The position numbers and the translations under genes were made by a program. 64,000 nt of DNA from Archaeoglobus sulfaticallidus PM70-1 (GTDB lineage Archaea; Halobacteriota; Archaeoglobi; Archaeoglobales; Archaeoglobaceae), in assembly GCF_000385565.1 (NCBI RefSeq), contig NC_021169.1:1532571-1596570 (forward strand). Reading direction: 5' to 3'. Positions 1 to 64,000 of the stretch are shown here, piece after piece. How positions within the stretch are numbered: the stretch's first letter is position 1; the number at the start of each line of letters is the position of its first letter. The notes below the pieces were generated by a model, which worked only from the letters and a program-made list of their open reading frames with translations, made no database searches and was not told where the DNA came from.

Positions 1-354
1 GATCACGACGACATCGGCCCCGATACTTTTTAAAAATTCAATGTCGAGTTCGTTTAATGGGTTTAATCCGACACTTGAAACGATCTTCTTTTTATTTTTC
101 ATAACAGAAACTTTCCATATCAGTCCAGCATCGTTCAGGATAACACCCTTACATTTTAATCGTTCAATAACCTCGACAACCTCGGCAACAGGATCTAAAC
201 CTCTTATCCTGTTCAATGCGACGAAAACATTTTTATCCTTACTCAGTTCATTGATTTCATCGATAGATAGAGCATTTTTATCTGAGTACCTGCTGAATCC
301 TCTTAATCCCACATATACTGTTTCTGCTCTGATATCGGGGGACATTACCTGCAT
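1..354 (-). CDS. Peptidase U32-like protein, N-terminal part (cut by window edge)
   Basis: Reading leftwards from an ATG at 354 the frame stays open to the window edge, giving about 118 residues. The start reads MQVMSPDIRAETVYVGLRG and continues with FSRYSD, then a hydrophobic LNRI strand, a GVILND strand and a final SIGADVVVI. This strand-helix alternation and the YVGLRGFS segment resemble the N-terminus of U32-family collagenase-like peptidases and their tRNA- and quinone-hydroxylation relatives (UbiU/RlhA type). The catalytic part lies outside the window, so the family call rests on the first barrel strands only. A second ATG nine bases inside (345) is an equally possible start. Confidence 0.55.
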   Translation of the reverse strand, partial: MQVMSPDIRAETVYVGLRGFSRYSDKNALSIDEINELSKDKNVFVALNRIRGLDPVAEVVEVIERLKCKGVILNDAGLIWKVSVMKNKKKIVSSVGLNPLNELDIEFLKSIGADVVVI

Positions 355-444
355 TTTTAAAATAAACGGTGGCAAAATACTTAAATCTTGCTAAATTTGG
401 TAATTATAAATCGGTAAGATAATAATTTTACAGATATCTAAAAC

Positions 445-457
445 CTTTTAAATTTAG
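445..457 (+). promoter_or_regulatory. TATA-like promoter of the histidine kinase unit
   Basis: CTTTTAAATTTAG is an archaeal TATA-like box whose centre lies about 26 bases before the ATG at 477. That spacing would put the transcription start on the ATG itself, which supports a leaderless transcript beginning with the 51-codon ORF rather than with the kinase. Confidence 0.5.
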
Positions 458-476
458 TTAACTCTACTTGTATCGT

Positions 477-632
477 ATGGAACTGGATCTGATTTATTTC
501 GTTAAAGAGCTAATAACTATAAACAAAGAAAGTTTTGGTATGCTATCAATAAGTGAAATAGCAAACTCAGAAACTTTTGTTGAATTCTACAATAAAACGA
601 TTGTTTTAGGTGGTACTGGTGGACAAAAATAG
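477..632 (+). CDS. 51-residue protein of unknown function, upstream of and overlapping a histidine kinase
   Basis: The ORF runs from ATG 477 to TAG 630-632 and overlaps the start of the kinase (GTG 610) by 23 bases in another frame. It begins MELDLIYFVKEL and contains LSISEIANSETFVEF, which could be two or three short helices. No cysteines, membrane segment or known motif are visible. A TATA-like box sits about 26 bases before its ATG, and no better promoter is seen for the kinase, so the small ORF would be the first cistron and its translation would be coupled to the kinase. It could instead be a leader peptide or the remnant of a longer N-terminal domain. Confidence 0.45.
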   Translation: MELDLIYFVKELITINKESFGMLSISEIANSETFVEFYNKTIVLGGTGGQK

Positions 633-2190
633 GTTAATTTCCGCGTTATATGAAATCTCCATGAACATAAAACCTGAAAATCCAGGAAAACTCGTAGAAA
701 CCTTTCTCATAACTACATCCAGGAATTTTGGATTCAGTTACGCCTATGCAGAAGTGCCAAAGCTCAATCTAAAAATAGAGATTCCAAAGAAAGCCGTTTA
801 TGCCCATAAAATCTCATTTGAAAAGAAGGCTTGCAGGATCATTTTTGGAGGGAAAAAGGAGATACCAGCCGAATACTTTTCCGCTATTGAGCTACTAGTT
901 GAAAAGCTTGACTCTGTACTTGAATGTCTCTTACTTGCCGACGAAAGATACAGAAAGATTGTTGAGAACATAAAAGATATAATCATTCTCGTTAATAACG
1001 ATGGGGTCGTTGTTGAAGCAAATAACGCTGCTGAAAAAGTTCTTGGAAAGATAATTGGAAAAAAACTTGATAAGAAATGGTATGATGGTTTTATAACGCA
1101 TGAAGGCAGATTTTACAGTTCATCGATTTACAATTTGAAAGATGTTGGAAAGGTGGTAATTGTAAGCGACATCACTGAAAAAGTAAAACTTGAAAAGGAA
1201 AAAGAGTTTGTTGAAAAGATAATTGAGACCGCTAACTCACTGATAGTTGGTTTGGACGAAAAGGGCAGAATAGTTATGTTCAACAGAAAATGCGAGGAAA
1301 TAACAGGATATGCTCGAGAAGAGGTTCTCGGAAAAAACTGGTTCGATATTTTCGTGCCTAGGGTGGAATACACCTTAAAAATATTTAAGAAAACCCTTGA
1401 AATAGGTTGGAACAGCTACATACATCCTATCAGAGCAAAGACCGGAGAAAAGATCATATCTTGGAGTAATACTGTTGTGGAACGAGAAGGTGAGAGAATA
1501 ATAGTCGCTATCGGGAACGATATAACTGACGAGGTGAGTGCAAGAAGAAGGGCTGAGGAATTATCTGAGCTTTTTAGAGTGATAAACAAAATAATGCGTC
1601 ACGATATACTTAACGATCTTTCAATTGTTGTCGGAGCTCTTGAGCTTTACATGGAAAATAAAGATGTATTCCTCATTGAAAAAGCGATTAAAGCCGCATA
1701 TAAATCAATTAATCTCATAAAAGAGATAAGACAACTTGAATCCTTAGCTTTATCAGGTAAAACATTAAAGCCAACCCCGATTAAACCTGTTCTTGAGGAA
1801 CTAGCAAAATATTACTCGATTCCCATTAACATAGATGGTAATTGCATAGTTCTGGCTGATGAGGCTATTTCGTCGCTTTTTGATAACATCATAAGGAATG
1901 CTGTGATCCATGGAAAAACAAACAGAATTGATATAAAAGTGAAGAGAAAGAACGGGGTCTGTGAGGTCAGGATTGCTGATTATGGTAGAGGTATCCCCAA
2001 TGAAATTAAGAAGAAGATATTTGATGAAGGGTTCAGCCATGGTGAAACAAAGGGCACAGGCTTAGGACTTTATGTGGCCAAGAAGGTAATGGAGAGGTAT
2101 GGTGGCAGTATTAGCATTGAGGATAACAACCCAAAAGGCGCTGTTTTTGTTTTGAGATTTAAGGCTGTATGGGGAAAAATGCTGGTCTAA
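610..2190 (+). CDS. Orphan PAS-domain sensor histidine kinase
   Basis: A 526-residue soluble sensor kinase. After about 110 residues of unassigned N-terminal sequence come two PAS-like domains (roughly residues 112-190 and 197-310), then an H-box reading IMRHDILNDL with the phospho-acceptor His at residue 331. The C-terminal HATPase_c domain shows the N-box DNIIRNAVIHGK, the G1 box DYGRGIP and the G2 box GTGLGLYV. No transmembrane segment is evident, so it should sense a cytoplasmic signal through PAS. No response regulator lies nearby. The start is a GTG inside the upstream 51-codon ORF. The kinase core closely resembles the CHASE4 kinase at 49155-50759, so the two look like paralogues. Confidence 0.93.
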   Translation: MVLVDKNRLISALYEISMNIKPENPGKLVETFLITTSRNFGFSYAYAEVPKLNLKIEIPKKAVYAHKISFEKKACRIIFGGKKEIPAEYFSAIELLVEKLDSVLECLLLADERYRKIVENIKDIIILVNNDGVVVEANNAAEKVLGKIIGKKLDKKWYDGFITHEGRFYSSSIYNLKDVGKVVIVSDITEKVKLEKEKEFVEKIIETANSLIVGLDEKGRIVMFNRKCEEITGYAREEVLGKNWFDIFVPRVEYTLKIFKKTLEIGWNSYIHPIRAKTGEKIISWSNTVVEREGERIIVAIGNDITDEVSARRRAEELSELFRVINKIMRHDILNDLSIVVGALELYMENKDVFLIEKAIKAAYKSINLIKEIRQLESLALSGKTLKPTPIKPVLEELAKYYSIPINIDGNCIVLADEAISSLFDNIIRNAVIHGKTNRIDIKVKRKNGVCEVRIADYGRGIPNEIKKKIFDEGFSHGETKGTGLGLYVAKKVMERYGGSISIEDNNPKGAVFVLRFKAVWGKMLV

Positions 2191-2265
2191 AGAGAATTGC
2201 CGCCATCGGTTTTCTGATTTAGAAAAGGGTTATATGAATATCCTCCAGCTAAAAAGGAAGTAAAG

Positions 2266-2994
2266 TCATTCAAATCCTCTTATAAAAGCTTTTACATTCT
2301 TACCTAGAACTTTTGTGGAGTACCCTCCCTCTAAAACTGCATATCTCCTTCCATCGCACCTCTCAGAGAACTCTCTGATTATCTTGCCGATCTCCCTATA
2401 ATCCTCTGTCATGAGATAGCTCCCCCAGTCGTCTACATGCTTGTCGAATCCTGCGGAAACTGCTATGATATCGTACTCACTTTTTTCAAGGAACTCTACG
2501 ATACCATCAATGTCATCTTTGGGCATGTGGTAGTATTTAACTCTCCCATCATCCTCGAATGTGTTGGCTGTGCCATCACCATAATGGAGATCGAAGTCAA
2601 CTATAACAGCCTTCTCTATTTTTGAGTTCACTATCAATCTCCTGACTGATATGGCTATGTTGTTGAAGTAGCAGAATCCCCATGAGCTGTTTGGACTGGC
2701 GTGGTGTCCAGGCGGGCGGGCAAGAGAGAATGCTGGCTCTTCAAAGGCTATTTCTGAAGCTCTGATTGCTGATCCGGCTGAAAGGCACGAGATTTCATAT
2801 ACACTCTGCATTGTCTTTACGAACTCTAAATGTGAGGGAGTGTGAACGAGAAGTATGTCAGACTCGCTGGCTGGAGAAGGTTCTACGAACTCATAATCTC
2901 TCAATTCTTCAACTATGCATTCAAGCCTTCCGGGAGATGCTGCAGGATCATGAGTATATACATCATAAAATCTCTCGTCAAACACTATTTTCAT
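2266..2994 (-). CDS. Histone-deacetylase-fold hydrolase (acetylpolyamine amidohydrolase family)
   Basis: The protein (242 residues from the chosen start) has the hallmarks of the arginase/deacetylase-fold zinc amidohydrolases: RPPGHHA with the tandem catalytic histidines, GFCYFNNIAI, the metal-binding DFDLHYGDGT, AGFDKH with the second metal Asp, and the C-terminal LEGGYS. Family members remove acyl groups from acetylated lysines or polyamines. The start at 2994 is preferred over the upstream 3027 because GGAGGG lies eight bases before it and the protein then begins MKIVFDERFYDVYTHDPA, as relatives do. It is shorter than most family members (about 340 residues), lacking some loops. It is followed on the same strand, upstream, by the nitrilase gene. 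The natural substrate is unknown. Confidence 0.9.
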   Translation of the reverse strand: MKIVFDERFYDVYTHDPAASPGRLECIVEELRDYEFVEPSPASESDILLVHTPSHLEFVKTMQSVYEISCLSAGSAIRASEIAFEEPAFSLARPPGHHASPNSSWGFCYFNNIAISVRRLIVNSKIEKAVIVDFDLHYGDGTANTFEDDGRVKYYHMPKDDIDGIVEFLEKSEYDIIAVSAGFDKHVDDWGSYLMTEDYREIGKIIREFSERCDGRRYAVLEGGYSTKVLGKNVKAFIRGFE

Positions 2995-3038
2995 TCTATC
3001 CCTCCAATTTGCACTTTTTACAATCACTTTTTTTACAA

Positions 3039-3821
3039 TTATAACCCGCTGAAGAGGTCGTTCCTGAAATCCCTCAAAAATGGGAATTTTCTCCTGGTTT
3101 TCTCCACCTCACCGATATCTATCTCCGCCATTATGATCTCCTGCCTGTCTCCTCCCTCAACCAGCACATTGCCCCACGGATCTACTATCATCGAGCTTCC
3201 GGGATACGCATCCTCGCCTTCCGCACAGTTCGCACCGAAAACAAAGCACTGGTTCTCTATTGCTCTGGCTTTCAGCAGAATTTTCCAGTGGTTGATCCTC
3301 TCTTTTGGAAATTCCGCAGGGATCGCGAGTATTTCAGCACCCTTTCTCACAAGATACCTCGCTATCTCCGGAAATCTGACCTCATAGCATATCATAAGCC
3401 CGATCTTACCAACAGGAGTATCGACAACCTTCAGCTCATTTCCCGTGGAGAAGTACTTTCTCTCCTCAGTTAAAGGAAAGAGATGAGTCTTTCTGTACTT
3501 CCCCAGAATCTCTCCGCGATGTATAACTACTGCGGAGTTGTAAAGCTTACCGTTTTCCTTCTCTGCGACACTGCCCACTATCGTGATATCTCTCCTCTCA
3601 GAAAGCTTCAGTATCAGATCGATTTCATCCTCTATATTGTCCTCCACTAGTTCGTAGTTTTTCGGATAGAAGCCTGTGTTGAACAACTCCGGCAGAACCA
3701 CAAGTTTTGCATTAACCTGAATGGCTCTCTTTATGAGGCTCAGAGCCTTCATCAGATTTACATCCCTGTCCGGGGAGATCCTGAGCTGTCCGATGGCTGA
3801 AATCATGTTCATCTCTCTCAT
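3039..3821 (-). CDS. Carbon-nitrogen hydrolase (nitrilase superfamily amidase)
   Basis: A 260-residue member of the nitrilase superfamily with the complete Glu-Lys-Cys triad: Glu in LPELFNTGF, Lys in KYRKTHLF, and the nucleophilic Cys in MICYEVRFPE. The conserved IVGSVAE, GANCAEGE and SMIVDPWGNVL segments are also present. The pattern fits omega-amidase/NIT2-type or aliphatic amidases that hydrolyse small amides in the cytosol, with the exact substrate not readable. A TTTATAAA box lies about 20 bases before the ATG at 3821, suggesting a near-leaderless transcript. Its stop is 45 bases from the deacetylase-fold gene start, so the two may be co-transcribed. Confidence 0.92.
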   Translation of the reverse strand: MREMNMISAIGQLRISPDRDVNLMKALSLIKRAIQVNAKLVVLPELFNTGFYPKNYELVEDNIEDEIDLILKLSERRDITIVGSVAEKENGKLYNSAVVIHRGEILGKYRKTHLFPLTEERKYFSTGNELKVVDTPVGKIGLMICYEVRFPEIARYLVRKGAEILAIPAEFPKERINHWKILLKARAIENQCFVFGANCAEGEDAYPGSSMIVDPWGNVLVEGGDRQEIIMAEIDIGEVEKTRRKFPFLRDFRNDLFSGL

Positions 3822-3848
3822 GAATTCAAAGCTTTATAAATTTTAAAT

Positions 3849-4142
3849 TCAATCGACATAATATATTATCTCTCCCTCTTTAGTCAGTGAAATCCTGTCT
3901 CCATTGATCTTTATGCAGAATCCATGCTCAAGAATCTTCAAATGGTAATCAAGATTTTTTTCGCTCAATCCAAGAGATTTAGCAATCTCCTGCTTATTCT
4001 TTCCCTCCGCGATGAGCTTTAGAATCTTCCTCCTTAATGGGCTTGAGACTGCTATGTGGTACCTCCTATGATACTCCTTGCTCTTTTCAAGAGATGTGCT
4101 GTACTCCTTCCAGCTACCCTCATCAGTCATACAACGGATCAC
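3849..4142 (-). CDS. Winged-helix (ArsR-like) transcriptional regulator at the end of the methylmalonyl-CoA mutase operon
   Basis: A 97-residue protein whose middle reads SSPLRRKILKLIAEGKNKQ followed by EIAKSLGLSEKNLDYHLKIL, a clear winged helix-turn-helix with an ArsR/HTH_5-like recognition helix, then a short wing (INGDRISLTKEG). There are no effector-binding cysteines. The GTG start overlaps the stop of the adenosyltransferase-like gene by four bases, so it is the last cistron of the mutase operon and probably regulates it. An ATG at 4130 is the alternative start. The ligand or signal is not visible. Confidence 0.82.
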   Translation of the reverse strand: MIRCMTDEGSWKEYSTSLEKSKEYHRRYHIAVSSPLRRKILKLIAEGKNKQEIAKSLGLSEKNLDYHLKILEHGFCIKINGDRISLTKEGEIIYYVD

Positions 4143-4636
4143 TCGAAATTTACAGTATCGTATTTCTCATCAAGCTCTCTCAGGTTCATTAGATATATCA
4201 GATAGCTGAGCTTGTTCAGCCACTCAACAAGAAGGAGTGAGACTTTTCCTGCTTTCTCAAGCCCAACGATTTCCCTCTCTGCTCTTCTTACCACGGTTCT
4301 CGCCACACTCAGAAAAGCCGAGCTCTCGTTTTTCTCAAGCAAAATAAAATTTCTTGGTTTTTTGACGATACTTTCGAACTCTTGTATGATATTCAACAGC
4401 TCATCGTACTCCTTCTCACTCATTCTGTAGTCTGAGATTAGCTCCAGTCCAGCCTTGAATATCATCATCTGGATTTTCTCGAGGTACTTTTTAACAAGTT
4501 CATCCCTGGCAAAAACCTTTGCGAGTCCTATGAACGCATTGGCCTCATCGAGGGTGCCTAAGCCTTTAATCAACTCGGAGTCCTTATCAACGAGACTTCT
4601 ATCCAGTAAGTGGGTCTTCCTGACATCCTTCGCCAT
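4139..4636 (-). CDS. PduO-type cob(I)alamin adenosyltransferase-like protein, divergent N-terminus
   Basis: A 165-residue helical-bundle protein resembling PduO/MMAB adenosyltransferases, which make the adenosylcobalamin cofactor of methylmalonyl-CoA mutase. Supporting features are GLGTLDEANAFIGLA (family: Y/F-GTVDELNA), the RTVVRRAER motif carrying the conserved active-site arginines, and LLVEWLNKLSYLIYL near the end. The usual N-terminal ATP-binding TGDxGxT segment is missing: after MAKDVRKTHLL the protein passes directly to DRSLVDKDSELIK. It lies 13 bases after the MeaB-type GTPase gene and overlaps the regulator gene by four bases, with GGTGAGAGG just before its ATG. The context strongly supports a role in cofactor loading, although catalytic competence is uncertain. 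Confidence 0.78.
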   Translation of the reverse strand: MAKDVRKTHLLDRSLVDKDSELIKGLGTLDEANAFIGLAKVFARDELVKKYLEKIQMMIFKAGLELISDYRMSEKEYDELLNIIQEFESIVKKPRNFILLEKNESSAFLSVARTVVRRAEREIVGLEKAGKVSLLLVEWLNKLSYLIYLMNLRELDEKYDTVNFE

Positions 4637-4649
4637 CCTCTCACCGTTA

Positions 4650-5687
4650 TTACTTTAGAATCTCTTCCAGGAGGTTCTCTATTGCTGTATGTGGATCAAG
4701 ATCATTTTTGGAGACTTTTTCAACCAGCTCGTCGAATTTTACCTTGCTATCCTTCTCGAGATAATTCCTTATCTCATTCACGAGTATCTCAACCATCTCC
4801 CTGCTGAGCCTCTTCTTCCTCGTCTCAATGAGTCTTCCAGATTTCTTGAGGTAATCAAAGTGGTCTTCAATTGCATCAGCCAGCTGATCTATTCCTTCTC
4901 CTTTCTCTGCTACTGTTTTTATGACTGGAGGAATCCATTCAGATCTCCTTATCTTTTCATATATCTGACCGCTCTGAACCAAAGCTTCATCCGCATGGGT
5001 TGTCTTCGACAGAATCTCCACAGCCTCCTGATCCATCATCAGCATCGCCTTGATCCACCTTTCGGTCTTCTCCGCCCCTCCGAGATCGGCTTTGTTGACA
5101 ACATAGATATCACCAATCTCGAGAATTCCAGCCTTGTTTATCTGAATGTCATCACCCATCTCCGGCATCAGTGCAACTATGGATGTATCTGCTACCTCGA
5201 TTATGTCAACCTCGCTCTGCCCAGCTCCAACGGTCTCGACGAAGATCACATCAAAGCCAAAAGCATCCATCAGCCTTATAACATCACCAGTTTTAGCAGA
5301 CAGTCCACCAGCTCTTCCCCTTGAGCTCATGCTCCTGAAGAACACCCCTGGATCGACCCAAAGCTGTCTGTTCGTATCTAGTCCATCCATTCTCAGCCTG
5401 TCACCAAGCAGAGCTCCACCCGTAAAGGGCGATCCAGGATCGACAGCGACTATGCCTACTGTTTTCCCTCTTGTCCTGAATTCCTGAGTCAGTTTGCTAA
5501 CAATCGTGCTCTTTCCAACTCCCGGAAAGCCTGTAATACCAATGACATGTGCACTTCCGGTTTTTGGATAGATCCTTTTCAGGATCTCCTTACCCTCAGG
5601 ATAATCGTTTTCCACATAGGTTATTGCTCTTGCCAGAGCCCTCTTGTTTTTGCTAAATATGCCCTCTACAATCGCATCTACATCCAT
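4650..5687 (-). CDS. meaB: Methylmalonyl-CoA mutase-associated GTPase MeaB (ArgK family)
   Basis: A 345-residue G3E-class GTPase that protects and reactivates methylmalonyl-CoA mutase and gates adenosylcobalamin delivery. The P-loop is GFPGVGKS (about residue 52). Further signatures are [36 protein letters not shown] with the switch region, and the NKAD guanine-specificity motif. The C-terminal dimerisation helices are complete. GAGGGTAATCAA precedes the ATG. It is the third gene of the operon, 13 bases after the cobalamin-binding subunit gene, the expected companion arrangement. Confidence 0.95.
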
Positions 5688-5700
5688 TTGATTACCCTCG

Positions 5701-6120
5701 CTAACCCTTTATTCCTTTTTTCTCCTTAACTTTCTCGTTTATGAAGTTTATTATTTCGCTCATCGGTGTTCCAGGGATGAAAACCCCATCAACACCGAGA
5801 GCCTTTAGATCATCAAACTCATCTTCGGGGATTATACCACCAACGAGTACGACCATCTCTGATGGATCCCCGCCATACTCCTTTATGTAGTTCAAAACCT
5901 TTGGAACGAGTGTCATGTGCGCTCCGCTGTGGAGGCTTATGCCTATGACATCCACATCCTCCTGCACTGCAGCCATCGCGACCTCTTCTGGCGTTCTGTG
6001 CAAACCGCTGTAGATAACCTCAAATCCGGCATCTCTCAGAAATCTCGCAACAACCTTGGCTCCCCTGTCATGCCCATCGAGACCTACCTTTGCCACAAGA
6101 ACCCTTATCTTCTTCTCCAT
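5701..6120 (-). CDS. Methylmalonyl-CoA mutase, cobalamin-binding subunit
   Basis: A stand-alone B12-binding domain (139 residues from ATG 6120). It carries the base-off/His-on motif DGHDRG (DxHxxG), then [11 protein letters not shown], the [10 protein letters not shown] loop and the LVGGIIP segment, which are the standard cobalamin-binding elements. It should form a heteromer with the catalytic subunit encoded just upstream, as in archaeal split mutases, to interconvert succinyl-CoA and (R)-methylmalonyl-CoA. A GTG at 6129 would add three residues, but GAGGTGG spaced before the ATG at 6120 makes the latter the better start. It is separated from the large-subunit gene by only ten bases. Confidence 0.95.
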
Positions 6121-6130
6121 AACACCCACC

Positions 6131-7828
6131 TCAGATTATTATCGGTTTCTTGTATGTGCCGTAAACCTGTTTAAGCACACTCATTATCTCCCCAACACTT
6201 GCATATGCTTTTACAGCTTCAAGAATTGCCGGCATAACATTCTCATTGTTCTCTGCAGCATTTCTGAGCCACTCAAGTGCTTCCTTCACAGCAACATTAT
6301 CTCTCTCGCTCTTGATCTTCTTCAGCCTCTCGATCTGCCTTCTCTGGACTTCAGGATCAACCTTCAGTATCGGTATTTTCAGCTTCTCGTCTATTGCGTA
6401 CTTGTTAACTCCAACAATAACCCTCTTGCCCTCCTCAACCTCTCTCTGGAACTTGGCTGCAGCATTCGTGATCTCCTTGACAAAGAATCCATTCTCAATT
6501 CCTGCAAGGACACCTCTCAGCATGCTGCCTTCACCCATTTTTCTGATTCTTTCGATGTAATCCCATGCGAGCTTCTCCATCTTATCCGTGAGCCACTCCA
6601 CATAGTAGCTTCCAGCTAACGGATCTATTGTGTTCGGTATTCCGCTCTCATAGGCTATGATCTGCTGAGTCCTTAAGGCCACCCTGACCGCCTCCTCACT
6701 TGGCAGTGCCCAGGCTTCATCAAAGCTGTTCGTATGCAGGCTCTGAGTTCCTCCAAGCACTGCAGCCATCGCCTGTATCGTTGTCCTGACTATGTTGTTT
6801 AACGGTTGCTGGGCAGTTAGAGAGCATCCAGCAGTCTGTGTATGGAATTTGAGCCACCATGAACGAGGATTTTTCGCCCCGTATTCGTCTCTCATTATCT
6901 TTGCCCACATCCTTCTCGCAGCCCTGAACTTTGCAATCTCCTCGAAGAAGTCGTTGTGGGAGTTGAAGAAGAAGCTGAGTTGTGGAGCAAGCTTGTCTAT
7001 ATCGATTCCTCTCTCTATCGCAGCCTCAACATAGGCCATTCCATCGGCAATTGTGAAGGCCAGTTCCTGCACGGCAGTGGAACCGGCTTCTCTTATATGG
7101 TAGCCGGAGATGCTGATGAGGTTGAATTTCGGAACATTCTCCACACCCCACTCGAATATGTCAGTAATTATTTTCACCGATGGTTCTGGTGGTAAAACCA
7201 GAGTGTTCTGTGCATGGAACTCCTTGAGCATGTCGTTCTGGATTGTACCTCTAAGCTGATCTCTTGGAACTCCCTGAGCGTCACCAATGGCCGTGTACAT
7301 TGCTAGTATTATTCCCGCTGGAGGGTTGATTGTAAAGGAGGTCGAGACTCTGTCCAGTGGTATTCCCTCAAAAAGGATTTCAAAGTCCTTAAGTGTGTCA
7401 ATGGCAACTCCAACCTTACCAACTTCCCCATCAGAAAGCGGATCATCGCTGTCCAATCCCATCAACGTTGGAAAGTCGAATGCCGTGCTCAGACCGGTTT
7501 GTCCCTCTTTCAGCAGCATCTTCCACCTCTGGTTTGTGTCCTCGGCACTGCCAAACCCGGAGAACTGCCTCATCGTCCACAATCTCCCTCTGTACATTGT
7601 AGGATAGACTCCTCTTGTATAGGGAAATTCTCCCGGATACCCAATATCACGCTCAAAATCGAGGTGTTCAATATCTGATGGATCGTAAACTCGGTTTATT
7701 TCAATCCAAGACAGGTTTTCAAATTTTTCTTGCCTTTCACCTGATTTTTCAAGGAAGGGTTTAAGGCATTTCTCATTCCATTCATCCCTTCTTTTCTTAA
7801 TTCTACCACTAACCTCATCACTTTCCAT
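6131..7828 (-). CDS. Methylmalonyl-CoA mutase, large (catalytic) subunit
   Basis: A 565-residue TIM-barrel catalytic subunit without an attached B12 domain. It shows YPGEFPYTRGVYPTMYRG, TMRQFSGFGSAEDTN, LSTAFDFPTLMG, FHTQTAGCSLTAQQP and SLHTNSFDEAWALPSE, all characteristic of the mutase family. The R-G-V-Y-P-T-M-Y and T-A-F-D segments line the CoA and substrate pocket. It is the first gene of a five-gene operon (large subunit, B12 subunit, MeaB, adenosyltransferase-like, regulator) that links propionyl/methylmalonyl and succinyl-CoA metabolism. The ATG at 7828 has GGGTGAT before it, while the GTG at 7837 lies inside that site. A TATA-like AACCTTAAATCC lies about 55 bases upstream on the minus strand. 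Confidence 0.97.
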   Translation of the reverse strand: MESDEVSGRIKKRRDEWNEKCLKPFLEKSGERQEKFENLSWIEINRVYDPSDIEHLDFERDIGYPGEFPYTRGVYPTMYRGRLWTMRQFSGFGSAEDTNQRWKMLLKEGQTGLSTAFDFPTLMGLDSDDPLSDGEVGKVGVAIDTLKDFEILFEGIPLDRVSTSFTINPPAGIILAMYTAIGDAQGVPRDQLRGTIQNDMLKEFHAQNTLVLPPEPSVKIITDIFEWGVENVPKFNLISISGYHIREAGSTAVQELAFTIADGMAYVEAAIERGIDIDKLAPQLSFFFNSHNDFFEEIAKFRAARRMWAKIMRDEYGAKNPRSWWLKFHTQTAGCSLTAQQPLNNIVRTTIQAMAAVLGGTQSLHTNSFDEAWALPSEEAVRVALRTQQIIAYESGIPNTIDPLAGSYYVEWLTDKMEKLAWDYIERIRKMGEGSMLRGVLAGIENGFFVKEITNAAAKFQREVEEGKRVIVGVNKYAIDEKLKIPILKVDPEVQRRQIERLKKIKSERDNVAVKEALEWLRNAAENNENVMPAILEAVKAYASVGEIMSVLKQVYGTYKKPIII

Positions 7829-7952
7829 CCATATCACCCTTAATAACCCAATTGTTTATCATACACTTACTTGACTTGGATTTAAGGTTTTTGATTTTTA
7901 ATTGTTAATGGTTTAGCTTTTTATTCCGGCTTTTTACACCATTGGCAATAAA

Positions 7953-7978
7953 GAATTTTGAAAAAGAATTTTGAAAAA
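7953..7978 (+). repeat. Perfect 13-base tandem duplication
   Basis: GAATTTTGAAAAA occurs twice head to tail with no mismatch in the region between the divergent methylmalonyl-CoA mutase operon and the thioredoxin-like lipoprotein gene. It ends about 50 bases before the presumed TATA box of the lipoprotein gene. It may be a duplicated operator or replication slippage. Confidence 0.8.
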
Positions 7979-8027
7979 TAGAATTGTCCACGAAATTCCT
8001 CTTGACTGTTTGTAGATAACCGAAACG

Positions 8028-8039
8028 ATTTTTAACTTG
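8028..8039 (+). promoter_or_regulatory. TATA-like promoter of the lipoprotein-VKOR operon
   Basis: ATTTTTAACTTG is centred about 25 bases before the ATG at 8058, which fits leaderless transcription from that ATG. This box argues against the in-frame TTG at 8037 as the start. Confidence 0.5.
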
Positions 8040-8057
8040 AACTCATATTCACCCCCA

Positions 8058-8387
8058 ATGCGCTGGCTATTGCTCATACTGATCGTCTTTTTAGCGGGAT
8101 GTGTAACAGAAAAAACCGAAGATCAGGTGGTTAAGGGCGACATATACTTCTTTTTCTCCCCGAACTGTCCACACTGCAAGAATGTTGAGCCGTATGTAAT
8201 TAACGCAAGCAAAAAGGTAGAGATCAATTTCTGTCAGGTGGAAAACCTCACCGATACATGCAAGGAGATTGCAGAGAAAATAAAGCTCCGTGGAGTTCCA
8301 ACAGCAGTAGTGGTTGAAAAGGATAAAGTGTATGTGTACTCAGGTGAAACGAAGGTTAAAAACCTGATGCTGGAGATCATGAAATGA
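8058..8387 (+). CDS. Thioredoxin-fold lipoprotein with CPHC active site
   Basis: The protein (109 residues) starts with a short basic-hydrophobic signal and a lipobox LAGC at residues 12-15, so it is probably exported and lipid-anchored outside the membrane. The mature part has a thioredoxin-like strand ending FFFSPNCPHC, with the redox pair C37-P-H-C40, and a cis-proline region RGVPTAVV. Two more cysteines (FCQVENLTDTC) may form a second disulfide. The stop overlaps the start of the VKOR gene (ATGA), so the two form a translationally coupled thiol-oxidation pair in which VKOR would reoxidise this protein. The ATG at 8058 is preferred because of the TATA box 25 bases upstream and the signal-peptide position. 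Confidence 0.88.
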   Translation: MRWLLLILIVFLAGCVTEKTEDQVVKGDIYFFFSPNCPHCKNVEPYVINASKKVEINFCQVENLTDTCKEIAEKIKLRGVPTAVVVEKDKVYVYSGETKVKNLMLEIMK

Positions 8388-8722
8388 ACAAGCTAAAGCT
8401 GATGCTGATTTCTCTTGGTCTACTCGACTCGGGGTATTTGCTCATCTCAACATACACTCCAGACTTCTGCCCAACCAGTGGCTGTTCAACGAATCTAACA
8501 ATGTATGGTCTAAACATTCCAGCGCTTTTTGGTTTGATGTGGTTTTTGCTTTACGGATTCCTTAAAGGAAAAATGCTCAGCATATGGAAAATTCTGGGAG
8601 TGGCTGGAATAGGCTCGCTTGGCTCTTATGCAATCCTGAATTCTTACTTCTGCCCGTACTGCTTCTTTGCATATTTCCTTGGCTTGAGTTTGATAGTTTC
8701 GGACTACCTTGGAGGAAACTAA
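8384..8722 (+). CDS. VKOR-family membrane quinone/thiol oxidoreductase
   Basis: A compact 112-residue membrane protein with four predicted transmembrane helices. It contains a loop pair C29-P-T-S-G-C34, the YGLNIPALFGL segment typical of vitamin K epoxide reductase homologues, and the redox-active C90-P-Y-C93 next to the last helix. Prokaryotic VKORs reoxidise periplasmic DsbA/thioredoxin-like partners and hand electrons to quinone. Here the partner is the lipoprotein encoded by the overlapping upstream gene, and the quinone would be menaquinone. At 112 residues it is shorter than most VKOR domains (about 130-150), but all four cysteines are present. Confidence 0.88.
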   Translation: MNKLKLMLISLGLLDSGYLLISTYTPDFCPTSGCSTNLTMYGLNIPALFGLMWFLLYGFLKGKMLSIWKILGVAGIGSLGSYAILNSYFCPYCFFAYFLGLSLIVSDYLGGN

Positions 8723-8763
8723 CTTTTTGCATACTTAAGCTTCTATAGTGTGAACAAAAAGCA

Positions 8764-8776
8764 TTTAGTATATAAT
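8764..8776 (+). promoter_or_regulatory. TATA-like promoter for the unknown gene and FtsZ-like gene
   Basis: TTTAGTATATAAT lies about 24 bases before the ATG at 8794, which is the spacing for a leaderless transcript. It supports 8794 as a real start. Confidence 0.55.
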
Positions 8777-8793
8777 TTCAACAAAAGTTACCT

Positions 8794-9102
8794 ATGAATT
8801 GTAAACACAAATTAAATAATAAACATGTATCTATACTCATTTTGCTTCACAATATCATGACAGAATCGATGAATGAGGCAGGATTTAACTTTGAACACTG
8901 CGGGAACATAGCCCTGCTCGGCGAAAGTGTACCCGTTATGGAATCTCCAATGAGCATGGCGATTCTGAAGGCTATTAGGTATGTTTCGAGCATCAGGAAC
9001 TGGTTCAGAGATGGCATACTTCTCATTAAGAGAGTCATCGGCGATAAGAGGGTGCTTTCATCCAGCAGGTCGAAACATATAATGGTGGAAACTTCATCCT
9101 GA
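8794..9102 (+). CDS. Protein of unknown function (102 residues), co-transcribed with the FtsZ-like gene
   Basis: I do not recognise this family. The frame has a well-placed TATA box 24 bases before its ATG and ends 12 bases before the FtsZ-like gene, whose GAGGTGAT ribosome site overlaps this stop, so the two form one unit. The N-terminal 25 residues are lysine- and asparagine-rich followed by VSILILLHNIM, then NIALLGESVPVMES and a basic C-terminus (KRVIGDKRV, SSSRSKHIM). There is one free cysteine at each end and no obvious membrane segment. A long frame on the opposite strand overlaps it but reads like a shadow (serine- and leucine-rich). An ATG at 8857 is an alternative start. Confidence 0.55.
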   Translation: MNCKHKLNNKHVSILILLHNIMTESMNEAGFNFEHCGNIALLGESVPVMESPMSMAILKAIRYVSSIRNWFRDGILLIKRVIGDKRVLSSSRSKHIMVETSS

Positions 9103-9114
9103 GGTGATAATTTT

Positions 9115-9606
9115 ATGAAGACAATCGCAGTAGTTGGTTCGGGAGGAGCCGGACAGAACATTGTTAACATATTCAAAAGAGAGTCTGAATACGAAAATGT
9201 AGATATTTATGTCGTCAATGGTGAAAAATGGGTTGATTGTGTTGAATTTTACAAATTTAAGCAACTTGATAAACTTATCAAAGTACTGTCTGAGTACGAC
9301 CATGTTATACTAACTGCAGGACTTGGTGGAAGGGGCGGAGATGCACTAGTAAAGCTGGCAAATGAGTTGGATAACATTGCAGGTATTGTTGTGTGCAAAC
9401 CTTTCAGGATTGAGAGATCGAGGGTTGAAAGAGCTGAAGAACAGATAAAGTTGCTAAAGAGTAATGTGGTATTGAAAAATTTAGACGAATTGATTGAGAA
9501 GATGCCCGATATAGCAATACACGATGGATTAATGACTTTAGATATGGAATTGGTTGAGGAGATTACTAAGATCATTCAAAGATTGTTTTACTCCGAGCAA
9601 AAATAA
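9115..9606 (+). CDS. Short FtsZ/tubulin-like GTPase-domain protein
   Basis: A 163-residue protein that begins like FtsZ: MKTIAVVGSGGAGQNIVN (FtsZ GxGGAGxN nucleotide loop, residues 8-15). The place of the tubulin signature GGGTGTG is taken by GLGGRGGDA (residues 69-77), followed by KLANELDNIAGIVVCKPF, which parallels the FtsZ strand leading to the PFxxEG motif, and RAEEQIKLLK. The sequence stops after the segment corresponding to the central H7 helix, so the catalytic T7 loop (NxDxxD) and the whole C-terminal domain are absent. Self-activated GTP hydrolysis by polymerisation is therefore unlikely. It could bind nucleotide, cap or regulate a true FtsZ, or act on its own. GAGGTGAT precedes the ATG. 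Confidence 0.75.
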   Translation: MKTIAVVGSGGAGQNIVNIFKRESEYENVDIYVVNGEKWVDCVEFYKFKQLDKLIKVLSEYDHVILTAGLGGRGGDALVKLANELDNIAGIVVCKPFRIERSRVERAEEQIKLLKSNVVLKNLDELIEKMPDIAIHDGLMTLDMELVEEITKIIQRLFYSEQK

Positions 9607-9651
9607 TCCCATATAGTTTTGGATGTTTTTCCAATTTGGCATGTTTTTCTT

Positions 9652-9669
9652 TTAAATATGCATATTTAA
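9652..9669 (+). promoter_or_regulatory. Perfect 18-base palindrome
   Basis: TTAAATATGCATATTTAA is its own exact reverse complement. It lies about 45 bases after the FtsZ-like stop and 60 bases before the start of the nuclease-like gene, upstream of that gene's likely TATA region (around 9703-9711). A dimeric regulator site for the nuclease-like gene is plausible. A role as an AT-rich hairpin ending the preceding transcript is the alternative. Confidence 0.5.
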
Positions 9670-9728
9670 GCCCTTCTACTTTTATTAAAAGCAAAAAAAT
9701 TTTAACTTCTTAAATTCAATTTTTAAGC

Positions 9729-10280
9729 ATGGAAGTCTCTGAGCTAGATATTAATATATATCTCGGATTATCAGATTACAAGAATATTCCAAAGTTGCTT
9801 TTCCCATTCAACGAACATTATTTAATGTTCGCAGTTGCCGAAGATTTGGAAAAACAGGGTGTCAAACATATTTTAGAGCCTGCAATTCCCATAAGCAGAG
9901 AATATCCTATTAAAATTCATGGAATTAACTTTCCTGAATTAGGATTCGAAACAAAGACGAGTATGTTTTACCCAGACATATTTATTCCAGAATACGGCTT
10001 CTTCATCGAGGTCGAGAACTTTTACAACCCAGACCCTTTGGAACACTTTTATGAATATTTGTGGCTGTTCGAGGAAAATAGTTATCCTTTTTATGGTTGC
10101 GCTCTAACTTGGAAATGCAAAAAGCTCGTGGAATCTCCAGACCTTTACTTTGTAGATCCAATCACAGGCAAAACAAGCATATCGGTAATCAAAGGTGAAC
10201 CGGTAAAAATACAAATGGACGAGAATTCATATCCCACAGGTAAGCCCCATACTTGGGTCCAATATGAGTTGTTTAGATAG
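9729..10280 (+). CDS. Nuclease-like domain protein, first half of a reading frame split by TAG
   Basis: This 183-codon frame has a PD-(D/E)XK-like core: FYPDIFIPEYGFFIEVENF, with D83, E94 and E96 in the positions of the metal-binding residues (E-V-E where E-x-K is usual). It ends at a TAG at 10278-10280. The same frame continues without another stop for 173 codons (10281-10799), where a second and more canonical nuclease core is found. The pair may therefore be one protein of about 356 residues interrupted by a nonsense codon, two proteins translated separately, or a readthrough product. The ATG at 9729 has no clear ribosome site, consistent with a leaderless start. Codon and base composition are AT-rich. 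I do not recognise the specific family. Confidence 0.65.
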   Translation: MEVSELDINIYLGLSDYKNIPKLLFPFNEHYLMFAVAEDLEKQGVKHILEPAIPISREYPIKIHGINFPELGFETKTSMFYPDIFIPEYGFFIEVENFYNPDPLEHFYEYLWLFEENSYPFYGCALTWKCKKLVESPDLYFVDPITGKTSISVIKGEPVKIQMDENSYPTGKPHTWVQYELFR

Positions 10281-10319
10281 CTAAAGGACTCTGGAAGTTT
10301 ATGTTCCGCTGAAATTGAT

Positions 10320-10799
10320 GTGAGCGAGAGTGGCCACGTTTTTGTGCCAGATGAAATCAAGATTTCATCCAATGAAGGTATTGTAAGCTGGAAACCGGAA
10401 AGATTTACAAAGTTCTCTGGCTGGAAACACGAATCTCCTGCTTCTCCAGTACCCAAGGAAGTCCCAGTACGTGTTGACCTATGCTCTTACGACGGAAATG
10501 AAGTAAATTGTTTCGAAGTTAAAATACCAAAGGAGTTTACAAGTGAGAGAAAGGCGATTAGAGTTCTTCAGCAGCTTTACACGTATATGAAGTTAGGAGT
10601 CTTTGACAGAGTGTGGTTAGTTGGTCCCTATGATTGGTTGAAACAATTGTGGGAAGGAGCTCCCGAAATCTTTTTCGGAGAATTGGGAAAAGTGGGCATT
10701 CTCGGGTACGAATACTCGAAGAGAAAATTTGAGGTCGTAAAGGATGCAGAAAAACTCAATGTTAAAAAACGTGAATATATCACGATTGAAGAAGTGTAA
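10320..10799 (+). CDS. PD-(D/E)XK nuclease-like protein, second half of the split frame
   Basis: In phase with the preceding frame and separated from it by one TAG codon. From the first possible start (GTG 10320) it is 159 residues, and 13 codons of open frame precede that GTG. The core reads RVDLCSYDGNEVNCFEVKIP, with D53, E66 and K68 forming a canonical D...ExK metal site, followed by the helix RVLQQLYTYMKLG, typical of restriction-endonuclease-fold proteins. The strand FDRVWLVGP follows as expected for this fold. Because the GTG has no good ribosome site, independent translation looks weak, which favours either a recent nonsense mutation in a single gene or readthrough. The cellular role is unknown. 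Confidence 0.6.
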   Translation: MSESGHVFVPDEIKISSNEGIVSWKPERFTKFSGWKHESPASPVPKEVPVRVDLCSYDGNEVNCFEVKIPKEFTSERKAIRVLQQLYTYMKLGVFDRVWLVGPYDWLKQLWEGAPEIFFGELGKVGILGYEYSKRKFEVVKDAEKLNVKKREYITIEEV

Positions 10800-11204
10800 A
10801 AACTTATAATTTGATGTTGGGATTACTTGTTTTTGTTTTGTTATTACAAATATCTCAATATCTTAAAAAGTACTTTATTCTTTCTCTAAGATCTCTTAGA
10901 ACTGGTCGTTTTTCCACCATACCTTAAAAAACTTATATTCTTCATTCTTCTAAAGAGATAAATTTGTATTGAAGTTTGAAGGGAATTATTTAAGCCTGAA
11001 AGAAGTAATAATGGTTTTATTCTTCTTATAGATGTCTTATCCAGTTGTATAGGGTATTTAGGCAAGAAATTGAGTGTCACTTTCTATGGTCTCGTTAATC
11101 TATGCTCGTTGAGATAATACGGGTTGTGATCACATGGCCAGTTAAGTTGTATAACCTACAAAAATTACAAGAAAAACTATAAACTCCACAGGTCAAAAAA
11201 ATTC
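10800..11204. other. Non-coding AT-rich region before tatC
   Basis: About 400 bases without a convincing gene. The only notable elements are the inverted repeat at 10885-10900 and a TATA-like ACTATAAACTCC around 11177-11186, about 24 bases before the tatC GTG. A 64-codon minus-strand frame exists but lacks a promoter and protein-like composition. I see no tRNA or recognisable structured RNA. Confidence 0.6.
10885..10900 (+). repeat. Short inverted repeat
   Basis: TCTAAGATCTCTTAGA consists of 7-base arms TCTAAGA/TCTTAGA separated by two bases. It lies 85 bases after the end of the split nuclease frame and might be a terminator stem or operator. It has no T-tract directly after it. Confidence 0.4.
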
Positions 11205-11924
11205 GTGGAGCCCCCAGAAGACAGAGAAATGGAGTTAAGGGAGCATCTCGCTGAGCTGAAGAAAAGAACAATCAGAATATCTATTGTTATCCTGATCGGG
11301 ATCATCATTGTGTATCCCTATTCTCCCGAACTGATTGACTCCTTCTGGCAGGGTATCTTCAATAAAAAACTGGACATGGTAATCTACACACCAACAGAGT
11401 GGATTGTTACGAGGCTCATTTTTTCATTCGTTTTTGTTTTCTTTTTCTCATATCCATATATCGTATATCAGCTATATCAGTTTGCAAAACCGGGTTTGTT
11501 CGAGCATGAAAGAAAATTCGTTAAAACTTTCATACCCTTCTCATACATCCTATTTCTGATCGGAACCTTGCTTGCCTACGAGGTTGTGATACCAAGGCTT
11601 TACAACTGGGCTGTTGTACCATATTTCGGTGCGGAGCCACATCTTTCTGTCAAGAAAACAATATACGGTGCTTTTAAAATATTCATGGCTTTCGGTCTGT
11701 CATTTCAGATACCGGTTCTGGCCTTAATTGCCGTAAAGCTCGGCATGATCGATTCCGACTGGCTGAAGGGAAAGAGGGTTATCGTCTACATTCTCGTCTT
11801 TATACTTGCGACCAACATAACTTTTGATATCTCCGGCATGAGCCAGCTTATTGTGCTGGCAATAGTTGTTGTGATGTATGAAATCAGCATAATTCTTGCG
11901 AGATTTCTCGAAAGAAAATCATAG
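11205..11924 (+). CDS. tatC: Sec-independent (twin-arginine) translocase subunit TatC
   Basis: A 239-residue polytopic membrane protein. The N-terminus has the conserved LREHLAELKKR motif of TatC, followed by six hydrophobic segments. The FAKPGLFEHERKF loop after the second helix (with the Glu that contacts the twin-arginine signal) and the FGLSFQIPVL segment are characteristic. TatC recognises twin-arginine signal peptides and moves folded, often cofactor-containing proteins across the membrane. The start is taken as GTG 11205, about 24 bases after a TATA-like ACTATAAACT. An ATG at 11229 is the alternative. No tatA is adjacent. Confidence 0.95.
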   Translation: MEPPEDREMELREHLAELKKRTIRISIVILIGIIIVYPYSPELIDSFWQGIFNKKLDMVIYTPTEWIVTRLIFSFVFVFFFSYPYIVYQLYQFAKPGLFEHERKFVKTFIPFSYILFLIGTLLAYEVVIPRLYNWAVVPYFGAEPHLSVKKTIYGAFKIFMAFGLSFQIPVLALIAVKLGMIDSDWLKGKRVIVYILVFILATNITFDISGMSQLIVLAIVVVMYEISIILARFLERKS

Positions 11925-11978
11925 GCCGGTGTGGCAAAGAGTAAAGCTTTTAATTAATTGAGAGCCCTAAGCTTCTAA

Positions 11979-13295
11979 ATGCACATTGTAGTTGCCGGAG
12001 CAGGAGAAGTTGGATACAATGTAGCAAAGGCATTGTGCGATAATCACGATGTCTTTGTTATAGAAAAGGATGAAAAGAAAATAGATGAGATATATAAACT
12101 TAATGTTGAGGTTATCGAAGGAAATGCAGCGAACATAAATGTTCTGAGCAAGGCGAAGGTATCTAAAGCTGACATCTTCTTGGGTGTAACTGGAGTGGAT
12201 GAAGTAAATCTCCTGTCCGGGATCGCAGCAAAGAAAATGGGAGCTAAAAAAACGATTGTTAGAGTTGGAAATCCAGAGTATGTTGACAGACCACTCGTCA
12301 AGAACCACCCTCTGGGATTCGATCTGGTTATATGCCCCCAGCTTGCCCTAGCAAGGGCGATGGCGAACATAATCATGTTCAGCGGTGCTGTGGATTTTGT
12401 ATCGCTGAGCGGTGGTAAGCTCAATTTAATTGAGATAGTTGTGGATGAAAATTCTGTTCTTGCAAACAAGAAAATTGAGGATTTGCACCTCCCGGAAAAT
12501 GTTATAATAACCGCAATATACCGCGACGGAGAGCTTCTCGTCCCTCGAGGTCAGACCAAGGTTCTTCCGGGAGATAAGGTTGCAATAGTCGGGAAGTCAC
12601 AGGATCTGATTACAATTCAGGATATTTTTGGAAGTGACACCACAAGGAAAGTTGTTATTTTCGGTGGAGGTACTGTTGGAAGCTATCTTGCGAGAGTGCT
12701 TGATTCAAGCAATCTGAACATCAAACTTATTGAAAAGAATGAAGAATTATGCGAGAACCTCTGCAGTGCCTATAACAGAGTCAGGGTTGTCATTGGAGAT
12801 CCAACAGATCTGGATCTTCTGTATGAAGAGGATGTTGGGAGATCGGATGTTGTTGCCTCCTGCCTGGAAAACGATGAAAAGAACCTTCTTGTCTCTCTCC
12901 TTTCGAAGAATTTGGGGACGAGGAAGGCAATAGCTCAGGTTAGTAAGGGCAATTATATGAAGCTCTTTGAGAAGGTCGGAATAGATGTTGTGCTATCTCC
13001 GAGAACGATAACATATCTGGAGGTTCTCAAGCACTTGCGATTGCTGACCCTTGAGACACTGGCAGAAATAGAGGGTGGAGAGGCTGTTGTTCTTGAGATA
13101 GAGCTTGAGAATGAAAAGCTATCTGGTAAAAAGATATCTGAGTTAAAGATCCCGGAAAGAGCATTGATTGGAGGTATCCTCCGGGGAGATGATTGTCTCA
13201 TACCTAAGGGCGAAACCCAGATCCTCAAGGGAGATAGGTTGCTAATTTTCACACCATGGAGCGAAGTTGAGGAGATCGAGGATTACTTCGGGTGA
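11979..13295 (+). CDS. trkA: Trk potassium uptake system, NAD-binding regulatory protein TrkA
   Basis: A 438-residue cytosolic protein made of two tandem RCK halves. Each half begins with a Rossmann dinucleotide motif (GAGEVG near residue 7, GGGTVG near residue 232) and ends with a TrkA-C domain (LVPRGQTKVLPGDKVAIVG and LIPKGETQILKGDRLLIF). Such double TrkA proteins form the nucleotide-gated ring under the TrkH channel. The neighbouring trkH starts five bases after this stop, so the two are one operon. A CTTTTAATTAA TATA-like box sits about 27 bases before the ATG. Confidence 0.96.
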   Translation: MHIVVAGAGEVGYNVAKALCDNHDVFVIEKDEKKIDEIYKLNVEVIEGNAANINVLSKAKVSKADIFLGVTGVDEVNLLSGIAAKKMGAKKTIVRVGNPEYVDRPLVKNHPLGFDLVICPQLALARAMANIIMFSGAVDFVSLSGGKLNLIEIVVDENSVLANKKIEDLHLPENVIITAIYRDGELLVPRGQTKVLPGDKVAIVGKSQDLITIQDIFGSDTTRKVVIFGGGTVGSYLARVLDSSNLNIKLIEKNEELCENLCSAYNRVRVVIGDPTDLDLLYEEDVGRSDVVASCLENDEKNLLVSLLSKNLGTRKAIAQVSKGNYMKLFEKVGIDVVLSPRTITYLEVLKHLRLLTLETLAEIEGGEAVVLEIELENEKLSGKKISELKIPERALIGGILRGDDCLIPKGETQILKGDRLLIFTPWSEVEEIEDYFG

Positions 13296-13299
13296 TCGA

Positions 13300-14727
13300 A
13301 TGAACTACCTCCTGGTTATCAATTTCCTGGGGAGGATAATGCTTTATTTCACAGCCCTTTTCTCTCTCCCGCTCATAACTGCCTTCATATTTAAAGAGTC
13401 GTTCTATCCATTCCTTGTTGCCATAGCGGTAAACCTGATAATATCGCTGATTCTGTACTCTGTAAAGCCAAAGAGCGAAGTCTTCAGATACAAAGAAGGT
13501 TTTGCTATTGTTGGACTCGGATGGTTTCTGATAAGCCTTATCGGGGCAATACCCTACTGCATGATCGGCACGGGCTTCATAGATGCAATCTTCGAGTCGA
13601 TGTCAGGATTCACAACCACCGGGGCAACGATATTTGACAGAATAGAGGTTCTGCCAAAATCCATTCTGCTATGGAGAAGCCTCACTGAGTGGGTTGGAGG
13701 GATGGGAATAATTGTGCTTTTCGTTGCCGTTTTTCCATCTATAGCCAAAAAAGGTTATGCTTTATTTCAGGCTGAAGTTCCGGGAATAACTGTAAGCAAG
13801 GTAACCCCCAGACTGAAAGATACCGCATTAAGGCTGTGGGAGATATACCTCCTTTTCACGGTATTGGAGGTAGCCTTGCTGTACCTAGCAGGATTAAACC
13901 TTTTCGATGCGATAAACCACTCGTTCACAACCATGAGCACGGGTGGTTTCTCAACCCATACAGAGAGTATAGCGTATTACAGAAGCCCGCTTATCGAAAC
14001 AATCATCACGATTTTTATGATAGTCGCCGGAGTGAACTTCAGTCTGCACTACTACTGGCTGAAAGGAGATGCGAGAATACTCAGGGATCCTGAGTTCAAA
14101 GCATACATATCCCTCCTGGCGATAGCGATAGCCTGTTTAACAATTTTGAACAGCAAAGGAGATCTGATCGAGTCGTTCAGATATTCTGCATTTAACGCTG
14201 TATCGCTGATGACAACCACTGGCTATGCTAGCTATGACTTCGACAGATGGATGGATTCCTCCAAACTCATCATACTGACTCTCATGTTCATAGGTGGCTG
14301 CTCCGGATCAACTGCTGGAGGGATAAAGGTCATAAGAATTTACCTGCTCGAAAAGTACTCCATCCATCAGATTCTAAAAGAAGCGGATCCGAGGACTGCG
14401 AGGGTTATAAAGATGAATGACAGGATTCTGAAAAAGGAGATTATCGACGATATCACAGCCTTTTTCGTGCTTTATGTCCTGATTTTTGCTGTGAGCAGTG
14501 TGGTGATATCCCTGTTCGGTATGGATCTGTTATCTGCGGTTTCAGCAGTTGTTGCCACTATGAGCAATGTCGGTCCCGGACTTGGAGCGGTTGGAGCAAC
14601 AGAAAGCTACTCAGCCCTGCATCCAGTTGTAAAGCTCATACTCTTTTTCAACATGTGGGCTGGAAGGCTTGAACTCTTCACGGTGCTATCGCTTTTCATA
14701 CCATCCTTCTGGAAGGAGAGATGGTAA
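13300..14727 (+). CDS. trkH: Trk potassium uptake system membrane subunit TrkH
   Basis: A 475-residue membrane protein of the TrkH/KtrB K+ translocator family. The four pore-loop repeats are visible: SGFTTTGATIF, STGGFSTH, TTTGYASYD and ATMSNVGPGLG, with glycines forming the selectivity filter, and the Asp/Trp-rich SLTEWVGGMG helix. It imports potassium driven by the membrane potential with gating by TrkA. The ATG at 13300 with GGGTGATCG before it is preferred over a TTG at 13267 that lies inside trkA. Confidence 0.96.
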   Translation: MNYLLVINFLGRIMLYFTALFSLPLITAFIFKESFYPFLVAIAVNLIISLILYSVKPKSEVFRYKEGFAIVGLGWFLISLIGAIPYCMIGTGFIDAIFESMSGFTTTGATIFDRIEVLPKSILLWRSLTEWVGGMGIIVLFVAVFPSIAKKGYALFQAEVPGITVSKVTPRLKDTALRLWEIYLLFTVLEVALLYLAGLNLFDAINHSFTTMSTGGFSTHTESIAYYRSPLIETIITIFMIVAGVNFSLHYYWLKGDARILRDPEFKAYISLLAIAIACLTILNSKGDLIESFRYSAFNAVSLMTTTGYASYDFDRWMDSSKLIILTLMFIGGCSGSTAGGIKVIRIYLLEKYSIHQILKEADPRTARVIKMNDRILKKEIIDDITAFFVLYVLIFAVSSVVISLFGMDLLSAVSAVVATMSNVGPGLGAVGATESYSALHPVVKLILFFNMWAGRLELFTVLSLFIPSFWKERW

Positions 14728-14796
14728 GCAAGAGATAGGAAGAGATAGTAAAAGCAAAAAGTATCATTAAGACTTTAGTTAAGCCAACTAAGCCAG

Positions 14797-16281
14797 CTAA
14801 GATGACCTGTAAAACCTGAGTCTGTGGAGCTTGCCGTTCACATAAACCGGAACATTGCCTGGCATGGGGTTGAGATTTACTTTTTTCTGAAATTCCGTCT
14901 GAGCCTGCCATGTGGATGAGTTGAGAGCGAGAATGCCTCGATAGTACCTCGCACCATATGTGTGAACATGCCCTGTGTGGACGATATCAGGCACCTCATC
15001 TATCACAAGCAGATCTTCTTTCTCAGGAGCCAGTGGGGTTCTTCCCCCATAAATGGGGCAGAGATGCCTTCGCTTCAGCATTTCCTCAATAACTCCAGAT
15101 GGATCCGAGTAATCGAGCCTTGGGATCTTCATTATCATGTCGTCTATGCTCCTCCCGTGATAGATCAGAACTTTAACGCCATCGGCATCCACCCATGCCG
15201 GATTGCCAACATGTTTGACGTTCCTCGGAAAGAGGTCTGCAAACTCCTTTGGCAATGCTGGCTGTGGTTCAGCTTGTCTTACAGCGTCGTGGTTTCCGGG
15301 AGACAGGATGATCTTTATCCTCTTGGGTATCTTTTCAAGCTGTTCTCCAGCCTCCTCATACTGTCCGTATATATCGAATATCTCAAGCTCCTTTTCCTGT
15401 CCGGGATATATGCCCACGCCATCAACCACATCACCGGCTATAAACAGATATCTGACTTTCTCGGCTATTTCCTGCATGTACTCATTCCCGACCTCACAGT
15501 TAAGCCATTTAACAAACGCATTCCAGGATTTTTCCAAGAATGTATTGCTCCCGAAGTGGATGTCCGAGATAAATACCATTCCGAAATCCTTCTCAACCTT
15601 CCTGTCGTTTTGAGGAACATCAGGAAAGACGATTCTGTTGGCTATTATCATGTTGTTCCTGAAAGATCCGCTCACGGCAATAACTTCATCTCCCAAAAGC
15701 TCCGATGCAACCTCTCTGAGCTTTGCAGTAGCCAAAACAGAAATCTTGCCCGTTTTGTCTTCAATTTCGATGATGTAGTTACCCTTTGAAGTCTCCCTGA
15801 CATCCGTAACAATCCCGATAATGCTAACTTCCTTTTGGTTCACCTTTTTGAGAGAGGCTATCGGGATTGAGTTTATCCTTCCTCTAAATATTTTCCTGAT
15901 TTTCTCATATCTCGATGAGAAATTCTGAATGAAATCGTCAACCACACCCTCGCAAGAGGATCTACCAGTTATATCTCTAACCTTCAGCTCGAACTTTTCA
16001 ACTATCTTTTCTACTTTGGTTTTTACCCCATCCTCAACTCCAACCTTACCATCATTCTTTATGTTCAGGATCTCAAGGGCTTTCAGAACATCTTCGGGAG
16101 TAATTATGACGCAGTTTCCCAAAACCTTGCAGATTTCATCTATGGCATTTTCAAAATTCCTTTTCCGGATTATTTCAACTGCTTCAGGATGAATGTTGTA
16201 TCCTCTTTCAGCAAACTCGGCTATTATGCTTCTGTAGCTTCCAGAGTTTCCCAAACTCGTGTCCAGAACCAAAGTGAACAC
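14797..16281 (-). CDS. polB: DNA polymerase D (PolII) small subunit DP1 with 3'-5' exonuclease fold
   Basis: A 494-residue small subunit of the archaeal family D replicative polymerase. Around residues 160-225 is an OB-fold-like region (VSIIGIVTDVRETSKGNYI). The C-terminal half is a calcineurin-like phosphoesterase with all metal motifs: DIHFGS, GDVVDGVG, SPGNHD, YHGRS and the final GHVHTYG, so the Mre11-like proofreading nuclease should be active. The short C-terminal tail ends RLRFYRSS. The start is a GTG at 16281, preceded by AGAAGAAGAG. The large subunit DP2 is not in this window. The gene is monocistronic here. Confidence 0.95.
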   Translation of the reverse strand: MFTLVLDTSLGNSGSYRSIIAEFAERGYNIHPEAVEIIRKRNFENAIDEICKVLGNCVIITPEDVLKALEILNIKNDGKVGVEDGVKTKVEKIVEKFELKVRDITGRSSCEGVVDDFIQNFSSRYEKIRKIFRGRINSIPIASLKKVNQKEVSIIGIVTDVRETSKGNYIIEIEDKTGKISVLATAKLREVASELLGDEVIAVSGSFRNNMIIANRIVFPDVPQNDRKVEKDFGMVFISDIHFGSNTFLEKSWNAFVKWLNCEVGNEYMQEIAEKVRYLFIAGDVVDGVGIYPGQEKELEIFDIYGQYEEAGEQLEKIPKRIKIILSPGNHDAVRQAEPQPALPKEFADLFPRNVKHVGNPAWVDADGVKVLIYHGRSIDDMIMKIPRLDYSDPSGVIEEMLKRRHLCPIYGGRTPLAPEKEDLLVIDEVPDIVHTGHVHTYGARYYRGILALNSSTWQAQTEFQKKVNLNPMPGNVPVYVNGKLHRLRFYRSS

Positions 16282-16388
16282 CTCTTCTTCTTGATAATAT
16301 CTAAAGTTCTAAACACTTTTGCTTGGAGGTGTTCGAAGTTTAGTTGATTGTTAAATAGACAATAAATTTAAAAAAGATTAAAACAATT

Positions 16389-16583
16389 ATGCCTGTTGAA
16401 ATGACGATCGAGTTTTTGTCCGAGAAATACAAATTAAAGATTAAGAGAGTATATCCGGAAGACTGTCAGCTATGCATTTCTGGATATACTGGAAAGAAGT
16501 GCAAGTACCTGCTGAGAATCAGGAGGGAATTTTACTGCATTAGAGAGGCCGTTAAAGCCGTGGATTCGAGGCTTAAGTACTGA
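16389..16583 (+). CDS. Small cysteine-containing protein of unknown function
   Basis: A 64-residue basic protein with four cysteines in the arrangement C-x2-C-x8-C-x11-C (CQLC, KKCKY, FYCI), which could bind zinc or form an iron-sulfur site, although the spacing is not that of a standard zinc ribbon. A TATA-like AATAAATTTAAAA lies about 25 bases before the ATG, and the frame is fully open from it, so it is likely expressed leaderless. It sits between the divergent polD small-subunit gene and the enoyl-CoA hydratase gene. I do not recognise the family. Confidence 0.65.
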   Translation: MPVEMTIEFLSEKYKLKIKRVYPEDCQLCISGYTGKKCKYLLRIRREFYCIREAVKAVDSRLKY

Positions 16584-16627
16584 ACAAAATCGTAAATCTT
16601 ATAATTGTCATAATTAATGATATCTGG

Positions 16628-17407
16628 ATGAGTGCGGTGGTTTTTGAGAAATCGGATGGTATCCTCATCGCAAGGCTGAACAGACCGAATGCATTCAACG
16701 CATTGAACGAAGAGGTTGTTGATGGATTAGAAGAACTGATCAGAAAGGTCAGGACTGAGAAGGATATAAGAGCTGTAATCATAACCGGAAGTGGACGGGC
16801 ATTCAGTGCCGGAGCAGACATCAAGATGTTCCTGAGATCCGAGACCTTTCAGGCAAGAGATATCATAGAGAGATTAGGTAGAGTGCTGGAAGAGTTTGAA
16901 GATCTTGATGTGCCGATAATAGCAGCCATCAATGGATTCGCACTCGGGGGTGGCTGTGAACTGGCGATGGCCTGCGATATGATCATTGCAAGCGAGAATG
17001 CTGTTTTCGGGCAGCCAGAAATAAACATAGGGATAATACCTGGTGCTGGAGGCACACAGAGACTGGCAAGGCTCATAGGATGGAAGAAAGCTATGGAATA
17101 CTGTCTAACTGGAGAGAAAATAAGTGCGAAAGAAGCCGAAAAGCTCGGACTTGTGAATAAAGTTGTGAAAGCCGAGGAGCTTGAAAAGGCAGCGATGGAG
17201 CTTGCCAGGACAATAGCAGAGAAGTCTCCAACTGCTGTGATGCTGGTCAAGCAGGCTGTTAACAGAGGATATAAAATGTCGTTGAAAGATGGGCTGGCTT
17301 ACGAGAGGGATCTCTTCGCCCTAGCATTTTCTTCAGAGGATGCCAAAGAGGGCTTTTCAGCGTTTGTAGAGAAAAGAATGCCCAACTTCAAGAAGAAGAG
17401 AACATAA
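16628..17407 (+). CDS. Enoyl-CoA hydratase/isomerase (crotonase) family protein
   Basis: A 259-residue crotonase-fold enzyme. The oxyanion-hole segments SAGADIKMF and GFALGGGCEL are present, and both catalytic glutamates of true enoyl-CoA hydratases can be placed: Glu in GGGCELAMACD and Glu in FGQPEINIGIIPGAGG. It should hydrate 2-enoyl-CoA esters such as crotonyl-CoA in beta-oxidation. The nearby 4-hydroxybutyryl-CoA-dehydratase-like gene (18615) would make crotonyl-CoA, so the two could act in sequence. The C-terminal helices (YERDLFALAFSSEDAKEG) are complete. The ATG at 16628 follows an AATCTTATAATTG promoter-like region. Confidence 0.94.
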   Translation: MSAVVFEKSDGILIARLNRPNAFNALNEEVVDGLEELIRKVRTEKDIRAVIITGSGRAFSAGADIKMFLRSETFQARDIIERLGRVLEEFEDLDVPIIAAINGFALGGGCELAMACDMIIASENAVFGQPEINIGIIPGAGGTQRLARLIGWKKAMEYCLTGEKISAKEAEKLGLVNKVVKAEELEKAAMELARTIAEKSPTAVMLVKQAVNRGYKMSLKDGLAYERDLFALAFSSEDAKEGFSAFVEKRMPNFKKKRT

Positions 17408-18034
17408 TCAGTCCATCAGTTCGTGAACTATTGCATCCTTTACATTTTTTGGAATCACAATCCTGTTCTCTCTAAGATATAGCTCCACAACATCCTTATC
17501 TAGGTCCCCGATGGGTGTTTCAATAATTAAGTTTCTAACCCATTTCTCGCCTTCCAGCCACTTTCTATATCTCAGAACTATTGAAAAAAGCCTTGAAATC
17601 ATAATCTCATCCCTCTTATTCTGTGCATCCTTTGTAATCCCTCCGATAAACTTTCTTCCCTGATTGGTTGTCTTTCCAATGACATTCATCAGGAATACAT
17701 ATGTTCTTTCAAGTCCATGAATCAGAAGGAGTTCAGGAATTGCTGTCATTAAAACAACGAAGTCCTCCATACCCTCGCTTATTTTGGATAGAAGGATACC
17801 TATCTCACTCAGATTGTTTACATTAACACTTTTGTATTTTCTACTCTGGATTAAAGATAGAACATGGATTCTACCCTTTAGATCGTAAGCATCTATCACT
17901 TTTGATATGACATCAGGAGGTTCTGACGCGACCCATATAACCATATCCGAAACTGAACTTGATATATCAACTAAAATCGACGAACTGTCTAATCCGTCCT
18001 CCGATATCAAAAGCAGCGAATTCATGCTCATTGA
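17408..18034 (-). CDS. DUF835/KaiC-like RecA-fold protein of unknown function
   Basis: A protein of 208 residues from ATG 18034 (an upstream TTG at 18055 is unlikely). The alternation of strands and helices, with SLLLISEDGLDSSSILVD, VVLMTAIPELLLIHGLERTY and a KFIGGITKDAQNKRDE segment, resembles the DUF835/DUF7504 group of archaeal proteins with a degenerate RecA/KaiC-like fold. There is no P-loop, so ATP hydrolysis is unlikely. It lies 34 bases after the ribbon-helix-helix gene on the same strand, suggesting a two-gene unit, and its stop abuts the convergent enoyl-CoA hydratase stop. Such proteins are often linked to signal transduction, but nothing here proves it. Confidence 0.6.
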   Translation of the reverse strand, partial: SMSMNSLLLISEDGLDSSSILVDISSSVSDMVIWVASEPPDVISKVIDAYDLKGRIHVLSLIQSRKYKSVNVNNLSEIGILLSKISEGMEDFVVLMTAIPELLLIHGLERTYVFLMNVIGKTTNQGRKFIGGITKDAQNKRDEIMISRLFSIVLRYRKWLEGEKWVRNLIIETPIGDLDKDVVELYLRENRIVIPKNVKDAIVHELMD

Positions 18035-18068
18035 GTATTTGAGTAAGAAAACCAATAAAACACTTTCG

Positions 18069-18296
18069 TTATTTACTTTCGATTGATGCCATCAGTTTGG
18101 CCAAATGCACCGGGAACCTGCCTCTTTTTTTGTTAACTTTATGGATTTCTCTAATTCTTTCTATGTTGTGGCATTCAATATAGTGAATTACTGCCTGATA
18201 CAAAGCCTCTTTAACTGTTTTTTTACCAGTAGCCTCTTTTAAATCGTCTAACATGTTTTTAGGCAGTCTTGTTTGAACTATCAGATATTTCTCCAC
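18069..18296 (-). CDS. Ribbon-helix-helix-like small protein (DUF5371-like)
   Basis: A 75-residue basic protein. The N-terminus LIVQTRLPKNMLDDLKEA followed by TVKEALYQAVIHYIEC has the strand-helix-helix pattern of ribbon-helix-helix DNA-binding proteins and resembles the archaeal DUF5371 family. The C-terminus is a lysine/arginine-rich tail. It starts at a GTG (18296) and precedes the RecA-fold-like gene by 34 bases. It may be an autoregulator of that pair, but the target is not visible. Confidence 0.7.
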   Translation of the reverse strand: MEKYLIVQTRLPKNMLDDLKEATGKKTVKEALYQAVIHYIECHNIERIREIHKVNKKRGRFPVHLAKLMASIESK

Positions 18297-18614
18297 TCTA
18301 CCACATCATTATAATAACAATCACTATAGTCAGCAACCATACACTTAATAAACATTTCGATAAAGATTCATCTACAGGAAATATAAACATAACCAAAAAT
18401 AAATAAACTGTAAATATGTAAAATATAGTAAAGAACTTAGAATGCTCAAAAGTAAATAATTTGTTACATTGCATTCAACTGAACCTAAAAATCTCCATTT
18501 TTACTTGAAATATCTACACAAAAGAAATCTACGATCAGAGAGAGATATACCTATCTAAAAAATAAAAATAGAAAGTTTTTTAATTTTAAAAAATTAACGA
18601 GGAATGGTGATAGC
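18297..18614. other. AT-rich divergent intergenic region
   Basis: This 318-base stretch separates the minus-strand ribbon-helix-helix gene from the 4-hydroxybutyryl-CoA-dehydratase-like gene. I see no coding frame, RNA gene or clear operator. A TATA-like TTTTTTAATTTTAAAA lies at about 18576-18591 and a GGTGAT ribosome site precedes the ATG at 18615. Confidence 0.6.
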
Positions 18615-20033
18615 ATGTTGATTTCTGGAGATAAGTATGTGGAGAGGCTCTCAGGCTATGAACGAGAAATCTATGTCAGGGGAGAAAAAGTTGAAGATTT
18701 TACAAACCACCCGAATATAAAGCCTGTTGTTAAATCCATAGCCCTTACTTACGAGCTTGCTGGGAAAAAGGATGAGTATTCTCCATACTCCAAACTCGTG
18801 GATGATAAGGTAAACAGGCTGAATTATGTAAATGAGAATGCAGAGGACCTCATAGCAAGATACGATTTCCAGAGGGAACTAAGTATGAGGCTGGGAACCT
18901 GCAACTACAGATGCACAGGGTGCGATGCGATAAACTCCCTCTATCCAGCAACCAAAGAGATGGATGAGAGACTTGGAACGGACTACCACAAGAGGTTTCT
19001 TGAGCTTTTGAAGGAGATACAGAGGAAAGACTATGCATGCACTGCAGCACTAACAGACACAAAGGGAGATAGATCGAAGAGGCCGAAAGAGGCAAAAGAC
19101 ATGTATGTCCATGTGGTGGAGAAAAGAGAAGATGGAATAGTTGTCAGCGGAGCCAAGATCCATCAGAGCGGAGCTTTCGCTGCAGATATAAACTTCGTTC
19201 TTCCCACCCAGACATTCAAAGAGGGTGAGGAGGAGTTTGCCATCGCCTTTGCTGTTAAGCCAGAGGATGAGGGTGTGAAGTACATACTGCAGAATACCGG
19301 ATATCAGGCAAAGTTCAGGGAAGGCGGGGAGTTTGAGATCGGAAATCCATATGGAGACAGAATAACCTGCACAGTAATCTTCGACAATGTATTTATCCCA
19401 TGGGAGAGAGTTTTCGTGTTTGAGGATTTAAAGGCTACAAGAAACTTGTTAACGAATTTTGCAATATCACATAGATGTGTTGGAGCTTCATGCAAGGCCG
19501 GTTTCATCGACTCGATGACAGGAGCTGCAAGCCTCATGCTCAAGGTAAACGGGCTTGATAGGGTTCCGGTTCTCAGGCAGAAGATAGGAGAGATGGTTGG
19601 TGTTAGCGAGGCTGCTCATGCCATAGCCGTTGGTTCCGCAACGAAAGGCTTTGAGAGCTATGGCACATGGCTTCCGAACATGCTCATGGCCAACTCAGGC
19701 AAAGTCATAGGGGTTGAGGGGTTCAACAAGGTCATAATGAATCTCGCTGAGATAGCAGGAGGTATCCCGGTTACAGCTCCCTCAGAGTTCGACCTTAAGA
19801 GCGAAGAAGTGGGTAAGTATGTCGAAAAGTACCTCGTTGCCAATCCAGAGTTTTCCGCTGAGGAGAGGATGAAAGTTATAAAGTTCGTGGAGTTCTGGAT
19901 TACCAGCTCTCATTTGCTTGGTGCTGTGCATGGAGGTGGTTCTCCTGCTGCAGCAGTAGTCTTCCTGCAGATACTTGCAGACATGAAAGAGAGAGAAGAA
20001 GCTGTTAGGGATATAATAGGTCTTAAGAGATAA
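18615..20033 (+). CDS. 4-hydroxybutyryl-CoA dehydratase/vinylacetyl-CoA isomerase family protein
   Basis: A 472-residue flavin and [4Fe-4S] enzyme of the 4-hydroxyphenylacetate-3-hydroxylase superfamily. The four cluster ligands of the Clostridium dehydratase (C99, C103, H292, C299) are matched in spacing: C96-N-Y-R-C100 and H286-(x6)-C293 in SHRCVGASC. FAD-site segments (YACTAALTDTKGDRS, KIHQSGAFAADINFVLPT) are also present. The reaction is 4-hydroxybutyryl-CoA to crotonyl-CoA, or the vinylacetyl-CoA isomerisation. In Archaeoglobales this would serve degradation or carbon assimilation together with crotonase and methylmalonyl-CoA mutase, both encoded nearby. It appears to be monocistronic, with the foreign island starting about 370 bases downstream. 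Confidence 0.93.
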   Translation: MLISGDKYVERLSGYEREIYVRGEKVEDFTNHPNIKPVVKSIALTYELAGKKDEYSPYSKLVDDKVNRLNYVNENAEDLIARYDFQRELSMRLGTCNYRCTGCDAINSLYPATKEMDERLGTDYHKRFLELLKEIQRKDYACTAALTDTKGDRSKRPKEAKDMYVHVVEKREDGIVVSGAKIHQSGAFAADINFVLPTQTFKEGEEEFAIAFAVKPEDEGVKYILQNTGYQAKFREGGEFEIGNPYGDRITCTVIFDNVFIPWERVFVFEDLKATRNLLTNFAISHRCVGASCKAGFIDSMTGAASLMLKVNGLDRVPVLRQKIGEMVGVSEAAHAIAVGSATKGFESYGTWLPNMLMANSGKVIGVEGFNKVIMNLAEIAGGIPVTAPSEFDLKSEEVGKYVEKYLVANPEFSAEERMKVIKFVEFWITSSHLLGAVHGGGSPAAAVVFLQILADMKEREEAVRDIIGLKR

Positions 20034-20264
20034 TCCATTTTTTAATTTTTGGTAGTGGGTTTTGATTCTACATGCTACATGTTCCACATTTTTAAATTGG
20101 CTTTTACTGTCTTTTACATATTCTAATAAAATTTTTCCTTTTAAACTTTGTTCACAGATTACACTATTCATGCCACCCATCTACCATCCATTTGCTTGAA
20201 AGTAATGTAGATTTAATTATATTCAATAGCTATTGAGGCGATAGACATTCTAAAACGAAAGAGA
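20034..20264. other. Non-coding spacer before the cassette island
   Basis: An AT-rich spacer with TTTTTTAATTTTT directly after the dehydratase stop, which may act as a transcription terminator. A 132-codon minus-strand frame crosses it but lies mostly over the dehydratase gene and reads as a shadow. No RNA gene is visible. Confidence 0.55.
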
Positions 20265-20273
20265 TTTATACTT
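20265..20273 (+). promoter_or_regulatory. TATA-like promoter upstream of the cassette island
   Basis: TTTATACTT is centred about 23 bases before the ATG at 20291. It is the last promoter-like element before the first cassette and could supply transcription to the island, in the way that a resident integron promoter does. Confidence 0.4.
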
Positions 20274-20290
20274 GTGTAAGCATTGAAGAT

Positions 20291-20368
20291 ATGAGTAAAA
20301 ACAAGAGTCCTTTAGATATGCTGAGAAGGGGACTATCCAGAATGAGTATATATGCAATGCAGATATGA
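20291..20368 (+). CDS. 25-codon ORF immediately upstream of the cassette boundary
   Basis: MSKNKSPLDMLRRG with a further short basic-hydrophobic tail, ending at TGA 20366-20368. A TATA-like box lies 23 bases before the ATG. It ends 41 bases before the left boundary of the cassette island. It could be a genuine small basic protein, a leader peptide, or the truncated start of a gene interrupted by the island. No family can be named for so short a sequence. Confidence 0.3.
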   Translation: MSKNKSPLDMLRRGLSRMSIYAMQI

Positions 20369-20411
20369 CTCTAAATTGGAATGATATACGCAATGCGTAT
20401 ATGAACGAGTT
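20346..20411 (+). repeat. Two imperfect direct repeats at the left boundary of the cassette island
   Basis: TATATGCAATGCAGATATGA (from about 20350) and TATACGCAATGCGTATATGA (from about 20385) are related copies spaced about 35 bases apart. The second contains a 9-base inverted repeat ATATACGCA/TGCGTATAT and runs into GAACGAGTTAGGC, the left core site. In integrons the attI recombination site has direct repeats upstream of a GTT core, so this could be an attI-like site. That assignment is inference. Confidence 0.4.
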
Positions 20412-20442
20412 AGGCGAAACGCTCCTAAGGAGGTGATGGAAT

Positions 20443-21258
20443 ATGAACTATCCCATTAAACAATTAGAGAAATTGGCCCGTAAAATACAGGAGCTCTTAG
20501 GTGAATATCATAATGAAGAACTTCGCACCTTAAATTTTGACATTCCATGGGAAGAAAGAACCCGAATGTCGATGGAAGCATCAAGTAATTTTATGAGAAG
20601 AGCAGGGGTTGAAGTTCTTCCTAATGTACAAAAAGTACTTGCTGAAATTGAGGCATTATTGGAGGGGGAAGATAAAGCAATTACTGAGCGCATACGACCA
20701 ATTCTCTCGGAAGCAAAGCAATGGGCAGATCATCCTACAAATCCGCTTGGATACGCAGAATTATCAACACAATTAATGCGTCTTGCAGGACATCTTTCAG
20801 TTAGAGTGGTGGCGAAACCCACCATTTTTATAGGGTATCGTTACACTGCAGAAGATGAGAAACTGGCAAATAAATTTATTCAATTATTTGAACTTGAGGG
20901 ATTTAAGTGCGTATCTGGGAAAACTGCTAAAGCTGAAGATATAGATAAAAAAGTTAAAAAATTGATTGACCAAAGTGAAGGGGTCATTATTATATTCACT
21001 AGAGAAAAAGAGTTGAAAGATGGTGGCTGGACTACTTCAAGATGGTTAACGGATGAGAAAGCATATGCTATGGGTAGAGGCAAACCTGTTCTTCTTTTCT
21101 TTGAGAATTGTATTGCACAAACTGAAAGGAAAGGAATTCACGGTGAGCTTGAATACGTTGAATTTAATCGTGAACACCTTGACGAGGCATTCTTAAAAGC
21201 AATTCCTTATTTAAGAGACTTTCGACAACGAGTTTTAGAGAGAAAGGGGCATGAGTAA
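20443..21258 (+). CDS. TIR-domain protein, probable defence effector (cassette 1)
   Basis: A 271-residue soluble protein. Residues 1-120 form a helical domain I do not recognise. Residues about 125-225 form a TIR-like fold: PTIFIGYRYTAEDEKLA (strand A and loop), GFKCVSGKTA, a SEGVIIIFTRE strand, and RWLTDEKAYAMGRGKPVLLFF, where E205 occupies the place of the catalytic glutamate of NAD-cleaving TIR domains. Prokaryotic TIR proteins commonly deplete NAD+ on phage infection, often on a signal from a partner. The ATG is preceded by AAGGAGGTGAT (20427-20437), a very strong ribosome site inside the cassette leader. Arginine codons are CGN in about half of cases, which points to foreign origin. The specific partner, if any, is not evident. 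Confidence 0.8.
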   Translation: MNYPIKQLEKLARKIQELLGEYHNEELRTLNFDIPWEERTRMSMEASSNFMRRAGVEVLPNVQKVLAEIEALLEGEDKAITERIRPILSEAKQWADHPTNPLGYAELSTQLMRLAGHLSVRVVAKPTIFIGYRYTAEDEKLANKFIQLFELEGFKCVSGKTAKAEDIDKKVKKLIDQSEGVIIIFTREKELKDGGWTTSRWLTDEKAYAMGRGKPVLLFFENCIAQTERKGIHGELEYVEFNREHLDEAFLKAIPYLRDFRQRVLERKGHE

Positions 21259-21277
21259 TGCCGCAATGGAGCGCATC

Positions 21278-21359
21278 GCCTAACGAGAGGATATATGGCT
21301 TTGCTTTGCCTCGCCCAAATTTGCTACCGCAAACTTCAGATACCCGCCAGCCGTTAGCC
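21278..21359 (+). repeat. attC-like recombination site A (end of cassette 1)
   Basis: An 82-base site: outer boxes GCCTAAC (21278-21284) and GTTAGCC (21353-21359), inner arms GGATATATG and CAGATACCC that pair imperfectly, and a central hairpin TTTGCTACCGCAAA. A 7-base spacer separates ATACCC from the right box, as in site B. The inner part is about 80 percent alike to site C. The crossover would lie between G and TT of the right box. Confidence 0.75.
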
Positions 21360-21391
21360 GTCATTTTAATGGTCGGTGAGGTGATAAGAAT

Positions 21392-22093
21392 ATGTTAAAA
21401 AAACATAGGATTACAAGAAGGCTTGGAACTATAGTACGGGAAGCGAGTGAGGAAGTGGTACAAAGAATTTTAGATATTTATAAAGGGAATATTAGAGGGA
21501 GAGAAGAAGATATCACGGCTCAACTGGGGAGTGAAATAACCATTCATCTTATTGAAGAAATAAAGAAAAGGCTCGACGGGGAAGAATTAAACGGAGTTAA
21601 GTTTGATGTATATACTTACAAAAAGAAAAAGGAAGAAAAATTAACAGGTGCGGATTTGGCGGGAGTGCTTGAAATAGAGGTTAATGGAAAGAAAACCTCT
21701 AAAGCTTATTTGGCTCAAGCTAAAGTTTGCCAAATAAAAAGGGAAGATAGAGTTGGAAATCCAGTAATTTATTGCTACGACAAAAATATAAATGATCAGG
21801 CAAGTAAAATGCTAAACATAACTTCAGATTCCTTTTTCTTCTTATACACTAAACAAGGAATATACGTGATTCCTGCAATAGAAGTATGCTCAACTTGTAA
21901 AAATAGTATTAATACAGAGGAGCTTCACTACCATACTTTTGGAGTATTTTATGAAGAATTTTTCAAATGTTTTGTAGGTGATCATAAAATAGCTCCTATT
22001 TATAAAGACGTGAAAACTTTAGCTACTTTTGCTGAGGAGTATAAAGTTAATAATGTTCTCTATATCAAGGCAACTATTAAAAACGACGGCTAA
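21392..22093 (+). CDS. Mrr-like restriction-endonuclease-fold protein (cassette 2)
   Basis: A 233-residue protein with a nuclease core in the order E-(x)-D-QxK: GREEDITAQ with E38/E39, then LTGADLAG with D88, a strand LEIEVNG, and YLAQAKVC with Q109-A-K111. The D...QxK form is typical of Mrr and other defence nucleases. A second part contains four cysteines (KVCQ, YCYD, CSTCKN) that might bind zinc, and a YTKQGIYVIPAIE strand. The stop codon TAA lies inside the left box of attC site B, as is common in integron cassettes. Ribosome site GGTGAGGTGAT precedes the ATG. It is likely a defence or DNA-cleaving enzyme, and its target is unknown. Confidence 0.72.
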   Translation: MLKKHRITRRLGTIVREASEEVVQRILDIYKGNIRGREEDITAQLGSEITIHLIEEIKKRLDGEELNGVKFDVYTYKKKKEEKLTGADLAGVLEIEVNGKKTSKAYLAQAKVCQIKREDRVGNPVIYCYDKNINDQASKMLNITSDSFFFLYTKQGIYVIPAIEVCSTCKNSINTEELHYHTFGVFYEEFFKCFVGDHKIAPIYKDVKTLATFAEEYKVNNVLYIKATIKNDG

Positions 22094-22168
22094 CAGTGGG
22101 TGTGCGGTTTGCCATCGCTCACCCAAACCCCACCAAGGCAGGCTTCGCATACCCTCAAAACGTTAAGT
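22088..22168 (+). repeat. attC-like recombination site B (end of cassette 2)
   Basis: An 81-base site with outer boxes GGCTAAC (22088-22094) and GTTAAGT (22162-22168). The inner arms GGGTGTGCG and CGCATACCC pair over nine positions with one G-T mismatch, and the loop region holds TTGCCATCGCTCACCC. The 7-base spacer between ATACCC and the GTT box equals that of site A. The site shares the GTTTGCC, CCCAAA and GCTTCGCATA words with sites A and C in altered form. Confidence 0.75.
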
Positions 22169-22240
22169 GAAATGTCCAAGCCTGCCTTTGAAAAAGAATG
22201 TTTTTATATGGATTTAAACTTATAAATATGGGGTGAAACC

Positions 22241-22750
22241 ATGAAGCAAACAAAACTTGATTTAACAAAAGAATATAAGACCTATTACACAGCAAAAACC
22301 ACGCCCGAAATTGTTGAGATTGAAGAAGGACAATTTTTAACCATTGAAGGAAAGGGTTCTCCTGATGGCGATGAATTTCAAGCCAAGGTTAGTGCTCTGT
22401 ATTCTCTTGCCTATGGAGTGAAGAATATCTGTAAAAGAGAAGGGAAAGATTTTGTTGTTCCGAAATTAGAAGGACTGTGGTGGGTTGAATCAGATAAGCC
22501 AGCTTTAGAAGTGCCACGTGAAGAGTGGAGATGGAAACTTCTTATTCACATGCCAGAATTTGTGACTTATGAAATGGTTGAAAAAGCAAGGAAAGAAGTC
22601 ATAAAGAAGAAAAATATGAACTTGCAAAAGAAATTAGGTTCGAGAAAATGAAGGAAGGTAAATGTGTTCAGATACCTTTCAGACCCGAGAAGGACATCAC
22701 CCGAAAAGATTAAAACGATTTTAAGACAGCCTGTAAAAGAAAGGGAGTAA
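22241..22750 (+). pseudogene. GyrI-like small-molecule-binding domain gene, decayed (cassette 3)
   Basis: The intact part (22241-22651, 136 codons) matches the GyrI-like family (COG4832 type): YYTAKTTPEIVEIEEGQFLTI, then IEGKGSPDG, SALYSLAYGVKN and the signature VVPKLEGLWWVE. One extra base in an A-run near 22614 shifts the frame so that translation ends in NLQKKLGSRK. In the correct frame the sequence continues ELAKEIRFEKMKEGKCVQI, and in a further frame it ends LSDPRRTSPEKIKTILRQPV before TAA 22748-22750. Between these two pieces about 45 family residues, including the usual HHEIY strand, are deleted. A frameshift plus an internal deletion make it non-functional as a full domain. A TTTTTATATGG promoter and GGGGTGAAACC ribosome site remain upstream. 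Confidence 0.82.
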
Positions 22751-22751
22751 A

Positions 22752-23624
22752 ATGGTAAAGGATGTCTTTGTTAAAACAGCTCTGAACAAACACAGAAAGC
22801 GTGATGCATGGTTCTTGGATGATTATTCCTTAAATCCTTACCAGCTTTGTGAGTTTAATTGTGTCTATTGCTATATTCGGGGAAGCAAGTATGGAGAGAA
22901 TACGAAGCATGGTTTAGCAGTCAAAATCAACGCACCAACTTTACTGGAAAAAGAGCTTTACAAAAGGGCTAGAAAGAAAGAATATGGATTTATCGCTTTG
23001 AGCTCTGCTACAGAACCCTGGATGTACATTGAAGAAAAATACAAAGTAACGAGAAAATGTCTTGAAGTAATTGCCAGATTTAAATTTCCTGTTCATTGCT
23101 TAACAAAATCTCCACTAATTTTGAGAGATGTCGATTTACTGGATGAAATTGATAAACACGCAGTTTTACCAGAAGACTTAAAAAATAAACTGAATCGTGG
23201 AGTTTTGATAACTGTATCCCTGTCAACTCTGGATGAAAGCGTAGCAAAAGTTTTTGAACCGAACTCCCCCAAGCCAAGGGAAAGGTTAAATGCACTGAAA
23301 GAGCTTATTGATAATGGCTTTTATGCTGGGATAGCATTCATGCCTGTTTTGCCGTTTATCTCAGATTCCAATGAAGAACTGGAAGAGATGGTAAAAACCG
23401 CCAGAGAACTGGATGTTAGGCACGTATATTTCAGTCCTCTAACCATGCACGATGCTGGAAGAGAACTTTACTTCAAAGTCCTAGAGAAGTATTTTCCGGA
23501 TTTGGTAGAAAAATATGAGGCTATTTATAAAAAGTGGTATCCGGAGAAAACGTACTCTGATCAATTCTTTAGAAGGATTATTAACCTCTGTAAGAAATAC
23601 AACGTAAAACTGGGAGGAAAATGA
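22752..23624 (+). CDS. Radical SAM protein of the SPL/Rv2578c-like family (cassette 3)
   Basis: A 290-residue radical SAM enzyme. The cluster motif is CEFNCVYCYIRGS (C-x3-C-x2-C), preceded by LNPYQLCEFNC as in spore-photoproduct-lyase-like proteins. Further family features are LSSATEPWMYIEEKY, FPVHCLTKSPLILRD, ITVSLSTLDESVAKVFEPN and the AGIAFMPVLPFISDS barrel strand. Members often lie near DNA repair genes, and here an AlkD-like glycosylase follows directly. The exact reaction is unknown, with nucleic acid repair or modification the best guess. GGGAG lies just before the ATG, inside the end of the decayed GyrI-like gene, so translation may have been coupled to it. Confidence 0.88.
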   Translation: MVKDVFVKTALNKHRKRDAWFLDDYSLNPYQLCEFNCVYCYIRGSKYGENTKHGLAVKINAPTLLEKELYKRARKKEYGFIALSSATEPWMYIEEKYKVTRKCLEVIARFKFPVHCLTKSPLILRDVDLLDEIDKHAVLPEDLKNKLNRGVLITVSLSTLDESVAKVFEPNSPKPRERLNALKELIDNGFYAGIAFMPVLPFISDSNEELEEMVKTARELDVRHVYFSPLTMHDAGRELYFKVLEKYFPDLVEKYEAIYKKWYPEKTYSDQFFRRIINLCKKYNVKLGGK

Positions 23625-23625
23625 C

Positions 23626-24315
23626 ATGAGCGTTGATGAAATAATCAAAGAGCTGGAATCTCTCGGAAGCAAGAAAAATGTTGAGGGAATGCAGAGATTT
23701 GGAATTACATCCAGAGCGAAAATTCTTGGAGTTTCAAAGCCAGAACTAAGAGAAATTGCTAAAAAAATTGGCAAAAATCAGGAATTGTCGATTGAATTAT
23801 GGGAAAGTGGAATTCACGAAGCCAGAATTTTAGCATGCATGATTGCCGACCCTGAAAAATTTACTGATGATTTAATGGATAGATGGGTTTCCGAAATAGA
23901 TAACTGGGATTTATGCGATCAGTGTGCTATGAACCTGTTCTGGAAAACAAAGCATGCTTATAAAAAAGCAATGGTGTGGTGTCAAAGTGATTGTGAATTT
24001 ACAAAAAGAGCCGGATTTGCGCTAATGGCAAAACTCGCGATAAGCGATAAAAAAGCCGATGACAGGAAGTTTGAACAGTTCTTTCCAATTATAAAAAGGG
24101 AAGCTAGCGATAACAGGAATTACGTTAAGAAAGCTGTTAGCTGGGCTTTAAGGCAAATTGGAAAACGAAATCCAGATTTAAATAAAAAAGCAATTGAAAC
24201 AGCTAAGGAAATTCAAAAGATAAATTCAAGAAGTGCAAAATGGATTGCTTCAGATGCTATAAGAGAATTAACAAGCGAAGCGGTTCAGGAACGATTTAAA
24301 AAAAGAGGGAAGTAA
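23626..24315 (+). CDS. AlkD-like DNA alkylation repair enzyme (cassette 3)
   Basis: A 229-residue HEAT-repeat-like helical protein of the AlkD/AlkC DNA glycosylase family (PF08713 type), which excises N3- and N7-alkylated purines. Family segments include FGITSRAKILGVSKPELREIA, LWESGIHEARILACM, the WVSEIDNWDLCDQCAM motif carrying the conserved W and D near the active site, KRAGFALMAKLA, and NYVKKAVSWALRQIGKRNP. GGGAGGAAA precedes the ATG, which lies one base after the stop of the radical SAM gene, so the two are coupled. The C-terminus (RFKKRGK) ends 55 bases before attC-like site C. Confidence 0.92.
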   Translation: MSVDEIIKELESLGSKKNVEGMQRFGITSRAKILGVSKPELREIAKKIGKNQELSIELWESGIHEARILACMIADPEKFTDDLMDRWVSEIDNWDLCDQCAMNLFWKTKHAYKKAMVWCQSDCEFTKRAGFALMAKLAISDKKADDRKFEQFFPIIKREASDNRNYVKKAVSWALRQIGKRNPDLNKKAIETAKEIQKINSRSAKWIASDAIRELTSEAVQERFKKRGK

Positions 24316-24370
24316 AAATTGGTGGGCTTGGGCACTTTGCGGTGCTCCGCACCTTGCCCCTATCGGGGTC

Positions 24371-24468
24371 ACTTAACAGGTGGATGTGTGGCTTTGCCTT
24401 CGACTACGCCCAAATTTGCTATCGCAAACTTCACATATCCCCGGAACTGGCAACTTGACGGGTTGAAA
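24371..24468 (+). repeat. attC-like recombination site C (end of cassette 3)
   Basis: The left box ACTTAAC (24371-24377) is the exact reverse complement of the left edge of cassette 3. The inner arms GGATGTGTG and CACATATCC pair nearly fully, and the hairpin TTTGCTATCGCAAA differs from site A in one base. At the expected distance there is no GTT box (GGCAACT instead), while a GTTGAAA occurs 16 bases further on (24462-24468), so the right half may be displaced or truncated. A GC-rich stretch with the hairpins TGCGGTGCTCCGCA and CCCCTATCGGGG (24338-24367) precedes the site. Confidence 0.65.
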
Positions 24469-24627
24469 AATGAAATAAAAATAAAACATCAATGCTGCAT
24501 GGTTTTGGGACAAAATTCGCCGATACAATTTTTGATACTCTGACTCAAATAAAGCAGAACTATATAGTCCTGTCAGCAAAGCAGATTACCGGAAAAAATT
24601 TAATTTGCTTCACTCCAACCAATTCTG

Positions 24628-25494
24628 ATGTTCAAAAACGAGGATGAGGCAGTAACATCCGCCGTTATGGCGATGATACTGGAGGTTTCCGGGAATCCCA
24701 AAGCTGGAAATGTTGATAGAGATCACAATTTCCCAGATCTAAAGTACGAGCATTTCATTGCCTCAGCAGTATCAAGTTTTCCTGTGTTCAGAATGGCTGC
24801 AAAAAAAGAGCTCAGCTGTGGAGAGCTCATCCTTAGGGCTGTGGAGGATAGCTCGAAGTGGCATAAAGCGAAAAATGTCCATTTCGGAGCTTTTCTGCTT
24901 TTGATTCCCCTCCTTGCAAACTGGGATGCAGAGAATTCAGCAAAGGCTGGGGAGTTATCGTTACAGTATCTCAAAAATACCACATACAAGGACTCGCTTC
25001 ATGTTCTAAATGCGTTCAGAATTTCCTCTGCAAGAGTTATGGGATCTAAAAAGCTAGATCTGAGGGATGACGATACTGAAAGGTTCATTACAGAAGAAAG
25101 GGTAAACCTTTACAAATGGATGAGCATGGCCCCAAAGGACAACATAATTGCAAAGGAGATAATAAACTCATACACAATCAGCGTTAAGCAGTCCAGAAAG
25201 CTGATTGAATGGTATAAGGAGCTTGATGATCTGAATCATGCAATAGTTCTGTGCTATCACGACATGCTATCAAGGCTGATCGATCCTCTAATAATCTCCA
25301 AATTCGGCAGGGATGCTGCCCTCGAAGTCTCTAAAAAAGCGGGAGAGATCATGAACCTTCCAGAAAAACAGAGGCTTGATAAGATAAAGGAGTTCGATGA
25401 AGAGCTAATAGAAAAGGGAATAAATCCCGGAAGTGTTGCAGATCTCACAATCTCTACAATATATCTCGCAATGCTGGATGGTCTGAGGTTTTGA
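24628..25494 (+). CDS. CitG-like triphosphoribosyl-dephospho-CoA synthase family protein
   Basis: A 288-residue all-helical protein of the CitG/MdcB family. Family marks are the LEVSGNPKAGNVDRDHNF segment near the start, KNVHFGAFLLLIPLL, and the acidic NHAIVLCYHDMLSRLIDPLI segment. CitG makes the prosthetic group of citrate lyase, but archaeal homologues lie next to DUF447 genes without citrate lyase, as here, so a different nucleotide-cofactor reaction (perhaps in a pterin or flavin pathway) is likely. The start follows the last cassette site by about 160 bases. The stop overlaps a possible TTG start of DUF447. Confidence 0.85.
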   Translation: MFKNEDEAVTSAVMAMILEVSGNPKAGNVDRDHNFPDLKYEHFIASAVSSFPVFRMAAKKELSCGELILRAVEDSSKWHKAKNVHFGAFLLLIPLLANWDAENSAKAGELSLQYLKNTTYKDSLHVLNAFRISSARVMGSKKLDLRDDDTERFITEERVNLYKWMSMAPKDNIIAKEIINSYTISVKQSRKLIEWYKELDDLNHAIVLCYHDMLSRLIDPLIISKFGRDAALEVSKKAGEIMNLPEKQRLDKIKEFDEELIEKGINPGSVADLTISTIYLAMLDGLRF

Positions 25495-25514
25495 TTGATC
25501 AGGATGTGTTATTC

Positions 25515-26081
25515 ATGAAACTAAAGGATTTCGGATTTCAGAAGGGCATTAACGAAATAATTGGAATAACGGTTGGCGAATGGATAAACACTGCACCTCT
25601 CGGGATCATAGTAGATAACCCAGATAGCAGATTTGCGAGAGTAAGACTATACTCGAACCATACGCGAGAGAACATCAAACGGAACGATAGATTGTGGGTG
25701 AATGTTGTTAACGATGCGGTTCTGTTTGCACTGGCTTCATTCGAGGATCTCAGTGAGGATTTCTTTGAGTCATTAAACCCTCCCATTTTGATTAACTCAC
25801 TCGCCTGGTGTGGGATGAGAGCCAAGCTGAAAGGAGCTTTCGCTGAACTGGAGCTCTTGAGCGGAGAAGTTATTCGGAAAGATGTCAGGGCTGTTAACAG
25901 AGGGTTCAACGCGATCATCGAGGCTCTGGTGCATGCCACAAGACTCGTGGCTTTTAAAGATCCATCGAAGAGGGTTGAGTTAAAAGAAAGGGTTGAATAC
26001 TACCTAGCACTTGCAGAAAAATGTGGAGGAGAAAGAGAGATTGAGGCTGCAAAAATTATAAGGGAAAAAATAGAACGTTGA
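25515..26081 (+). CDS. DUF447 family protein (flavin-binding split-barrel-like)
   Basis: A 188-residue archaeal protein of the DUF447 family, characterised by a FMN-binding split-barrel-like N-terminal half (GINEIIGITVGEWINTAPLGI, VRLYSNHTRENIKRNDRLWVN) and a helical C-terminal half (VNRGFNAIIEALVHATRL). In archaea it is linked to tetrahydromethanopterin-dependent organisms and to the CitG-like gene, which precedes it here. The ATG at 25515 is chosen because GGATGTG lies upstream. Starts at TTG 25491 or GTG 25506 cannot be excluded. The gene ends 12 bases from the convergent fqoF stop. Confidence 0.85.
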   Translation: MKLKDFGFQKGINEIIGITVGEWINTAPLGIIVDNPDSRFARVRLYSNHTRENIKRNDRLWVNVVNDAVLFALASFEDLSEDFFESLNPPILINSLAWCGMRAKLKGAFAELELLSGEVIRKDVRAVNRGFNAIIEALVHATRLVAFKDPSKRVELKERVEYYLALAEKCGGEREIEAAKIIREKIER

Positions 26082-26093
26082 ATCTACCATCAA

Positions 26094-27140
26094 TCACTCC
26101 ATGCATGCATTTCTGAACTCTTCCGGTATGTTCTTCTTCCTCTTCTTTTTCAGATTGCTGAGCTTCGTTATGATATCCATTATCACCTTGCCGAAGTCTG
26201 CATAGTCGTTCTCCTTTATGAACTCCAGCACACTTTTGGCGGTCTCAGTTCTCACGACAACGGTTGAAAAACCAGCATCGCTCCCAACACTCCCAACGCT
26301 GAAGTCGCTCTCTACAGCAGTAAAATCTATGCAAACCTCACAGCCATGAGGGACTATCTCGTTCAGCTCCTTTACAGGAAAGCTTACAACGGAATCCGTC
26401 ATCGTCGCGATAAACTTACCCTTGGTAATATCTGTCTTTATCAGCTTGCTGAAATCGACCCCCTTTTCTATCAAATAGGCGTGGAGCTGATGGTGATAGA
26501 AATTCTCTGTACAGAATAACCCACATATAAGCTTTACTTTCTCTCTAAAGAGGTTTATCTCGCTCTGCAGCTTTCTGATCCCGCTAACCATACAGGGAGT
26601 TCCGACAACTCCAACTCCCTTCTTACTCTTCATCACGGCTTTTTTCAACTCCGGCAGCACGCTTGCAAACGAGTACTTCGTTCCGGTAAGCTTTGTATCC
26701 TTAAGCTGATCAACGCTCCTTATGTGATAGACCTTGGTTCTCCACTCTTCATCCCTTCCAACGAACAGCGTTCTATCAATCAGGCCCATCTCGAGGGCAG
26801 AAGCCATGAACTCTGTGGCCATGGCACCGTCCTGTCCCTTGAATCGCTTGGATCTTGCAGCGGTCAGCTCGATGTATTCTCCGATGTCACACTTCGGCTC
26901 GTAGTTCCATCTCGGGCAGACCCTCACGCAGGCAGAGCAATCGACACACCTTTCCTCCCAGTCAGGGAAGTCAATTTCCTGATCTCCGGAAATTATGCCC
27001 TCAACGGGACATATTGCAGCACAGGTTGAGCAGTGACTGCATAACCCCCTCTCAATAACCCTTTTCTTCAGATTGATCCAGTATGTCCCCTCAAAAACCT
27101 TTTCGGGGACGCTTACTTCCCACTCAAGCGATGAAACCAT
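26094..27140 (-). CDS. fqoF: F420H2:quinone oxidoreductase, F420H2-oxidising subunit FqoF
   Basis: A 348-residue electron-input subunit homologous to FpoF and FrhB. The N-terminal half has two [4Fe-4S] motifs, CSHCSTCAAICP and CVDCSACVRVCP, and the rest carries the F420/FAD-binding features AARSKRFKGQDGAMATEFM, LTGTKYSFASVLP, VVGTPCMVSGIRKL and ICGLFCTENF. It oxidises reduced F420 and passes electrons to the peripheral arm. It is the last gene of the Fqo operon. The ATG at 27140, with GAGGGAGTGATCAGG before it, is preferred over 27182, which lies 36 bases inside fqoI. Confidence 0.96.
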   Translation of the reverse strand: MVSSLEWEVSVPEKVFEGTYWINLKKRVIERGLCSHCSTCAAICPVEGIISGDQEIDFPDWEERCVDCSACVRVCPRWNYEPKCDIGEYIELTAARSKRFKGQDGAMATEFMASALEMGLIDRTLFVGRDEEWRTKVYHIRSVDQLKDTKLTGTKYSFASVLPELKKAVMKSKKGVGVVGTPCMVSGIRKLQSEINLFREKVKLICGLFCTENFYHHQLHAYLIEKGVDFSKLIKTDITKGKFIATMTDSVVSFPVKELNEIVPHGCEVCIDFTAVESDFSVGSVGSDAGFSTVVVRTETAKSVLEFIKENDYADFGKVIMDIITKLSNLKKKRKKNIPEEFRNACME

Positions 27141-27145
27141 CCTGA

Positions 27146-27871
27146 TCACTCCCTCACAAGCTCCAGTATCTGAACTGGACACTCTTTAACACATATTCCA
27201 CATCCAGTACACTTATCCTTATCGATCCTCAGAGTTCTTTTGCCCTCCTCCTCTTTCACCTCAATAGCTTCGCTTGGGCAGGAGTTGACACATATGCGGC
27301 AAGCAAGACAGCTCTTTGGATCCTTACATGAACTGTATTCCCTTATCTTTTCGAATGGTCTGATCTCTGGGACGAGATAGTCTCTTCCCTTTACCTTAAC
27401 CATCTCTATATCATCTTCGAAGACGTACTCTACAGTAAATTCATCCTCCCTTACGATCTTTGGCTCTTTAACCATCTCCTCAGCCTTAACAGTCATCTCC
27501 TCCATGTCCTTGTATACAACATCATGGATCTTGGTTGGTTTCAGTGCATTCCCGGGACATGAGTCTACGCAGAAGTGGCAGAATATGCACTTAGCATAAT
27601 CTATGGAGGGATAGTATCTGTTATTCTTTGCAAGCTCCATGGTTATGGCATTTGCTGGGCAGATGAAGGAGCATCTGAAGCAGCTTATGCAGTTCTCTGG
27701 CTGAAACAGTATGTATCCTCTGAAATTATCCGGGAGCTTTCTCCTCTCCCTTGGATATTCTATGGTTATTGTTCCTGGCTTTATGGCTTCCTTTGCCCCT
27801 GTAATTAAAGCTGAGATGTGGAGTTTGATGTTCTCAACCGTATCCAGTTTTGGAAGGTTGATCCTTATCAT
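27146..27871 (-). CDS. fqoI: Fqo iron-sulfur subunit FqoI, with four ferredoxin motifs
   Basis: A 241-residue NuoI-related iron-sulfur protein. Besides the expected two 4Fe-4S motifs (C61-ISCFRCSFICP and C95-IFCHFCVDSCP) it carries a second pair near the C-terminus (C188-LACRICVNSCP and C221-TGCGICVKECP), giving four potential [4Fe-4S] clusters. NuoI homologues are usually shorter with two clusters, so this is a polyferredoxin-like form. It would wire FqoF to the quinone site near FqoBC/D/H. GGTGGTGTGAG precedes the ATG, and the gene follows fqoH directly. Confidence 0.94.
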   Translation of the reverse strand: MIRINLPKLDTVENIKLHISALITGAKEAIKPGTITIEYPRERRKLPDNFRGYILFQPENCISCFRCSFICPANAITMELAKNNRYYPSIDYAKCIFCHFCVDSCPGNALKPTKIHDVVYKDMEEMTVKAEEMVKEPKIVREDEFTVEYVFEDDIEMVKVKGRDYLVPEIRPFEKIREYSSCKDPKSCLACRICVNSCPSEAIEVKEEEGKRTLRIDKDKCTGCGICVKECPVQILELVRE

Positions 27872-27872
27872 C

Positions 27873-28952
27873 TCACACCACCACCATTATACATGCTATG
27901 AGCAGTGATAGCAGAGAGAGCTTCATCATCATGCTCCAGCTGAACTTCAGTGCCTGATCTAGCCTTATTCTCGCATAGATAGACCTCAAGAACGATAGAG
28001 CTACCATGATAACCATGGTTTTTATGAACAGCCATACTGTCGGACTCAGATCCCCCAGAATCGCGATGTTGAATCCATTACCTCCTCCAAGAAACAGTAC
28101 TGAAAACAACAGTGCCATGACATACATTTTCTCATACGCGATGGTCATAACCAGCCCAAACATTATACCGCTGTACTCCACGAACGGCCCGAAAGCTATT
28201 TCCTGATCTGCCTCAGGGATCTCAAAGGGCAGTCGGGAGGTCGCCATCACCATCGCTATGAAGAACACAAAGGCAGCTACGGGGTTCAGGATTATTCCGG
28301 GAATTGCTTGCTTGTTCACTATCTCAATCAGATCGGCTGTTCCATAGATCAGGATCATGGAAATAACCGAGATTATGAATGGAACCTCGTAGGCGAAGTA
28401 CATGAAGGCTTCTCTCACCGTGCCTATATACGCAAACCTGCTGTTCGATGCCCATCCTATAGCGACAACGAAAACCGGGATTAGGGAAATTATGGCCACG
28501 GCTATCGGCAAGGCATAGGGTGTTTTTATGCCAACTATCGTGCCGGCAGGGATCATCACAAGAGGGAGCAGAACCGGAATGAATATCAATATCGGGAACT
28601 GGAGGAAGTACGGTCTATGTGCATCCCTGTGAACTATAACCTCCTGGAAGAAGTATCTCATACCATCTGCAAGTGGCTGGATTATACCTCCTACAGGCCT
28701 TGCTATCTCAAGTGGTCCTCTCCTCCATTGGATTCTTGCCGTGAGCTTCCTCTCGAACCAGATTATGAAAAGTAGGACTATGAGCAATGTGACTAGCCCG
28801 GGGAAGAATATCAGAGCAAATAGTGGCTTCCACAGCAGTAGTGCGACGATGTATCCAATAACCGGAATCTGGAGCAAGTAATCTATGGCCGGTTGAATCA
28901 ACGGGATCTCAACGAGGTTGTTCATAAAATAACTCATACTCAACATCTCCAT
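27873..28952 (-). CDS. fqoH: Fqo membrane subunit FqoH (NuoH homologue)
   Basis: A 359-residue membrane protein of the NuoH family that forms part of the quinone-binding cavity at the junction between the peripheral and membrane arms. Typical segments are RIQWRRGPLEIARPVGGIIQP (shortened here as RRGP...GGIIQPLADG), the loop YFAYEVPFIISV, and SRLPFEIPEADQEI followed by EYSGIMFGL. About eight transmembrane helices are evident. The ATG follows GAGGTGATTTT and lies nine bases after the fqoD stop. Confidence 0.96.
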   Translation of the reverse strand: MEMLSMSYFMNNLVEIPLIQPAIDYLLQIPVIGYIVALLLWKPLFALIFFPGLVTLLIVLLFIIWFERKLTARIQWRRGPLEIARPVGGIIQPLADGMRYFFQEVIVHRDAHRPYFLQFPILIFIPVLLPLVMIPAGTIVGIKTPYALPIAVAIISLIPVFVVAIGWASNSRFAYIGTVREAFMYFAYEVPFIISVISMILIYGTADLIEIVNKQAIPGIILNPVAAFVFFIAMVMATSRLPFEIPEADQEIAFGPFVEYSGIMFGLVMTIAYEKMYVMALLFSVLFLGGGNGFNIAILGDLSPTVWLFIKTMVIMVALSFLRSIYARIRLDQALKFSWSMMMKLSLLSLLIACIMVVV

Positions 28953-28961
28953 AAAATCACC

Positions 28962-30203
28962 TCACCTGTCAGCCTCCGGAGGGAAATACCCGAAGCTACC
29001 GTAAATCGCCTGCAGATCAGCAACCCTCTCCCCCCTGAGAGACTCCATGAATCCCTTAAGATAGTACCACCCGGGAGTAACGATCCTAACTCTGTACGGA
29101 ACATTCGACTCGCCATCGCTTATTATCGAGTAAAGCAGACTGCCTCTGGAGGCTTCAGTAAGTGCTGTAAACTCACCTCTCGGCAGAATCAGATCGCCAA
29201 ATATCCTGTAGAAGTATCCCCTTACATCTGACTTCGACGGCTCGAACTCTGCAAGCTGATCGCTCAGAATGTTACCTTCCTTCATTTTTCTCAGCTCGTT
29301 TATTGCCTGTCTTATTATTGAGAAGCTCTGTGAGATTTCCTCTACTCTAACAAGAAATCTTGAATACGAATCCCCTTCATCAGCAACTGGAATGTCGAAG
29401 TTCACTGAGTCGTATGCCTCATACGGCTCAACAACCCTTACATCGTACTCAACACCGCTTGCCCTCAGGAATGGCCCGACAACACCGTACTTTATTGCTT
29501 CCTCCTTGCTCAGAATACCAACATCCCTGAGCCTCGTGATCACGGTTGGATTTTTGATGAATATTCTTTCAAAACTCTTTAATCTTCTCTCGATCACGAA
29601 GGTAACCTTCCTGATAAACTCCAAGGTTCTGAGATCAACATCTCTTCTAACTCCTCCGGGGATTATATAGGACGCTGTAATTCTCGTACCGCTTATCTTT
29701 GTTAAAGCCTCGATAATCGGTTCTCTCAAGGCGAATGGCCACATGAAGCCCGTTGTATGGCCAAGAAATACCGCAAGAATTCCAGCATCGTAGAGGTGGG
29801 TTCCGATTCTACCAAGCTCAGCCACTATCATCCTGATATACTTCGCTCTCTCCGGCACTTCGATATCAAGAGCTTGCTCGATAGCTCTGACATAGCCAAG
29901 CGTCATGTTTCCAGTGTCCATTATGGCCGGTCTTTCGAAGAGAGGTATGTTCTGGATATACAGCCTGTTTTCAGCCAGTTTCTCCATGGATCTGTGAACA
30001 TATCCAGGATCGGGAATCGCTTCGACGATGATATCTCCTTTAATCCTCAAAATGATCCTCATGTGCCCGCTTCCGGGATGCTGAGGTCCTACGAGTACCA
30101 GATAATCGTCATTCTGATATGCCCTCTCCAGGAATTTCTTGGGGATTGGCATAAACATCTCAGTAGGAGGGCTTACGGGAACATCAAGCGTTATTTCTTC
30201 CAT
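28962..30203 (-). CDS. fqoD: Fqo subunit FqoD (NuoD homologue)
   Basis: A 413-residue homologue of the 49-kDa subunit of complex I and of NiFe-hydrogenase large subunits, without the nickel-binding cysteines. Signatures include LVGPQHPGSGHMRI, IPDPGYVHRSMEKLAE, the VRAIEQALDIEVPERA segment, the MIVAELGRIGTHLYD stretch and the C-terminal LQAIYGSFGYFPPEADR. It helps to form the quinone site with FqoBC and FqoH. ATG 30203 with AGGGGTGATTTT before it is chosen over 30236, which lies inside fqoBC. Confidence 0.96.
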   Translation of the reverse strand: MEEITLDVPVSPPTEMFMPIPKKFLERAYQNDDYLVLVGPQHPGSGHMRIILRIKGDIIVEAIPDPGYVHRSMEKLAENRLYIQNIPLFERPAIMDTGNMTLGYVRAIEQALDIEVPERAKYIRMIVAELGRIGTHLYDAGILAVFLGHTTGFMWPFALREPIIEALTKISGTRITASYIIPGGVRRDVDLRTLEFIRKVTFVIERRLKSFERIFIKNPTVITRLRDVGILSKEEAIKYGVVGPFLRASGVEYDVRVVEPYEAYDSVNFDIPVADEGDSYSRFLVRVEEISQSFSIIRQAINELRKMKEGNILSDQLAEFEPSKSDVRGYFYRIFGDLILPRGEFTALTEASRGSLLYSIISDGESNVPYRVRIVTPGWYYLKGFMESLRGERVADLQAIYGSFGYFPPEADR

Positions 30204-30207
30204 AAAA

Positions 30208-31269
30208 TCACCCCTCAACATATCTTTCCTCAACAACTTTCCTGTCCTTCCTCAGCGGGTAGTCTGGAGTGTCTGGAGCAAGCAGAAACCTCTCACCCAT
30301 CGCTGGATTTCCCTCAAACCACACACCGAAGAACTCGTGCATTTCCCTCTCCATGTAGTCCGCGCTCTCCCAGAAGGATCTCAGACTCGGGAACCTTGGA
30401 TTATCTCTCGGAATTCTGGCAAAGATGTTCACAACAACAGGCATGAGGTCCCTGACAGAGTAGCTCGATACCTGATACTCGACTATGAAGCTGTTTTCGT
30501 GTGGGAGATCTATGACATTCACATTCTTAACATGGTCAAATTTACTGCACAGTTTGCTCGCTATTGCAGAAATTCTCCTTCTGCAGGTCCTGATCGCTAT
30601 TCTGTTCTTGCCGGTTATGGTTATCTGATCGTATAGCCCATCAAGCTCGGATCTCAGCTCCTCAACCAGTTTCGCTCCAAATTCCCATTCAACCTCTTTG
30701 GGAACATCAACAGCTATGGATGGAGTTGGAGCAAGGTATTTTGGCGAAGATGGTGCTAAAGCCCTGCAGCTTCGTCCTTCTGCTGAGATGTCGCACCTTT
30801 CAAACTCTATCGTGTTCCTCGACTCTCCCTTCATTATCTTTTCCTGCAGCTCTCTTATAGCTCTCAGTAGTGATTCAGGAGTTGGAGGACATCCGGGAAT
30901 GAAGAAATCTACTGGAACGACATCAGAGGGTCTCACCATGTGGTAACCATTCCAGAACAGGCCTCCTTTAAGCCCACAGGCCCCCATGACTATGACGAAC
31001 TTTGGATCTGGCATTTGCTCGTAAGTTATCTTCAAAACCCTTGCCATTTTTCTTGATATTGCCCCTTCGACAATTATGAGGTTCGTCTGCCTCGATATAC
31101 CGTAATTAAGAGATCCTAACCTTTCACCATCGTAACCGCTCGCATAAGCATGAGCGAGTTCAACACCACAGCAGGCAGTGACGAGGTGAACTGGCCACAG
31201 GCTCCACTTGGTTCCCCACTTCTTTATCAAACCAAGAGGGCCTGAAAAGTCCTGAGATGTGTTACTCAT
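30208..31269 (-). CDS. fqoBC: Fqo fused subunit FqoBC (NuoB-NuoC fusion)
   Basis: A 353-residue fusion. The first 150 residues are NuoB-like: VTACCGVELAHAYASGYD, LIIVEGAISRKM, VIVMGACGLKGG and FIPGCPPTPESLL, which supply the cysteine ligands of the N2-type [4Fe-4S] cluster. The rest is NuoC-like, with SYSVRDLMPVVVNIF, RFPSLRSFWESADYMERE and the typical MHEFFGVWFEGNP and YPLRKD. The BC fusion is known from Archaeoglobus. ATG 31269 overlaps the fqoA stop, while the upstream ATG at 31314 would extend further into fqoA. Confidence 0.95.
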   Translation of the reverse strand: MSNTSQDFSGPLGLIKKWGTKWSLWPVHLVTACCGVELAHAYASGYDGERLGSLNYGISRQTNLIIVEGAISRKMARVLKITYEQMPDPKFVIVMGACGLKGGLFWNGYHMVRPSDVVPVDFFIPGCPPTPESLLRAIRELQEKIMKGESRNTIEFERCDISAEGRSCRALAPSSPKYLAPTPSIAVDVPKEVEWEFGAKLVEELRSELDGLYDQITITGKNRIAIRTCRRRISAIASKLCSKFDHVKNVNVIDLPHENSFIVEYQVSSYSVRDLMPVVVNIFARIPRDNPRFPSLRSFWESADYMEREMHEFFGVWFEGNPAMGERFLLAPDTPDYPLRKDRKVVEERYVEG

Positions 31270-31627
31270 ACACCTCCCTCCTGTATGCGATATCATTCGC
31301 AAGATTATAGCCAAAGTAAATTGCCGGAATGAACAGTATCACTGATATTCCGAGAATTGCGAAGAAACTTATGGTTGGTTTTATGGATAGCAAGAGAACT
31401 ATCACAAGCACAGGCTCTAAAGCCATGAACATGTACATGTAACCAAAGTACTGCATCGGCAGCCTCTTTTTCGGCTCTCTTATCGGTATGTTCCCTGCCT
31501 CATACCTTGAGGTTTTTATTTCAGTTAAATTGTACTTTGGAAGTATCTTGGCCAGAACCAGTATGGCTGCATCCACCAACAGGCTTATTACTATTACCGC
31601 TCCGATCACAATCACATTATCCAGCAT
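31262..31627 (-). CDS. fqoA: Fqo membrane subunit FqoA (NuoA homologue)
   Basis: A small membrane protein of about 121 residues with three hydrophobic helices. The loop KTSRYEAGNIPIREPKKRLP with the conserved Y/F-E-x-G pattern and the LALEPVLV-like acidic residue in the second helix (MFMALEPVLVIVLL) identify NuoA. The ATG at 31627 with GAGGGATGTTT before it is preferred to the ATG six bases upstream, which touches the ribosome site. The stop overlaps the fqoBC start. Confidence 0.92.
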   Translation of the reverse strand: MLDNVIVIGAVIVISLLVDAAILVLAKILPKYNLTEIKTSRYEAGNIPIREPKKRLPMQYFGYMYMFMALEPVLVIVLLLSIKPTISFFAILGISVILFIPAIYFGYNLANDIAYRREVYE

Positions 31628-31636
31628 AAACATCCC

Positions 31637-32866
31637 TCACATCGCAATGTTGAAACTAGATACTATTACTTTCACAGACTGAACGAACCAGTCAGGTGGG
31701 TAAATCGTTATCAATGTTATGAGCACTGTCAGAATTCCTACCAGGTTTGCTATTCCACTGCCCCATCCTCTTCCAAGCTCTCTGGCAAGTCTGAAGTAAT
31801 ATGGAACCGATATCGCCGAGTTTATAACCAGCAGAATTGCCAGCCACAGGTAGCCGGTGTTTACTATTGACAGAACTATGAACAGCTTGCTCCAGAATCC
31901 CATGAACGGTGGCATCCCAACGAAAGAGAAAGCTAATGCGAAGGTGACAGGTGAGCCAACCTCGTTTTTCTTTATGGCTGTGAAGAATCCTATCTTCCCT
32001 GCTGAGTTTGCCATTAGCTGCAGCAGAGCACCTGAGATGGCGAGATAGATGTAGTTGAGGTTTACTATAGCAACGAAGGTTGCAAGGACATACCCCATGT
32101 TCGCAACGGTTGAGTAACCAAGAACCCTGCCATGTTCCTTGCTTGTGAGTGCACCAATATTCCCAACGAACATCGATACTACTGCGAGCAAGGCCGAGAA
32201 CATTGTTATTGTTTCAAGCGCTGGATTTGCGGTGGAGATCAATATCTTGAAGGCAACGATGAATGGAACGAACTTGGCTATCGATGCTATGATCGAGATC
32301 GGTATCGGGTCTGCTGATGCGAACACATCCGGAACCCACTCGTGCAGGGGAGCAACTCCAACTTCCAATGCCAGGCCCAGTATCAGCATCACATATCCGA
32401 GCACATACAGTGCTGGATTCGATTGGTATGAATAGACTGTTATGAAAGCTCCGATTATGAAGAGAATCGTTGCAAGAACCATGAAGGTTATGTACTTTAT
32501 GCCGAGGTCGACTTTTGGCTCATCTCCAAGCATCACGAGCACATATGTTGGTACTGAAACCAGAACGAATGTTGCCATCAGTGTGGCAAAATCGTTTGTC
32601 ATGATTACGAGCAATGTTGCCACAGCCATTATCGCTGAAAGGGCGTAATCCACACCCTTAATCTGATTCTTCGTTATGTACAGCGTTATCAGGTTTAGTA
32701 TGGCTATGGCGAATATCAGGACACCATAGAAGTAAACATCAGGGCTCAATGTCAGCATCGCGGCAACCAAGGCTAGAATGCTCGCTATGAATCCAATCCG
32801 GGAATCTTTAAGCGAGAATATGGCTCCGAGGGTTAAAAGAATTATTGAAACGATTAACGCTTCCAT
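31637..32866 (-). CDS. fqoN: Fqo antiporter-like subunit FqoN (NuoN homologue)
   Basis: A 409-residue member of the Mrp-antiporter-like proton-pumping subunits. It has about 12 transmembrane segments with the family pattern GLALEVGVAPLHEWVPDVF (central proton-path Glu/His), ASIAKFVPFIVAF with the pore lysine, GRVLGYSTVANMGYVL and FVGMPPFMGFWSKLF. Fewer N-terminal helices than in FqoM and FqoL fit the NuoN identity. It lies directly after fqoL with GGGGTGGTTGTAA as ribosome site. Confidence 0.95.
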   Translation of the reverse strand: MEALIVSIILLTLGAIFSLKDSRIGFIASILALVAAMLTLSPDVYFYGVLIFAIAILNLITLYITKNQIKGVDYALSAIMAVATLLVIMTNDFATLMATFVLVSVPTYVLVMLGDEPKVDLGIKYITFMVLATILFIIGAFITVYSYQSNPALYVLGYVMLILGLALEVGVAPLHEWVPDVFASADPIPISIIASIAKFVPFIVAFKILISTANPALETITMFSALLAVVSMFVGNIGALTSKEHGRVLGYSTVANMGYVLATFVAIVNLNYIYLAISGALLQLMANSAGKIGFFTAIKKNEVGSPVTFALAFSFVGMPPFMGFWSKLFIVLSIVNTGYLWLAILLVINSAISVPYYFRLARELGRGWGSGIANLVGILTVLITLITIYPPDWFVQSVKVIVSSFNIAM

Positions 32867-34777
32867 TTACAACCACCCCATCACGGATATTGCTACTAGA
32901 ATAACCATCACCGAGCCCAAAACCATCTTTATGTAGGTTTTGAGGTACCCTGTCTGGATGCTTCTGATTCCGAGAGAATAGGTATCAAAGATCGATGGAA
33001 TTGCCTGATGTACGCATAAGTCTATGACCTTATTGCAGGCATCGACCACATCAGCTATAACCCAGCCAATTTTTGGAACGATGTAATCGTTCAGGAACGG
33101 CATGTACATTCTGTCTGTGAGGAAGTTTCCTATAGCTGAGAGAGATTTTATGCTCGGTTTGTACAACGCGAACAGGTAGGCTACTGTAACCAATGCTCCA
33201 ACGCTCATTGATGCAACCATGAATCCCTCTTCCACGAACTCAGCCTTCTCGTCGAGATGAAGGAGTATCACCGCAAGCAACACAAATTGCATTGATACCA
33301 TGATAGAATAGGCGAGCTTCATCAGTCCCCCGCCTTCCGTATGCTCATGGTGTGGGGTTTCTCCCTTGATAAAGTTCAGGCTCAGGAACTTCGCAAGGAA
33401 GCCTGAGTAAAATACTGAAACCAGAACCAGCAGGTAGAGTGGTAGCACGAGGTGCTCCTCCATCAGATGCTCCATCAGGCCATCCATAGCCGATTTAACC
33501 CAGTATGCTGTGAATGGAGGTATTCCGGCAAGAAATACTGTTGCTATGATGGTTACCAAGAATGCAACCTTCATCTTTTTCGCAAATTTCAGATTTCCGC
33601 TGCAGAACCTGTCATGAGTTGCATGGATTAGATGTCCAGCCACAAGGAAAAGCGATGCCTTGGCAAAGGCATGAACGATCAAATACCAGAAGGCAACGAT
33701 CAAAGCGATCTGACCGAGCCAGTAAGATGCTGATGCGCTGGCAAACATCAATCCCAGGCTCGACATGGTGGATGCCGCAAGCAGAACCTTTCTCTCCCTA
33801 AGCCCCAATGCTACCGTGGCTCCATACAAAGCAGAGATAAGTCCGAGGAACAGTATGAAGAGGTAGATTGCCTCGATGGCTGGCAGCTCCATTGTCCATG
33901 GCTGGATATACCATGAGATCCTCATGAACAGATAGGTTCCCGCTGCAACCATTGTTGCCGAATGGAGCAAAGCGCTAACCGTTGTTGGACCTGTCATGGC
34001 TGTCATCAACCACTCGCTGAAAGGTAGCTGTGCAGATTTAGTGAACGGACCCATCATGAACATAATGAAGAGCAGTACTGTACCGGCATAGCCTATTTTC
34101 TCGAACATGCTGTGCCAGGGTATCGAATGAATGTCGAGCGTTCCCGTCAGTGCATATATTGCTGCTATTGCAAAGAACATTGGCATATCTCCGAACCTTA
34201 TCGTTGAAATTGCTCTCCAGCCTCCAAAGCTCGGAGACCAGCTCATCTCAAGCGGTCCAACCTTTCTGCCCTTTGTCCCGACGAAGGCTATGTCATCGTC
34301 ATCCCTGAACCAGTGTCCAATCAGCCCCCATGAGGCTATGCCAAGTCCTTCCCATCCTATCAGCAAGGTAAATAGATTGTCGCTATAGACGACCATCAGC
34401 ATAGAGGCTGTGAATGTGTTGAAGAAGAACCAGTACCATCCAAGCCTGTAGTCGTCTTTCATGTATTCCAAGCCATAAACACCGATCAGGAAGGCGATGA
34501 ATGCCGTTAAGGCACCCATGTACTTGCTCAGGTAATCAACAACGAACACGAAGTTGATGTTGAATGATTCAATCCACGGGTATGAGTAGAACCCCTCTTC
34601 AAAGTTGAACAGGATGTTTAGTGTTATGAGTAGTGATACAAATAGCCCCAGTACTGAGAGGTACGGCAGCTTTCTCGCCCAGCTTTCTCCTGGCCTGTAG
34701 ATCCATGCAAGGGCTATCGGTATGCTTGAGATCACTGGAGTTAAAAAGAGGATAGCAAATTGTAGAATCTCATTCAT
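32867..34777 (-). CDS. fqoL: Fqo antiporter-like subunit FqoL (NuoL homologue)
   Basis: The 636-residue largest membrane subunit. It contains LLIGWEGLGIASWGLIGHW, PFTKSAQLPFSEWL with the pore Lys, TTVSALLHSATMVAAGTYL, LAASTMSSLGLMF and HAFAKASLFLVAGHLIHATHD. The C-terminal extension, including the horizontal connecting helix of NuoL, is represented by the final 130 residues (LTDRMYMPFLNDYIVPKIG onwards). It pumps protons. The stop and start of neighbouring fqo genes nearly touch, consistent with translational coupling. Confidence 0.96.
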   Translation of the reverse strand: MNEILQFAILFLTPVISSIPIALAWIYRPGESWARKLPYLSVLGLFVSLLITLNILFNFEEGFYSYPWIESFNINFVFVVDYLSKYMGALTAFIAFLIGVYGLEYMKDDYRLGWYWFFFNTFTASMLMVVYSDNLFTLLIGWEGLGIASWGLIGHWFRDDDDIAFVGTKGRKVGPLEMSWSPSFGGWRAISTIRFGDMPMFFAIAAIYALTGTLDIHSIPWHSMFEKIGYAGTVLLFIMFMMGPFTKSAQLPFSEWLMTAMTGPTTVSALLHSATMVAAGTYLFMRISWYIQPWTMELPAIEAIYLFILFLGLISALYGATVALGLRERKVLLAASTMSSLGLMFASASASYWLGQIALIVAFWYLIVHAFAKASLFLVAGHLIHATHDRFCSGNLKFAKKMKVAFLVTIIATVFLAGIPPFTAYWVKSAMDGLMEHLMEEHLVLPLYLLVLVSVFYSGFLAKFLSLNFIKGETPHHEHTEGGGLMKLAYSIMVSMQFVLLAVILLHLDEKAEFVEEGFMVASMSVGALVTVAYLFALYKPSIKSLSAIGNFLTDRMYMPFLNDYIVPKIGWVIADVVDACNKVIDLCVHQAIPSIFDTYSLGIRSIQTGYLKTYIKMVLGSVMVILVAISVMGWL

Positions 34778-36216
34778 TAAATTCCACCCCCAATTACGGC
34801 TTTAAGCCCATTAAGAAGGACTGTTACGAGCGGTGGGAATATGAACAGTATCGAGAGTATTCCTATCATGTACAGCGGAACATCGAGATACCTGCTAACC
34901 TTCGGTCTGCTCATCTCCTTGGGCAGACCATAGAACACTCTCTTGAGCGTGTAGAAGCTGTACCATCCTGAGAGTATGAATATGAACACCACCGCTACGA
35001 TCAGCGGTAGCTCTGACATCAGATTGCTGCCAAACACATCAACAATCCCTCTGAGAATGAAGAATTCGCCGAACATTCCTATTGTGAGAATTCCTCCGAG
35101 GTTCATGAAGCCCATTAGCGTTGCGTTAGATATCGATGGGACATATTCATGCAATCCGCCCATCTTTCTCAAGTCCCTTAAACCATGATATACTGCTATT
35201 ATACCACCGGCACCCATGAAGAGGATCGACTTTCCGAATGCATGGGACATGTACTGGATAACAACCCCTATCAGGCCATAGGTTCCGAGACAGAGCCCTA
35301 TCAGGATATACCCCATCTGTGAAACCGTCGAATATGCAAGCAATCTCTTGTAGTCAGTTTGCTTGAAAACAGCAAATCCAGCATATATGCTTGAGATGAT
35401 TGCATAAACCAGTATTATATCTCTGTAAGTGCTGATGAAAGACGGATCTATCAGATAAACCCTCAGCAGTATGTAGCCAGCCAGACCGACTGTCAGGGGG
35501 CTTAGCAACGCACTAACGGGAGTTGGAGCTTCTGCATGTGCCCAAGGGAGCCATATGTGCGGCCCGAGACCCGGAAGCTTGATGAGCATCCCAATGAATA
35601 TCAGAAGCCATGCAGTGAAGGATATGAACGATATGTCCTTTATTGCGAAGCTTGAGTTGTCCAGTCCCGCGATTATGAAACCTATGAGCGTTAAAACTCC
35701 AGCCACATTTGTCCAGATGAAGTACAGTACTGCAACCCATCTTCTGTTTCCGTAGCCGTACAGGTATATCAGCAAGAATGATGTGATCAGCGAAATCTCG
35801 AGGAAAATGTAGAGCAAAACGAAGTTTCCGCTGTAAACGAGCCAGAGCATTGAGACTGCATAGAACCCATAGATGATTATGTATTTCCTGTACTCGCTCT
35901 CACCATACCCCATCTCCTCGAACCTGTGCAGCATGTAAGGCAGGGAGTAGTATCCAACCATCGCTGATACAAGACACACGGTCAGCCCAATCGCGTTAGA
36001 AATTGGGTCAATCAGCAGATAGAAGTCACCAATGGGTCTGGATAACTCAGCAAGAATGATGTTCTGCTTATCCATTGTAAACAACCCGGCAAAGGCTACC
36101 ACGAATGGAACTAGGAATGAGAGAGATACGATATGCGTTGCTTTCTTTGGTGACAGAGATGGTGCAACCAGCGATGCAATAACCGGAACGATCAAGCTGT
36201 AAACAAGGAGGTTCAA
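34777..36216 (-). CDS. fqoM: Fqo antiporter-like subunit FqoM (NuoM homologue)
   Basis: A 479-residue membrane subunit with about 14 helices. Family features are FVLLYIFLEISLITSFLLI (Glu in helix 5), GMLIKLPGLGPHIWLPWAHAEAPTPVSALLS, LLAYSTVSQMGYILIGL, and HAFGKSILFMGAGGIIA. This is a NuoM-like proton-pumping unit. It begins with TTG at 36216, preceded by GGGGGTGATACGC and overlapping the fqoK stop, and it shares its last base with the fqoL start codon region. Confidence 0.95.
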   Translation of the reverse strand: MNLLVYSLIVPVIASLVAPSLSPKKATHIVSLSFLVPFVVAFAGLFTMDKQNIILAELSRPIGDFYLLIDPISNAIGLTVCLVSAMVGYYSLPYMLHRFEEMGYGESEYRKYIIIYGFYAVSMLWLVYSGNFVLLYIFLEISLITSFLLIYLYGYGNRRWVAVLYFIWTNVAGVLTLIGFIIAGLDNSSFAIKDISFISFTAWLLIFIGMLIKLPGLGPHIWLPWAHAEAPTPVSALLSPLTVGLAGYILLRVYLIDPSFISTYRDIILVYAIISSIYAGFAVFKQTDYKRLLAYSTVSQMGYILIGLCLGTYGLIGVVIQYMSHAFGKSILFMGAGGIIAVYHGLRDLRKMGGLHEYVPSISNATLMGFMNLGGILTIGMFGEFFILRGIVDVFGSNLMSELPLIVAVVFIFILSGWYSFYTLKRVFYGLPKEMSRPKVSRYLDVPLYMIGILSILFIFPPLVTVLLNGLKAVIGGGI

Positions 36217-36530
36217 AGCGTATCACCCCCTACAGAAATCGAATCCACTGAGATGTCCTTCTTAATCCTGTCAAGCTTTACAATGGCTCCAATAAGAATC
36301 AAAAGCTCACTGCTGCTCGTAAACACTGTAATTACAGCGAGCATGAAACTCTCACTGATCAGTGATTTTATCGAAAAGAGAGGAATCAAAGCCAGAAAGA
36401 CCGCCCCGAACATCATCTCCAGTGAGATCAGGAGTCTTATCAGGTCTTTGCTGGATATCGCCATCGTGTATCCTACCATCAACACAAGCACAGAGGTTAT
36501 CAAAACAACAGCTACATCAATCAACCCCAT
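36213..36530 (-). CDS. fqoK: Fqo membrane subunit FqoK (NuoK homologue)
   Basis: A 105-residue subunit with three transmembrane helices. The pattern SKDLIRLLISLEMMFGAVFLAL, with the conserved Glu in helix 2, matches NuoK (LLxSLExMxNAxxL), and the third helix carries SSELLILIGAIVKL in the place of the family's xAxExAIGLA. It overlaps fqoJ at its start and fqoM at its end by a few bases, consistent with tight coupling in the proton-translocating module. Confidence 0.92.
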   Translation of the reverse strand: MGLIDVAVVLITSVLVLMVGYTMAISSKDLIRLLISLEMMFGAVFLALIPLFSIKSLISESFMLAVITVFTSSSELLILIGAIVKLDRIKKDISVDSISVGGDTL

Positions 36531-36987
36531 CCCCCCTTGAAACGAGCATAACGGAAAGCATCAGCAGAATCATCAGCGAGATCAACGCTGCTATTACCGT
36601 AACATACTCTGAACCGAGTGCAAGATCTGGCTTGCTAAGAGATACAACCTCAGAGTTCGAGTAGAAGACATAACCCAGCACTGCTGCTGTAACAGCAGAT
36701 GGTATCAGCCAAGCCTTTGATAGCTGAGTTTTCGGTTTGAACTTATAAACTGCTGCAAGTGCAACCGTTACGATGCCAATGGCTCCGACGAATATAAATA
36801 CAATCAGAACGAAAACTTCCTGTACATCAGCCATAGCATAGATGGTTGCTATCGATATCATTGTCAGTGCCATGTACAGGGCAGAGTAGAAGTTGTCTTT
36901 GGTAAGGAGAGCACCCAGTGATGATAGAAATGCGATCGCTGCCAAAGCCAGCAGGACATAAATCTCAATCACCATGCTTTGAACCAT
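36517..36987 (-). CDS. fqoJ: Fqo membrane subunit FqoJ (NuoJ homologue), first gene of the operon
   Basis: A 156-residue subunit with five transmembrane helices. DNFYSALYMALTMISIATIYA and EVFVLIVFIFVGAIGIVTVALA correspond to the NuoJ helices around the conserved pi-bulge. It heads an eleven-gene operon J-K-M-L-N-A-BC-D-H-I-F with few or no intergenic gaps. A TATA-like AACTTATTAATTA lies about 25 bases before ATG 36987 on the minus strand, in the divergent region shared with the zinc-ribbon gene at 37261. Confidence 0.92.
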   Translation of the reverse strand: MVQSMVIEIYVLLALAAIAFLSSLGALLTKDNFYSALYMALTMISIATIYAMADVQEVFVLIVFIFVGAIGIVTVALAAVYKFKPKTQLSKAWLIPSAVTAAVLGYVFYSNSEVVSLSKPDLALGSEYVTVIAALISLMILLMLSVMLVSRGDGVD

Positions 36988-37124
36988 ATTTAGATAATTA
37001 ATAAGTTTTACTATTTCTTTTTAGGGAGTTATTACAAGATCATAAATGATTAATTAAGTTAATTTTTTATAGGGTTGATTAGATACCAATTTTATAAAAA
37101 GTATATCTCTTAAATTCTAATAAA

Positions 37125-37199
37125 ATGGTACAGGCGGAAAAGAATAAAAAAGAATATATAGCTCCCTACGAACTTTGGATAGCTAAAACTAAGACCTGA
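37125..37199 (+). CDS. 24-residue candidate small ORF in the divergent region before the zinc-ribbon gene
   Basis: ATG 37125 to TGA 37197-37199, reading MVQAEKNKKEYIAPYELW then a short basic tail. A TTTATAAAAA box lies about 30 bases upstream. It is charged and has protein-like composition, but it is too short to classify. It may be a leader peptide or chance. The zinc-ribbon gene begins 61 bases later, after a separate AATATATAC promoter-like sequence and its own GGGGGTAA ribosome site. Confidence 0.25.
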   Translation: MVQAEKNKKEYIAPYELWIAKTKT

Positions 37200-37260
37200 G
37201 AAAAATATTTAAAGAGAATTAACTACATTATTAATATATACAAAATTAGGGGGTAATTCA

Positions 37261-37728
37261 ATGGTTAAGCTCTGCAAAATTTGTGGCGAAGAAATTGTCG
37301 GTGGGAAGTTCGAGGACTATGAGACATGCCCTATTTGTGGAGACATTCTCGACGATATAATCGCCAAATATCTTGAAATGGTGGCGATGAAGTGTGCCCA
37401 GCAAGAATTCGATGGAATAACGCTGAACATGATCATCAAATATCTCGACGAGGTGGTGGATTGGGTTGAATTCTTTGAAGATTTAGAAGAATTCTCCTCA
37501 GATGCGAAATATTATGAAAGGTTTAGAATGGTTTTAAATAAGCTCGATTTAGACAGGGTTTGGTTTGAGAAGATAATAAAAGAGAATTATAAAACCTGTC
37601 CCGCATGCGGAGCTGATTTTACGAGACAGTGTTTGGATATTGAAAAAGATGGTGACTGGGTTAAGGTTTACTGCGGGACATGTGGTAAGTTAATTTCGAA
37701 GCATTACGCTCCTAAAACTGAGCTTTAA
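37261..37728 (+). CDS. Zinc-ribbon protein of unknown function
   Basis: A 155-residue acidic protein with two terminal zinc-binding regions. The N-terminus has CKICGEE and CPICGD (C-x2-C, 16 residues, C-x2-C), and the C-terminus has CPACGADF and CGTCGK. Between them is a helical domain rich in acidic and aromatic residues (EVVDWVEFFEDLEEF). Such bracketed zinc ribbons occur in nucleic-acid or protein-binding adaptors. AGGGGGTAATTCA precedes the ATG. DUF22 follows 16 bases after the stop, so they form an operon. I do not recognise the family. Confidence 0.85.
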   Translation: MVKLCKICGEEIVGGKFEDYETCPICGDILDDIIAKYLEMVAMKCAQQEFDGITLNMIIKYLDEVVDWVEFFEDLEEFSSDAKYYERFRMVLNKLDLDRVWFEKIIKENYKTCPACGADFTRQCLDIEKDGDWVKVYCGTCGKLISKHYAPKTEL

Positions 37729-37744
37729 ATTTTGGAGGGATTTT

Positions 37745-38170
37745 ATGCCAGAAGTTAGAATTGTTTATAGGGATGAGAAAACTGGAGAGTTGAAAGCCGA
37801 AATAGTCGATACTGAAGACTATGAATTCACCATAGCAACCAGAGGAAGCTGGAAAATGTTGATAGCAGATGAAGATGTCGAATTCAAAGCTGGAGAGGTT
37901 AAGCCTGTAAGGATAAGGAGAACTCCTCTTCCAAGGGAGTCTATTGTTTTGAGGTGTCCTGTTACAAGGCACGCTTTTGGTTATGTGGCTTCGTTAGGAA
38001 GGAGGGGGGAGCCACAGCCCATAGAAGAAGACAGAGAATTGAATTATGTGATTTTTAAAGCCCTTGATAATGGAACAATCAGGAAAGGGGATCTAATAGG
38101 TGTCGTTAACATATTCCCAGTGATGATGGTAAGAAGAGCAAAGAAACCTAAGAAAGTGAGAGAGGAATAA
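37745..38170 (+). CDS. DUF22 family protein
   Basis: A 141-residue protein that begins PEVRIVYRDEKTGELKA and contains FTIATRGSWKMLIADEDVEF and the KPVRIRRTPLP turn, which together resemble the archaeal DUF22 family described mainly from Archaeoglobus and methanogens. It is mostly beta-strand by pattern, with a basic C-terminal tail (RRAKKPKKVRE). The function is unknown. GGAGGGATTTT precedes the ATG, and it is co-transcribed with the zinc-ribbon gene. Confidence 0.82.
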   Translation: MPEVRIVYRDEKTGELKAEIVDTEDYEFTIATRGSWKMLIADEDVEFKAGEVKPVRIRRTPLPRESIVLRCPVTRHAFGYVASLGRRGEPQPIEEDRELNYVIFKALDNGTIRKGDLIGVVNIFPVMMVRRAKKPKKVREE

Positions 38171-38260
38171 TTTCAAGAATGCCATTACAATAAGATTTTT
38201 GATATTTTTATTTTGTTTGTATTCTGTGGTGACAAATTTGTTTTAAGCCGATACTATTCG

Positions 38261-38273
38261 AATACCCGGTATT
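38261..38273 (+). promoter_or_regulatory. Palindrome upstream of the luciferase-like oxidoreductase promoter
   Basis: AATACCCGGTATT has 6-base arms AATACC/GGTATT around one central base. It lies about 13 bases upstream of the TATA-like box, where an archaeal activator or BRE-proximal regulator would sit. No second copy was noticed in the window. Confidence 0.4.
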
Positions 38274-38284
38274 GAATTAGCAAC

Positions 38285-38293
38285 GGATAAATA
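38285..38293 (+). promoter_or_regulatory. TATA-like promoter of the luciferase-like oxidoreductase gene
   Basis: The GGATAAATA stretch is centred about 26 bases before the ATG at 38316, consistent with a leaderless transcript from that ATG. The TTG at 38301 is then an unlikely start. Confidence 0.45.
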
Positions 38294-38315
38294 GTCGTTT
38301 TTGCGAGAGGGTGTC

Positions 38316-39398
38316 ATGAGGTTCGGAACAGTTGCCCCAACTTTCCCGCCAATATCTGAAGTGTCCAAAACGGCTAAAAGGCTGGAGGAGAAAGGTTACT
38401 CATCGCTTTGGTTTGCAGACCACCTGATGGGTTGGTATCCCCATGATCTGTGGAAAGAGACTGTATTCGCCATGAAATATCCATCATGCCATATGTTTTA
38501 CGATGCGTTCTGTGCCATCTGCTATGCCTCCACATCCACAGAGAGAATAAACCTGGGAACCGGAGTGACCGAGGTGTTCAGGAGGCATCCTGCTGTACTA
38601 CTGCAGCAAGCAGTTACAGCAGATCATGCAACAAACGGCAGATTTATTTTGGGTATTGGAGCTGGAGAGGCTGAGAACACCGTTCCGTACGGTATTGAGT
38701 TCAAAAATCATGTCTCGAGGCTTGAAGAGGCTCTTGAGTTGATGAAAATCATGCTGGAAACTGACTATGGGGAGACAATAAACTTTGAAGGAAGATTCTA
38801 TCGGTTCAGGAATGCTGTCTTCGATTTGAAGCCGATCAGAAAGGTACCGATCTGGATTGGTGCACATGGAGACAGGATGCTTAAGCTCACAGCAAAATAT
38901 GGTGACGGATGGTTACCAACCACAATCCCCCCAGAGGAGTACGCAAGAAAGGCGGAAAAACTCGATCAATATGCTGGAGACAAAACCATAGAGAAGGCTC
39001 TCTTTGTAAGCCTCGTTATAGATGAAAGCGAGAAAGGAGTTGAGAATATTCTAAGGCAGCCGATAATGAAGGTTCATGCTTTACTCCTGCCATCAGAGTA
39101 CTACAGGCAACTTGGCTACGAGCACCCGCTCGGAAAGTTCTATGGCCTACTGGATTACATCCCGACCAACTACAACAAAGAGGAGATCCTGAGCCTCGTT
39201 GAAAAAATACCTGATGAGGTCGTCAGGCTCGCCTATGTTGCCGGAACGCTTGAGGAAGTAATTCAGAAATTCGATGAGTATGCCAGGGCTGGAGTTGAGC
39301 ATTTTGTTATCTGGAACCTGACATACTTCGGAGATGTTACGAAGCTGAAAACATCCTACCAGCTAATAGACGAACTGATGACACACTTCAAAAGCTGA
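38316..39398 (+). CDS. Luciferase-like F420-dependent oxidoreductase
   Basis: A 360-residue TIM-barrel protein of the bacterial luciferase-like family that uses F420 (Mer, F420-dependent glucose-6-phosphate and alcohol dehydrogenase, mycobacterial ketoreductases). Typical stretches are RFGTVAPTFPPISEV, GYSSLWFADHLMGWYP, INLGTGVTEVFRRHPAVLLQQ, GRFILGIGAGEAEN, PIWIGAHGDRMLKL and KYGDGWLPT. It is longer than methylene-tetrahydromethanopterin reductase (about 330), and the WFADHLMGW motif is closer to the ketoreductase-like branch, so Mer identity is not claimed. The substrate is unknown. Promoter and palindrome upstream indicate its own regulated transcript. Confidence 0.88.
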   Translation: MRFGTVAPTFPPISEVSKTAKRLEEKGYSSLWFADHLMGWYPHDLWKETVFAMKYPSCHMFYDAFCAICYASTSTERINLGTGVTEVFRRHPAVLLQQAVTADHATNGRFILGIGAGEAENTVPYGIEFKNHVSRLEEALELMKIMLETDYGETINFEGRFYRFRNAVFDLKPIRKVPIWIGAHGDRMLKLTAKYGDGWLPTTIPPEEYARKAEKLDQYAGDKTIEKALFVSLVIDESEKGVENILRQPIMKVHALLLPSEYYRQLGYEHPLGKFYGLLDYIPTNYNKEEILSLVEKIPDEVVRLAYVAGTLEEVIQKFDEYARAGVEHFVIWNLTYFGDVTKLKTSYQLIDELMTHFKS

Positions 39399-39558
39399 AA
39401 CACAATAAAATACCGATAAAAATAATTATCTATCATTATTTTTTCTTTACGGGCTTTAAATTCTTCCATTGCTTAATTAGAAAAGTTTTTCTACCTTTGA
39501 TAGAAGCCCTTTACATCAAAAACGCAGTGAGATTGATTCCATCCAGGGGGTTGAATAA

Positions 39559-40707
39559 ATGGTTAAAATAAATCCAGAGTATTTTGAGGTAGTGAAAGAG
39601 TTTGGAGCAGAGAGTTCCCTGAAGTGCTACCAGTGCGGGACCTGCACAGGAATCTGCCCGGTATCAACAACCGATCAGAACTTTCCCAGAAGGTTTGTGC
39701 TCTACAGCCAGCTTGGCATTGAGGAAAAGCTTCTTGATGCTCCTGAAGCATGGCTCTGTTTGTCATGCAAGCTCTGCACAGAGTTCTGCCCAAGGGATGC
39801 GCAGCCGAGCGAGGTTATGCTCGCCATCAAGAGAATGGCCGTTGAGAGCGGCAATACTCCACCATACATCAGGGACTTCTTCACGAACATACACAAGCAG
39901 AAAAACCCATGGGGCCTGGGTAAGTTCAAGAGGGAAGACTGGGTTAAGAAAGCTGATGCTGAGGTTCCAAAGGTCAAGGACAATCCGGAATTCGAATGGC
40001 TGTGGTTCGTTGGATGTGCCCACAGCTTTGACAACAGAAACATCGAGGTTACAAAGAAGCTCGCGAGAATTCTCAACGATATTGGTGTGAACTTCGCGAT
40101 ACTCGGAAGGGAAGAGGGATGCTGCGGAAACGATGTCAGAAGAGCTGGAGAGGAGGGGCTTTTTGAGCTGCTGATGGACGAGAATGCTAAAACTTTCGAC
40201 AAGTACGGAGTGGAAAGGCTGTTCACTCACTCCCCGCACTGCTTTAACGCTTTTAAGAATGAGTACGAGGGGTATGAAGTCAAGCTGATTCTTGAAATAA
40301 TTTATGATGCGATAAAAAGTGGAAAGCTTGAACTCAAAAAGCCAATAAACAAGAAGGTAACCTACCACGACTCCTGCTTCCTCGGCAGATACAACAAGAT
40401 ATACGACCTCCCTAGAGAGATCCTGCAGATGATTCCGGGTGTCGAGCTTGTGGAGATGAAGAGCAACAGGGAGATGTCTCTCTGCTGTGGTGGAGGTGCT
40501 GGAAACATAGTTGGAGACTACGAAGGGGAGATCCAGCCAGCGAGAGTTAGAGCAATTGAAGCTGCCGAATCTGGTGCAGAAATTCTCGCAGTAGCCTGTC
40601 CGTTCTGCCTGCTGATGTTAGAGGATGGAGTCAAGATGGAGAAGGTGGATGACAGAGTAACTGTCAAGGATATAATCGAGCTTATTTACGAGTCAGCATA
40701 CGAGTGA
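39559..40707 (+). CDS. HdrD-like iron-sulfur oxidoreductase with two CCG domains
   Basis: A 382-residue protein with two N-terminal [4Fe-4S] motifs (CYQCGTCTGICP and CLSCKLCTEFCP), followed by two cysteine-rich CCG domains: GCAHSF...EGCCGND and DSCFLGR...LCCGGGAGN...ACPFC. Such domains bind the non-cubane clusters of heterodisulfide reductase HdrB/HdrD and are also found in DsrK and TmcB-like proteins. Sulfate-reducing Archaeoglobales carry several that link quinol or thiol pools to electron acceptors. No cytochrome or HdrE-like partner is adjacent, so its membrane partner is unknown. GGGGTTGAATAA precedes the ATG. The 160-base region upstream holds a promoter but no gene. Confidence 0.9.
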   Translation: MVKINPEYFEVVKEFGAESSLKCYQCGTCTGICPVSTTDQNFPRRFVLYSQLGIEEKLLDAPEAWLCLSCKLCTEFCPRDAQPSEVMLAIKRMAVESGNTPPYIRDFFTNIHKQKNPWGLGKFKREDWVKKADAEVPKVKDNPEFEWLWFVGCAHSFDNRNIEVTKKLARILNDIGVNFAILGREEGCCGNDVRRAGEEGLFELLMDENAKTFDKYGVERLFTHSPHCFNAFKNEYEGYEVKLILEIIYDAIKSGKLELKKPINKKVTYHDSCFLGRYNKIYDLPREILQMIPGVELVEMKSNREMSLCCGGGAGNIVGDYEGEIQPARVRAIEAAESGAEILAVACPFCLLMLEDGVKMEKVDDRVTVKDIIELIYESAYE

Positions 40708-40841
40708 TTTCTTCATTTTTTGCTATTTGGTCATTTTACAATATTTTTGAATTTTTGAATTTTTATTGCTTAATCTGCTACTTAAGTTAGCTGTGATGAC
40801 AATAATCCTACCATCTGCTGTAAAGTGGAAAAGAAAGCAAG

Positions 40842-41282
40842 TCAATCAGAAATCATATCCACAGCCTGCTCAGCATTCTCCGCAACCAAAAGCCCATCTA
40901 GAATTACCTTCGGTTTTATCGCCACAACCCTCTTTCCCTCCTTTAAGGCGATTGCCATCTCAGAAACAGTCCCATAACCACCATCCACAGCGATTAAAGC
41001 ATCGCTCGAGTGCACAATGATCATATTCCTCGCATGTCCCATGTTGGTTGCTATAACTGCCGTGCAGTACTCATTCGCCAAATTCTTGTCTGAATAGGGA
41101 ATCACACCTATGACCAACCCACCTTCATCCATCGCACCCTTTGCACTTGCCTCCATAACCCCACCAAGCCCACCGTTTATCAGAATGTATCCCCTCCTTG
41201 CGATCAGCCTTCCAACTTCATAAGCTATCTCATAAATCTCAGCATCGCATCTCGAAGCCCCTATAACTCCAATCTGCTTCAT
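40842..41282 (-). CDS. LOG-like/TIGR00725 family nucleotide-binding protein
   Basis: A 146-residue Rossmann-like protein. Family marks are IGVIGASRCDAEIYEIA, GRLIARRGYILINGGLGGVMEA and the VDGGYGTVSEMAIAL motif (the GGxGTxxE phosphoribohydrolase signature of the LOG/YgdH superfamily). LOG proteins release the base from nucleoside monophosphates, and the short TIGR00725 group is uncharacterised. It stands alone on the minus strand. Confidence 0.88.
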   Translation of the reverse strand: MKQIGVIGASRCDAEIYEIAYEVGRLIARRGYILINGGLGGVMEASAKGAMDEGGLVIGVIPYSDKNLANEYCTAVIATNMGHARNMIIVHSSDALIAVDGGYGTVSEMAIALKEGKRVVAIKPKVILDGLLVAENAEQAVDMISD

Positions 41283-41325
41283 AATCGATATCTATTTGAG
41301 AGATTTAAATATAATACTGCCAAAT

Positions 41326-41829
41326 TTAATACTGCTCGAACCTCTGCTCGAAATTAATTCTGGAGATTTCCTTCAGCCATGGTTCAACAACTTCTACAAA
41401 ACCTCCGGAATCGATTATTTTCCTCTTTAAAAGGATTGTATCTCTAACAGCTGCCCCCTTTTCCATTATTTTCTGCTTAAGACTCTCGAGATACCTCTCT
41501 TCATCAAATCCGCCGTAAGTTAAAACGATGAAAATCTCCTTCCCAGAAAGATCGTATTTTTTAATGAATTCTGTAACTGGGGGGCAGTTGAGTGTCCATT
41601 TCGGGCTTCCAAGGAAGATTATGTCAGAATTTATGCGTACGTCTTCTATCTCAACCCCGAGATTCGGTATAAAAGACAGGATAAGCCAGAATGCATAGCT
41701 CCTGCCCTTCAAGGGCTTTATCTCTTTTTTTGAAACATCATAGCCCCTATCTTTCAAAAACTTTTCAATATAGCTGAAGACCTTAGCAGTTCTCCCACTC
41801 CAGGAAAAATAAATTAAATCAATTTTCAT
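41326..41829 (-). CDS. Flavodoxin-like protein
   Basis: A 167-residue flavodoxin-fold protein. The N-terminus KIDLIYFSWSGRTAKVFSYI has the phosphate-binding SxSGxTxK-like loop for FMN, followed by SDIIFLGSPKWTLNCPPV and EIFIVLTYGGFDEERY, which correspond to the 50s and 90s loops. It may be an electron carrier or an NAD(P)H-quinone/thiol reductase relative. ATG 41829 lies after the stop of the zinc-ribbon gene. An upstream start at 41844 would overlap it by eight bases. Confidence 0.78.
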   Translation of the reverse strand: MKIDLIYFSWSGRTAKVFSYIEKFLKDRGYDVSKKEIKPLKGRSYAFWLILSFIPNLGVEIEDVRINSDIIFLGSPKWTLNCPPVTEFIKKYDLSGKEIFIVLTYGGFDEERYLESLKQKIMEKGAAVRDTILLKRKIIDSGGFVEVVEPWLKEISRINFEQRFEQY

Positions 41830-41836
41830 CCATAAC

Positions 41837-42037
41837 TCAATCAAAATCGAAGATTTCGATGTTTCCGGGCTTAAGGATCTTTATCAGCCCAACGCTATTG
41901 CAGTCCTCACACTTCACCTTCAAAACGATGATGTTCTCCCCCTCAGCCTTATCCAGTACCTTCCCTTTATGCTTGTTCACATCCCCGCACTTCGGGCACT
42001 CGAACAGGTAGTACTCGGAATCCGATCCAGAACCCAT
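41837..42037 (-). CDS. Small zinc-ribbon protein
   Basis: A 66-residue protein with a classical zinc ribbon: FECPKCGDVNKHKG and VKCEDCNSVG, i.e. two C-x2-C knuckles separated by about 24 residues. The rest is beta-rich (NIIVLKVKCED, GLIKILKPGN). It lies between serS and the flavodoxin-like gene, with GGGGGGATTGG before the ATG, so the three appear to be one transcript. The protein may be a translation-associated or transcription-elongation-like factor, but no specific family is recognised. Confidence 0.8.
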   Translation of the reverse strand: MGSGSDSEYYLFECPKCGDVNKHKGKVLDKAEGENIIVLKVKCEDCNSVGLIKILKPGNIEIFDFD

Positions 42038-42047
42038 CCAATCCCCC

Positions 42048-43409
42048 CTATTCAGCTTTTTTCATTTTCGGAACGATATAGTCCTTGGGTGCAGAGTCTA
42101 TATTCTCAAGATACTTCCTCAGAACTTTCGGGATCCTTATCCTGCCATCCTCTTCCTGAAAATTCTCTATAATTGCGGTTATAGCTCTCGTGGTTGCTAT
42201 TGCTGTGGAGTTCAGCGTATGCACGAAGCCCTTGGTCGGCTTGCCCCTCTCCTCTGCAAACCTTATGTTTAGCCTGTAGCTCTGCCAGTCAGTGCAGTTC
42301 GAGCATGAAACCATCTCCCTGTACTTCCCCTGGGACGGCATCCAGACCTCAAGATCGTACTTCTTGGCTGCAACTATCCCGATATCTCCAGTGCATATGT
42401 TTACTATACGATACGGTATCTCAAGTCCCTGCCAGAGATCCTCAACATTCTCCAGCAGTTTTTCGTGCCAGTCCCATGACTGCTCAGGCAGGCAGAAGAT
42501 AAACTGCTCAACCTTGTTGAACTGATGGACTCTAAAGATGCCCTTCGTATCTTTCCCGTGTGCCCCAGCTTCCTTCCTGAAGCACGGGCTAACGCCAGCA
42601 TACAGCAGGGGCAACTCCTTCTCCTCCAGCACCTCATCCATGTGCATCGCGGCTATGGGGTGTTCTGAGGTTGCTATAAGATAGAGATCCTCATCCTCAA
42701 CCTTGTAGATTACCTCCTCAAAATCATCAAAAGTTGTAACTCCTTCATACGCCCTCCTCTTCATCATATAGGGTGGAGAAACTATCTTGAAACCTTTTTT
42801 GGATAGATAATCTAAAGCATAGGTTATCAGGGCAAAATCAAGCCATATCAAATCATCAAGCAGATAATAAAACCTCGAACCGGAAACTTTCCCTGCTCTT
42901 TCGATATCAGCCAACCCGAAGACCTCAACCGCATCGGCATGAGGCACGGGCGGTTTTTCTATGACCTCGTATTCACAACCATGTTGCCTTCTAAACTCCT
43001 CCTCAAATACCTTCGGCACCTTGGGCTTACCCCAGTACTTTATCGCGACATTCTCGCTGTCATCCCTACCGATGGGAACAGAATCATGAAGGATGTTTGG
43101 AATCGAAAGCAAAACTTCATTCAGCTCATTTTCAAGCTCTTTAAGCTCTTTTTCCTTGCTCTTGACCATACTTGCTATTTCTTTCGCTTTCTTCATCGCT
43201 TTCTCTCTTTCCCTTCCCTTCAGATTTTTCATCTCCCTTGAGATCTTGTTTCTCTCGTGTCTCAGCTTGTCAAGCTGATATCTCATTTCCCTCCACTTTT
43301 TATCGAGTTCGATTGCTCTCTCCACTATCTCAAGATCACCGTCTCTCTTTTTCTGAGAATCGATCAGTATTTTGGGATTTTCCCTCAGAGATTTAAGGAT
43401 GCTCCACAT
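42048..43409 (-). CDS. serS: Seryl-tRNA synthetase
   Basis: A 453-residue standard (bacterial/eukaryal-type, not methanogen-type) seryl-tRNA synthetase. The N-terminal 110 residues form the long antiparallel coiled-coil arm (KWREMRYQLDKLRHERNKIS) that recognises the long variable arm of tRNA-Ser. The class II core has motif 1 around YALDYLSKKGFKIVSPPYMMK, motif 2 SPCFRKEAGAHGKDTKGIFRVHQF and motif 3 LNSTAIATTRAITAIIE. GGGTGAGAGCAA precedes the ATG. Confidence 0.97.
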   Translation of the reverse strand: MWSILKSLRENPKILIDSQKKRDGDLEIVERAIELDKKWREMRYQLDKLRHERNKISREMKNLKGREREKAMKKAKEIASMVKSKEKELKELENELNEVLLSIPNILHDSVPIGRDDSENVAIKYWGKPKVPKVFEEEFRRQHGCEYEVIEKPPVPHADAVEVFGLADIERAGKVSGSRFYYLLDDLIWLDFALITYALDYLSKKGFKIVSPPYMMKRRAYEGVTTFDDFEEVIYKVEDEDLYLIATSEHPIAAMHMDEVLEEKELPLLYAGVSPCFRKEAGAHGKDTKGIFRVHQFNKVEQFIFCLPEQSWDWHEKLLENVEDLWQGLEIPYRIVNICTGDIGIVAAKKYDLEVWMPSQGKYREMVSCSNCTDWQSYRLNIRFAEERGKPTKGFVHTLNSTAIATTRAITAIIENFQEEDGRIRIPKVLRKYLENIDSAPKDYIVPKMKKAE

Positions 43410-43423
43410 TTGCTCTCACCCTA

Positions 43424-44563
43424 TCAGATCTTTCCCATCCCTTCAATCAAGATTTCTCTACCATTCCTTTTAAATTTTATTATCTCGTTGATGGTTCCTT
43501 TCAAACCAGTTTCCCAGTAATCGCCTTTTTTAACCCCAACTGTATTTAAAAGTTGAGTAATGCTATTTTGAAATTCATCAGCATCTTTTTCAGTTTCGAA
43601 GCATATCTTCCAGAAAAAGACAAATGAGTTGTTCAATCGAAACAGCTTGAAATTATCTCCATTCCAGCCTTTAGCTGATTCTAAGGCTTCGCAGTCGCTT
43701 AAATGAGTTGACAGGAAAATGTATGTAAAGAACTCCCCAAGCGTATCGTTTCTTATAAGATCGTATCCCTCAACATCCCAATTACCGACAACTTTTATAA
43801 AGGATTTCTTGCCCTCTAAGATCTCCTTTGTGCTTTTTGGAGGGTTCAAATAGCCGTTGTCCAGATCCCCAGTCTCAAGATACATCTTTCCAGCATACAG
43901 CGTGCCGAACTTGTACGGGAAAAAGTAGAGCAAGTGGAGGCTATCATCAAAACCTCTGTTTATCTCGAACTTGCACTCAGTCTCGTTTTCAATTTTTGAT
44001 AGCTCTTTCTCAATGCTCTTGTTTACATACAGCCATCCGGCGATTACTGCAGAGCCTTCAATCAACGCGCTGTAAGCCTTCTCTCCATCGTGTGTATCTC
44101 CCGCTTTGATGGTGAAGTATCTGTCCTGAATCGCATGTTCGAGTTCGTGGGCCAAAGCCTCCTTCCCGCTGTTGGAGTATGGATCGAAGTTTTCCCTTAC
44201 CACATAAACGGCATCCTTCCAGTAGAATGCCATGAAACCAGCCACCTCACTATCCACCTTCCTCTTAAAGCTGAAATTGGATGGTACGATAAGGAGGGAT
44301 TTGTAAAACATCTCTTCCTTTTTTGCTTCCTCTTCAGACACGGTTGAAGATCCCCACCTTTCCAGAACCCACTCCATGTCCACAACCTTGACAGGAACAT
44401 CGATTTTCTTGTGCCGTATCTCCTCCATCGTATGCCTTACCTCATCGTAAATCTTGATGGTTCTTTCCTGGTATACGTCATGAACCGTGTATGTAGAGAG
44501 TAGAAATGCCGTAAATGAGATCAGCAGAATTATCGCGAGCCTTCTTGCCGCACTTTTTTCCAT
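43424..44563 (-). CDS. Membrane-anchored zinc metalloprotease-like protein
   Basis: A 379-residue protein with one N-terminal membrane segment (LAIILLISFTAFLLSTY) and a large domain probably outside the cell. It has a metallopeptidase helix ALAHELEHAIQD with the HExxH form HELEH, and a downstream glutamate helix YSALIEGSAVIAGWL that could supply the third zinc ligand. The layout recalls the haloarchaeal Hvo_1808-type surface proteins. Several Asn-x-Ser/Thr sequons are present. The ATG at 44563 has a TATA-like AAATAAAACTTTC about 27 bases before it, while the ATG at 44635 lies upstream of that promoter. The substrate is unknown. Confidence 0.8.
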   Translation of the reverse strand: MEKSAARRLAIILLISFTAFLLSTYTVHDVYQERTIKIYDEVRHTMEEIRHKKIDVPVKVVDMEWVLERWGSSTVSEEEAKKEEMFYKSLLIVPSNFSFKRKVDSEVAGFMAFYWKDAVYVVRENFDPYSNSGKEALAHELEHAIQDRYFTIKAGDTHDGEKAYSALIEGSAVIAGWLYVNKSIEKELSKIENETECKFEINRGFDDSLHLLYFFPYKFGTLYAGKMYLETGDLDNGYLNPPKSTKEILEGKKSFIKVVGNWDVEGYDLIRNDTLGEFFTYIFLSTHLSDCEALESAKGWNGDNFKLFRLNNSFVFFWKICFETEKDADEFQNSITQLLNTVGVKKGDYWETGLKGTINEIIKFKRNGREILIEGMGKI

Positions 44564-44615
44564 ATTTATCTGAAAAACCGAAAGTTTTATTTCTTTTTTC
44601 CATAAACATTTTCTG

Positions 44616-44834
44616 ATGTCCTGCATCTTCTGCATTTACTTCTCAAGCTGTGGAGGTATGGCTGAGATATGTGAGCATTTTACCCTCAAGAATACCAAAC
44701 AGAGAAAAGAGAAGAAGCTCAGGAGTGGTAGCATAAGCGAGGTTGCTGAAAGCATGAACATGACAGTAACCGAGTTTCTGAGCTATGTCGGCAAGCTCGA
44801 GAAGGAGGGTAAGCTGAAGATCAGATTTCTCTGA
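44616..44834 (+). CDS. Small cysteine-rich N-terminus / helix-turn-helix-like protein
   Basis: A 72-residue protein, divergent from the metalloprotease-like gene. It has four cysteines at the start (MSCIFCIYFSSCGG and EICEH) and a C-terminal segment SGSISEVAESMNMTVTEFL followed by SYVGKLEKEGKLKIRF, which reads as a winged helix-turn-helix core. It may be a small metal- or redox-sensing regulator, possibly acting on the divergent gene. If the ATG at 44616 is used, the first cysteines are included. A later ATG at 44658 would drop three. I do not recognise a named family. Confidence 0.55.
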   Translation: MSCIFCIYFSSCGGMAEICEHFTLKNTKQRKEKKLRSGSISEVAESMNMTVTEFLSYVGKLEKEGKLKIRFL

Positions 44835-44867
44835 AGTTTTTTAGATCTGGCAGCTAACTTGACGAGC

Positions 44868-45995
44868 TTAAAAAAGGCACTTTGCTATTCCCGAACTATA
44901 CAGACACTCCCCGCATGACGGGTGGTTTGTGTAGCAGTCCTCGTTGTGAGCAATATACCAGCATCCGTTGACATGTGCACAGTCTGCACACCATGGAAAG
45001 TTCCTCATATTCGCTCTTATACTTTCAAAGCTTGCCAGACTCTCTCTGACATCATCAATGTCCTGGGAGTTCAGATCTCCAACAATAAATTCCGGAACAT
45101 CCCTCCAGTGGTTGTTCAGAAATTCCCTATGACTTCTCGATAGAATCATGCAGCTTGAAACTTTTCCATCAGATCTAACAAAAAGAGAATCTCTGTACGG
45201 ACACTCTCTAGCATTTGCATCCCCAAAGAATTTTGGCTTGATTAGATCTATGCCAAAATCCCTCGCCAACTCTTCAAGCTCAAGCATCCTTCTCTCTGAG
45301 TTCAGAGCCAAGTTAATCCTGTCAACGGATTCGAGGATGTACGGAATGTTTACCATGTATCCCTCTCTGCCAGCAATATCATGAATCTTTCTGTAGAGCT
45401 CGATGCAATCTCCATGTCCAGCAGAGCAGTCCTTAAGAGCTCTTATTATGAAATCTTCATCCAGATTCAGGCTTAGGACGAGATCCACAACCTTCCTGCT
45501 TGGCTCGAAGTAAAGCACTTTGGTATAAATCTTCTCATTCGGTGGCACAGCATTTGTCAGAAAAACATCCAGACCGTTTTCTCCAGCAAACCTGACAATG
45601 TTGCTGAGGTCATCGAGGTTATCCCTCGTGATTACGGCCTGTATGAAGCTACCATCAGCTTTTTTCAGATTTCTCTCTATTTTCTCTGGCTCAACTCCTC
45701 TCATCTTCTGCAGATAATACCTGTTCAGCGAGTCCATTGAGAATCCTATCCTGTCTGCCGGGATTTCAGCGTCTATCGTGCCATTCGTGTTTATCGTTAT
45801 CTTACCATTCAGCCTGCTCACGATCTTTTCAAGATTCTTATTCAGCAAGGGCTCTCCATAGCCATAGAGAACGAACTCATCATCGCTATCGGCTATTTTC
45901 TCGATTATCTCGAGATCAATATCTCTACCATTATTTTTCCTGAAGCAGTATGAGCATCTGAGATTGCATGAGCTTGTAACTTCAATCTGGATCAT
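44868..45995 (-). CDS. Radical SAM protein with C-terminal cysteine-rich (SPASM-like) region
   Basis: A 375-residue radical SAM enzyme. The cluster motif CNLRCSYC (C-x3-C-x2-C) begins at residue 10, followed by LYGYGEPLLNKNLEKIV (the GGEP equivalent). The C-terminal 100 residues hold about ten cysteines (ECPYRDSLF, SSCMILS, CADCAHVNGCW, CYTNHPSCGECLY), enough for one or two auxiliary [4Fe-4S] clusters as in SPASM proteins. The layout resembles maturases of tungsten-dependent aldehyde oxidoreductases or peptide-modifying enzymes, but no such partner is adjacent. It faces queC divergently across 72 bases. Confidence 0.82.
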   Translation of the reverse strand: MIQIEVTSSCNLRCSYCFRKNNGRDIDLEIIEKIADSDDEFVLYGYGEPLLNKNLEKIVSRLNGKITINTNGTIDAEIPADRIGFSMDSLNRYYLQKMRGVEPEKIERNLKKADGSFIQAVITRDNLDDLSNIVRFAGENGLDVFLTNAVPPNEKIYTKVLYFEPSRKVVDLVLSLNLDEDFIIRALKDCSAGHGDCIELYRKIHDIAGREGYMVNIPYILESVDRINLALNSERRMLELEELARDFGIDLIKPKFFGDANARECPYRDSLFVRSDGKVSSCMILSRSHREFLNNHWRDVPEFIVGDLNSQDIDDVRESLASFESIRANMRNFPWCADCAHVNGCWYIAHNEDCYTNHPSCGECLYSSGIAKCLF

Positions 45996-46067
45996 ATAGC
46001 CAGTACGACACCAGCCTTTATCTTACTTTTCCCGAAAATTTTTATGAAGGTTTGAAGAGGTTCATTC

Positions 46068-46772
46068 ATGCATGCTGTACTGATCTTCAGCGGTGGGGTG
46101 GACTCCACAACGCTGCTGTACTATCTGATCAGCAAGGGCTACGAAGTTCACGCACTGACTTTCATCTACGGGCAGAAACATGCGAGAGAGGTTGATGCAT
46201 CGAAAAAAATAGCAAAACTATTGGGAATTAAGCACAAAGTCGTTGATATCACTTCGATCCATGAACTAATTTCCAGAGGCTCACTAACCGGTGGAGAAGA
46301 GGTTCCAAAGGACTTCTATACCGAAGAGACGCAGAAGTTGACAATAGTCCCAAACAGGAACATGATACTGCTCGCAATAGCTGGAGGCTATGCGGTCAAA
46401 GAGAACATCAGAGAGGTGTACTATGCCGCACACAAGAGCGACTACAGCATATATCCTGACTGCAGAAAGGAGTTCGTAAAGGTGATGGATGCAGCCTTGT
46501 ATCTGGCAAACCTCTGGACACCTGTTGAGCTTAAGGCTCCGTTTGTGGACATAGAGAAATCAGAGATCGTTGGCCTCGGTCTGAAGCTCGGTGTGCCCTA
46601 TGAGCTCACATGGAGTTGCTATGAAGGTAAGGAAAGACCCTGTCTGAGTTGCGGAACATGCCTCGAAAGAACAGAGGCTTTTCTCATGAACAATGCGAGA
46701 GATCCTCTGTTAACTGAAAAAGAATGGAATGAAGCTGTAAAAATTTACGAGGAAAAGAAGAATGAAGTTTGA
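46068..46772 (+). CDS. queC: 7-cyano-7-deazaguanine synthase QueC
   Basis: A 234-residue ATP-dependent enzyme converting 7-carboxy-7-deazaguanine to preQ0, the precursor of archaeosine in tRNA. The PP-loop SGGVDSTT is at residues 9-16, and the HALTFIYGQKHAREVDASK segment and C-terminal zinc site CYEGKERPCLSCGTC are complete. A TTTTTATGA box lies about 27 bases before the ATG. It converges on purM. Confidence 0.97.
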   Translation: MHAVLIFSGGVDSTTLLYYLISKGYEVHALTFIYGQKHAREVDASKKIAKLLGIKHKVVDITSIHELISRGSLTGGEEVPKDFYTEETQKLTIVPNRNMILLAIAGGYAVKENIREVYYAAHKSDYSIYPDCRKEFVKVMDAALYLANLWTPVELKAPFVDIEKSEIVGLGLKLGVPYELTWSCYEGKERPCLSCGTCLERTEAFLMNNARDPLLTEKEWNEAVKIYEEKKNEV

Positions 46773-46791
46773 CAGCTAAATCAACCAAAAA

Positions 46792-47778
46792 TCAATCGAT
46801 TCTCAGGTCTTTAACAAAAATTCCATTCCCTTCTTCAACTCTCCCAACGATCCTGCAGTCAAGCTCTTTAGCAATATCCTTGGCCACATCTTCGCTCGCT
46901 ATCACGGCAAAGCCCATTCCCATGTTGAAGGTCCTGTACATCTCCCTCTCGCTAACATTTCCAGCCTTCTGTATGAATCTGAATATTTTCTGAGGAGGGA
47001 GTGGGTTGTCTATCACATACTTCATCTCCTTCAACCTTCTGAGCTTCAGCAGCCCGCTACCTGTTATGTGAGCCATTCCGTGAATTTCATATTTATCCCA
47101 CAATCCAACAAGCTCGGAATAAATTCTCGTTGGAGTTAAAAGCTCCTCTCCGATTGTCTTTCCTTCAAATTCGTCGAAATAACTGTATCCAGCACTTTCT
47201 ACTGCCTTCCTCGCGAGGGTTAGTCCATTGCTGTGAATTCCGCTGCTTGGCAGACCGATGATCAAATCCCCATCCTGAATGCTCTCTCCTGTAATGATCC
47301 TGTCCTTTTTAACCCATCCTATCGCAGTTCCTGCCAGATCAAAGCCATTGATAATCTCTGGCAGGGTTGCGGTCTCCCCTCCAACCAGAGTTATGTTCGC
47401 AATCCTGCAACCCTCCTCCAGCCCAATCGCTATCTCTTCCATTATCTCCGGATCTGGTTTCTGGATCGCAATGTAGTCAACAAAGGCCAATGGCTCTGCC
47501 CCTATCGCAATCAGATCGTTGACATTCATCGCAACGCAGTCTATACCAACAGTGTCGAACTTCCTTATCTTTTCGGCAACTATAATTTTTGAGCCCACTC
47601 CATCTGTTGTTATCGCTATACCAAAATCGCCGAGGTCTACAACCCCAGCATAATGCCCCGTGAGAATTGGCCTGCCAAAACCCTCCCTTACGAACTTTAT
47701 CTTCTTCGCAAGAGATTTTATTGCTTTCTCTTCTTCCAGAATGTCCACACCTGCTTTTGAATAGGTCATCTCATCCAT
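46792..47778 (-). CDS. purM: Phosphoribosylformylglycinamidine cyclo-ligase PurM
   Basis: A 328-residue AIR synthetase, the fifth step of purine biosynthesis, converting FGAM to AIR with ATP. Family stretches are [66 protein letters not shown] and [11 protein letters not shown], then NMGMGFAVI near the C-terminus. GAGGATATT precedes the ATG. It follows the LOR/SDH-family gene by 15 bases. PurS-PurL-PurQ genes of the preceding step lie at 57.9-61.3 kb on the other strand. Confidence 0.97.
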
Positions 47779-47793
47779 AATATCCTCAGCCCC

Positions 47794-49014
47794 TCACTCT
47801 CTCAAACTCCTCAGCTTCTCATACAGCAAAGGCACAAATAACCCTACATCGGTGACAATACCTATCGCCTGAGCTGTCCCTCGGTCTATGAGCTTTGTAA
47901 CGGTTGCTGGATTTATATCCACACATATTGTTTTTACAGTTGAGGGCAGCAAATTCCCAACCGCTATGCTGTGAAGCATCGTTGAGAGCATCAATACCAT
48001 GTTTATGCCTCTCAGAGCCTTCTTTATCTCCTTCTTCGCAACGATAACATCGGTTATAACCTCTGGCAAAGGTCCATCATCTCTTATCGATCCAGCCAGA
48101 ATGAAAGGCACATTATTCTTTATGCACTCATACATTATTCCATCCTTCAGAACTCCGCTCTCAACAGCCTTCCTGATCCCTCCAAGAGATATTATCTTGC
48201 TTATCGTTCTCAGATGGTGTCTGTTCCCCCCCGGCACCGGCTTACCGGTTTCGAGGTTCATGCCGAGTGATGTGCCGAAGAGCGAGATCTCGATGTCGTG
48301 GACAGCCAACGCGTTGCCCGACAGAAGCAGATCTATGTAGCCATCCCTTATCATCCCAGCCAGAGCATCTCTCGCCCCGGTATGATCTACTGCAGGGCCA
48401 GCAACAACGGCAATCTTACCGCCATTGCTCTTTATTGCGAGGATCTCTCTGGCAACAGCTTCAACGAGTTCCTCATTCGGCCTTTCACTGCTGACAGTTC
48501 CACCCATGAACTGAAAATGAGAGTACTGCCTCGGCCTCTCTGGTGGGATTACCCTAACACCTTTCTCACCAACCACTATTAAATCGCCCTTCTTCACCTC
48601 ATCTATCGCAACGCATTCAGCTCGGCCATTCCTCACCGCTATCAGCCTGTCCATGCTGATGTCCTCTACCTCCAGCCACTTACCCCTGTAGTTAATATAT
48701 GTTGGATGGTTTGTTGTGACATAGAAGTTCTCTGGTAGGACTTTATCATCCGGGGCGGGAGCCACTTCCACCTCCTCAGCATCAGGGATTTTCGCTCCCA
48801 GCTTGTGCAACTCTTGAAGTATCCTCTGCAAATGCCCAGGGTCTTTTCCCATAACCATTATCCTTGCATAGCTAGTATCCGTCTTTTTCTTTCCTATTCT
48901 GAACTCCAGTATCTCGAACTCTCCGTCAAGATCGAGTATCGTATCGAGAACCTTGGGAAATATCATAGAATCTATCAGGTGACCCTCAAACTCCAATTCC
49001 TTTACATTCTCCAA
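47794..49014 (-). CDS. TIGR00300 (LOR/SDH-like) protein, probable archaeal ornithine cyclodeaminase
   Basis: A 406-residue protein of the TIGR00300/LOR-SDH family, which in methanogens is reported to be an ornithine cyclodeaminase making proline. Features are the N-terminal ELEFEGHLIDSMIFPKVLD, the CVAIDEVKKGDLIVVGEKGVR loop (shortened here), QYSHFQFMGGTVSSERPN, VVAGPAVDHTGARDAL, SLFGTSLGMNLETGKPVPGG and CVDINPATVTKLIDRG. It starts with TTG, with GGGGGCGATATAA before it. The gene lies just upstream of purM in the same direction. Confidence 0.85.
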   Translation of the reverse strand: MENVKELEFEGHLIDSMIFPKVLDTILDLDGEFEILEFRIGKKKTDTSYARIMVMGKDPGHLQRILQELHKLGAKIPDAEEVEVAPAPDDKVLPENFYVTTNHPTYINYRGKWLEVEDISMDRLIAVRNGRAECVAIDEVKKGDLIVVGEKGVRVIPPERPRQYSHFQFMGGTVSSERPNEELVEAVAREILAIKSNGGKIAVVAGPAVDHTGARDALAGMIRDGYIDLLLSGNALAVHDIEISLFGTSLGMNLETGKPVPGGNRHHLRTISKIISLGGIRKAVESGVLKDGIMYECIKNNVPFILAGSIRDDGPLPEVITDVIVAKKEIKKALRGINMVLMLSTMLHSIAVGNLLPSTVKTICVDINPATVTKLIDRGTAQAIGIVTDVGLFVPLLYEKLRSLRE

Positions 49015-49154
49015 TTATATCGCCCCCTACTGCGTCCTTATTGCGTTACCAAACCTTACTGTTGATAAAGTTAATCTAAAAAAATTAGTCTAGAGTTAAC
49101 ACCATTAACGCAATCCAGAACCGTACCTTTCCAGCTTTCTCGTTAAACCTCAAA

Positions 49155-50759
49155 TCACTCCACACACCTGAACTTCAGAACGAAAGTGGTCCCCTTAGGT
49201 TTGTTATCCTCAACTGCAACGCTTCCACCATATCTCTCCATAAGTTTTTTGACAATATACATACCGAGTCCAGTACCAGCCTTCTCGCCATACTTGAACC
49301 CTTCTTCGAAGATCATGTTTTTTATTTCATCCGGGATTCCAGTACCATAATCGGCAACTCTAACCTCACAGAAACCGTTCAGTTTCCTGCAAGTGATATC
49401 CACTCTGTCAGTTTTTCCATGCTGTATCGCATTCCTTATCAGATTATCGAAGACCGAGTAAATTGCGGGATCCGCAATTACCTTACATGTACAGTTTACA
49501 TTAACCTCAATATCGTATCCAGATGCGATGCTTTCGATGACATCCTTCAGGTCATATACCTGTAACTTATCAATGTTTACGCTCTGCTCCATGTCTCTCA
49601 TTTCATCTATAAGATTCAATGATCTGTCTATCGCCCTGAAACCGATCTCTCTTCTATCATCTTCAATCAGTTCAAACAAACCTCTCAGTACTGTTAAGTT
49701 GTTAAGCATATCATGCCTGAGGATTTTGTTTGATGTTGCCAGAATGTCTCTGGCGTTCTCGATGCTCTTCTGATAGTTCTCTACACTCTCAAGAACGAGA
49801 TTTATGTTCCTTGCAAGCTCTGCGATCCCATCTTCTCCGTCAACTGTTACCCTCCCTGATATATCTCCCTTCTTTGCAAGCTCATCAAGTTCTCTGTTCA
49901 GGCGTATTATCCTCTCGTTAATGGATATGTGATATATCGCCGATCCGATCCCAAGAAAGGCAATTCCAATAAAGAATACTGCGCTAAAATACTCGTGAAA
50001 CTCCGCTTTTCTCTCTTCAAGATTTGATTTCTTCTCAAAAACCAAAAAGAAGAGGTTTTTTCCTGTAACATCCTTGATTGGCCTGTATGTTATGAGCTTT
50101 CCATCCTGAATGGATATAGTCTGATTATGATCGGATCTGTCAATGTAAATATTAATACCGATGGGCATTCCCAAAGCTCTAAAGAAGGAATCATTAACGA
50201 ATCTACCCATCACAAGCCACCCTCTTGGATCTCCACTCCCATCACTTTTGATAATTCGTTTTGATGAAAACATGAGTACTTCCCCATCAATTTTGAGGAA
50301 GCCACTACTCTCATTGGCCAAATAATCGAGATACGGGCTCAGTTCTGGAACCGGGATCACCCTATTTTTCTCAAAGTCAAAAGCTTTTGCATAGACTATA
50401 CTTTTATTGCGATTTATAAAAACAATTAAATTGAGTTTTTGTTCGATAAATGTCTCATTTACGAGATTGGATTCTATATAATCTTTGCTTTTATTTTCAA
50501 TAAAATAGTATGTATCATCCCAGTAAGCCCAATCAGTGTTAAGCCTTTCAAGATACCCTATTTGAGAGTCCAAGAAGTTCATTACTAACTCGACATCCTT
50601 ATGGAACTCATTAACCTCAAATCTCTCGTATTCGTTTATTACATAACTGTGAAAAGCATACATGCTGGATAATATTATCGTAAGAAAGATTAATCCAAAA
50701 ATCCAGGTTTTTATCCTTATTGTTTTGGTCTTTGCCAATACCTGTTTAATCATTTTCAT
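49155..50759 (-). CDS. Orphan sensor histidine kinase with extracytoplasmic CHASE4 domain
   Basis: A 534-residue membrane kinase. The first transmembrane helix (TWIFGLIFLTIILSSMYAF) is followed by an extracytoplasmic CHASE4 domain with its LNTDWAYWDDTYYFIEN signature, a second helix (AVFFIGIAFLGIGSAIYHI), a HAMP-like linker, an H-box ILRHDMLNNL with the phospho-acceptor His at residue 349, and HATPase_c motifs DNLIRNAIQHGK, DYGTGIP and GTGLGMYIV. The kinase core is strikingly similar to the PAS kinase at 610-2190. No response regulator is encoded nearby. The ligand of CHASE4 is unknown. GAAAATG start region with no clear ribosome site. Confidence 0.94.
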   Translation of the reverse strand: MKMIKQVLAKTKTIRIKTWIFGLIFLTIILSSMYAFHSYVINEYERFEVNEFHKDVELVMNFLDSQIGYLERLNTDWAYWDDTYYFIENKSKDYIESNLVNETFIEQKLNLIVFINRNKSIVYAKAFDFEKNRVIPVPELSPYLDYLANESSGFLKIDGEVLMFSSKRIIKSDGSGDPRGWLVMGRFVNDSFFRALGMPIGINIYIDRSDHNQTISIQDGKLITYRPIKDVTGKNLFFLVFEKKSNLEERKAEFHEYFSAVFFIGIAFLGIGSAIYHISINERIIRLNRELDELAKKGDISGRVTVDGEDGIAELARNINLVLESVENYQKSIENARDILATSNKILRHDMLNNLTVLRGLFELIEDDRREIGFRAIDRSLNLIDEMRDMEQSVNIDKLQVYDLKDVIESIASGYDIEVNVNCTCKVIADPAIYSVFDNLIRNAIQHGKTDRVDITCRKLNGFCEVRVADYGTGIPDEIKNMIFEEGFKYGEKAGTGLGMYIVKKLMERYGGSVAVEDNKPKGTTFVLKFRCVE

Positions 50760-50912
50760 TTTAACATTCTGACATTACATTCATCTTAAAAACTTTATCA
50801 TTATCATCAGGTGCATAGAAGTCTTGCAGTTCAAATATCAAATTTTTGAAATCATGAAGAGATGGTATCACACAGATCTTTAGCCAGAATCACAAAAGCA
50901 ATAGAAATAAAT

Positions 50913-52172
50913 TCAAAAAAGAAGCTCAGGAATCTTCTGCTTTCCAACTATGTCTGCAATATCCTCTCTTTCCCTTATGATGTAGAATTCACCATCCTTG
51001 GCGAGCACTTCCGCACATCTCGGTCTACCGTTGTACTGACTGCTCATGACAAACCCATAAGCCCCTGCGTCATACACGGCAATCAGATCTCCCTTCTCAA
51101 CTACCGGCAGCTTTCTATCCTCTGCGAGAATGTCGCCGCTCTCACATATCGGCCCGGCTATCGTGTAGACCTCCTCGTTCTTTCTATTGAGTTTGTTGGC
51201 AACGCTAACCCTGTGATACGCGTTATACATCGCTGGTCGAATGAGCGTGTTGAATCCAGCATCCACAGCCACGAAGTTTTTGTAGGCTCTTTTTACCGAA
51301 TTAACCCTCGTTATCAGAACCGTTGTGTCGCCAACAATGCTTCTTCCCGGTTCAAGCCACAATTCCAGTTCTGGATTGATCTCATCCCTCCTCTTTTCAA
51401 AGACAGACAGTATCTCTTTTGAGAAATCCTCTTTGCTGAGAGAGCCCGTCCCTTCATAATCTATCCCCAGTCCACCACCGATATCCATGAACTCAAGCTC
51501 AATCCCGATCTTCTGTATCTCGGCAGAGACATCAAAAAGCCTGTTGATTGCCTCAATGAACGGACTTGCCGAGAGAATCTGGCTTCCAATATGACAGTGT
51601 ATGCCTTTGGGTATCACATTTGGCAGTTCGTAGGCTATGCGGTAGGCTTCAACAGTCTGCTCCCAGGGTATTCCGAATTTCGATTTTTTAAGCCCCGTTG
51701 CTATCTTTGGATGGGTTTCAGGAGAGACATCGGGATTCACTCTGAATGCAATCTCAACCTCCTTGCCTTCCTTAATAGCCATGTCGGATATCGTGTAGAG
51801 CTCATCAAGGCTATCAACACTGAACTTAACCCCAGCCCTTATCCCGGCGAGGATCTCCTCATCAGATTTGCTGTTTCCGTTGAACAGAATACTCTCAGGC
51901 TTGAATCCAGCTAAAAGGGCGAGATACAGCTCCCCCATGCTGAAAACATCTGCTCCAAAACCCTCTTTCTGGATTATCTTGAGTATGGCCAGATTGTAAT
52001 TGGCTTTAACAGCATAGAGCAACCTCTGATTGGGAAAGGCGGACTTATACGCCCTGAGGTTCTCCATCAGCTTGCCGTAGGATGTAACATACACTGGCGT
52101 TCCGGTTTTCTGCACGATCTCATCTATTCTTACTCCATCAACTGTAAGCATGCCGTCATCTTCTCCAAACAT
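50913..52172 (-). CDS. lysA: Diaminopimelate decarboxylase LysA
   Basis: A 419-residue PLP-dependent fold-III decarboxylase that makes lysine from meso-diaminopimelate. The PLP lysine is in LLYAVKANYNLAIL, and further motifs are GFGADVFSMGELYLAL, HCHIGSQIL, MDIGGGLGIDYEG, EPGRSIVG, CESGDILAEDR and AGAYGFVMSSQYNGRPR. ATG 52172 with GAGGGATGTGT before it is chosen over the ATG six bases upstream that touches the ribosome site. It lies 26 bases after dapL on the same strand, so the two form a lysine pair. Confidence 0.97.
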   Translation of the reverse strand: MFGEDDGMLTVDGVRIDEIVQKTGTPVYVTSYGKLMENLRAYKSAFPNQRLLYAVKANYNLAILKIIQKEGFGADVFSMGELYLALLAGFKPESILFNGNSKSDEEILAGIRAGVKFSVDSLDELYTISDMAIKEGKEVEIAFRVNPDVSPETHPKIATGLKKSKFGIPWEQTVEAYRIAYELPNVIPKGIHCHIGSQILSASPFIEAINRLFDVSAEIQKIGIELEFMDIGGGLGIDYEGTGSLSKEDFSKEILSVFEKRRDEINPELELWLEPGRSIVGDTTVLITRVNSVKRAYKNFVAVDAGFNTLIRPAMYNAYHRVSVANKLNRKNEEVYTIAGPICESGDILAEDRKLPVVEKGDLIAVYDAGAYGFVMSSQYNGRPRCAEVLAKDGEFYIIREREDIADIVGKQKIPELLF

Positions 52173-52197
52173 ACACATCCCTCATGCTTTTCCAACA

Positions 52198-53367
52198 TCA
52201 GAATTCGAATCCTTCAAGCCTTTCAACGGCTTTTTCTATAACCGAAACATTTCTTGTGAGAGCGAACCTGACGAATCCCTCTCCCCCTTCCCCAAATCCT
52301 ATTCCGGGAGTGACGAGTATTCCAGCATCGTTCAGCAGCTTCTTGGCAAAATCCATGCTTCCGTAACCATCAGGCACTTTGCACCACACATAGAATGTAG
52401 CTTTCGGAACGAAAACCTTAAGTCCCGCTTTTTCCAGGCCATTCACAAGCTTATCTCTCCTCTCCCGGTATATCTCGTTATTTCTTTCAATTACATCATC
52501 ACTTCCGAGTAAAGCAGCTATGCCAGCTTCCTGCACGGCCTGAAAGACACCGCTATCGACATTCGTCTTAACCTTTAGCAGGCCCTGCAAGGCTGTTTCA
52601 TTCCCAACAGCAAACCCTATCCTCCATCCGGTCATGTTATAGGTTTTAGACAGAGAATTGAACTCAACGACAACATCAAATGCTGAATCGATTTCGAGAA
52701 AGCTCAAGGGGCGTTCCTCGAAGTATATGTCCGTGTATGCCGCATCATGGGCCAAAATTATGTTGTTGTCGTAGCAGAAATCGATAGCGCTTTTTATGAA
52801 TTCCTTATCACATACAGCACTCGTCGGATTGTTCGGGTAGTTCAGGAACATTATCTTCGCATTTCTAACAACATCTTCCGGAATCTTATCGAAATCCGGT
52901 GTGAAACCTCTCTCCTCCTCAAGTATCATATGATATGGCTTTCCATCCGCCAGAAGGGTCGCTCCGTGGTACACCGGATACCCGGGATCTGGAACTAAGG
53001 TATAATCTCCTCTGTTCACAAAAGCCAGCGGAAGGTGGGCTATGCCCTCTTTCGAGCCTATAAGGGACACAACTTCTTTCTCAGGATCGAGCTTTACACC
53101 TTTTCTGCGCATATAGTATTCGGCAACAGCCTCCCTGAAGCTCAGCATTCCCTCATAGGATGGATACTTCTGGTTCTCTTCTTTTCTCGCTGATTCGCAC
53201 AGAGCATTAACAATATGATCAGGAGTTGGCAAATCGGGATCCCCAACACCAAAGTCTATTACATCGACACCTTCCTTAATCTTTTCAGCCTTCATTCTGT
53301 CTATTTCGGCAAAAAGGTATGGTGGCATCGCGTTAAGCCTTTCAGAAAACTCAAACCTCTCAGCCAT
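52198..53367 (-). CDS. dapL: LL-diaminopimelate aminotransferase DapL
   Basis: A 389-residue fold-I PLP aminotransferase that converts tetrahydrodipicolinate directly to LL-diaminopimelate. Seen are DFGVGDPDLPTPDHIV, the SYEGMLSFREAVAEYY and LVPDPGYPVYHGATLLA stretches, LNYPNNPTSAV, AHDAAYTDIYFE and the PLP lysine in EFNSLSKTYNMTGWRIGF. Its position before lysA supports DapL over other class-I aminotransferases. With DapL present no DapE step is needed. A TTTTTTAATAG promoter lies upstream. Confidence 0.92.
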   Translation of the reverse strand: MAERFEFSERLNAMPPYLFAEIDRMKAEKIKEGVDVIDFGVGDPDLPTPDHIVNALCESARKEENQKYPSYEGMLSFREAVAEYYMRRKGVKLDPEKEVVSLIGSKEGIAHLPLAFVNRGDYTLVPDPGYPVYHGATLLADGKPYHMILEEERGFTPDFDKIPEDVVRNAKIMFLNYPNNPTSAVCDKEFIKSAIDFCYDNNIILAHDAAYTDIYFEERPLSFLEIDSAFDVVVEFNSLSKTYNMTGWRIGFAVGNETALQGLLKVKTNVDSGVFQAVQEAGIAALLGSDDVIERNNEIYRERRDKLVNGLEKAGLKVFVPKATFYVWCKVPDGYGSMDFAKKLLNDAGILVTPGIGFGEGGEGFVRFALTRNVSVIEKAVERLEGFEF

Positions 53368-53493
53368 ACATCATCGTATAACAACCTATTAAAAAATTTT
53401 TCTGACTCTAAATCCTATTGCCCTCTTTTACTCAGAAAATGAGAATAAATTTTAAAGAAAATTTAGCAATATTGGTTGAATACTAAAGAAATC

Positions 53494-54612
53494 TCATTCC
53501 CTATCGCTGAGAGGTACGTACCTCCTCTGTTGAGATCCGACATACTCTGCTCTTGGTCTTATCAGCCTGTTATTTTCGTACTGCTCGATGACATGAGCAC
53601 ACCATCCAGAAATCCTGCCGATGGCGAATATGTTCACAAAAAGATCATCAGGGATTCCGAGATTTGCATAAACGCTTGCCGAATAGAAGTCGACATTCGG
53701 TAGCAACCCTTTATATTTATACACAGCCTCCTCAATCGCTTCACTGATCTGATACCACTTTGGATTTTTCTCATCGGCCAGTTTCTTCGCCAGAATCTTG
53801 AGCTCTATCGTCCTCGGATCCATTACCTTCCTGTAAACCCTGTGACCGAAACCCATTATCCTCTCACCGTTTTCCAGCTTTTCTCGCACATAACTCTCAG
53901 CCCTCCATGGTACGGCAACCTCCCTCAGCATTTCCATGACCTTCTGACTCGCTCCCCCATGCAACGGGCCGAGGAGAGTTCCAGTGGCTGCAACTATGCA
54001 GGCATACATGTCAGCGAGCGTTGAGGCTGCTATCCTCGCAGCAAATGTTGATGCGTTGAGCTCATGCTCAGCATGAAGAATGAAGTCGAGATCCAGACTC
54101 TTCGCCATCGTTTCTGTTGGTTCCTCTCCATGAAGCATATACAGAAAGTTTTCGGCATGACTTAGGTCCTCTCTCGGATGTATCAGGTTCTGTCCGGTTC
54201 TGATTCTGTGGAAGTATGCAACTATTGTTGGAAACTTGGCTATCAGACTTATCGACTTCTCAATCGATCTCTCGTGGCTCTTGTACTGAATGTGTTTGTC
54301 CATCGATCCGAGATAAGATATAGCTGTTCTCAAAACAACCATTGGGTGTGTAAATGGGGGCAAATGCGTTAGCAATCCAATTATCTGTGGTGGAAGCTCT
54401 CGTTTCATCGCAAGCTCTTCTTTAAAGCTTTCAAATTCGCTTTTGCTCGGTAAATCTCCGAACAGAAGGAGAAAGGCTACTTCCTCATACGAGGAGTTCT
54501 TGGCAAGTTCATGAATATCATATCCTCTATACTCCAAAACACCTCTATCCTCTTCCACCGCGATCCTGCAGATCGATGTCTCGCATGCAACTACATCCTC
54601 CAGCCCACTCAT
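53494..54612 (-). CDS. gltA: Citrate synthase
   Basis: A 372-residue archaeal-type citrate synthase that condenses acetyl-CoA and oxaloacetate. The catalytic His-His-Asp triad can be placed: His in LHAEHELNASTF, His in GPLHGGASQKVM, and Asp in LLPNVDFYSASVYANLG. The GFGHRVYRKVMDPR substrate-binding stretch and the N-terminal TSICRIAVEEDRGVLEYRGYD are also typical. A 2-methylcitrate synthase is the close alternative, but the nearby lysine and purine genes do not point to one. GGAGGTAGATAG precedes the ATG, directly after the AMP phosphorylase stop. Confidence 0.92.
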   Translation of the reverse strand: MSGLEDVVACETSICRIAVEEDRGVLEYRGYDIHELAKNSSYEEVAFLLLFGDLPSKSEFESFKEELAMKRELPPQIIGLLTHLPPFTHPMVVLRTAISYLGSMDKHIQYKSHERSIEKSISLIAKFPTIVAYFHRIRTGQNLIHPREDLSHAENFLYMLHGEEPTETMAKSLDLDFILHAEHELNASTFAARIAASTLADMYACIVAATGTLLGPLHGGASQKVMEMLREVAVPWRAESYVREKLENGERIMGFGHRVYRKVMDPRTIELKILAKKLADEKNPKWYQISEAIEEAVYKYKGLLPNVDFYSASVYANLGIPDDLFVNIFAIGRISGWCAHVIEQYENNRLIRPRAEYVGSQQRRYVPLSDRE

Positions 54613-56136
54613 CTATCTACCTCCTATATACTTATATGATGGGTAAGCGTCAAGTATCATCCCCGTTATCTCTACTGGCTTTTCCTGCAGTGCAACATCT
54701 ATCGCATTATCCAGCTTCCATTCCTTCTCAGCATAGATGGTGATTATTGGATCACCAACCTTTACTACCTCTCCCCTCTTCTTATGGAGATACACTCCCG
54801 CTCCCTTGTCTTTGGGAGCTCCTGCTGTTCTGGCTATTTTTACGATGTTCTTGTTGTAAACCTCTTCAACAGCTCCCTCTTTAGTAGCCTTGAGCGTGTA
54901 AACCTTATCTCCAATGGGAACATCATCAGCCTTGGTAATCTCTCCACCCTGAGCAAGAATGATTTCTTTGAGCTTTTCGTATGCCTTTCCTGAGTTGAAT
55001 ATTTCCTTGGCATATTCATAGCCATTGCTGGTTTTACCGCTCATTTCGAGCAGTATTCCTGCCAGGCCGAGAGATTTTTCTATCAGGCTTGAAGAGCCCT
55101 TTCTTTCCTCGAGGGTCTTGAGGGCTTCTTTAGCTTCTAAGGCAGGGCCTATTGCTCTGCCTACTGGCTGTCCTCCATAGGATAGCGCACATCTGACATT
55201 CAACCCCAGCCTTCTGCCGAGTTCCACAAAATCGTTTGCCAGCTCCCTTCCTTTCTCAACCCCAGGAACCTTGCTCCCCTTCCCAACAGGGATGTCGATC
55301 ACAACATGTTTGGCCCCTACAGACCCCTTCTTGGCCATAACGCTCGCGAGAAGCTGCGGTTTCGGATCGATTGAGAGCGGATGCTCCACCCTGATGATTA
55401 TGTCGTCAGCAGGGGCTATCTCTGTTGCTCCCCCCCATGCGATAACCCTGCCAACCCTCTCGGTTATTTCCTTAATCTCATCAACAGTCAGATTAACATC
55501 TGCCAGCACCTCAAAGGTGTCTGCAGTTCCCGTTGCTGATGTTATCGCTCTTGATGCTGTTTTTGGGATCAGTAGGCCAGAGGAGGCAACGATCGGGACT
55601 ATCAGAAGAGTTATTTTGTTCCCCGGAACACCTCCGATGCTGTGCTTGTCAACAACTATCCCCCTTTCAAAGGTTATTGTCTCTCCAGTCTCTATCATCG
55701 CCCTGGTCATCCACTCGATCTCGTCGAAGTCCATGCTCCTCAGCATGTTCGATGCGACAAAGGCTGTTAGCTCCACTTCGTTCAGAGAACCATCAACAGT
55801 ATCTTTAATAATCGCATATATCTCATCCTTTGTCAGCTTGTGACCAAAAATCTTCTTTCTTATATAGTTAAAGGATTCTGGCTTGGGAACTGGAAAAATC
55901 TCAACAACAGCCTCCTCTTCTATCTCAAGTAACTCCATGAGATACTTCGTCAAACCGCACTCATTCTGTTCAACCAGCCCAGATATAACCTTAACTTCCG
56001 CAATAACTCTCTTTCTTCCACAGGAGACTCTTACTCTATCTCCACCCCTAACACCTATCTCTTTCGCATCATTTTCTGAAATCGCAATTATCCTGTCATT
56101 AACATAAAACGGGATCAGCTTAACCTTCAGTTTCAT
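54613..56136 (-). CDS. AMP phosphorylase, copy 1
   Basis: A 507-residue member of the archaeal AMP phosphorylase branch of the thymidine phosphorylase family, which phosphorolyses AMP to adenine and ribose-1,5-bisphosphate for the type III RuBisCO route. The N-terminal extension (about 85 residues, VKLIPFYVNDRIIAISEND) is the archaeal marker. The catalytic core has VDKHSIGGVPGNK, TGTADTFEVLADVNLT, GGATEIAPADDIIIRVEHP and KDKGAGVYLHKKRGE. ATG 56136 with GAGGTGTTCTGT before it is preferred to 56172. The gene shares four blocks of identical DNA with copy 2 immediately upstream. Confidence 0.93.
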   Translation of the reverse strand: MKLKVKLIPFYVNDRIIAISENDAKEIGVRGGDRVRVSCGRKRVIAEVKVISGLVEQNECGLTKYLMELLEIEEEAVVEIFPVPKPESFNYIRKKIFGHKLTKDEIYAIIKDTVDGSLNEVELTAFVASNMLRSMDFDEIEWMTRAMIETGETITFERGIVVDKHSIGGVPGNKITLLIVPIVASSGLLIPKTASRAITSATGTADTFEVLADVNLTVDEIKEITERVGRVIAWGGATEIAPADDIIIRVEHPLSIDPKPQLLASVMAKKGSVGAKHVVIDIPVGKGSKVPGVEKGRELANDFVELGRRLGLNVRCALSYGGQPVGRAIGPALEAKEALKTLEERKGSSSLIEKSLGLAGILLEMSGKTSNGYEYAKEIFNSGKAYEKLKEIILAQGGEITKADDVPIGDKVYTLKATKEGAVEEVYNKNIVKIARTAGAPKDKGAGVYLHKKRGEVVKVGDPIITIYAEKEWKLDNAIDVALQEKPVEITGMILDAYPSYKYIGGR

Positions 56137-56146
56137 ACAGAACACC

Positions 56147-57649
56147 TCATATATATGATGGATAGGTCTCAAATATCATGCCAGAAATCTCCACTGGCTT
56201 TTCCTGCAGTGCAACATCTATCGCATTATCCAGCTTCCATTCCTTCTCAGCATAGATGGTGATTATTGGATCACCAACCTTTACTACCTCTCCCCTCTTC
56301 TTATGGAGATACACTCCCGCTCCCTTGTCTTTGGGAGCTCCTGCTGTTCTGGCTATTTTTACGATCACATCGTTCCTTACATGCGTTACCGCTCCCTCTT
56401 TAGTAGCCTTGAGCGTGTAAACCTTATCTCCAATGGGAACATCATCAGCCTTGGTAATCTCTCCACCCTGAGCAAGAATGATTTCTTTGAGCTTTTCGTA
56501 TGCCTTTCCTGAGTTGAATATTTCCTTGGCATATTCATAGCCATTGCTGGTTTTACCGCTCATTTCGAGCAGTATTCCTGCCAGGCCGAGAGATTTTTCT
56601 ATCAGGCTTGAAGAGCCCTTTCTTTCCTCGAGGGTCTTGAGGGCTTCTTTAGCTTCTAAGGCAGGGCCTATTGCTCTGCCTACTGGCTGCCTGGCATTGG
56701 TTATAACGCTGGTGACATTGAGTCCAAACCTCCTGCCAAGCTCTGAGAATTTGTGTGCCAACTCCTTACCAACATCAAGCGATGTAACCTTCGCATACTC
56801 TCCAACAGGGATGTCAACAACAACATGCTTTGCACCAACAGCAGATTTCCTTGACATTATGCTCGTTATGAAGTGAGGTATGGGACTGATCTGGAGGTTG
56901 TACTGAATCTCTATGAGTCTGTCATCTGCTGGAGCCAAGTTGGCTGAAGCGCTCCAAGCAATAACCCCGCCAACCCTCTCGGTTATTTCCTTAATCTCAT
57001 CAACAGTCAGATTAACATCTGCCAGCACCTCAAAGGTGTCTGCAGTTCCCGTTGCTGATGTTATCGCTCTTGATGCTGTTTTTGGGATCAGTAGGCCAGA
57101 GGAGGCAACGATCGGGACTAAAAGCAATGCCGTTTTGTTCCCCGGAACACCTCCGATGCTGTGCTTGTCAACAACTATCCCCCTTTCAAAGGTTATTGTC
57201 TCTCCAGTCTCTATCATCGCCCTGGTCATCCACTCGATCTCGTCGAAGTCCATCCCATTAACGAAATTTGAAAGGATAAAGGCTGTTAGCTCGATATTGC
57301 TGAGAGAACCGGAAACGGTATCGTTAATTATCGATCTTATCTCGTCGAGGGATAGCTTATACCCCTCCATTTTTTTCCGTATATATATAACGGATTCTGG
57401 CTTCTTTACAGGATAGATCTCAATTTCATCTCCATCCACAACACCAATCAAATCTGCAAGCTCTTTCGGGATCAGTATCTCCCCGGAAGCTACCATGCCA
57501 GATGTAATGTTTACCTCTGCTACACAAACGCTCTTTCCTTTGCAAAGTCTGATTCTATCTCCTTCAATCAATCCAAGCTCATACGAGTCATCTTTATTCA
57601 TTATAACTGCTTTGCCTATGGAATAAGGGATTACCTTCACGAGAAGCAT
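56147..57649 (-). CDS. AMP phosphorylase paralogue, copy 2
   Basis: A 500-residue paralogue of copy 1, ending ten bases before its start. The fold, phosphate-binding KHSIGGVPGNK and C-terminal GAGVYLHKKRG are the same, but the N-terminal domain and two internal windows differ: for example GVIAWSASANLAPADDRLIEIQ where copy 1 has GRVIAWGGATEIAPADDIIIR, next to the nucleoside-binding region. A different nucleotide specificity is therefore possible. ATG 57649 lies 23 bases after a TTTAAA box. The ATGs further upstream at 57673 fall between the promoter and the expected start. Confidence 0.88.
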   Translation of the reverse strand: MLLVKVIPYSIGKAVIMNKDDSYELGLIEGDRIRLCKGKSVCVAEVNITSGMVASGEILIPKELADLIGVVDGDEIEIYPVKKPESVIYIRKKMEGYKLSLDEIRSIINDTVSGSLSNIELTAFILSNFVNGMDFDEIEWMTRAMIETGETITFERGIVVDKHSIGGVPGNKTALLLVPIVASSGLLIPKTASRAITSATGTADTFEVLADVNLTVDEIKEITERVGGVIAWSASANLAPADDRLIEIQYNLQISPIPHFITSIMSRKSAVGAKHVVVDIPVGEYAKVTSLDVGKELAHKFSELGRRFGLNVTSVITNARQPVGRAIGPALEAKEALKTLEERKGSSSLIEKSLGLAGILLEMSGKTSNGYEYAKEIFNSGKAYEKLKEIILAQGGEITKADDVPIGDKVYTLKATKEGAVTHVRNDVIVKIARTAGAPKDKGAGVYLHKKRGEVVKVGDPIITIYAEKEWKLDNAIDVALQEKPVEISGMIFETYPSYI

Positions 57650-57871
57650 GTATCCTATTAGCATAGCAGACATTTAAATCTTTTTGTAGCCTATGTTAAA
57701 ATACATAGGGTAAATATACATACAAGTTAAAAATTTTTCAATTTCTATCCGATAAAACTTCAGGATTTGTCTATTTAGAGCGATATTCTAAAAAATTTTT
57801 AAAAATATTAAACTTTTGAATAATTTCTATCAATCTTAACCTTTTTATACATTTTACCTCCAAGGAATACC

Positions 57872-58114
57872 ATGATTGCGGATGTTTACATAGAACTGAA
57901 GGAGGGGGTCGCCGATCCCGAAGGTGAGTCAACAAAGAAGGCTTTAAAACTGCTTGGATTTGATAATGTAAAAAATGTGTCAACGAGAAAGGTTTTCAGA
58001 ATTGAGATTGATGCAAAGAGTAGAGAGGAGGCTGAAAAAGAGATCAAACAAATGTGTGAGAAACTTCTCGCAAACCCAGTAATCCAGAGATATTCAATAA
58101 ACTGGATATCCTGA
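57872..58114 (+). CDS. purS: Phosphoribosylformylglycinamidine synthase subunit PurS
   Basis: An 80-residue PurS, the small scaffold that bridges PurL and PurQ and channels ammonia. It shows [26 protein letters not shown] and [16 protein letters not shown], with the expected length for PurS. TTTTTATACATTTT lies about 25-30 bases before the ATG. The stop overlaps the possible start region of purL, so the purS-purL-purQ genes form an operon. Confidence 0.96.
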
Positions 58115-58125
58115 TGGTGGAGATT

Positions 58126-60462
58126 ATGATTGAAAAGGTTCTGAAGAAAGTGGATGTGCCTTTTCCACTATATCAGATAGACATTATAAACTCAGATGAT
58201 GAAATGCTGAAAGCTATCAGCGATGAACTCGGTTTATCGCTGAGCGTTGACGAAATGCGAAGAATAAAAGAATATTTCATCGCAAAAGGCAGAAATCCGT
58301 ACGATATTGAGCTTCAAGCTCTGGGACAGGCGTGGAGTGAGCACTGCTGTTACAAGAGTTCAAAATATTACTTGAAACAATTCATCTTCAACATCGAGTC
58401 TGAATATGTCATCTCAGCAATAAAGGAGGATGCCGGTGTTGTTGAGTTCGATGAAGATCACGCTTATGTTGTTGCCTTCGAATCCCACAACCATCCTTCA
58501 GCCATAGAGCCTTACGGCGGTGCGGCAACAGGCATAGGTGGGATCTTGAGAGATGTTGTATGCATGGGGGCTAAGCCAGTAGCATTGATTGACCCCCTCT
58601 TTTTCGGAAAACCGGACTTTCCGCATTCAGTTTTGCCTAAGGGGACGAAGCATCCGTTATATCTGCTATCCGGAGTTGTTGCAGGAATAAGAGATTACGG
58701 GAACAGGGTTGGAATACCAACTGTCTCCGGAATGATATTCTTTGATAATAGCTATCTCACAAACTGCCTCGTCAATGTTGGATGCATAGGAATTGCGAAG
58801 AAATCGAATATTGTGCCAAGCAGGGCTGGAGGAGAGGATGACATATTCATCCTCGCCGGAGGTCTGACTGGGAGAGATGGAATACATGGTGTAACTTTTG
58901 CCTCAGCGGAGCTTAAAGAAACAAGCGAAGAGGAGTCGAGAGGGGCTGTACAGCTTGGTAATCCGATAATCAAGGAACCCCTGATTCATGCATGTTTGGA
59001 GGTAATAGAAAAGAAGTTGATCACGGGGATGAAAGATCTCGGCGGTGGAGGGCTTAGCTGTGCTGTAGGAGAGATGGCTCTGGCTGCTGGTTTCGGAGCG
59101 AGAGTGTTTCTGGACAGGGTGCCGCTAAAAGAGCCGGATATGGCTCCCTGGGAGATATGGGTTTCAGAGAGTCAGGAGAGGATGATGATCACCGCCAAGC
59201 CAGAGATGGTTGATGAGGTGCTGTACGTCTTCGAGAAGTGGGATGTGCCGGCAACCGTCGTTGGAGAGGTTAAGGCTGAGAAGACGCTTGAGGTTTACTA
59301 CAAAGACTTCAAGGTTTACGACATGGACATAGAGTTCGTAACATCCGGCCCGGAATACTGCAGGAGTTACCTGCCGAAGAAAGTTGAGGTTAAGGGAGAG
59401 GAAAGGATAAATCCGCCAAAAGACTACCTGAGAGTTTTCAAGGATATGCTCCAGCACCCGAATGTGGCGAGCAGGGAATGGGTTATCAGGCAGTACGATC
59501 ATCAGGTCAGAGCATCCACGATTTTAAGACCGCTGCAGGGGAGAATTAACAGGGAGACCCATGGAGACTCAGCAATAATCAAACCAACTGAATCGTGGAG
59601 GGGTCTGGCAATAACAGCAGATGTCAACCCCTGGATGACCAAGATTGATCCATTCTGGGGTACTGCAAGCTCATTCGATGAGATGATCAGGAACCTTATC
59701 GCTGTGAACTCAAAGCCCCATTCATTCGTTGACTGTCTGAACTTCGGAAACCCGGAGAAGCCAGAGAGGATGGGAGAGTTCGTTGAAAGTGTTAAGGCGA
59801 TGGGCTGGATGGCTAGAGGTATTAACCTGCCGTGTGTTAGCGGTAATGTGAGCTTCTACAACGAAACACCCCATTCTGCTGTGGCACCAACTCCAACACT
59901 GCTGGGCATAGGTATTATAGAAGACATAAGGAATGCTATAACCTCATACTTCAAGAGGGTCGGAAGCTCAATAGTGCTTGTCGGAGAGACAGAAGCGGAG
60001 TTTGGTGGGAGCGTTTATTCGGCAGTTACTGGACAGAAAAGCTATCTCGTTCCAAGAACGAGCCCTGAAAGGCTTAAAACATACAGCGATGCCATGCTTG
60101 AATCCTTTAAGGAGTTCAAAGTTCTTGCATGCCACGACATCTCAGGTGGTGGTTTAGCTATCGCAATAGCTGAGATGTGCTTCGGAAAAGGTCTTGGAGC
60201 TGAGATCGATCTCAGGGGAATTGCTGGAGATGCCCATGTCAAGCTGTTCTCCGAATCGAACACCAGATGGATTGTTGAGCTACCAGAAGAGGATGCACAG
60301 GGGTTCATCGCTTTCCTCATGGAAAGAGGTTGCAGAGCTTTTGAGATAGGCTGCGTATCAAAAGATAGCATATCATTCAACGATAGCAACATTGCGTTCG
60401 AGATGGGCGTTAGCGAGGCGGAAGAGCTGTGGAGAAATGGTCTGTCGAGGTATGTGGTCTGA
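58126..60462 (+). CDS. purL: Phosphoribosylformylglycinamidine synthase subunit PurL
   Basis: A 778-residue PurL that aminates FGAR to FGAM using ATP. Conserved features are [68 protein letters not shown] and [17 protein letters not shown]. Two PurM-like halves are present. The ATG at 58126 has GGTGGAG five bases before it. An ATG at 58114, overlapping the purS stop, would add four residues. The ammonia comes from PurQ, the next gene. Confidence 0.97.
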
Positions 60463-60472
60463 GGTGGTTTTT

Positions 60473-61288
60473 ATGGAGCCAAGAATAGCTGTTCTGAGGA
60501 TTGAGGGAACCAACTGCGAGGATGAAACAGTTAAAGCTTTGAAGGCCGCTGGAGCTTTTGCCGAGGCTGTGCATCTAAAGCAATTCTACAGCGACATGAT
60601 AAAGGAGAGCGAGAAGAGGAAGATAACGGACTACACGGGGATTGTCATCCCTGGTGGGTTCTCTGCCGGAGATTACGTCAGAGCCGGAGCGATTTTTTCA
60701 GCAAGAATGAAGAGCGTTTTGAAGAGAGATCTTGAGGAATTCATAAACAACGATTTTCCTATTCTGGGTATATGTAACGGATTTCAGGTCCTGGTTGAAC
60801 TCGGTGCACTACCGGGCTTTGAGGATAAGCTGTCAGAGAAGCCGGAGATTGTGCTCGCAATCAACAACTCCAACAGGTTTGAGTGCAGGATGAGCTACCT
60901 CAGGCACGAAAACAGGGGGAAGTGTATGTTCACGAAGGGCCTAGATAACAGGGTTGTTGTATATCCCGTTGCCCATGCGGAGGGAAAGGTTGTTTTCCCG
61001 AAGGGCATGGAGGGGATTTACATAGATAGGCTGGTTGAGAACGATCAGATCGTTTTCAGGTATGTTGACGAGAACGGAGACTATGCTGGCTATCCCTGGA
61101 ATCCAAACGGAAGCATATACAATATTGCTGGGATCTGCAACGCAAAGGGAAATGTTCTCGGGCTGATGCCACATCCGGAGAGGGTTATGCACGAGTGGAG
61201 CTACCTTGACTGCGAGTGGAGTCCAGAAGGACATGGAGATGGATGGATAATCTTCAAGAACATGGTGGATTACATTGAAAAGTTATGA
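60473..61288 (+). CDS. purQ: Phosphoribosylformylglycinamidine synthase subunit PurQ
   Basis: A 271-residue glutamine amidotransferase subunit. The class-I triad is visible: nucleophile Cys in LGICNGFQVLVELG, His in LMPHPERV and Glu two residues after it (HPE). The N-terminal RIAVLRIEGTNCEDE and GIVIPGGFSAGDYVRAGA are typical. It supplies ammonia to PurL. GAGGTGG before ATG 60473 defines the start, ten bases after the purL stop. The 27 codons upstream in frame lie inside purL. Confidence 0.97.
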   Translation: MEPRIAVLRIEGTNCEDETVKALKAAGAFAEAVHLKQFYSDMIKESEKRKITDYTGIVIPGGFSAGDYVRAGAIFSARMKSVLKRDLEEFINNDFPILGICNGFQVLVELGALPGFEDKLSEKPEIVLAINNSNRFECRMSYLRHENRGKCMFTKGLDNRVVVYPVAHAEGKVVFPKGMEGIYIDRLVENDQIVFRYVDENGDYAGYPWNPNGSIYNIAGICNAKGNVLGLMPHPERVMHEWSYLDCEWSPEGHGDGWIIFKNMVDYIEKL

Positions 61289-61402
61289 TCTTTTCTCTTT
61301 TATTGTCCTTTGTGGCTAAGATTTGCAATGTTAGCTGCAAACATAACTGAAATCTGAAGTAGTTTCAGGAAAAAAACTTAAGTTTGGAATGTTAGAACCA
61401 GT

Positions 61403-62227
61403 ATGGATCTATCAAACTTCATTCTTGTAACATTATTCGCTTTTCTCATCTCATCATTCACATCCCAGGCAGGAGTGTCGGGAGCGTTTCTCATACTTCC
61501 ATTCCAGATCAGCGTCCTTGGATTCTCCAGTCCTGCTGTTAGCTCAACGAACTTCGTTTACAACATCGTCGCGATTCCAAGTGGGGTTTACAGATACATT
61601 AGAGAAGGGAGGTTTCTCAAACCACTGGCGTTAGTTATTGCTTTTGGCACCTTGCCTGGAATATTCATAGGGGCTTTGATAAGGGTGACATACCTTCCAG
61701 ATCCGAAGAACTTCAAGCTTTTTGTAGGGGTTGTTCTGCTCTATCTTGGCCTAAGACTCCTCTACACAAAAAAGTCTGAAAGGAGAGAGGTGAGAGTAGC
61801 CAGAATAGTAAAAGTTAGTATTAGAGAAGTTGTCTATGAGTTCTCAAACAGAACATACAGCTTTTCTGTATTGAAGGTTTTCCTTATTGCCTTCCTGATC
61901 GGGATTGTTGGTGGGGCTTACGGTGTTGGTGGAGGGGCTATGATTGCTCCCATTCTTGTATCAGTCTTCGGCCTTCCCATATACACCACTGCTGGAGCTA
62001 CGCTTTTCGCTACATTCATTTCCTCCATTGCTGGAGTCGCATACTACTCAATTCTCGGGTACTCTCCGAACTGGATTCAGGGGCTGTCGATAGGCATTGG
62101 TGGGTTTTTCGGGATGTATGTTGGAGCCGGAATGCAGAAGTTCATGCCCGAGAGAGTAATTAGAATTGGACTTTCAGTCCTGATCATTGTTTTAGCGATA
62201 AAATACATCCTCCAGTTTTTCCTATAG
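61403..62227 (+). CDS. TSUP (TauE/SafE) family membrane transporter
   Basis: A 274-residue membrane protein with about eight helices in two related halves. Typical of the TSUP family are the repeats SQAGVSGAFLILPFQI and GGAYGVGGGAMIAPILVSVFG with their glycine-rich motifs, and the paired AGATLFATFISSIAGVAYY. Members export sulfite, sulfoacetate or related organosulfur anions. The substrate here is unknown, but a sulfur compound is plausible in a sulfate-reducing lineage. A AACTTAAGTTT box lies about 23 bases before the ATG. Confidence 0.9.
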   Translation: MDLSNFILVTLFAFLISSFTSQAGVSGAFLILPFQISVLGFSSPAVSSTNFVYNIVAIPSGVYRYIREGRFLKPLALVIAFGTLPGIFIGALIRVTYLPDPKNFKLFVGVVLLYLGLRLLYTKKSERREVRVARIVKVSIREVVYEFSNRTYSFSVLKVFLIAFLIGIVGGAYGVGGGAMIAPILVSVFGLPIYTTAGATLFATFISSIAGVAYYSILGYSPNWIQGLSIGIGGFFGMYVGAGMQKFMPERVIRIGLSVLIIVLAIKYILQFFL

Positions 62228-62285
62228 GTAAAGAAGTAAGCAAAAAAACAGGAAGAATTAAATTTTATTCTCAGCTAATTGTATC

Positions 62286-63431
62286 ATGCCTTCAGCAAAT
62301 CTAACAGATCCGCTGAAGCTAACTCAGGAACTCATCAAAATCGATTCAAGAAACCCTCCAGGATATACTACAGCAGTTGTGGAATTCCTCGAGAATATTT
62401 TCTCCGAGTACAAAACGAGGATTGTTGAGAAGGTTGAGGGAAAACCAAACCTAATCGTGGAGATTCAGAGAGGGGAGCCAGAGTTCATGCTCACAACCCA
62501 TATGGATACGGTTCCATCACATGATGCCCTACTAAATCCGGTTATAGTTGATGGGAAACTGTATGGCAGGGGATCATGCGATGCCAAGGGATGTATGGCC
62601 GTATATATTCATGCAGCCCTTAACTCGAAAGCGGATGTTGGATTGAAGCTTGCATTCACATGCGATGAGGAGGTAGGGGGCATCAATGGACTGGGATATG
62701 TTTTCGAGAAGGAGAGAGCCGATTTTGTTCTGGTAGGGGAGCCATTTGGTGCAGACAGAGTTGGGGCCTTGCAGGCTTCAGTTGTCTCAGCAGACATAAC
62801 CATAAAAGGGGAGTCCGGTCATACCGCAAGCAAGGATTCCAGAAAGGGAGCCATATACAGAGCTTCAGAGTACATAATCGAAACCACAAAAAAGATCTCA
62901 TCGCTTAAAGGAGACTATGCAAATTTTGAAAGTTTCTTCAAAGGACTGGGTTTTGAATTCGAGGTCAGAGGAATCTCACATGCAATTTTCAATCCTGCAG
63001 TGATTAAAGGAGGTGTCAAAAGAAATGTTGTTGCTCCTGAATGCACGATCTCCGCAGATATAAGGTTTGCACCCTGGATCGGCAGAGACGAAATTAGAGA
63101 TGCAATATACAGCGAGCATGCAGAGTTCAGGATAAACGGAGTTCTCCAGCCATTCGGCATCCTGATAGATGGTACCAACACTGAAAAGGATATAGAGTTT
63201 CTCAAAATCCTGAGGGATTCCATAAAAGACTTCGGCATGAGGCCTGTAGCCGTGTGCAGTCTGGGTGTTGGAGATACCAGGCATGTCAGGAAGTATGGAG
63301 TTCCCGCTTTCTATTATGGCCCGAGAGGTTACGGGCTACACTCAGACAACGAATGCGTTGTGATAGAAGAGTTATACACATGTTCAAAAGTTATCGAGAG
63401 GATTATCGAGAGAATTCAAATATTTTCTTAA
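62286..63431 (+). CDS. M20-family metallopeptidase/deacylase (ArgE/DapE-like)
   Basis: A 381-residue di-zinc hydrolase of the M20 family. Metal and catalytic residues are seen in TTHMDTVPSHD, GRGSCDAKGCMAVYI and TCDEEVGGINGLGY, and a dimerisation domain spans about residues 165-275. The C-terminal GVGDTRHVRKYGVPAFYYGP and YGLHSDNE supply the last ligands. It might be an acetylornithine or N-acyl-amino-acid deacylase. Because DapL bypasses DapE, a role in lysine synthesis is unlikely. The ATG is preceded by ATTAAATTTTATT, consistent with a leaderless start. Confidence 0.9.
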   Translation: MPSANLTDPLKLTQELIKIDSRNPPGYTTAVVEFLENIFSEYKTRIVEKVEGKPNLIVEIQRGEPEFMLTTHMDTVPSHDALLNPVIVDGKLYGRGSCDAKGCMAVYIHAALNSKADVGLKLAFTCDEEVGGINGLGYVFEKERADFVLVGEPFGADRVGALQASVVSADITIKGESGHTASKDSRKGAIYRASEYIIETTKKISSLKGDYANFESFFKGLGFEFEVRGISHAIFNPAVIKGGVKRNVVAPECTISADIRFAPWIGRDEIRDAIYSEHAEFRINGVLQPFGILIDGTNTEKDIEFLKILRDSIKDFGMRPVAVCSLGVGDTRHVRKYGVPAFYYGPRGYGLHSDNECVVIEELYTCSKVIERIIERIQIFS

Positions 63432-64000
63432 CAATCCTGCATGCCTCATCGATCTGATCCAGTTCGGTGAAACCAACTATTATCGAATCAGAGTACTTGA
63501 AAGCAAATGGGAATCCTTTGTAGGGATTTATCCTCCCGGCAGCAAGGGTTTTTATTCCAAAAATGTATTTTCCGGAATTCTTTGAATTCTCTATTGCTAG
63601 GAGTGCAGTGTCATATGAGGGTTCCATGTACAGCCCAATTGGGTTGATCGGAACCATATATGCCCTCACGAGTTCGATTTCATCGATCTTTGGCAGAACA
63701 TAACCCGGTTTGTGGGTGGCTATTCCCGGAATTATACCCAGATCATGGCAGGATTCTGCAAAAGATCGTATTTTCTCGATATCAAGCTGATCCGTTACTG
63801 ATGCATGCAGAAATACTATTATCGGATCAAAGTTAATTATAAGCTCAATTTCGCTTTCATCCTCAACTGTCGCAATAACATTTATGCTCCTGACCTCTGC
63901 AGTCAGTTCAACAGCCTCAATTATTGGAGGATAAGGAGCTATATGAATGCACGGGTAACACTTCGATGAGAAATATATGAAAAACTGAGAAATCAAGCCG
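63403..64000 (-). CDS. TIM-barrel-like protein, C-terminal part (cut by window edge)
   Basis: The frame is open to the window edge on the right, so only the C-terminal 199 residues are seen. Alternating strands and helices (SINVIATVEDESEIELII, IIVFLHASVTDQLDIEKI, DLGIIPGIATHKPG, IFGIKTLAAGRINPYKGF, SIIVGFTELDQIDEA) look like the later half of a TIM barrel, with FKYSDSIIVGFTE resembling the end of aldo/keto-reductase-like or phosphate-binding barrels. I do not recognise the family. The 3' end overlaps the convergent M20 gene by 29 bases. Confidence 0.7.
   Translation of the reverse strand, partial: GLISQFFIYFSSKCYPCIHIAPYPPIIEAVELTAEVRSINVIATVEDESEIELIINFDPIIVFLHASVTDQLDIEKIRSFAESCHDLGIIPGIATHKPGYVLPKIDEIELVRAYMVPINPIGLYMEPSYDTALLAIENSKNSGKYIFGIKTLAAGRINPYKGFPFAFKYSDSIIVGFTELDQIDEACRIVKKIFEFSR

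Follow-up and report, generated by a model that had tools for sequence, protein, structure and literature searches.

A single-domain derivative of archaeal FtsZ associated with a nuclease-rich, CARF-type gene cassette in the Archaeoglobaceae

What role can be played by a protein that retains only the first half of FtsZ? This question is raised by a 64,000-nucleotide stretch of the Archaeoglobus sulfaticallidus PM70-1 genome (hereafter the window), in which an open reading frame at 9115–9606 (+ strand) encodes a protein of 163 amino acids. The initial annotation of this locus described a minimal FtsZ-like protein that ends at the central helix without a T7 loop, and paired it with a 102-residue partner gene (8794–9102) under one promoter. 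Both of the motifs it named are present: GSGGAGQN (T1) near the N-terminus and, where the tubulin signature (T4) would stand, GLGGRGG as part of AGLGGRGGD. A ribosome-binding-like site, GAGGTGAT, lies at 9101–9108 (+) and is also found in the closest relative (L034).

Profile searches matched the 163-amino-acid protein to the FtsZ model TIGR00065 (E 4e-14) and, weakly, to the Pfam Tubulin GTPase domain (E 1e-4, under the curated cut-off); a sequence search of the PDB returned solved FtsZ sequences. An AlphaFold2 model, built from an alignment of nine family members (mean pLDDT 92, pTM 0.89), has the tubulin/FtsZ N-terminal nucleotide-binding fold. The best 12 matches of this model in the PDB were all FtsZ (E 4e-8 to 9e-7; TM by query 0.73–0.80) and the first non-FtsZ fold stood at rank 13 (E 1.6e-4, TM 0.48). 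A generic NAD-binding Rossmann fold, which had been set beforehand as the outcome counting against an FtsZ relationship, is ruled out by this comparison, as ranks 1–12 were FtsZ and not dehydrogenases.

The C-terminal part of the model is a long helix (residues 135–162) equivalent to H7 of FtsZ, and here the chain stops, in agreement with the initial annotation; the T7 catalytic loop (NxDxxD) and the C-terminal domain are both missing. Alignment with full-length FtsZ of the class showed 28 residues between S2 and the strand before T4, by comparison with 54 in FtsZ, so that the T3 loop region (around 26 residues) has been lost. The T4 signature is altered and shortened, with AGLGGRGGD in place of AGLGGGTGTGSAP of the class FtsZ and no GGGTGTG. 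The T1 GGAG, the T2 Asn, the PF..E..R of T5/H5 (here PFRIE..R), an Asn/Asp near T6 and the H7 Asp are retained. Compared with archaeal FtsZ of the same class (TIGR00065, PF00091), this protein (half-FtsZ) therefore has the same N-terminal fold, T1, T5/H5 and H7, but lacks T3, T7 and the C-terminal domain.

FtsZ and tubulin are polymerising GTPases. In FtsZ the phosphates are held by T3 and T4, and catalysis on the neighbouring subunit is supplied by T7; in FtsZ crystal structures the residues retained here form the part of the nucleotide pocket next to base and ribose. Given the loss of T3, a normal T4, T7 and the C-terminal domain, no FtsZ-type polymerisation or GTP hydrolysis is expected. 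The claim that the composite GTPase site cannot form thus holds, with T7 and the C-terminal domain absent. That half-FtsZ combines an FtsZ fold with lost FtsZ-type catalysis we regard as almost certain, and GTP-dependent polymerisation should not occur; judging by the retained pocket residues, a nucleotide-like ligand may still be bound.

When 59 class genomes and 393 phylum genomes were searched, the short form was found in 14 genomes, all of them Archaeoglobaceae; the remaining strong matches were ordinary FtsZ, and no short relatives were found elsewhere among the 393 phylum genomes. Family members are 155–187 amino acids long, against approximately 370 for FtsZ. A genome-collection scan, limited in scope by its peptide pattern, matched only Archaeoglobi, and where close relatives carry a name they are MAGs of Archaeoglobus or Geoglobus. 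A branch supported at 100/99 sets the 14 short proteins apart from the other sequences, in a tree that has several long branches and unsure inner relations. Full-length homologues had been proposed as the sign that this copy is simply truncated; no member of the clade of 14 carries a C-terminal domain, and plain truncation of a normal FtsZ is ruled out since the short form is common to 14 genomes. Three full-length FtsZ-family genes are present elsewhere in the same genome (2.08 Mb, single contig).

Pairwise dN/dS within the short family is 0.06–0.26. The window gene and its 80%-identical relative (L129) give a dN/dS of 0.26 at a dS of 0.41, with an excess of synonymous changes (Fisher p 3e-7), a comparison that leaves room for a recent loss of constraint on the window's lineage. 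Half-FtsZ is a conserved family under purifying selection and not a broken copy; it derives from archaeal FtsZ, has a single domain and is specific to this lineage. A viral or plasmid origin was rejected, as a search of viral contigs, phages and plasmids found no relatives. Weak matches in G016 and G046 were rejected as FtsZ relatives and belong to an unrelated protein family common to both genomes (cluster c33). Isolated fragments of FtsZ-like genes were seen at G010:C13:4214-4417 (L047) and G004:C26:24965-25153 (L048), signs of repeated loss.

The proposed 102-residue partner did not survive analysis. Profile searches gave no family match for this ORF; its residues 29–95, however, are 49% identical (E 4e-14) to an intact metallo-beta-lactamase-fold protein of the same genome, in which the intact beta-CASP nuclease copy lies at C1:1212283-1213809. 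At the DNA level, 8891–9098 (+) is 77% identical to the intact nuclease gene over 210 bp (E 3e-44); it is a piece of a beta-CASP metallo-beta-lactamase nuclease gene (about codons 97–166) in which single-base indels have shifted the frame. In L034 the nuclease gene is intact (510 amino acids) and ends with its stop codon just upstream of the FtsZ-like start. This 3′ end, TTCAT..TGAGGTGATAATTTT, is retained in the window (surviving end and stop at 9094–9102, +), from which it follows that about 345 codons have been lost from the middle of the gene; the junction shows a short match, TTCAT. Codons 1–34 of the ORF derive from a 146-bp piece of a multicopy element (8748–8893, +), with which the copies of G007 and G008 share 70–71% identity; each of these genomes has 5–7 copies, the window's genome has one, and several copies lie near contig ends in related genomes. 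The element has an ORF of up to 125 amino acids and is possibly an insertion sequence. The 102-amino-acid ORF as a real gene is thus ruled out: it is a chance fusion of element piece and nuclease pseudogene, and the two genes under one promoter are absent here. The case shows that a pseudogene fragment is able to pass for a partner gene.

The real partner family in relatives is the 510-amino-acid beta-CASP nuclease, encoded within a CARF/RmuC/McrBC cassette and RNase-J-like by NCBIfam. By profile, a typical cassette comprises CARF3-wHTH, RmuC, beta-CASP nuclease, McrB, McrC, CARF_m1 and a CARF-associated PIN, with class-II glutamine amidotransferase (winged helix), TPR and GmrSD genes as add-ons. 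The FtsZ-like gene adjoins the nuclease gene in L034, L035 and L037 (the contig of L037 ends inside the nuclease gene), lies with it in one run of minus-strand genes in L036/L112, and stands beside the nuclease remnant in the window. The L035 protein is a fusion of the FtsZ-like domain with a dual-specificity phosphatase, whose HCSGGLGRTG motif is intact. Of the 59 class genomes, 25 contain the nuclease, whole or in fragments. In the window's branch, five of eight loci have a nuclease gene or its remnant no more than 12 kb away, for which random placement has a probability of approximately 3e-8 (a rough estimate that assumes 1.2 nuclease genes per genome). Two of the eight (G014 and G035) are in genomes without the nuclease. 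Most cassette-bearing genomes do not have the FtsZ-like gene, which is accordingly not essential to the cassette, and no short FtsZ-like gene was found in 20 nuclease-cassette neighbourhoods outside the class. The full nuclease-rich cassette, known here only from the genes it contains, is probably antiviral. Two further short loci lie near Csm6 and CARF genes (L040) and near a glutamine amidotransferase and a ThsB-like TIR gene (L038). In G051 a minus-strand operon (L051:1-4426) comprises glutamine amidotransferase, nuclease, CARF and unknown genes and, at its upstream end, a gene for an FtsZ relative, a 292-amino-acid protein that is different from the short clade, retains a C-terminal domain and has no orthologue in the class.

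An intact CARF–RmuC–beta-CASP nuclease–McrB–McrC–CARF_m1–PIN cassette is also present in the genome of A. sulfaticallidus, outside the window (L111:5314-15001, about C1:1210313-1220000). Cassettes of this type recur across Archaeoglobaceae, and reduced versions occur in further families of the phylum.

Since the nuclease gene adjoining half-FtsZ in the window is a deleted, frameshifted remnant, and the fragments in G010:C13 and G004:C26 show that loss of the FtsZ-like gene happens, half-FtsZ might itself be a functionless relic of a decayed cassette in this genome. We consider this improbable: the reading frame and the ribosome-binding-like site are intact, the dN/dS against L129 speaks for constraint subject to the reservation given above, and DNA conservation between the window and L034 stops almost exactly at the end of the FtsZ-like gene.

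The T5/H5 segment of half-FtsZ closely resembles that of host FtsZ (PFRIERSRVERAEEQ versus PFRIERARLIKAEEG). Together with the retained N-domain fold and the setting in a defence cassette, this likeness would suit an effector of division arrest, i.e. a half-FtsZ that binds host FtsZ by its remaining face, caps or poisons the filaments and stops division of the infected cell. In FtsZ structures, however, T3 and T4 take part in the longitudinal contact, and it is these parts that are missing and changed, respectively; neither was a toxin–antitoxin-like pairing seen. Division arrest is therefore in our judgement unlikely.

A sister branch of the family differs in its surroundings. In six genomes of genus g2 (L041–L046) the FtsZ-like gene directly follows, in a conserved genomic place, a gene for a protein of 140–147 amino acids with a hydrophobic N-terminus and no Pfam match. 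This branch lies outside the cassette, with no linkage to its genes, and is under strong purifying selection (dN/dS 0.06–0.25); with another partner and outside the cassette, it indicates that the family is not confined to defence. The conserved pairing and this selection would also fit an ancestral role at the membrane, to which linkage with the cassette is secondary. No protein of the 140–147-amino-acid type adjoins the gene in the window's branch, though, and the FtsZ-like protein is without a membrane anchor in both sequence and model, so that an envelope-linked factor seems very improbable. The filament cap and the membrane-remodelling factor of the initial annotation likewise found no direct support in the window's branch; the nearest approach is the hydrophobic-N-terminus partner of the sister branch.

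A nucleotide sensor, its further suggestion, is possible. The reading that we prefer is regulatory. Half-FtsZ would keep that part of the FtsZ pocket which faces base and ribose, would neither polymerise nor hydrolyse GTP in the manner of FtsZ and, in its own branch, would be a non-essential accessory to a defence cassette of the CARF type, most likely as a small nucleotide-binding regulatory subunit gating the neighbouring nuclease. In the window's genome, where the local nuclease gene has been destroyed, half-FtsZ could act in trans for the intact cassette at its other site. Taken whole, i.e. as a non-polymerising FtsZ derivative acting as ligand-binding accessory regulator of the nuclease of a CARF-type cassette, we hold this proposal to be evenly poised; as regards its parts, a link of half-FtsZ to defence is fairly likely, on the evidence of its neighbours, and ligand sensing is suggested tentatively from the pocket residues. 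In a broader and more speculative form, a single-domain FtsZ-fold protein might sense a nucleotide or second messenger for a CARF-type immune cassette of archaea, or act there as a brake on host division; immunity would then have recruited the tubulin fold, perhaps on two occasions (once in the short clade of 14 and once in the 292-amino-acid relative in G051). If true, the half-FtsZ family would represent the FtsZ/tubulin fold as a switch or sensor and not as cytoskeleton. Its repeated placement beside CARF, RNase and McrBC genes, together with the phosphatase fusion, is a concrete starting point, open to test, for finding a new component of antiviral signalling in archaea or, alternatively, a connection of infection with cell division.

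Two divergent families, FtsZl1 and FtsZl2, were described by Makarova and Koonin (2010; PMC2875224). FtsZl1 proteins are about 1000 amino acids long, with a coiled coil, a helical domain, GGGTG(S/T)G and vWA, OmpA and kinase gene neighbours, and have an FtsZ-like N-domain without a recognisable C-domain; they are presumed to be accessory beside a normal FtsZ (PMC2875224). Half-FtsZ shares with them the lack of a recognisable C-domain and a presumed accessory role, but has 163 amino acids, no GGGTG(S/T)G, no coiled coil or helical domain and no vWA, OmpA or kinase neighbours. FtsZl2 retains T1, T4, T6, T7 and H7 and adds a 300-amino-acid C-terminal region (PMC2875224); like half-FtsZ it is a divergent family of FtsZ-like proteins to which no role in division has been assigned, whereas in half-FtsZ the T1–T7 set is incomplete and no such C-terminal region is present. 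CARF-type and McrBC (type IV restriction) defence cassettes, as in the neighbourhoods of PMC11090510, have the same CARF, McrBC, RmuC, PIN and nuclease parts by profile as those of the relatives described here; unlike the latter, they showed no FtsZ-fold component in the PADLOC defence systems or in the literature found. The open-access literature yielded no paper about the half-FtsZ family and none about CARF/McrBC cassettes that contain a gene of the FtsZ type, which is weak evidence of novelty. The short clade fits neither FtsZl1 nor FtsZl2, and clade and cassette appear undescribed in that literature.

Other genes merit brief mention. Two small genes of the window, downstream of half-FtsZ (9729–10280 and 10320–10799, both +) have no Pfam or PADLOC match, and their products resemble PD-(D/E)XK nucleases by eye; the first of these genes is present in no other genome of the class. 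AlphaFold2 modelling of the 161-amino-acid neighbour k21, from an alignment of two sequences, gave a pLDDT of 50, and the model was set aside. Further along the window, at 20443–22093 (+), a gene for a TIR-domain protein (TIR_2, E 2e-5, just under the cut-off) is followed by one for a 233-amino-acid protein without a convincing match, and the two are possibly another defence pair.
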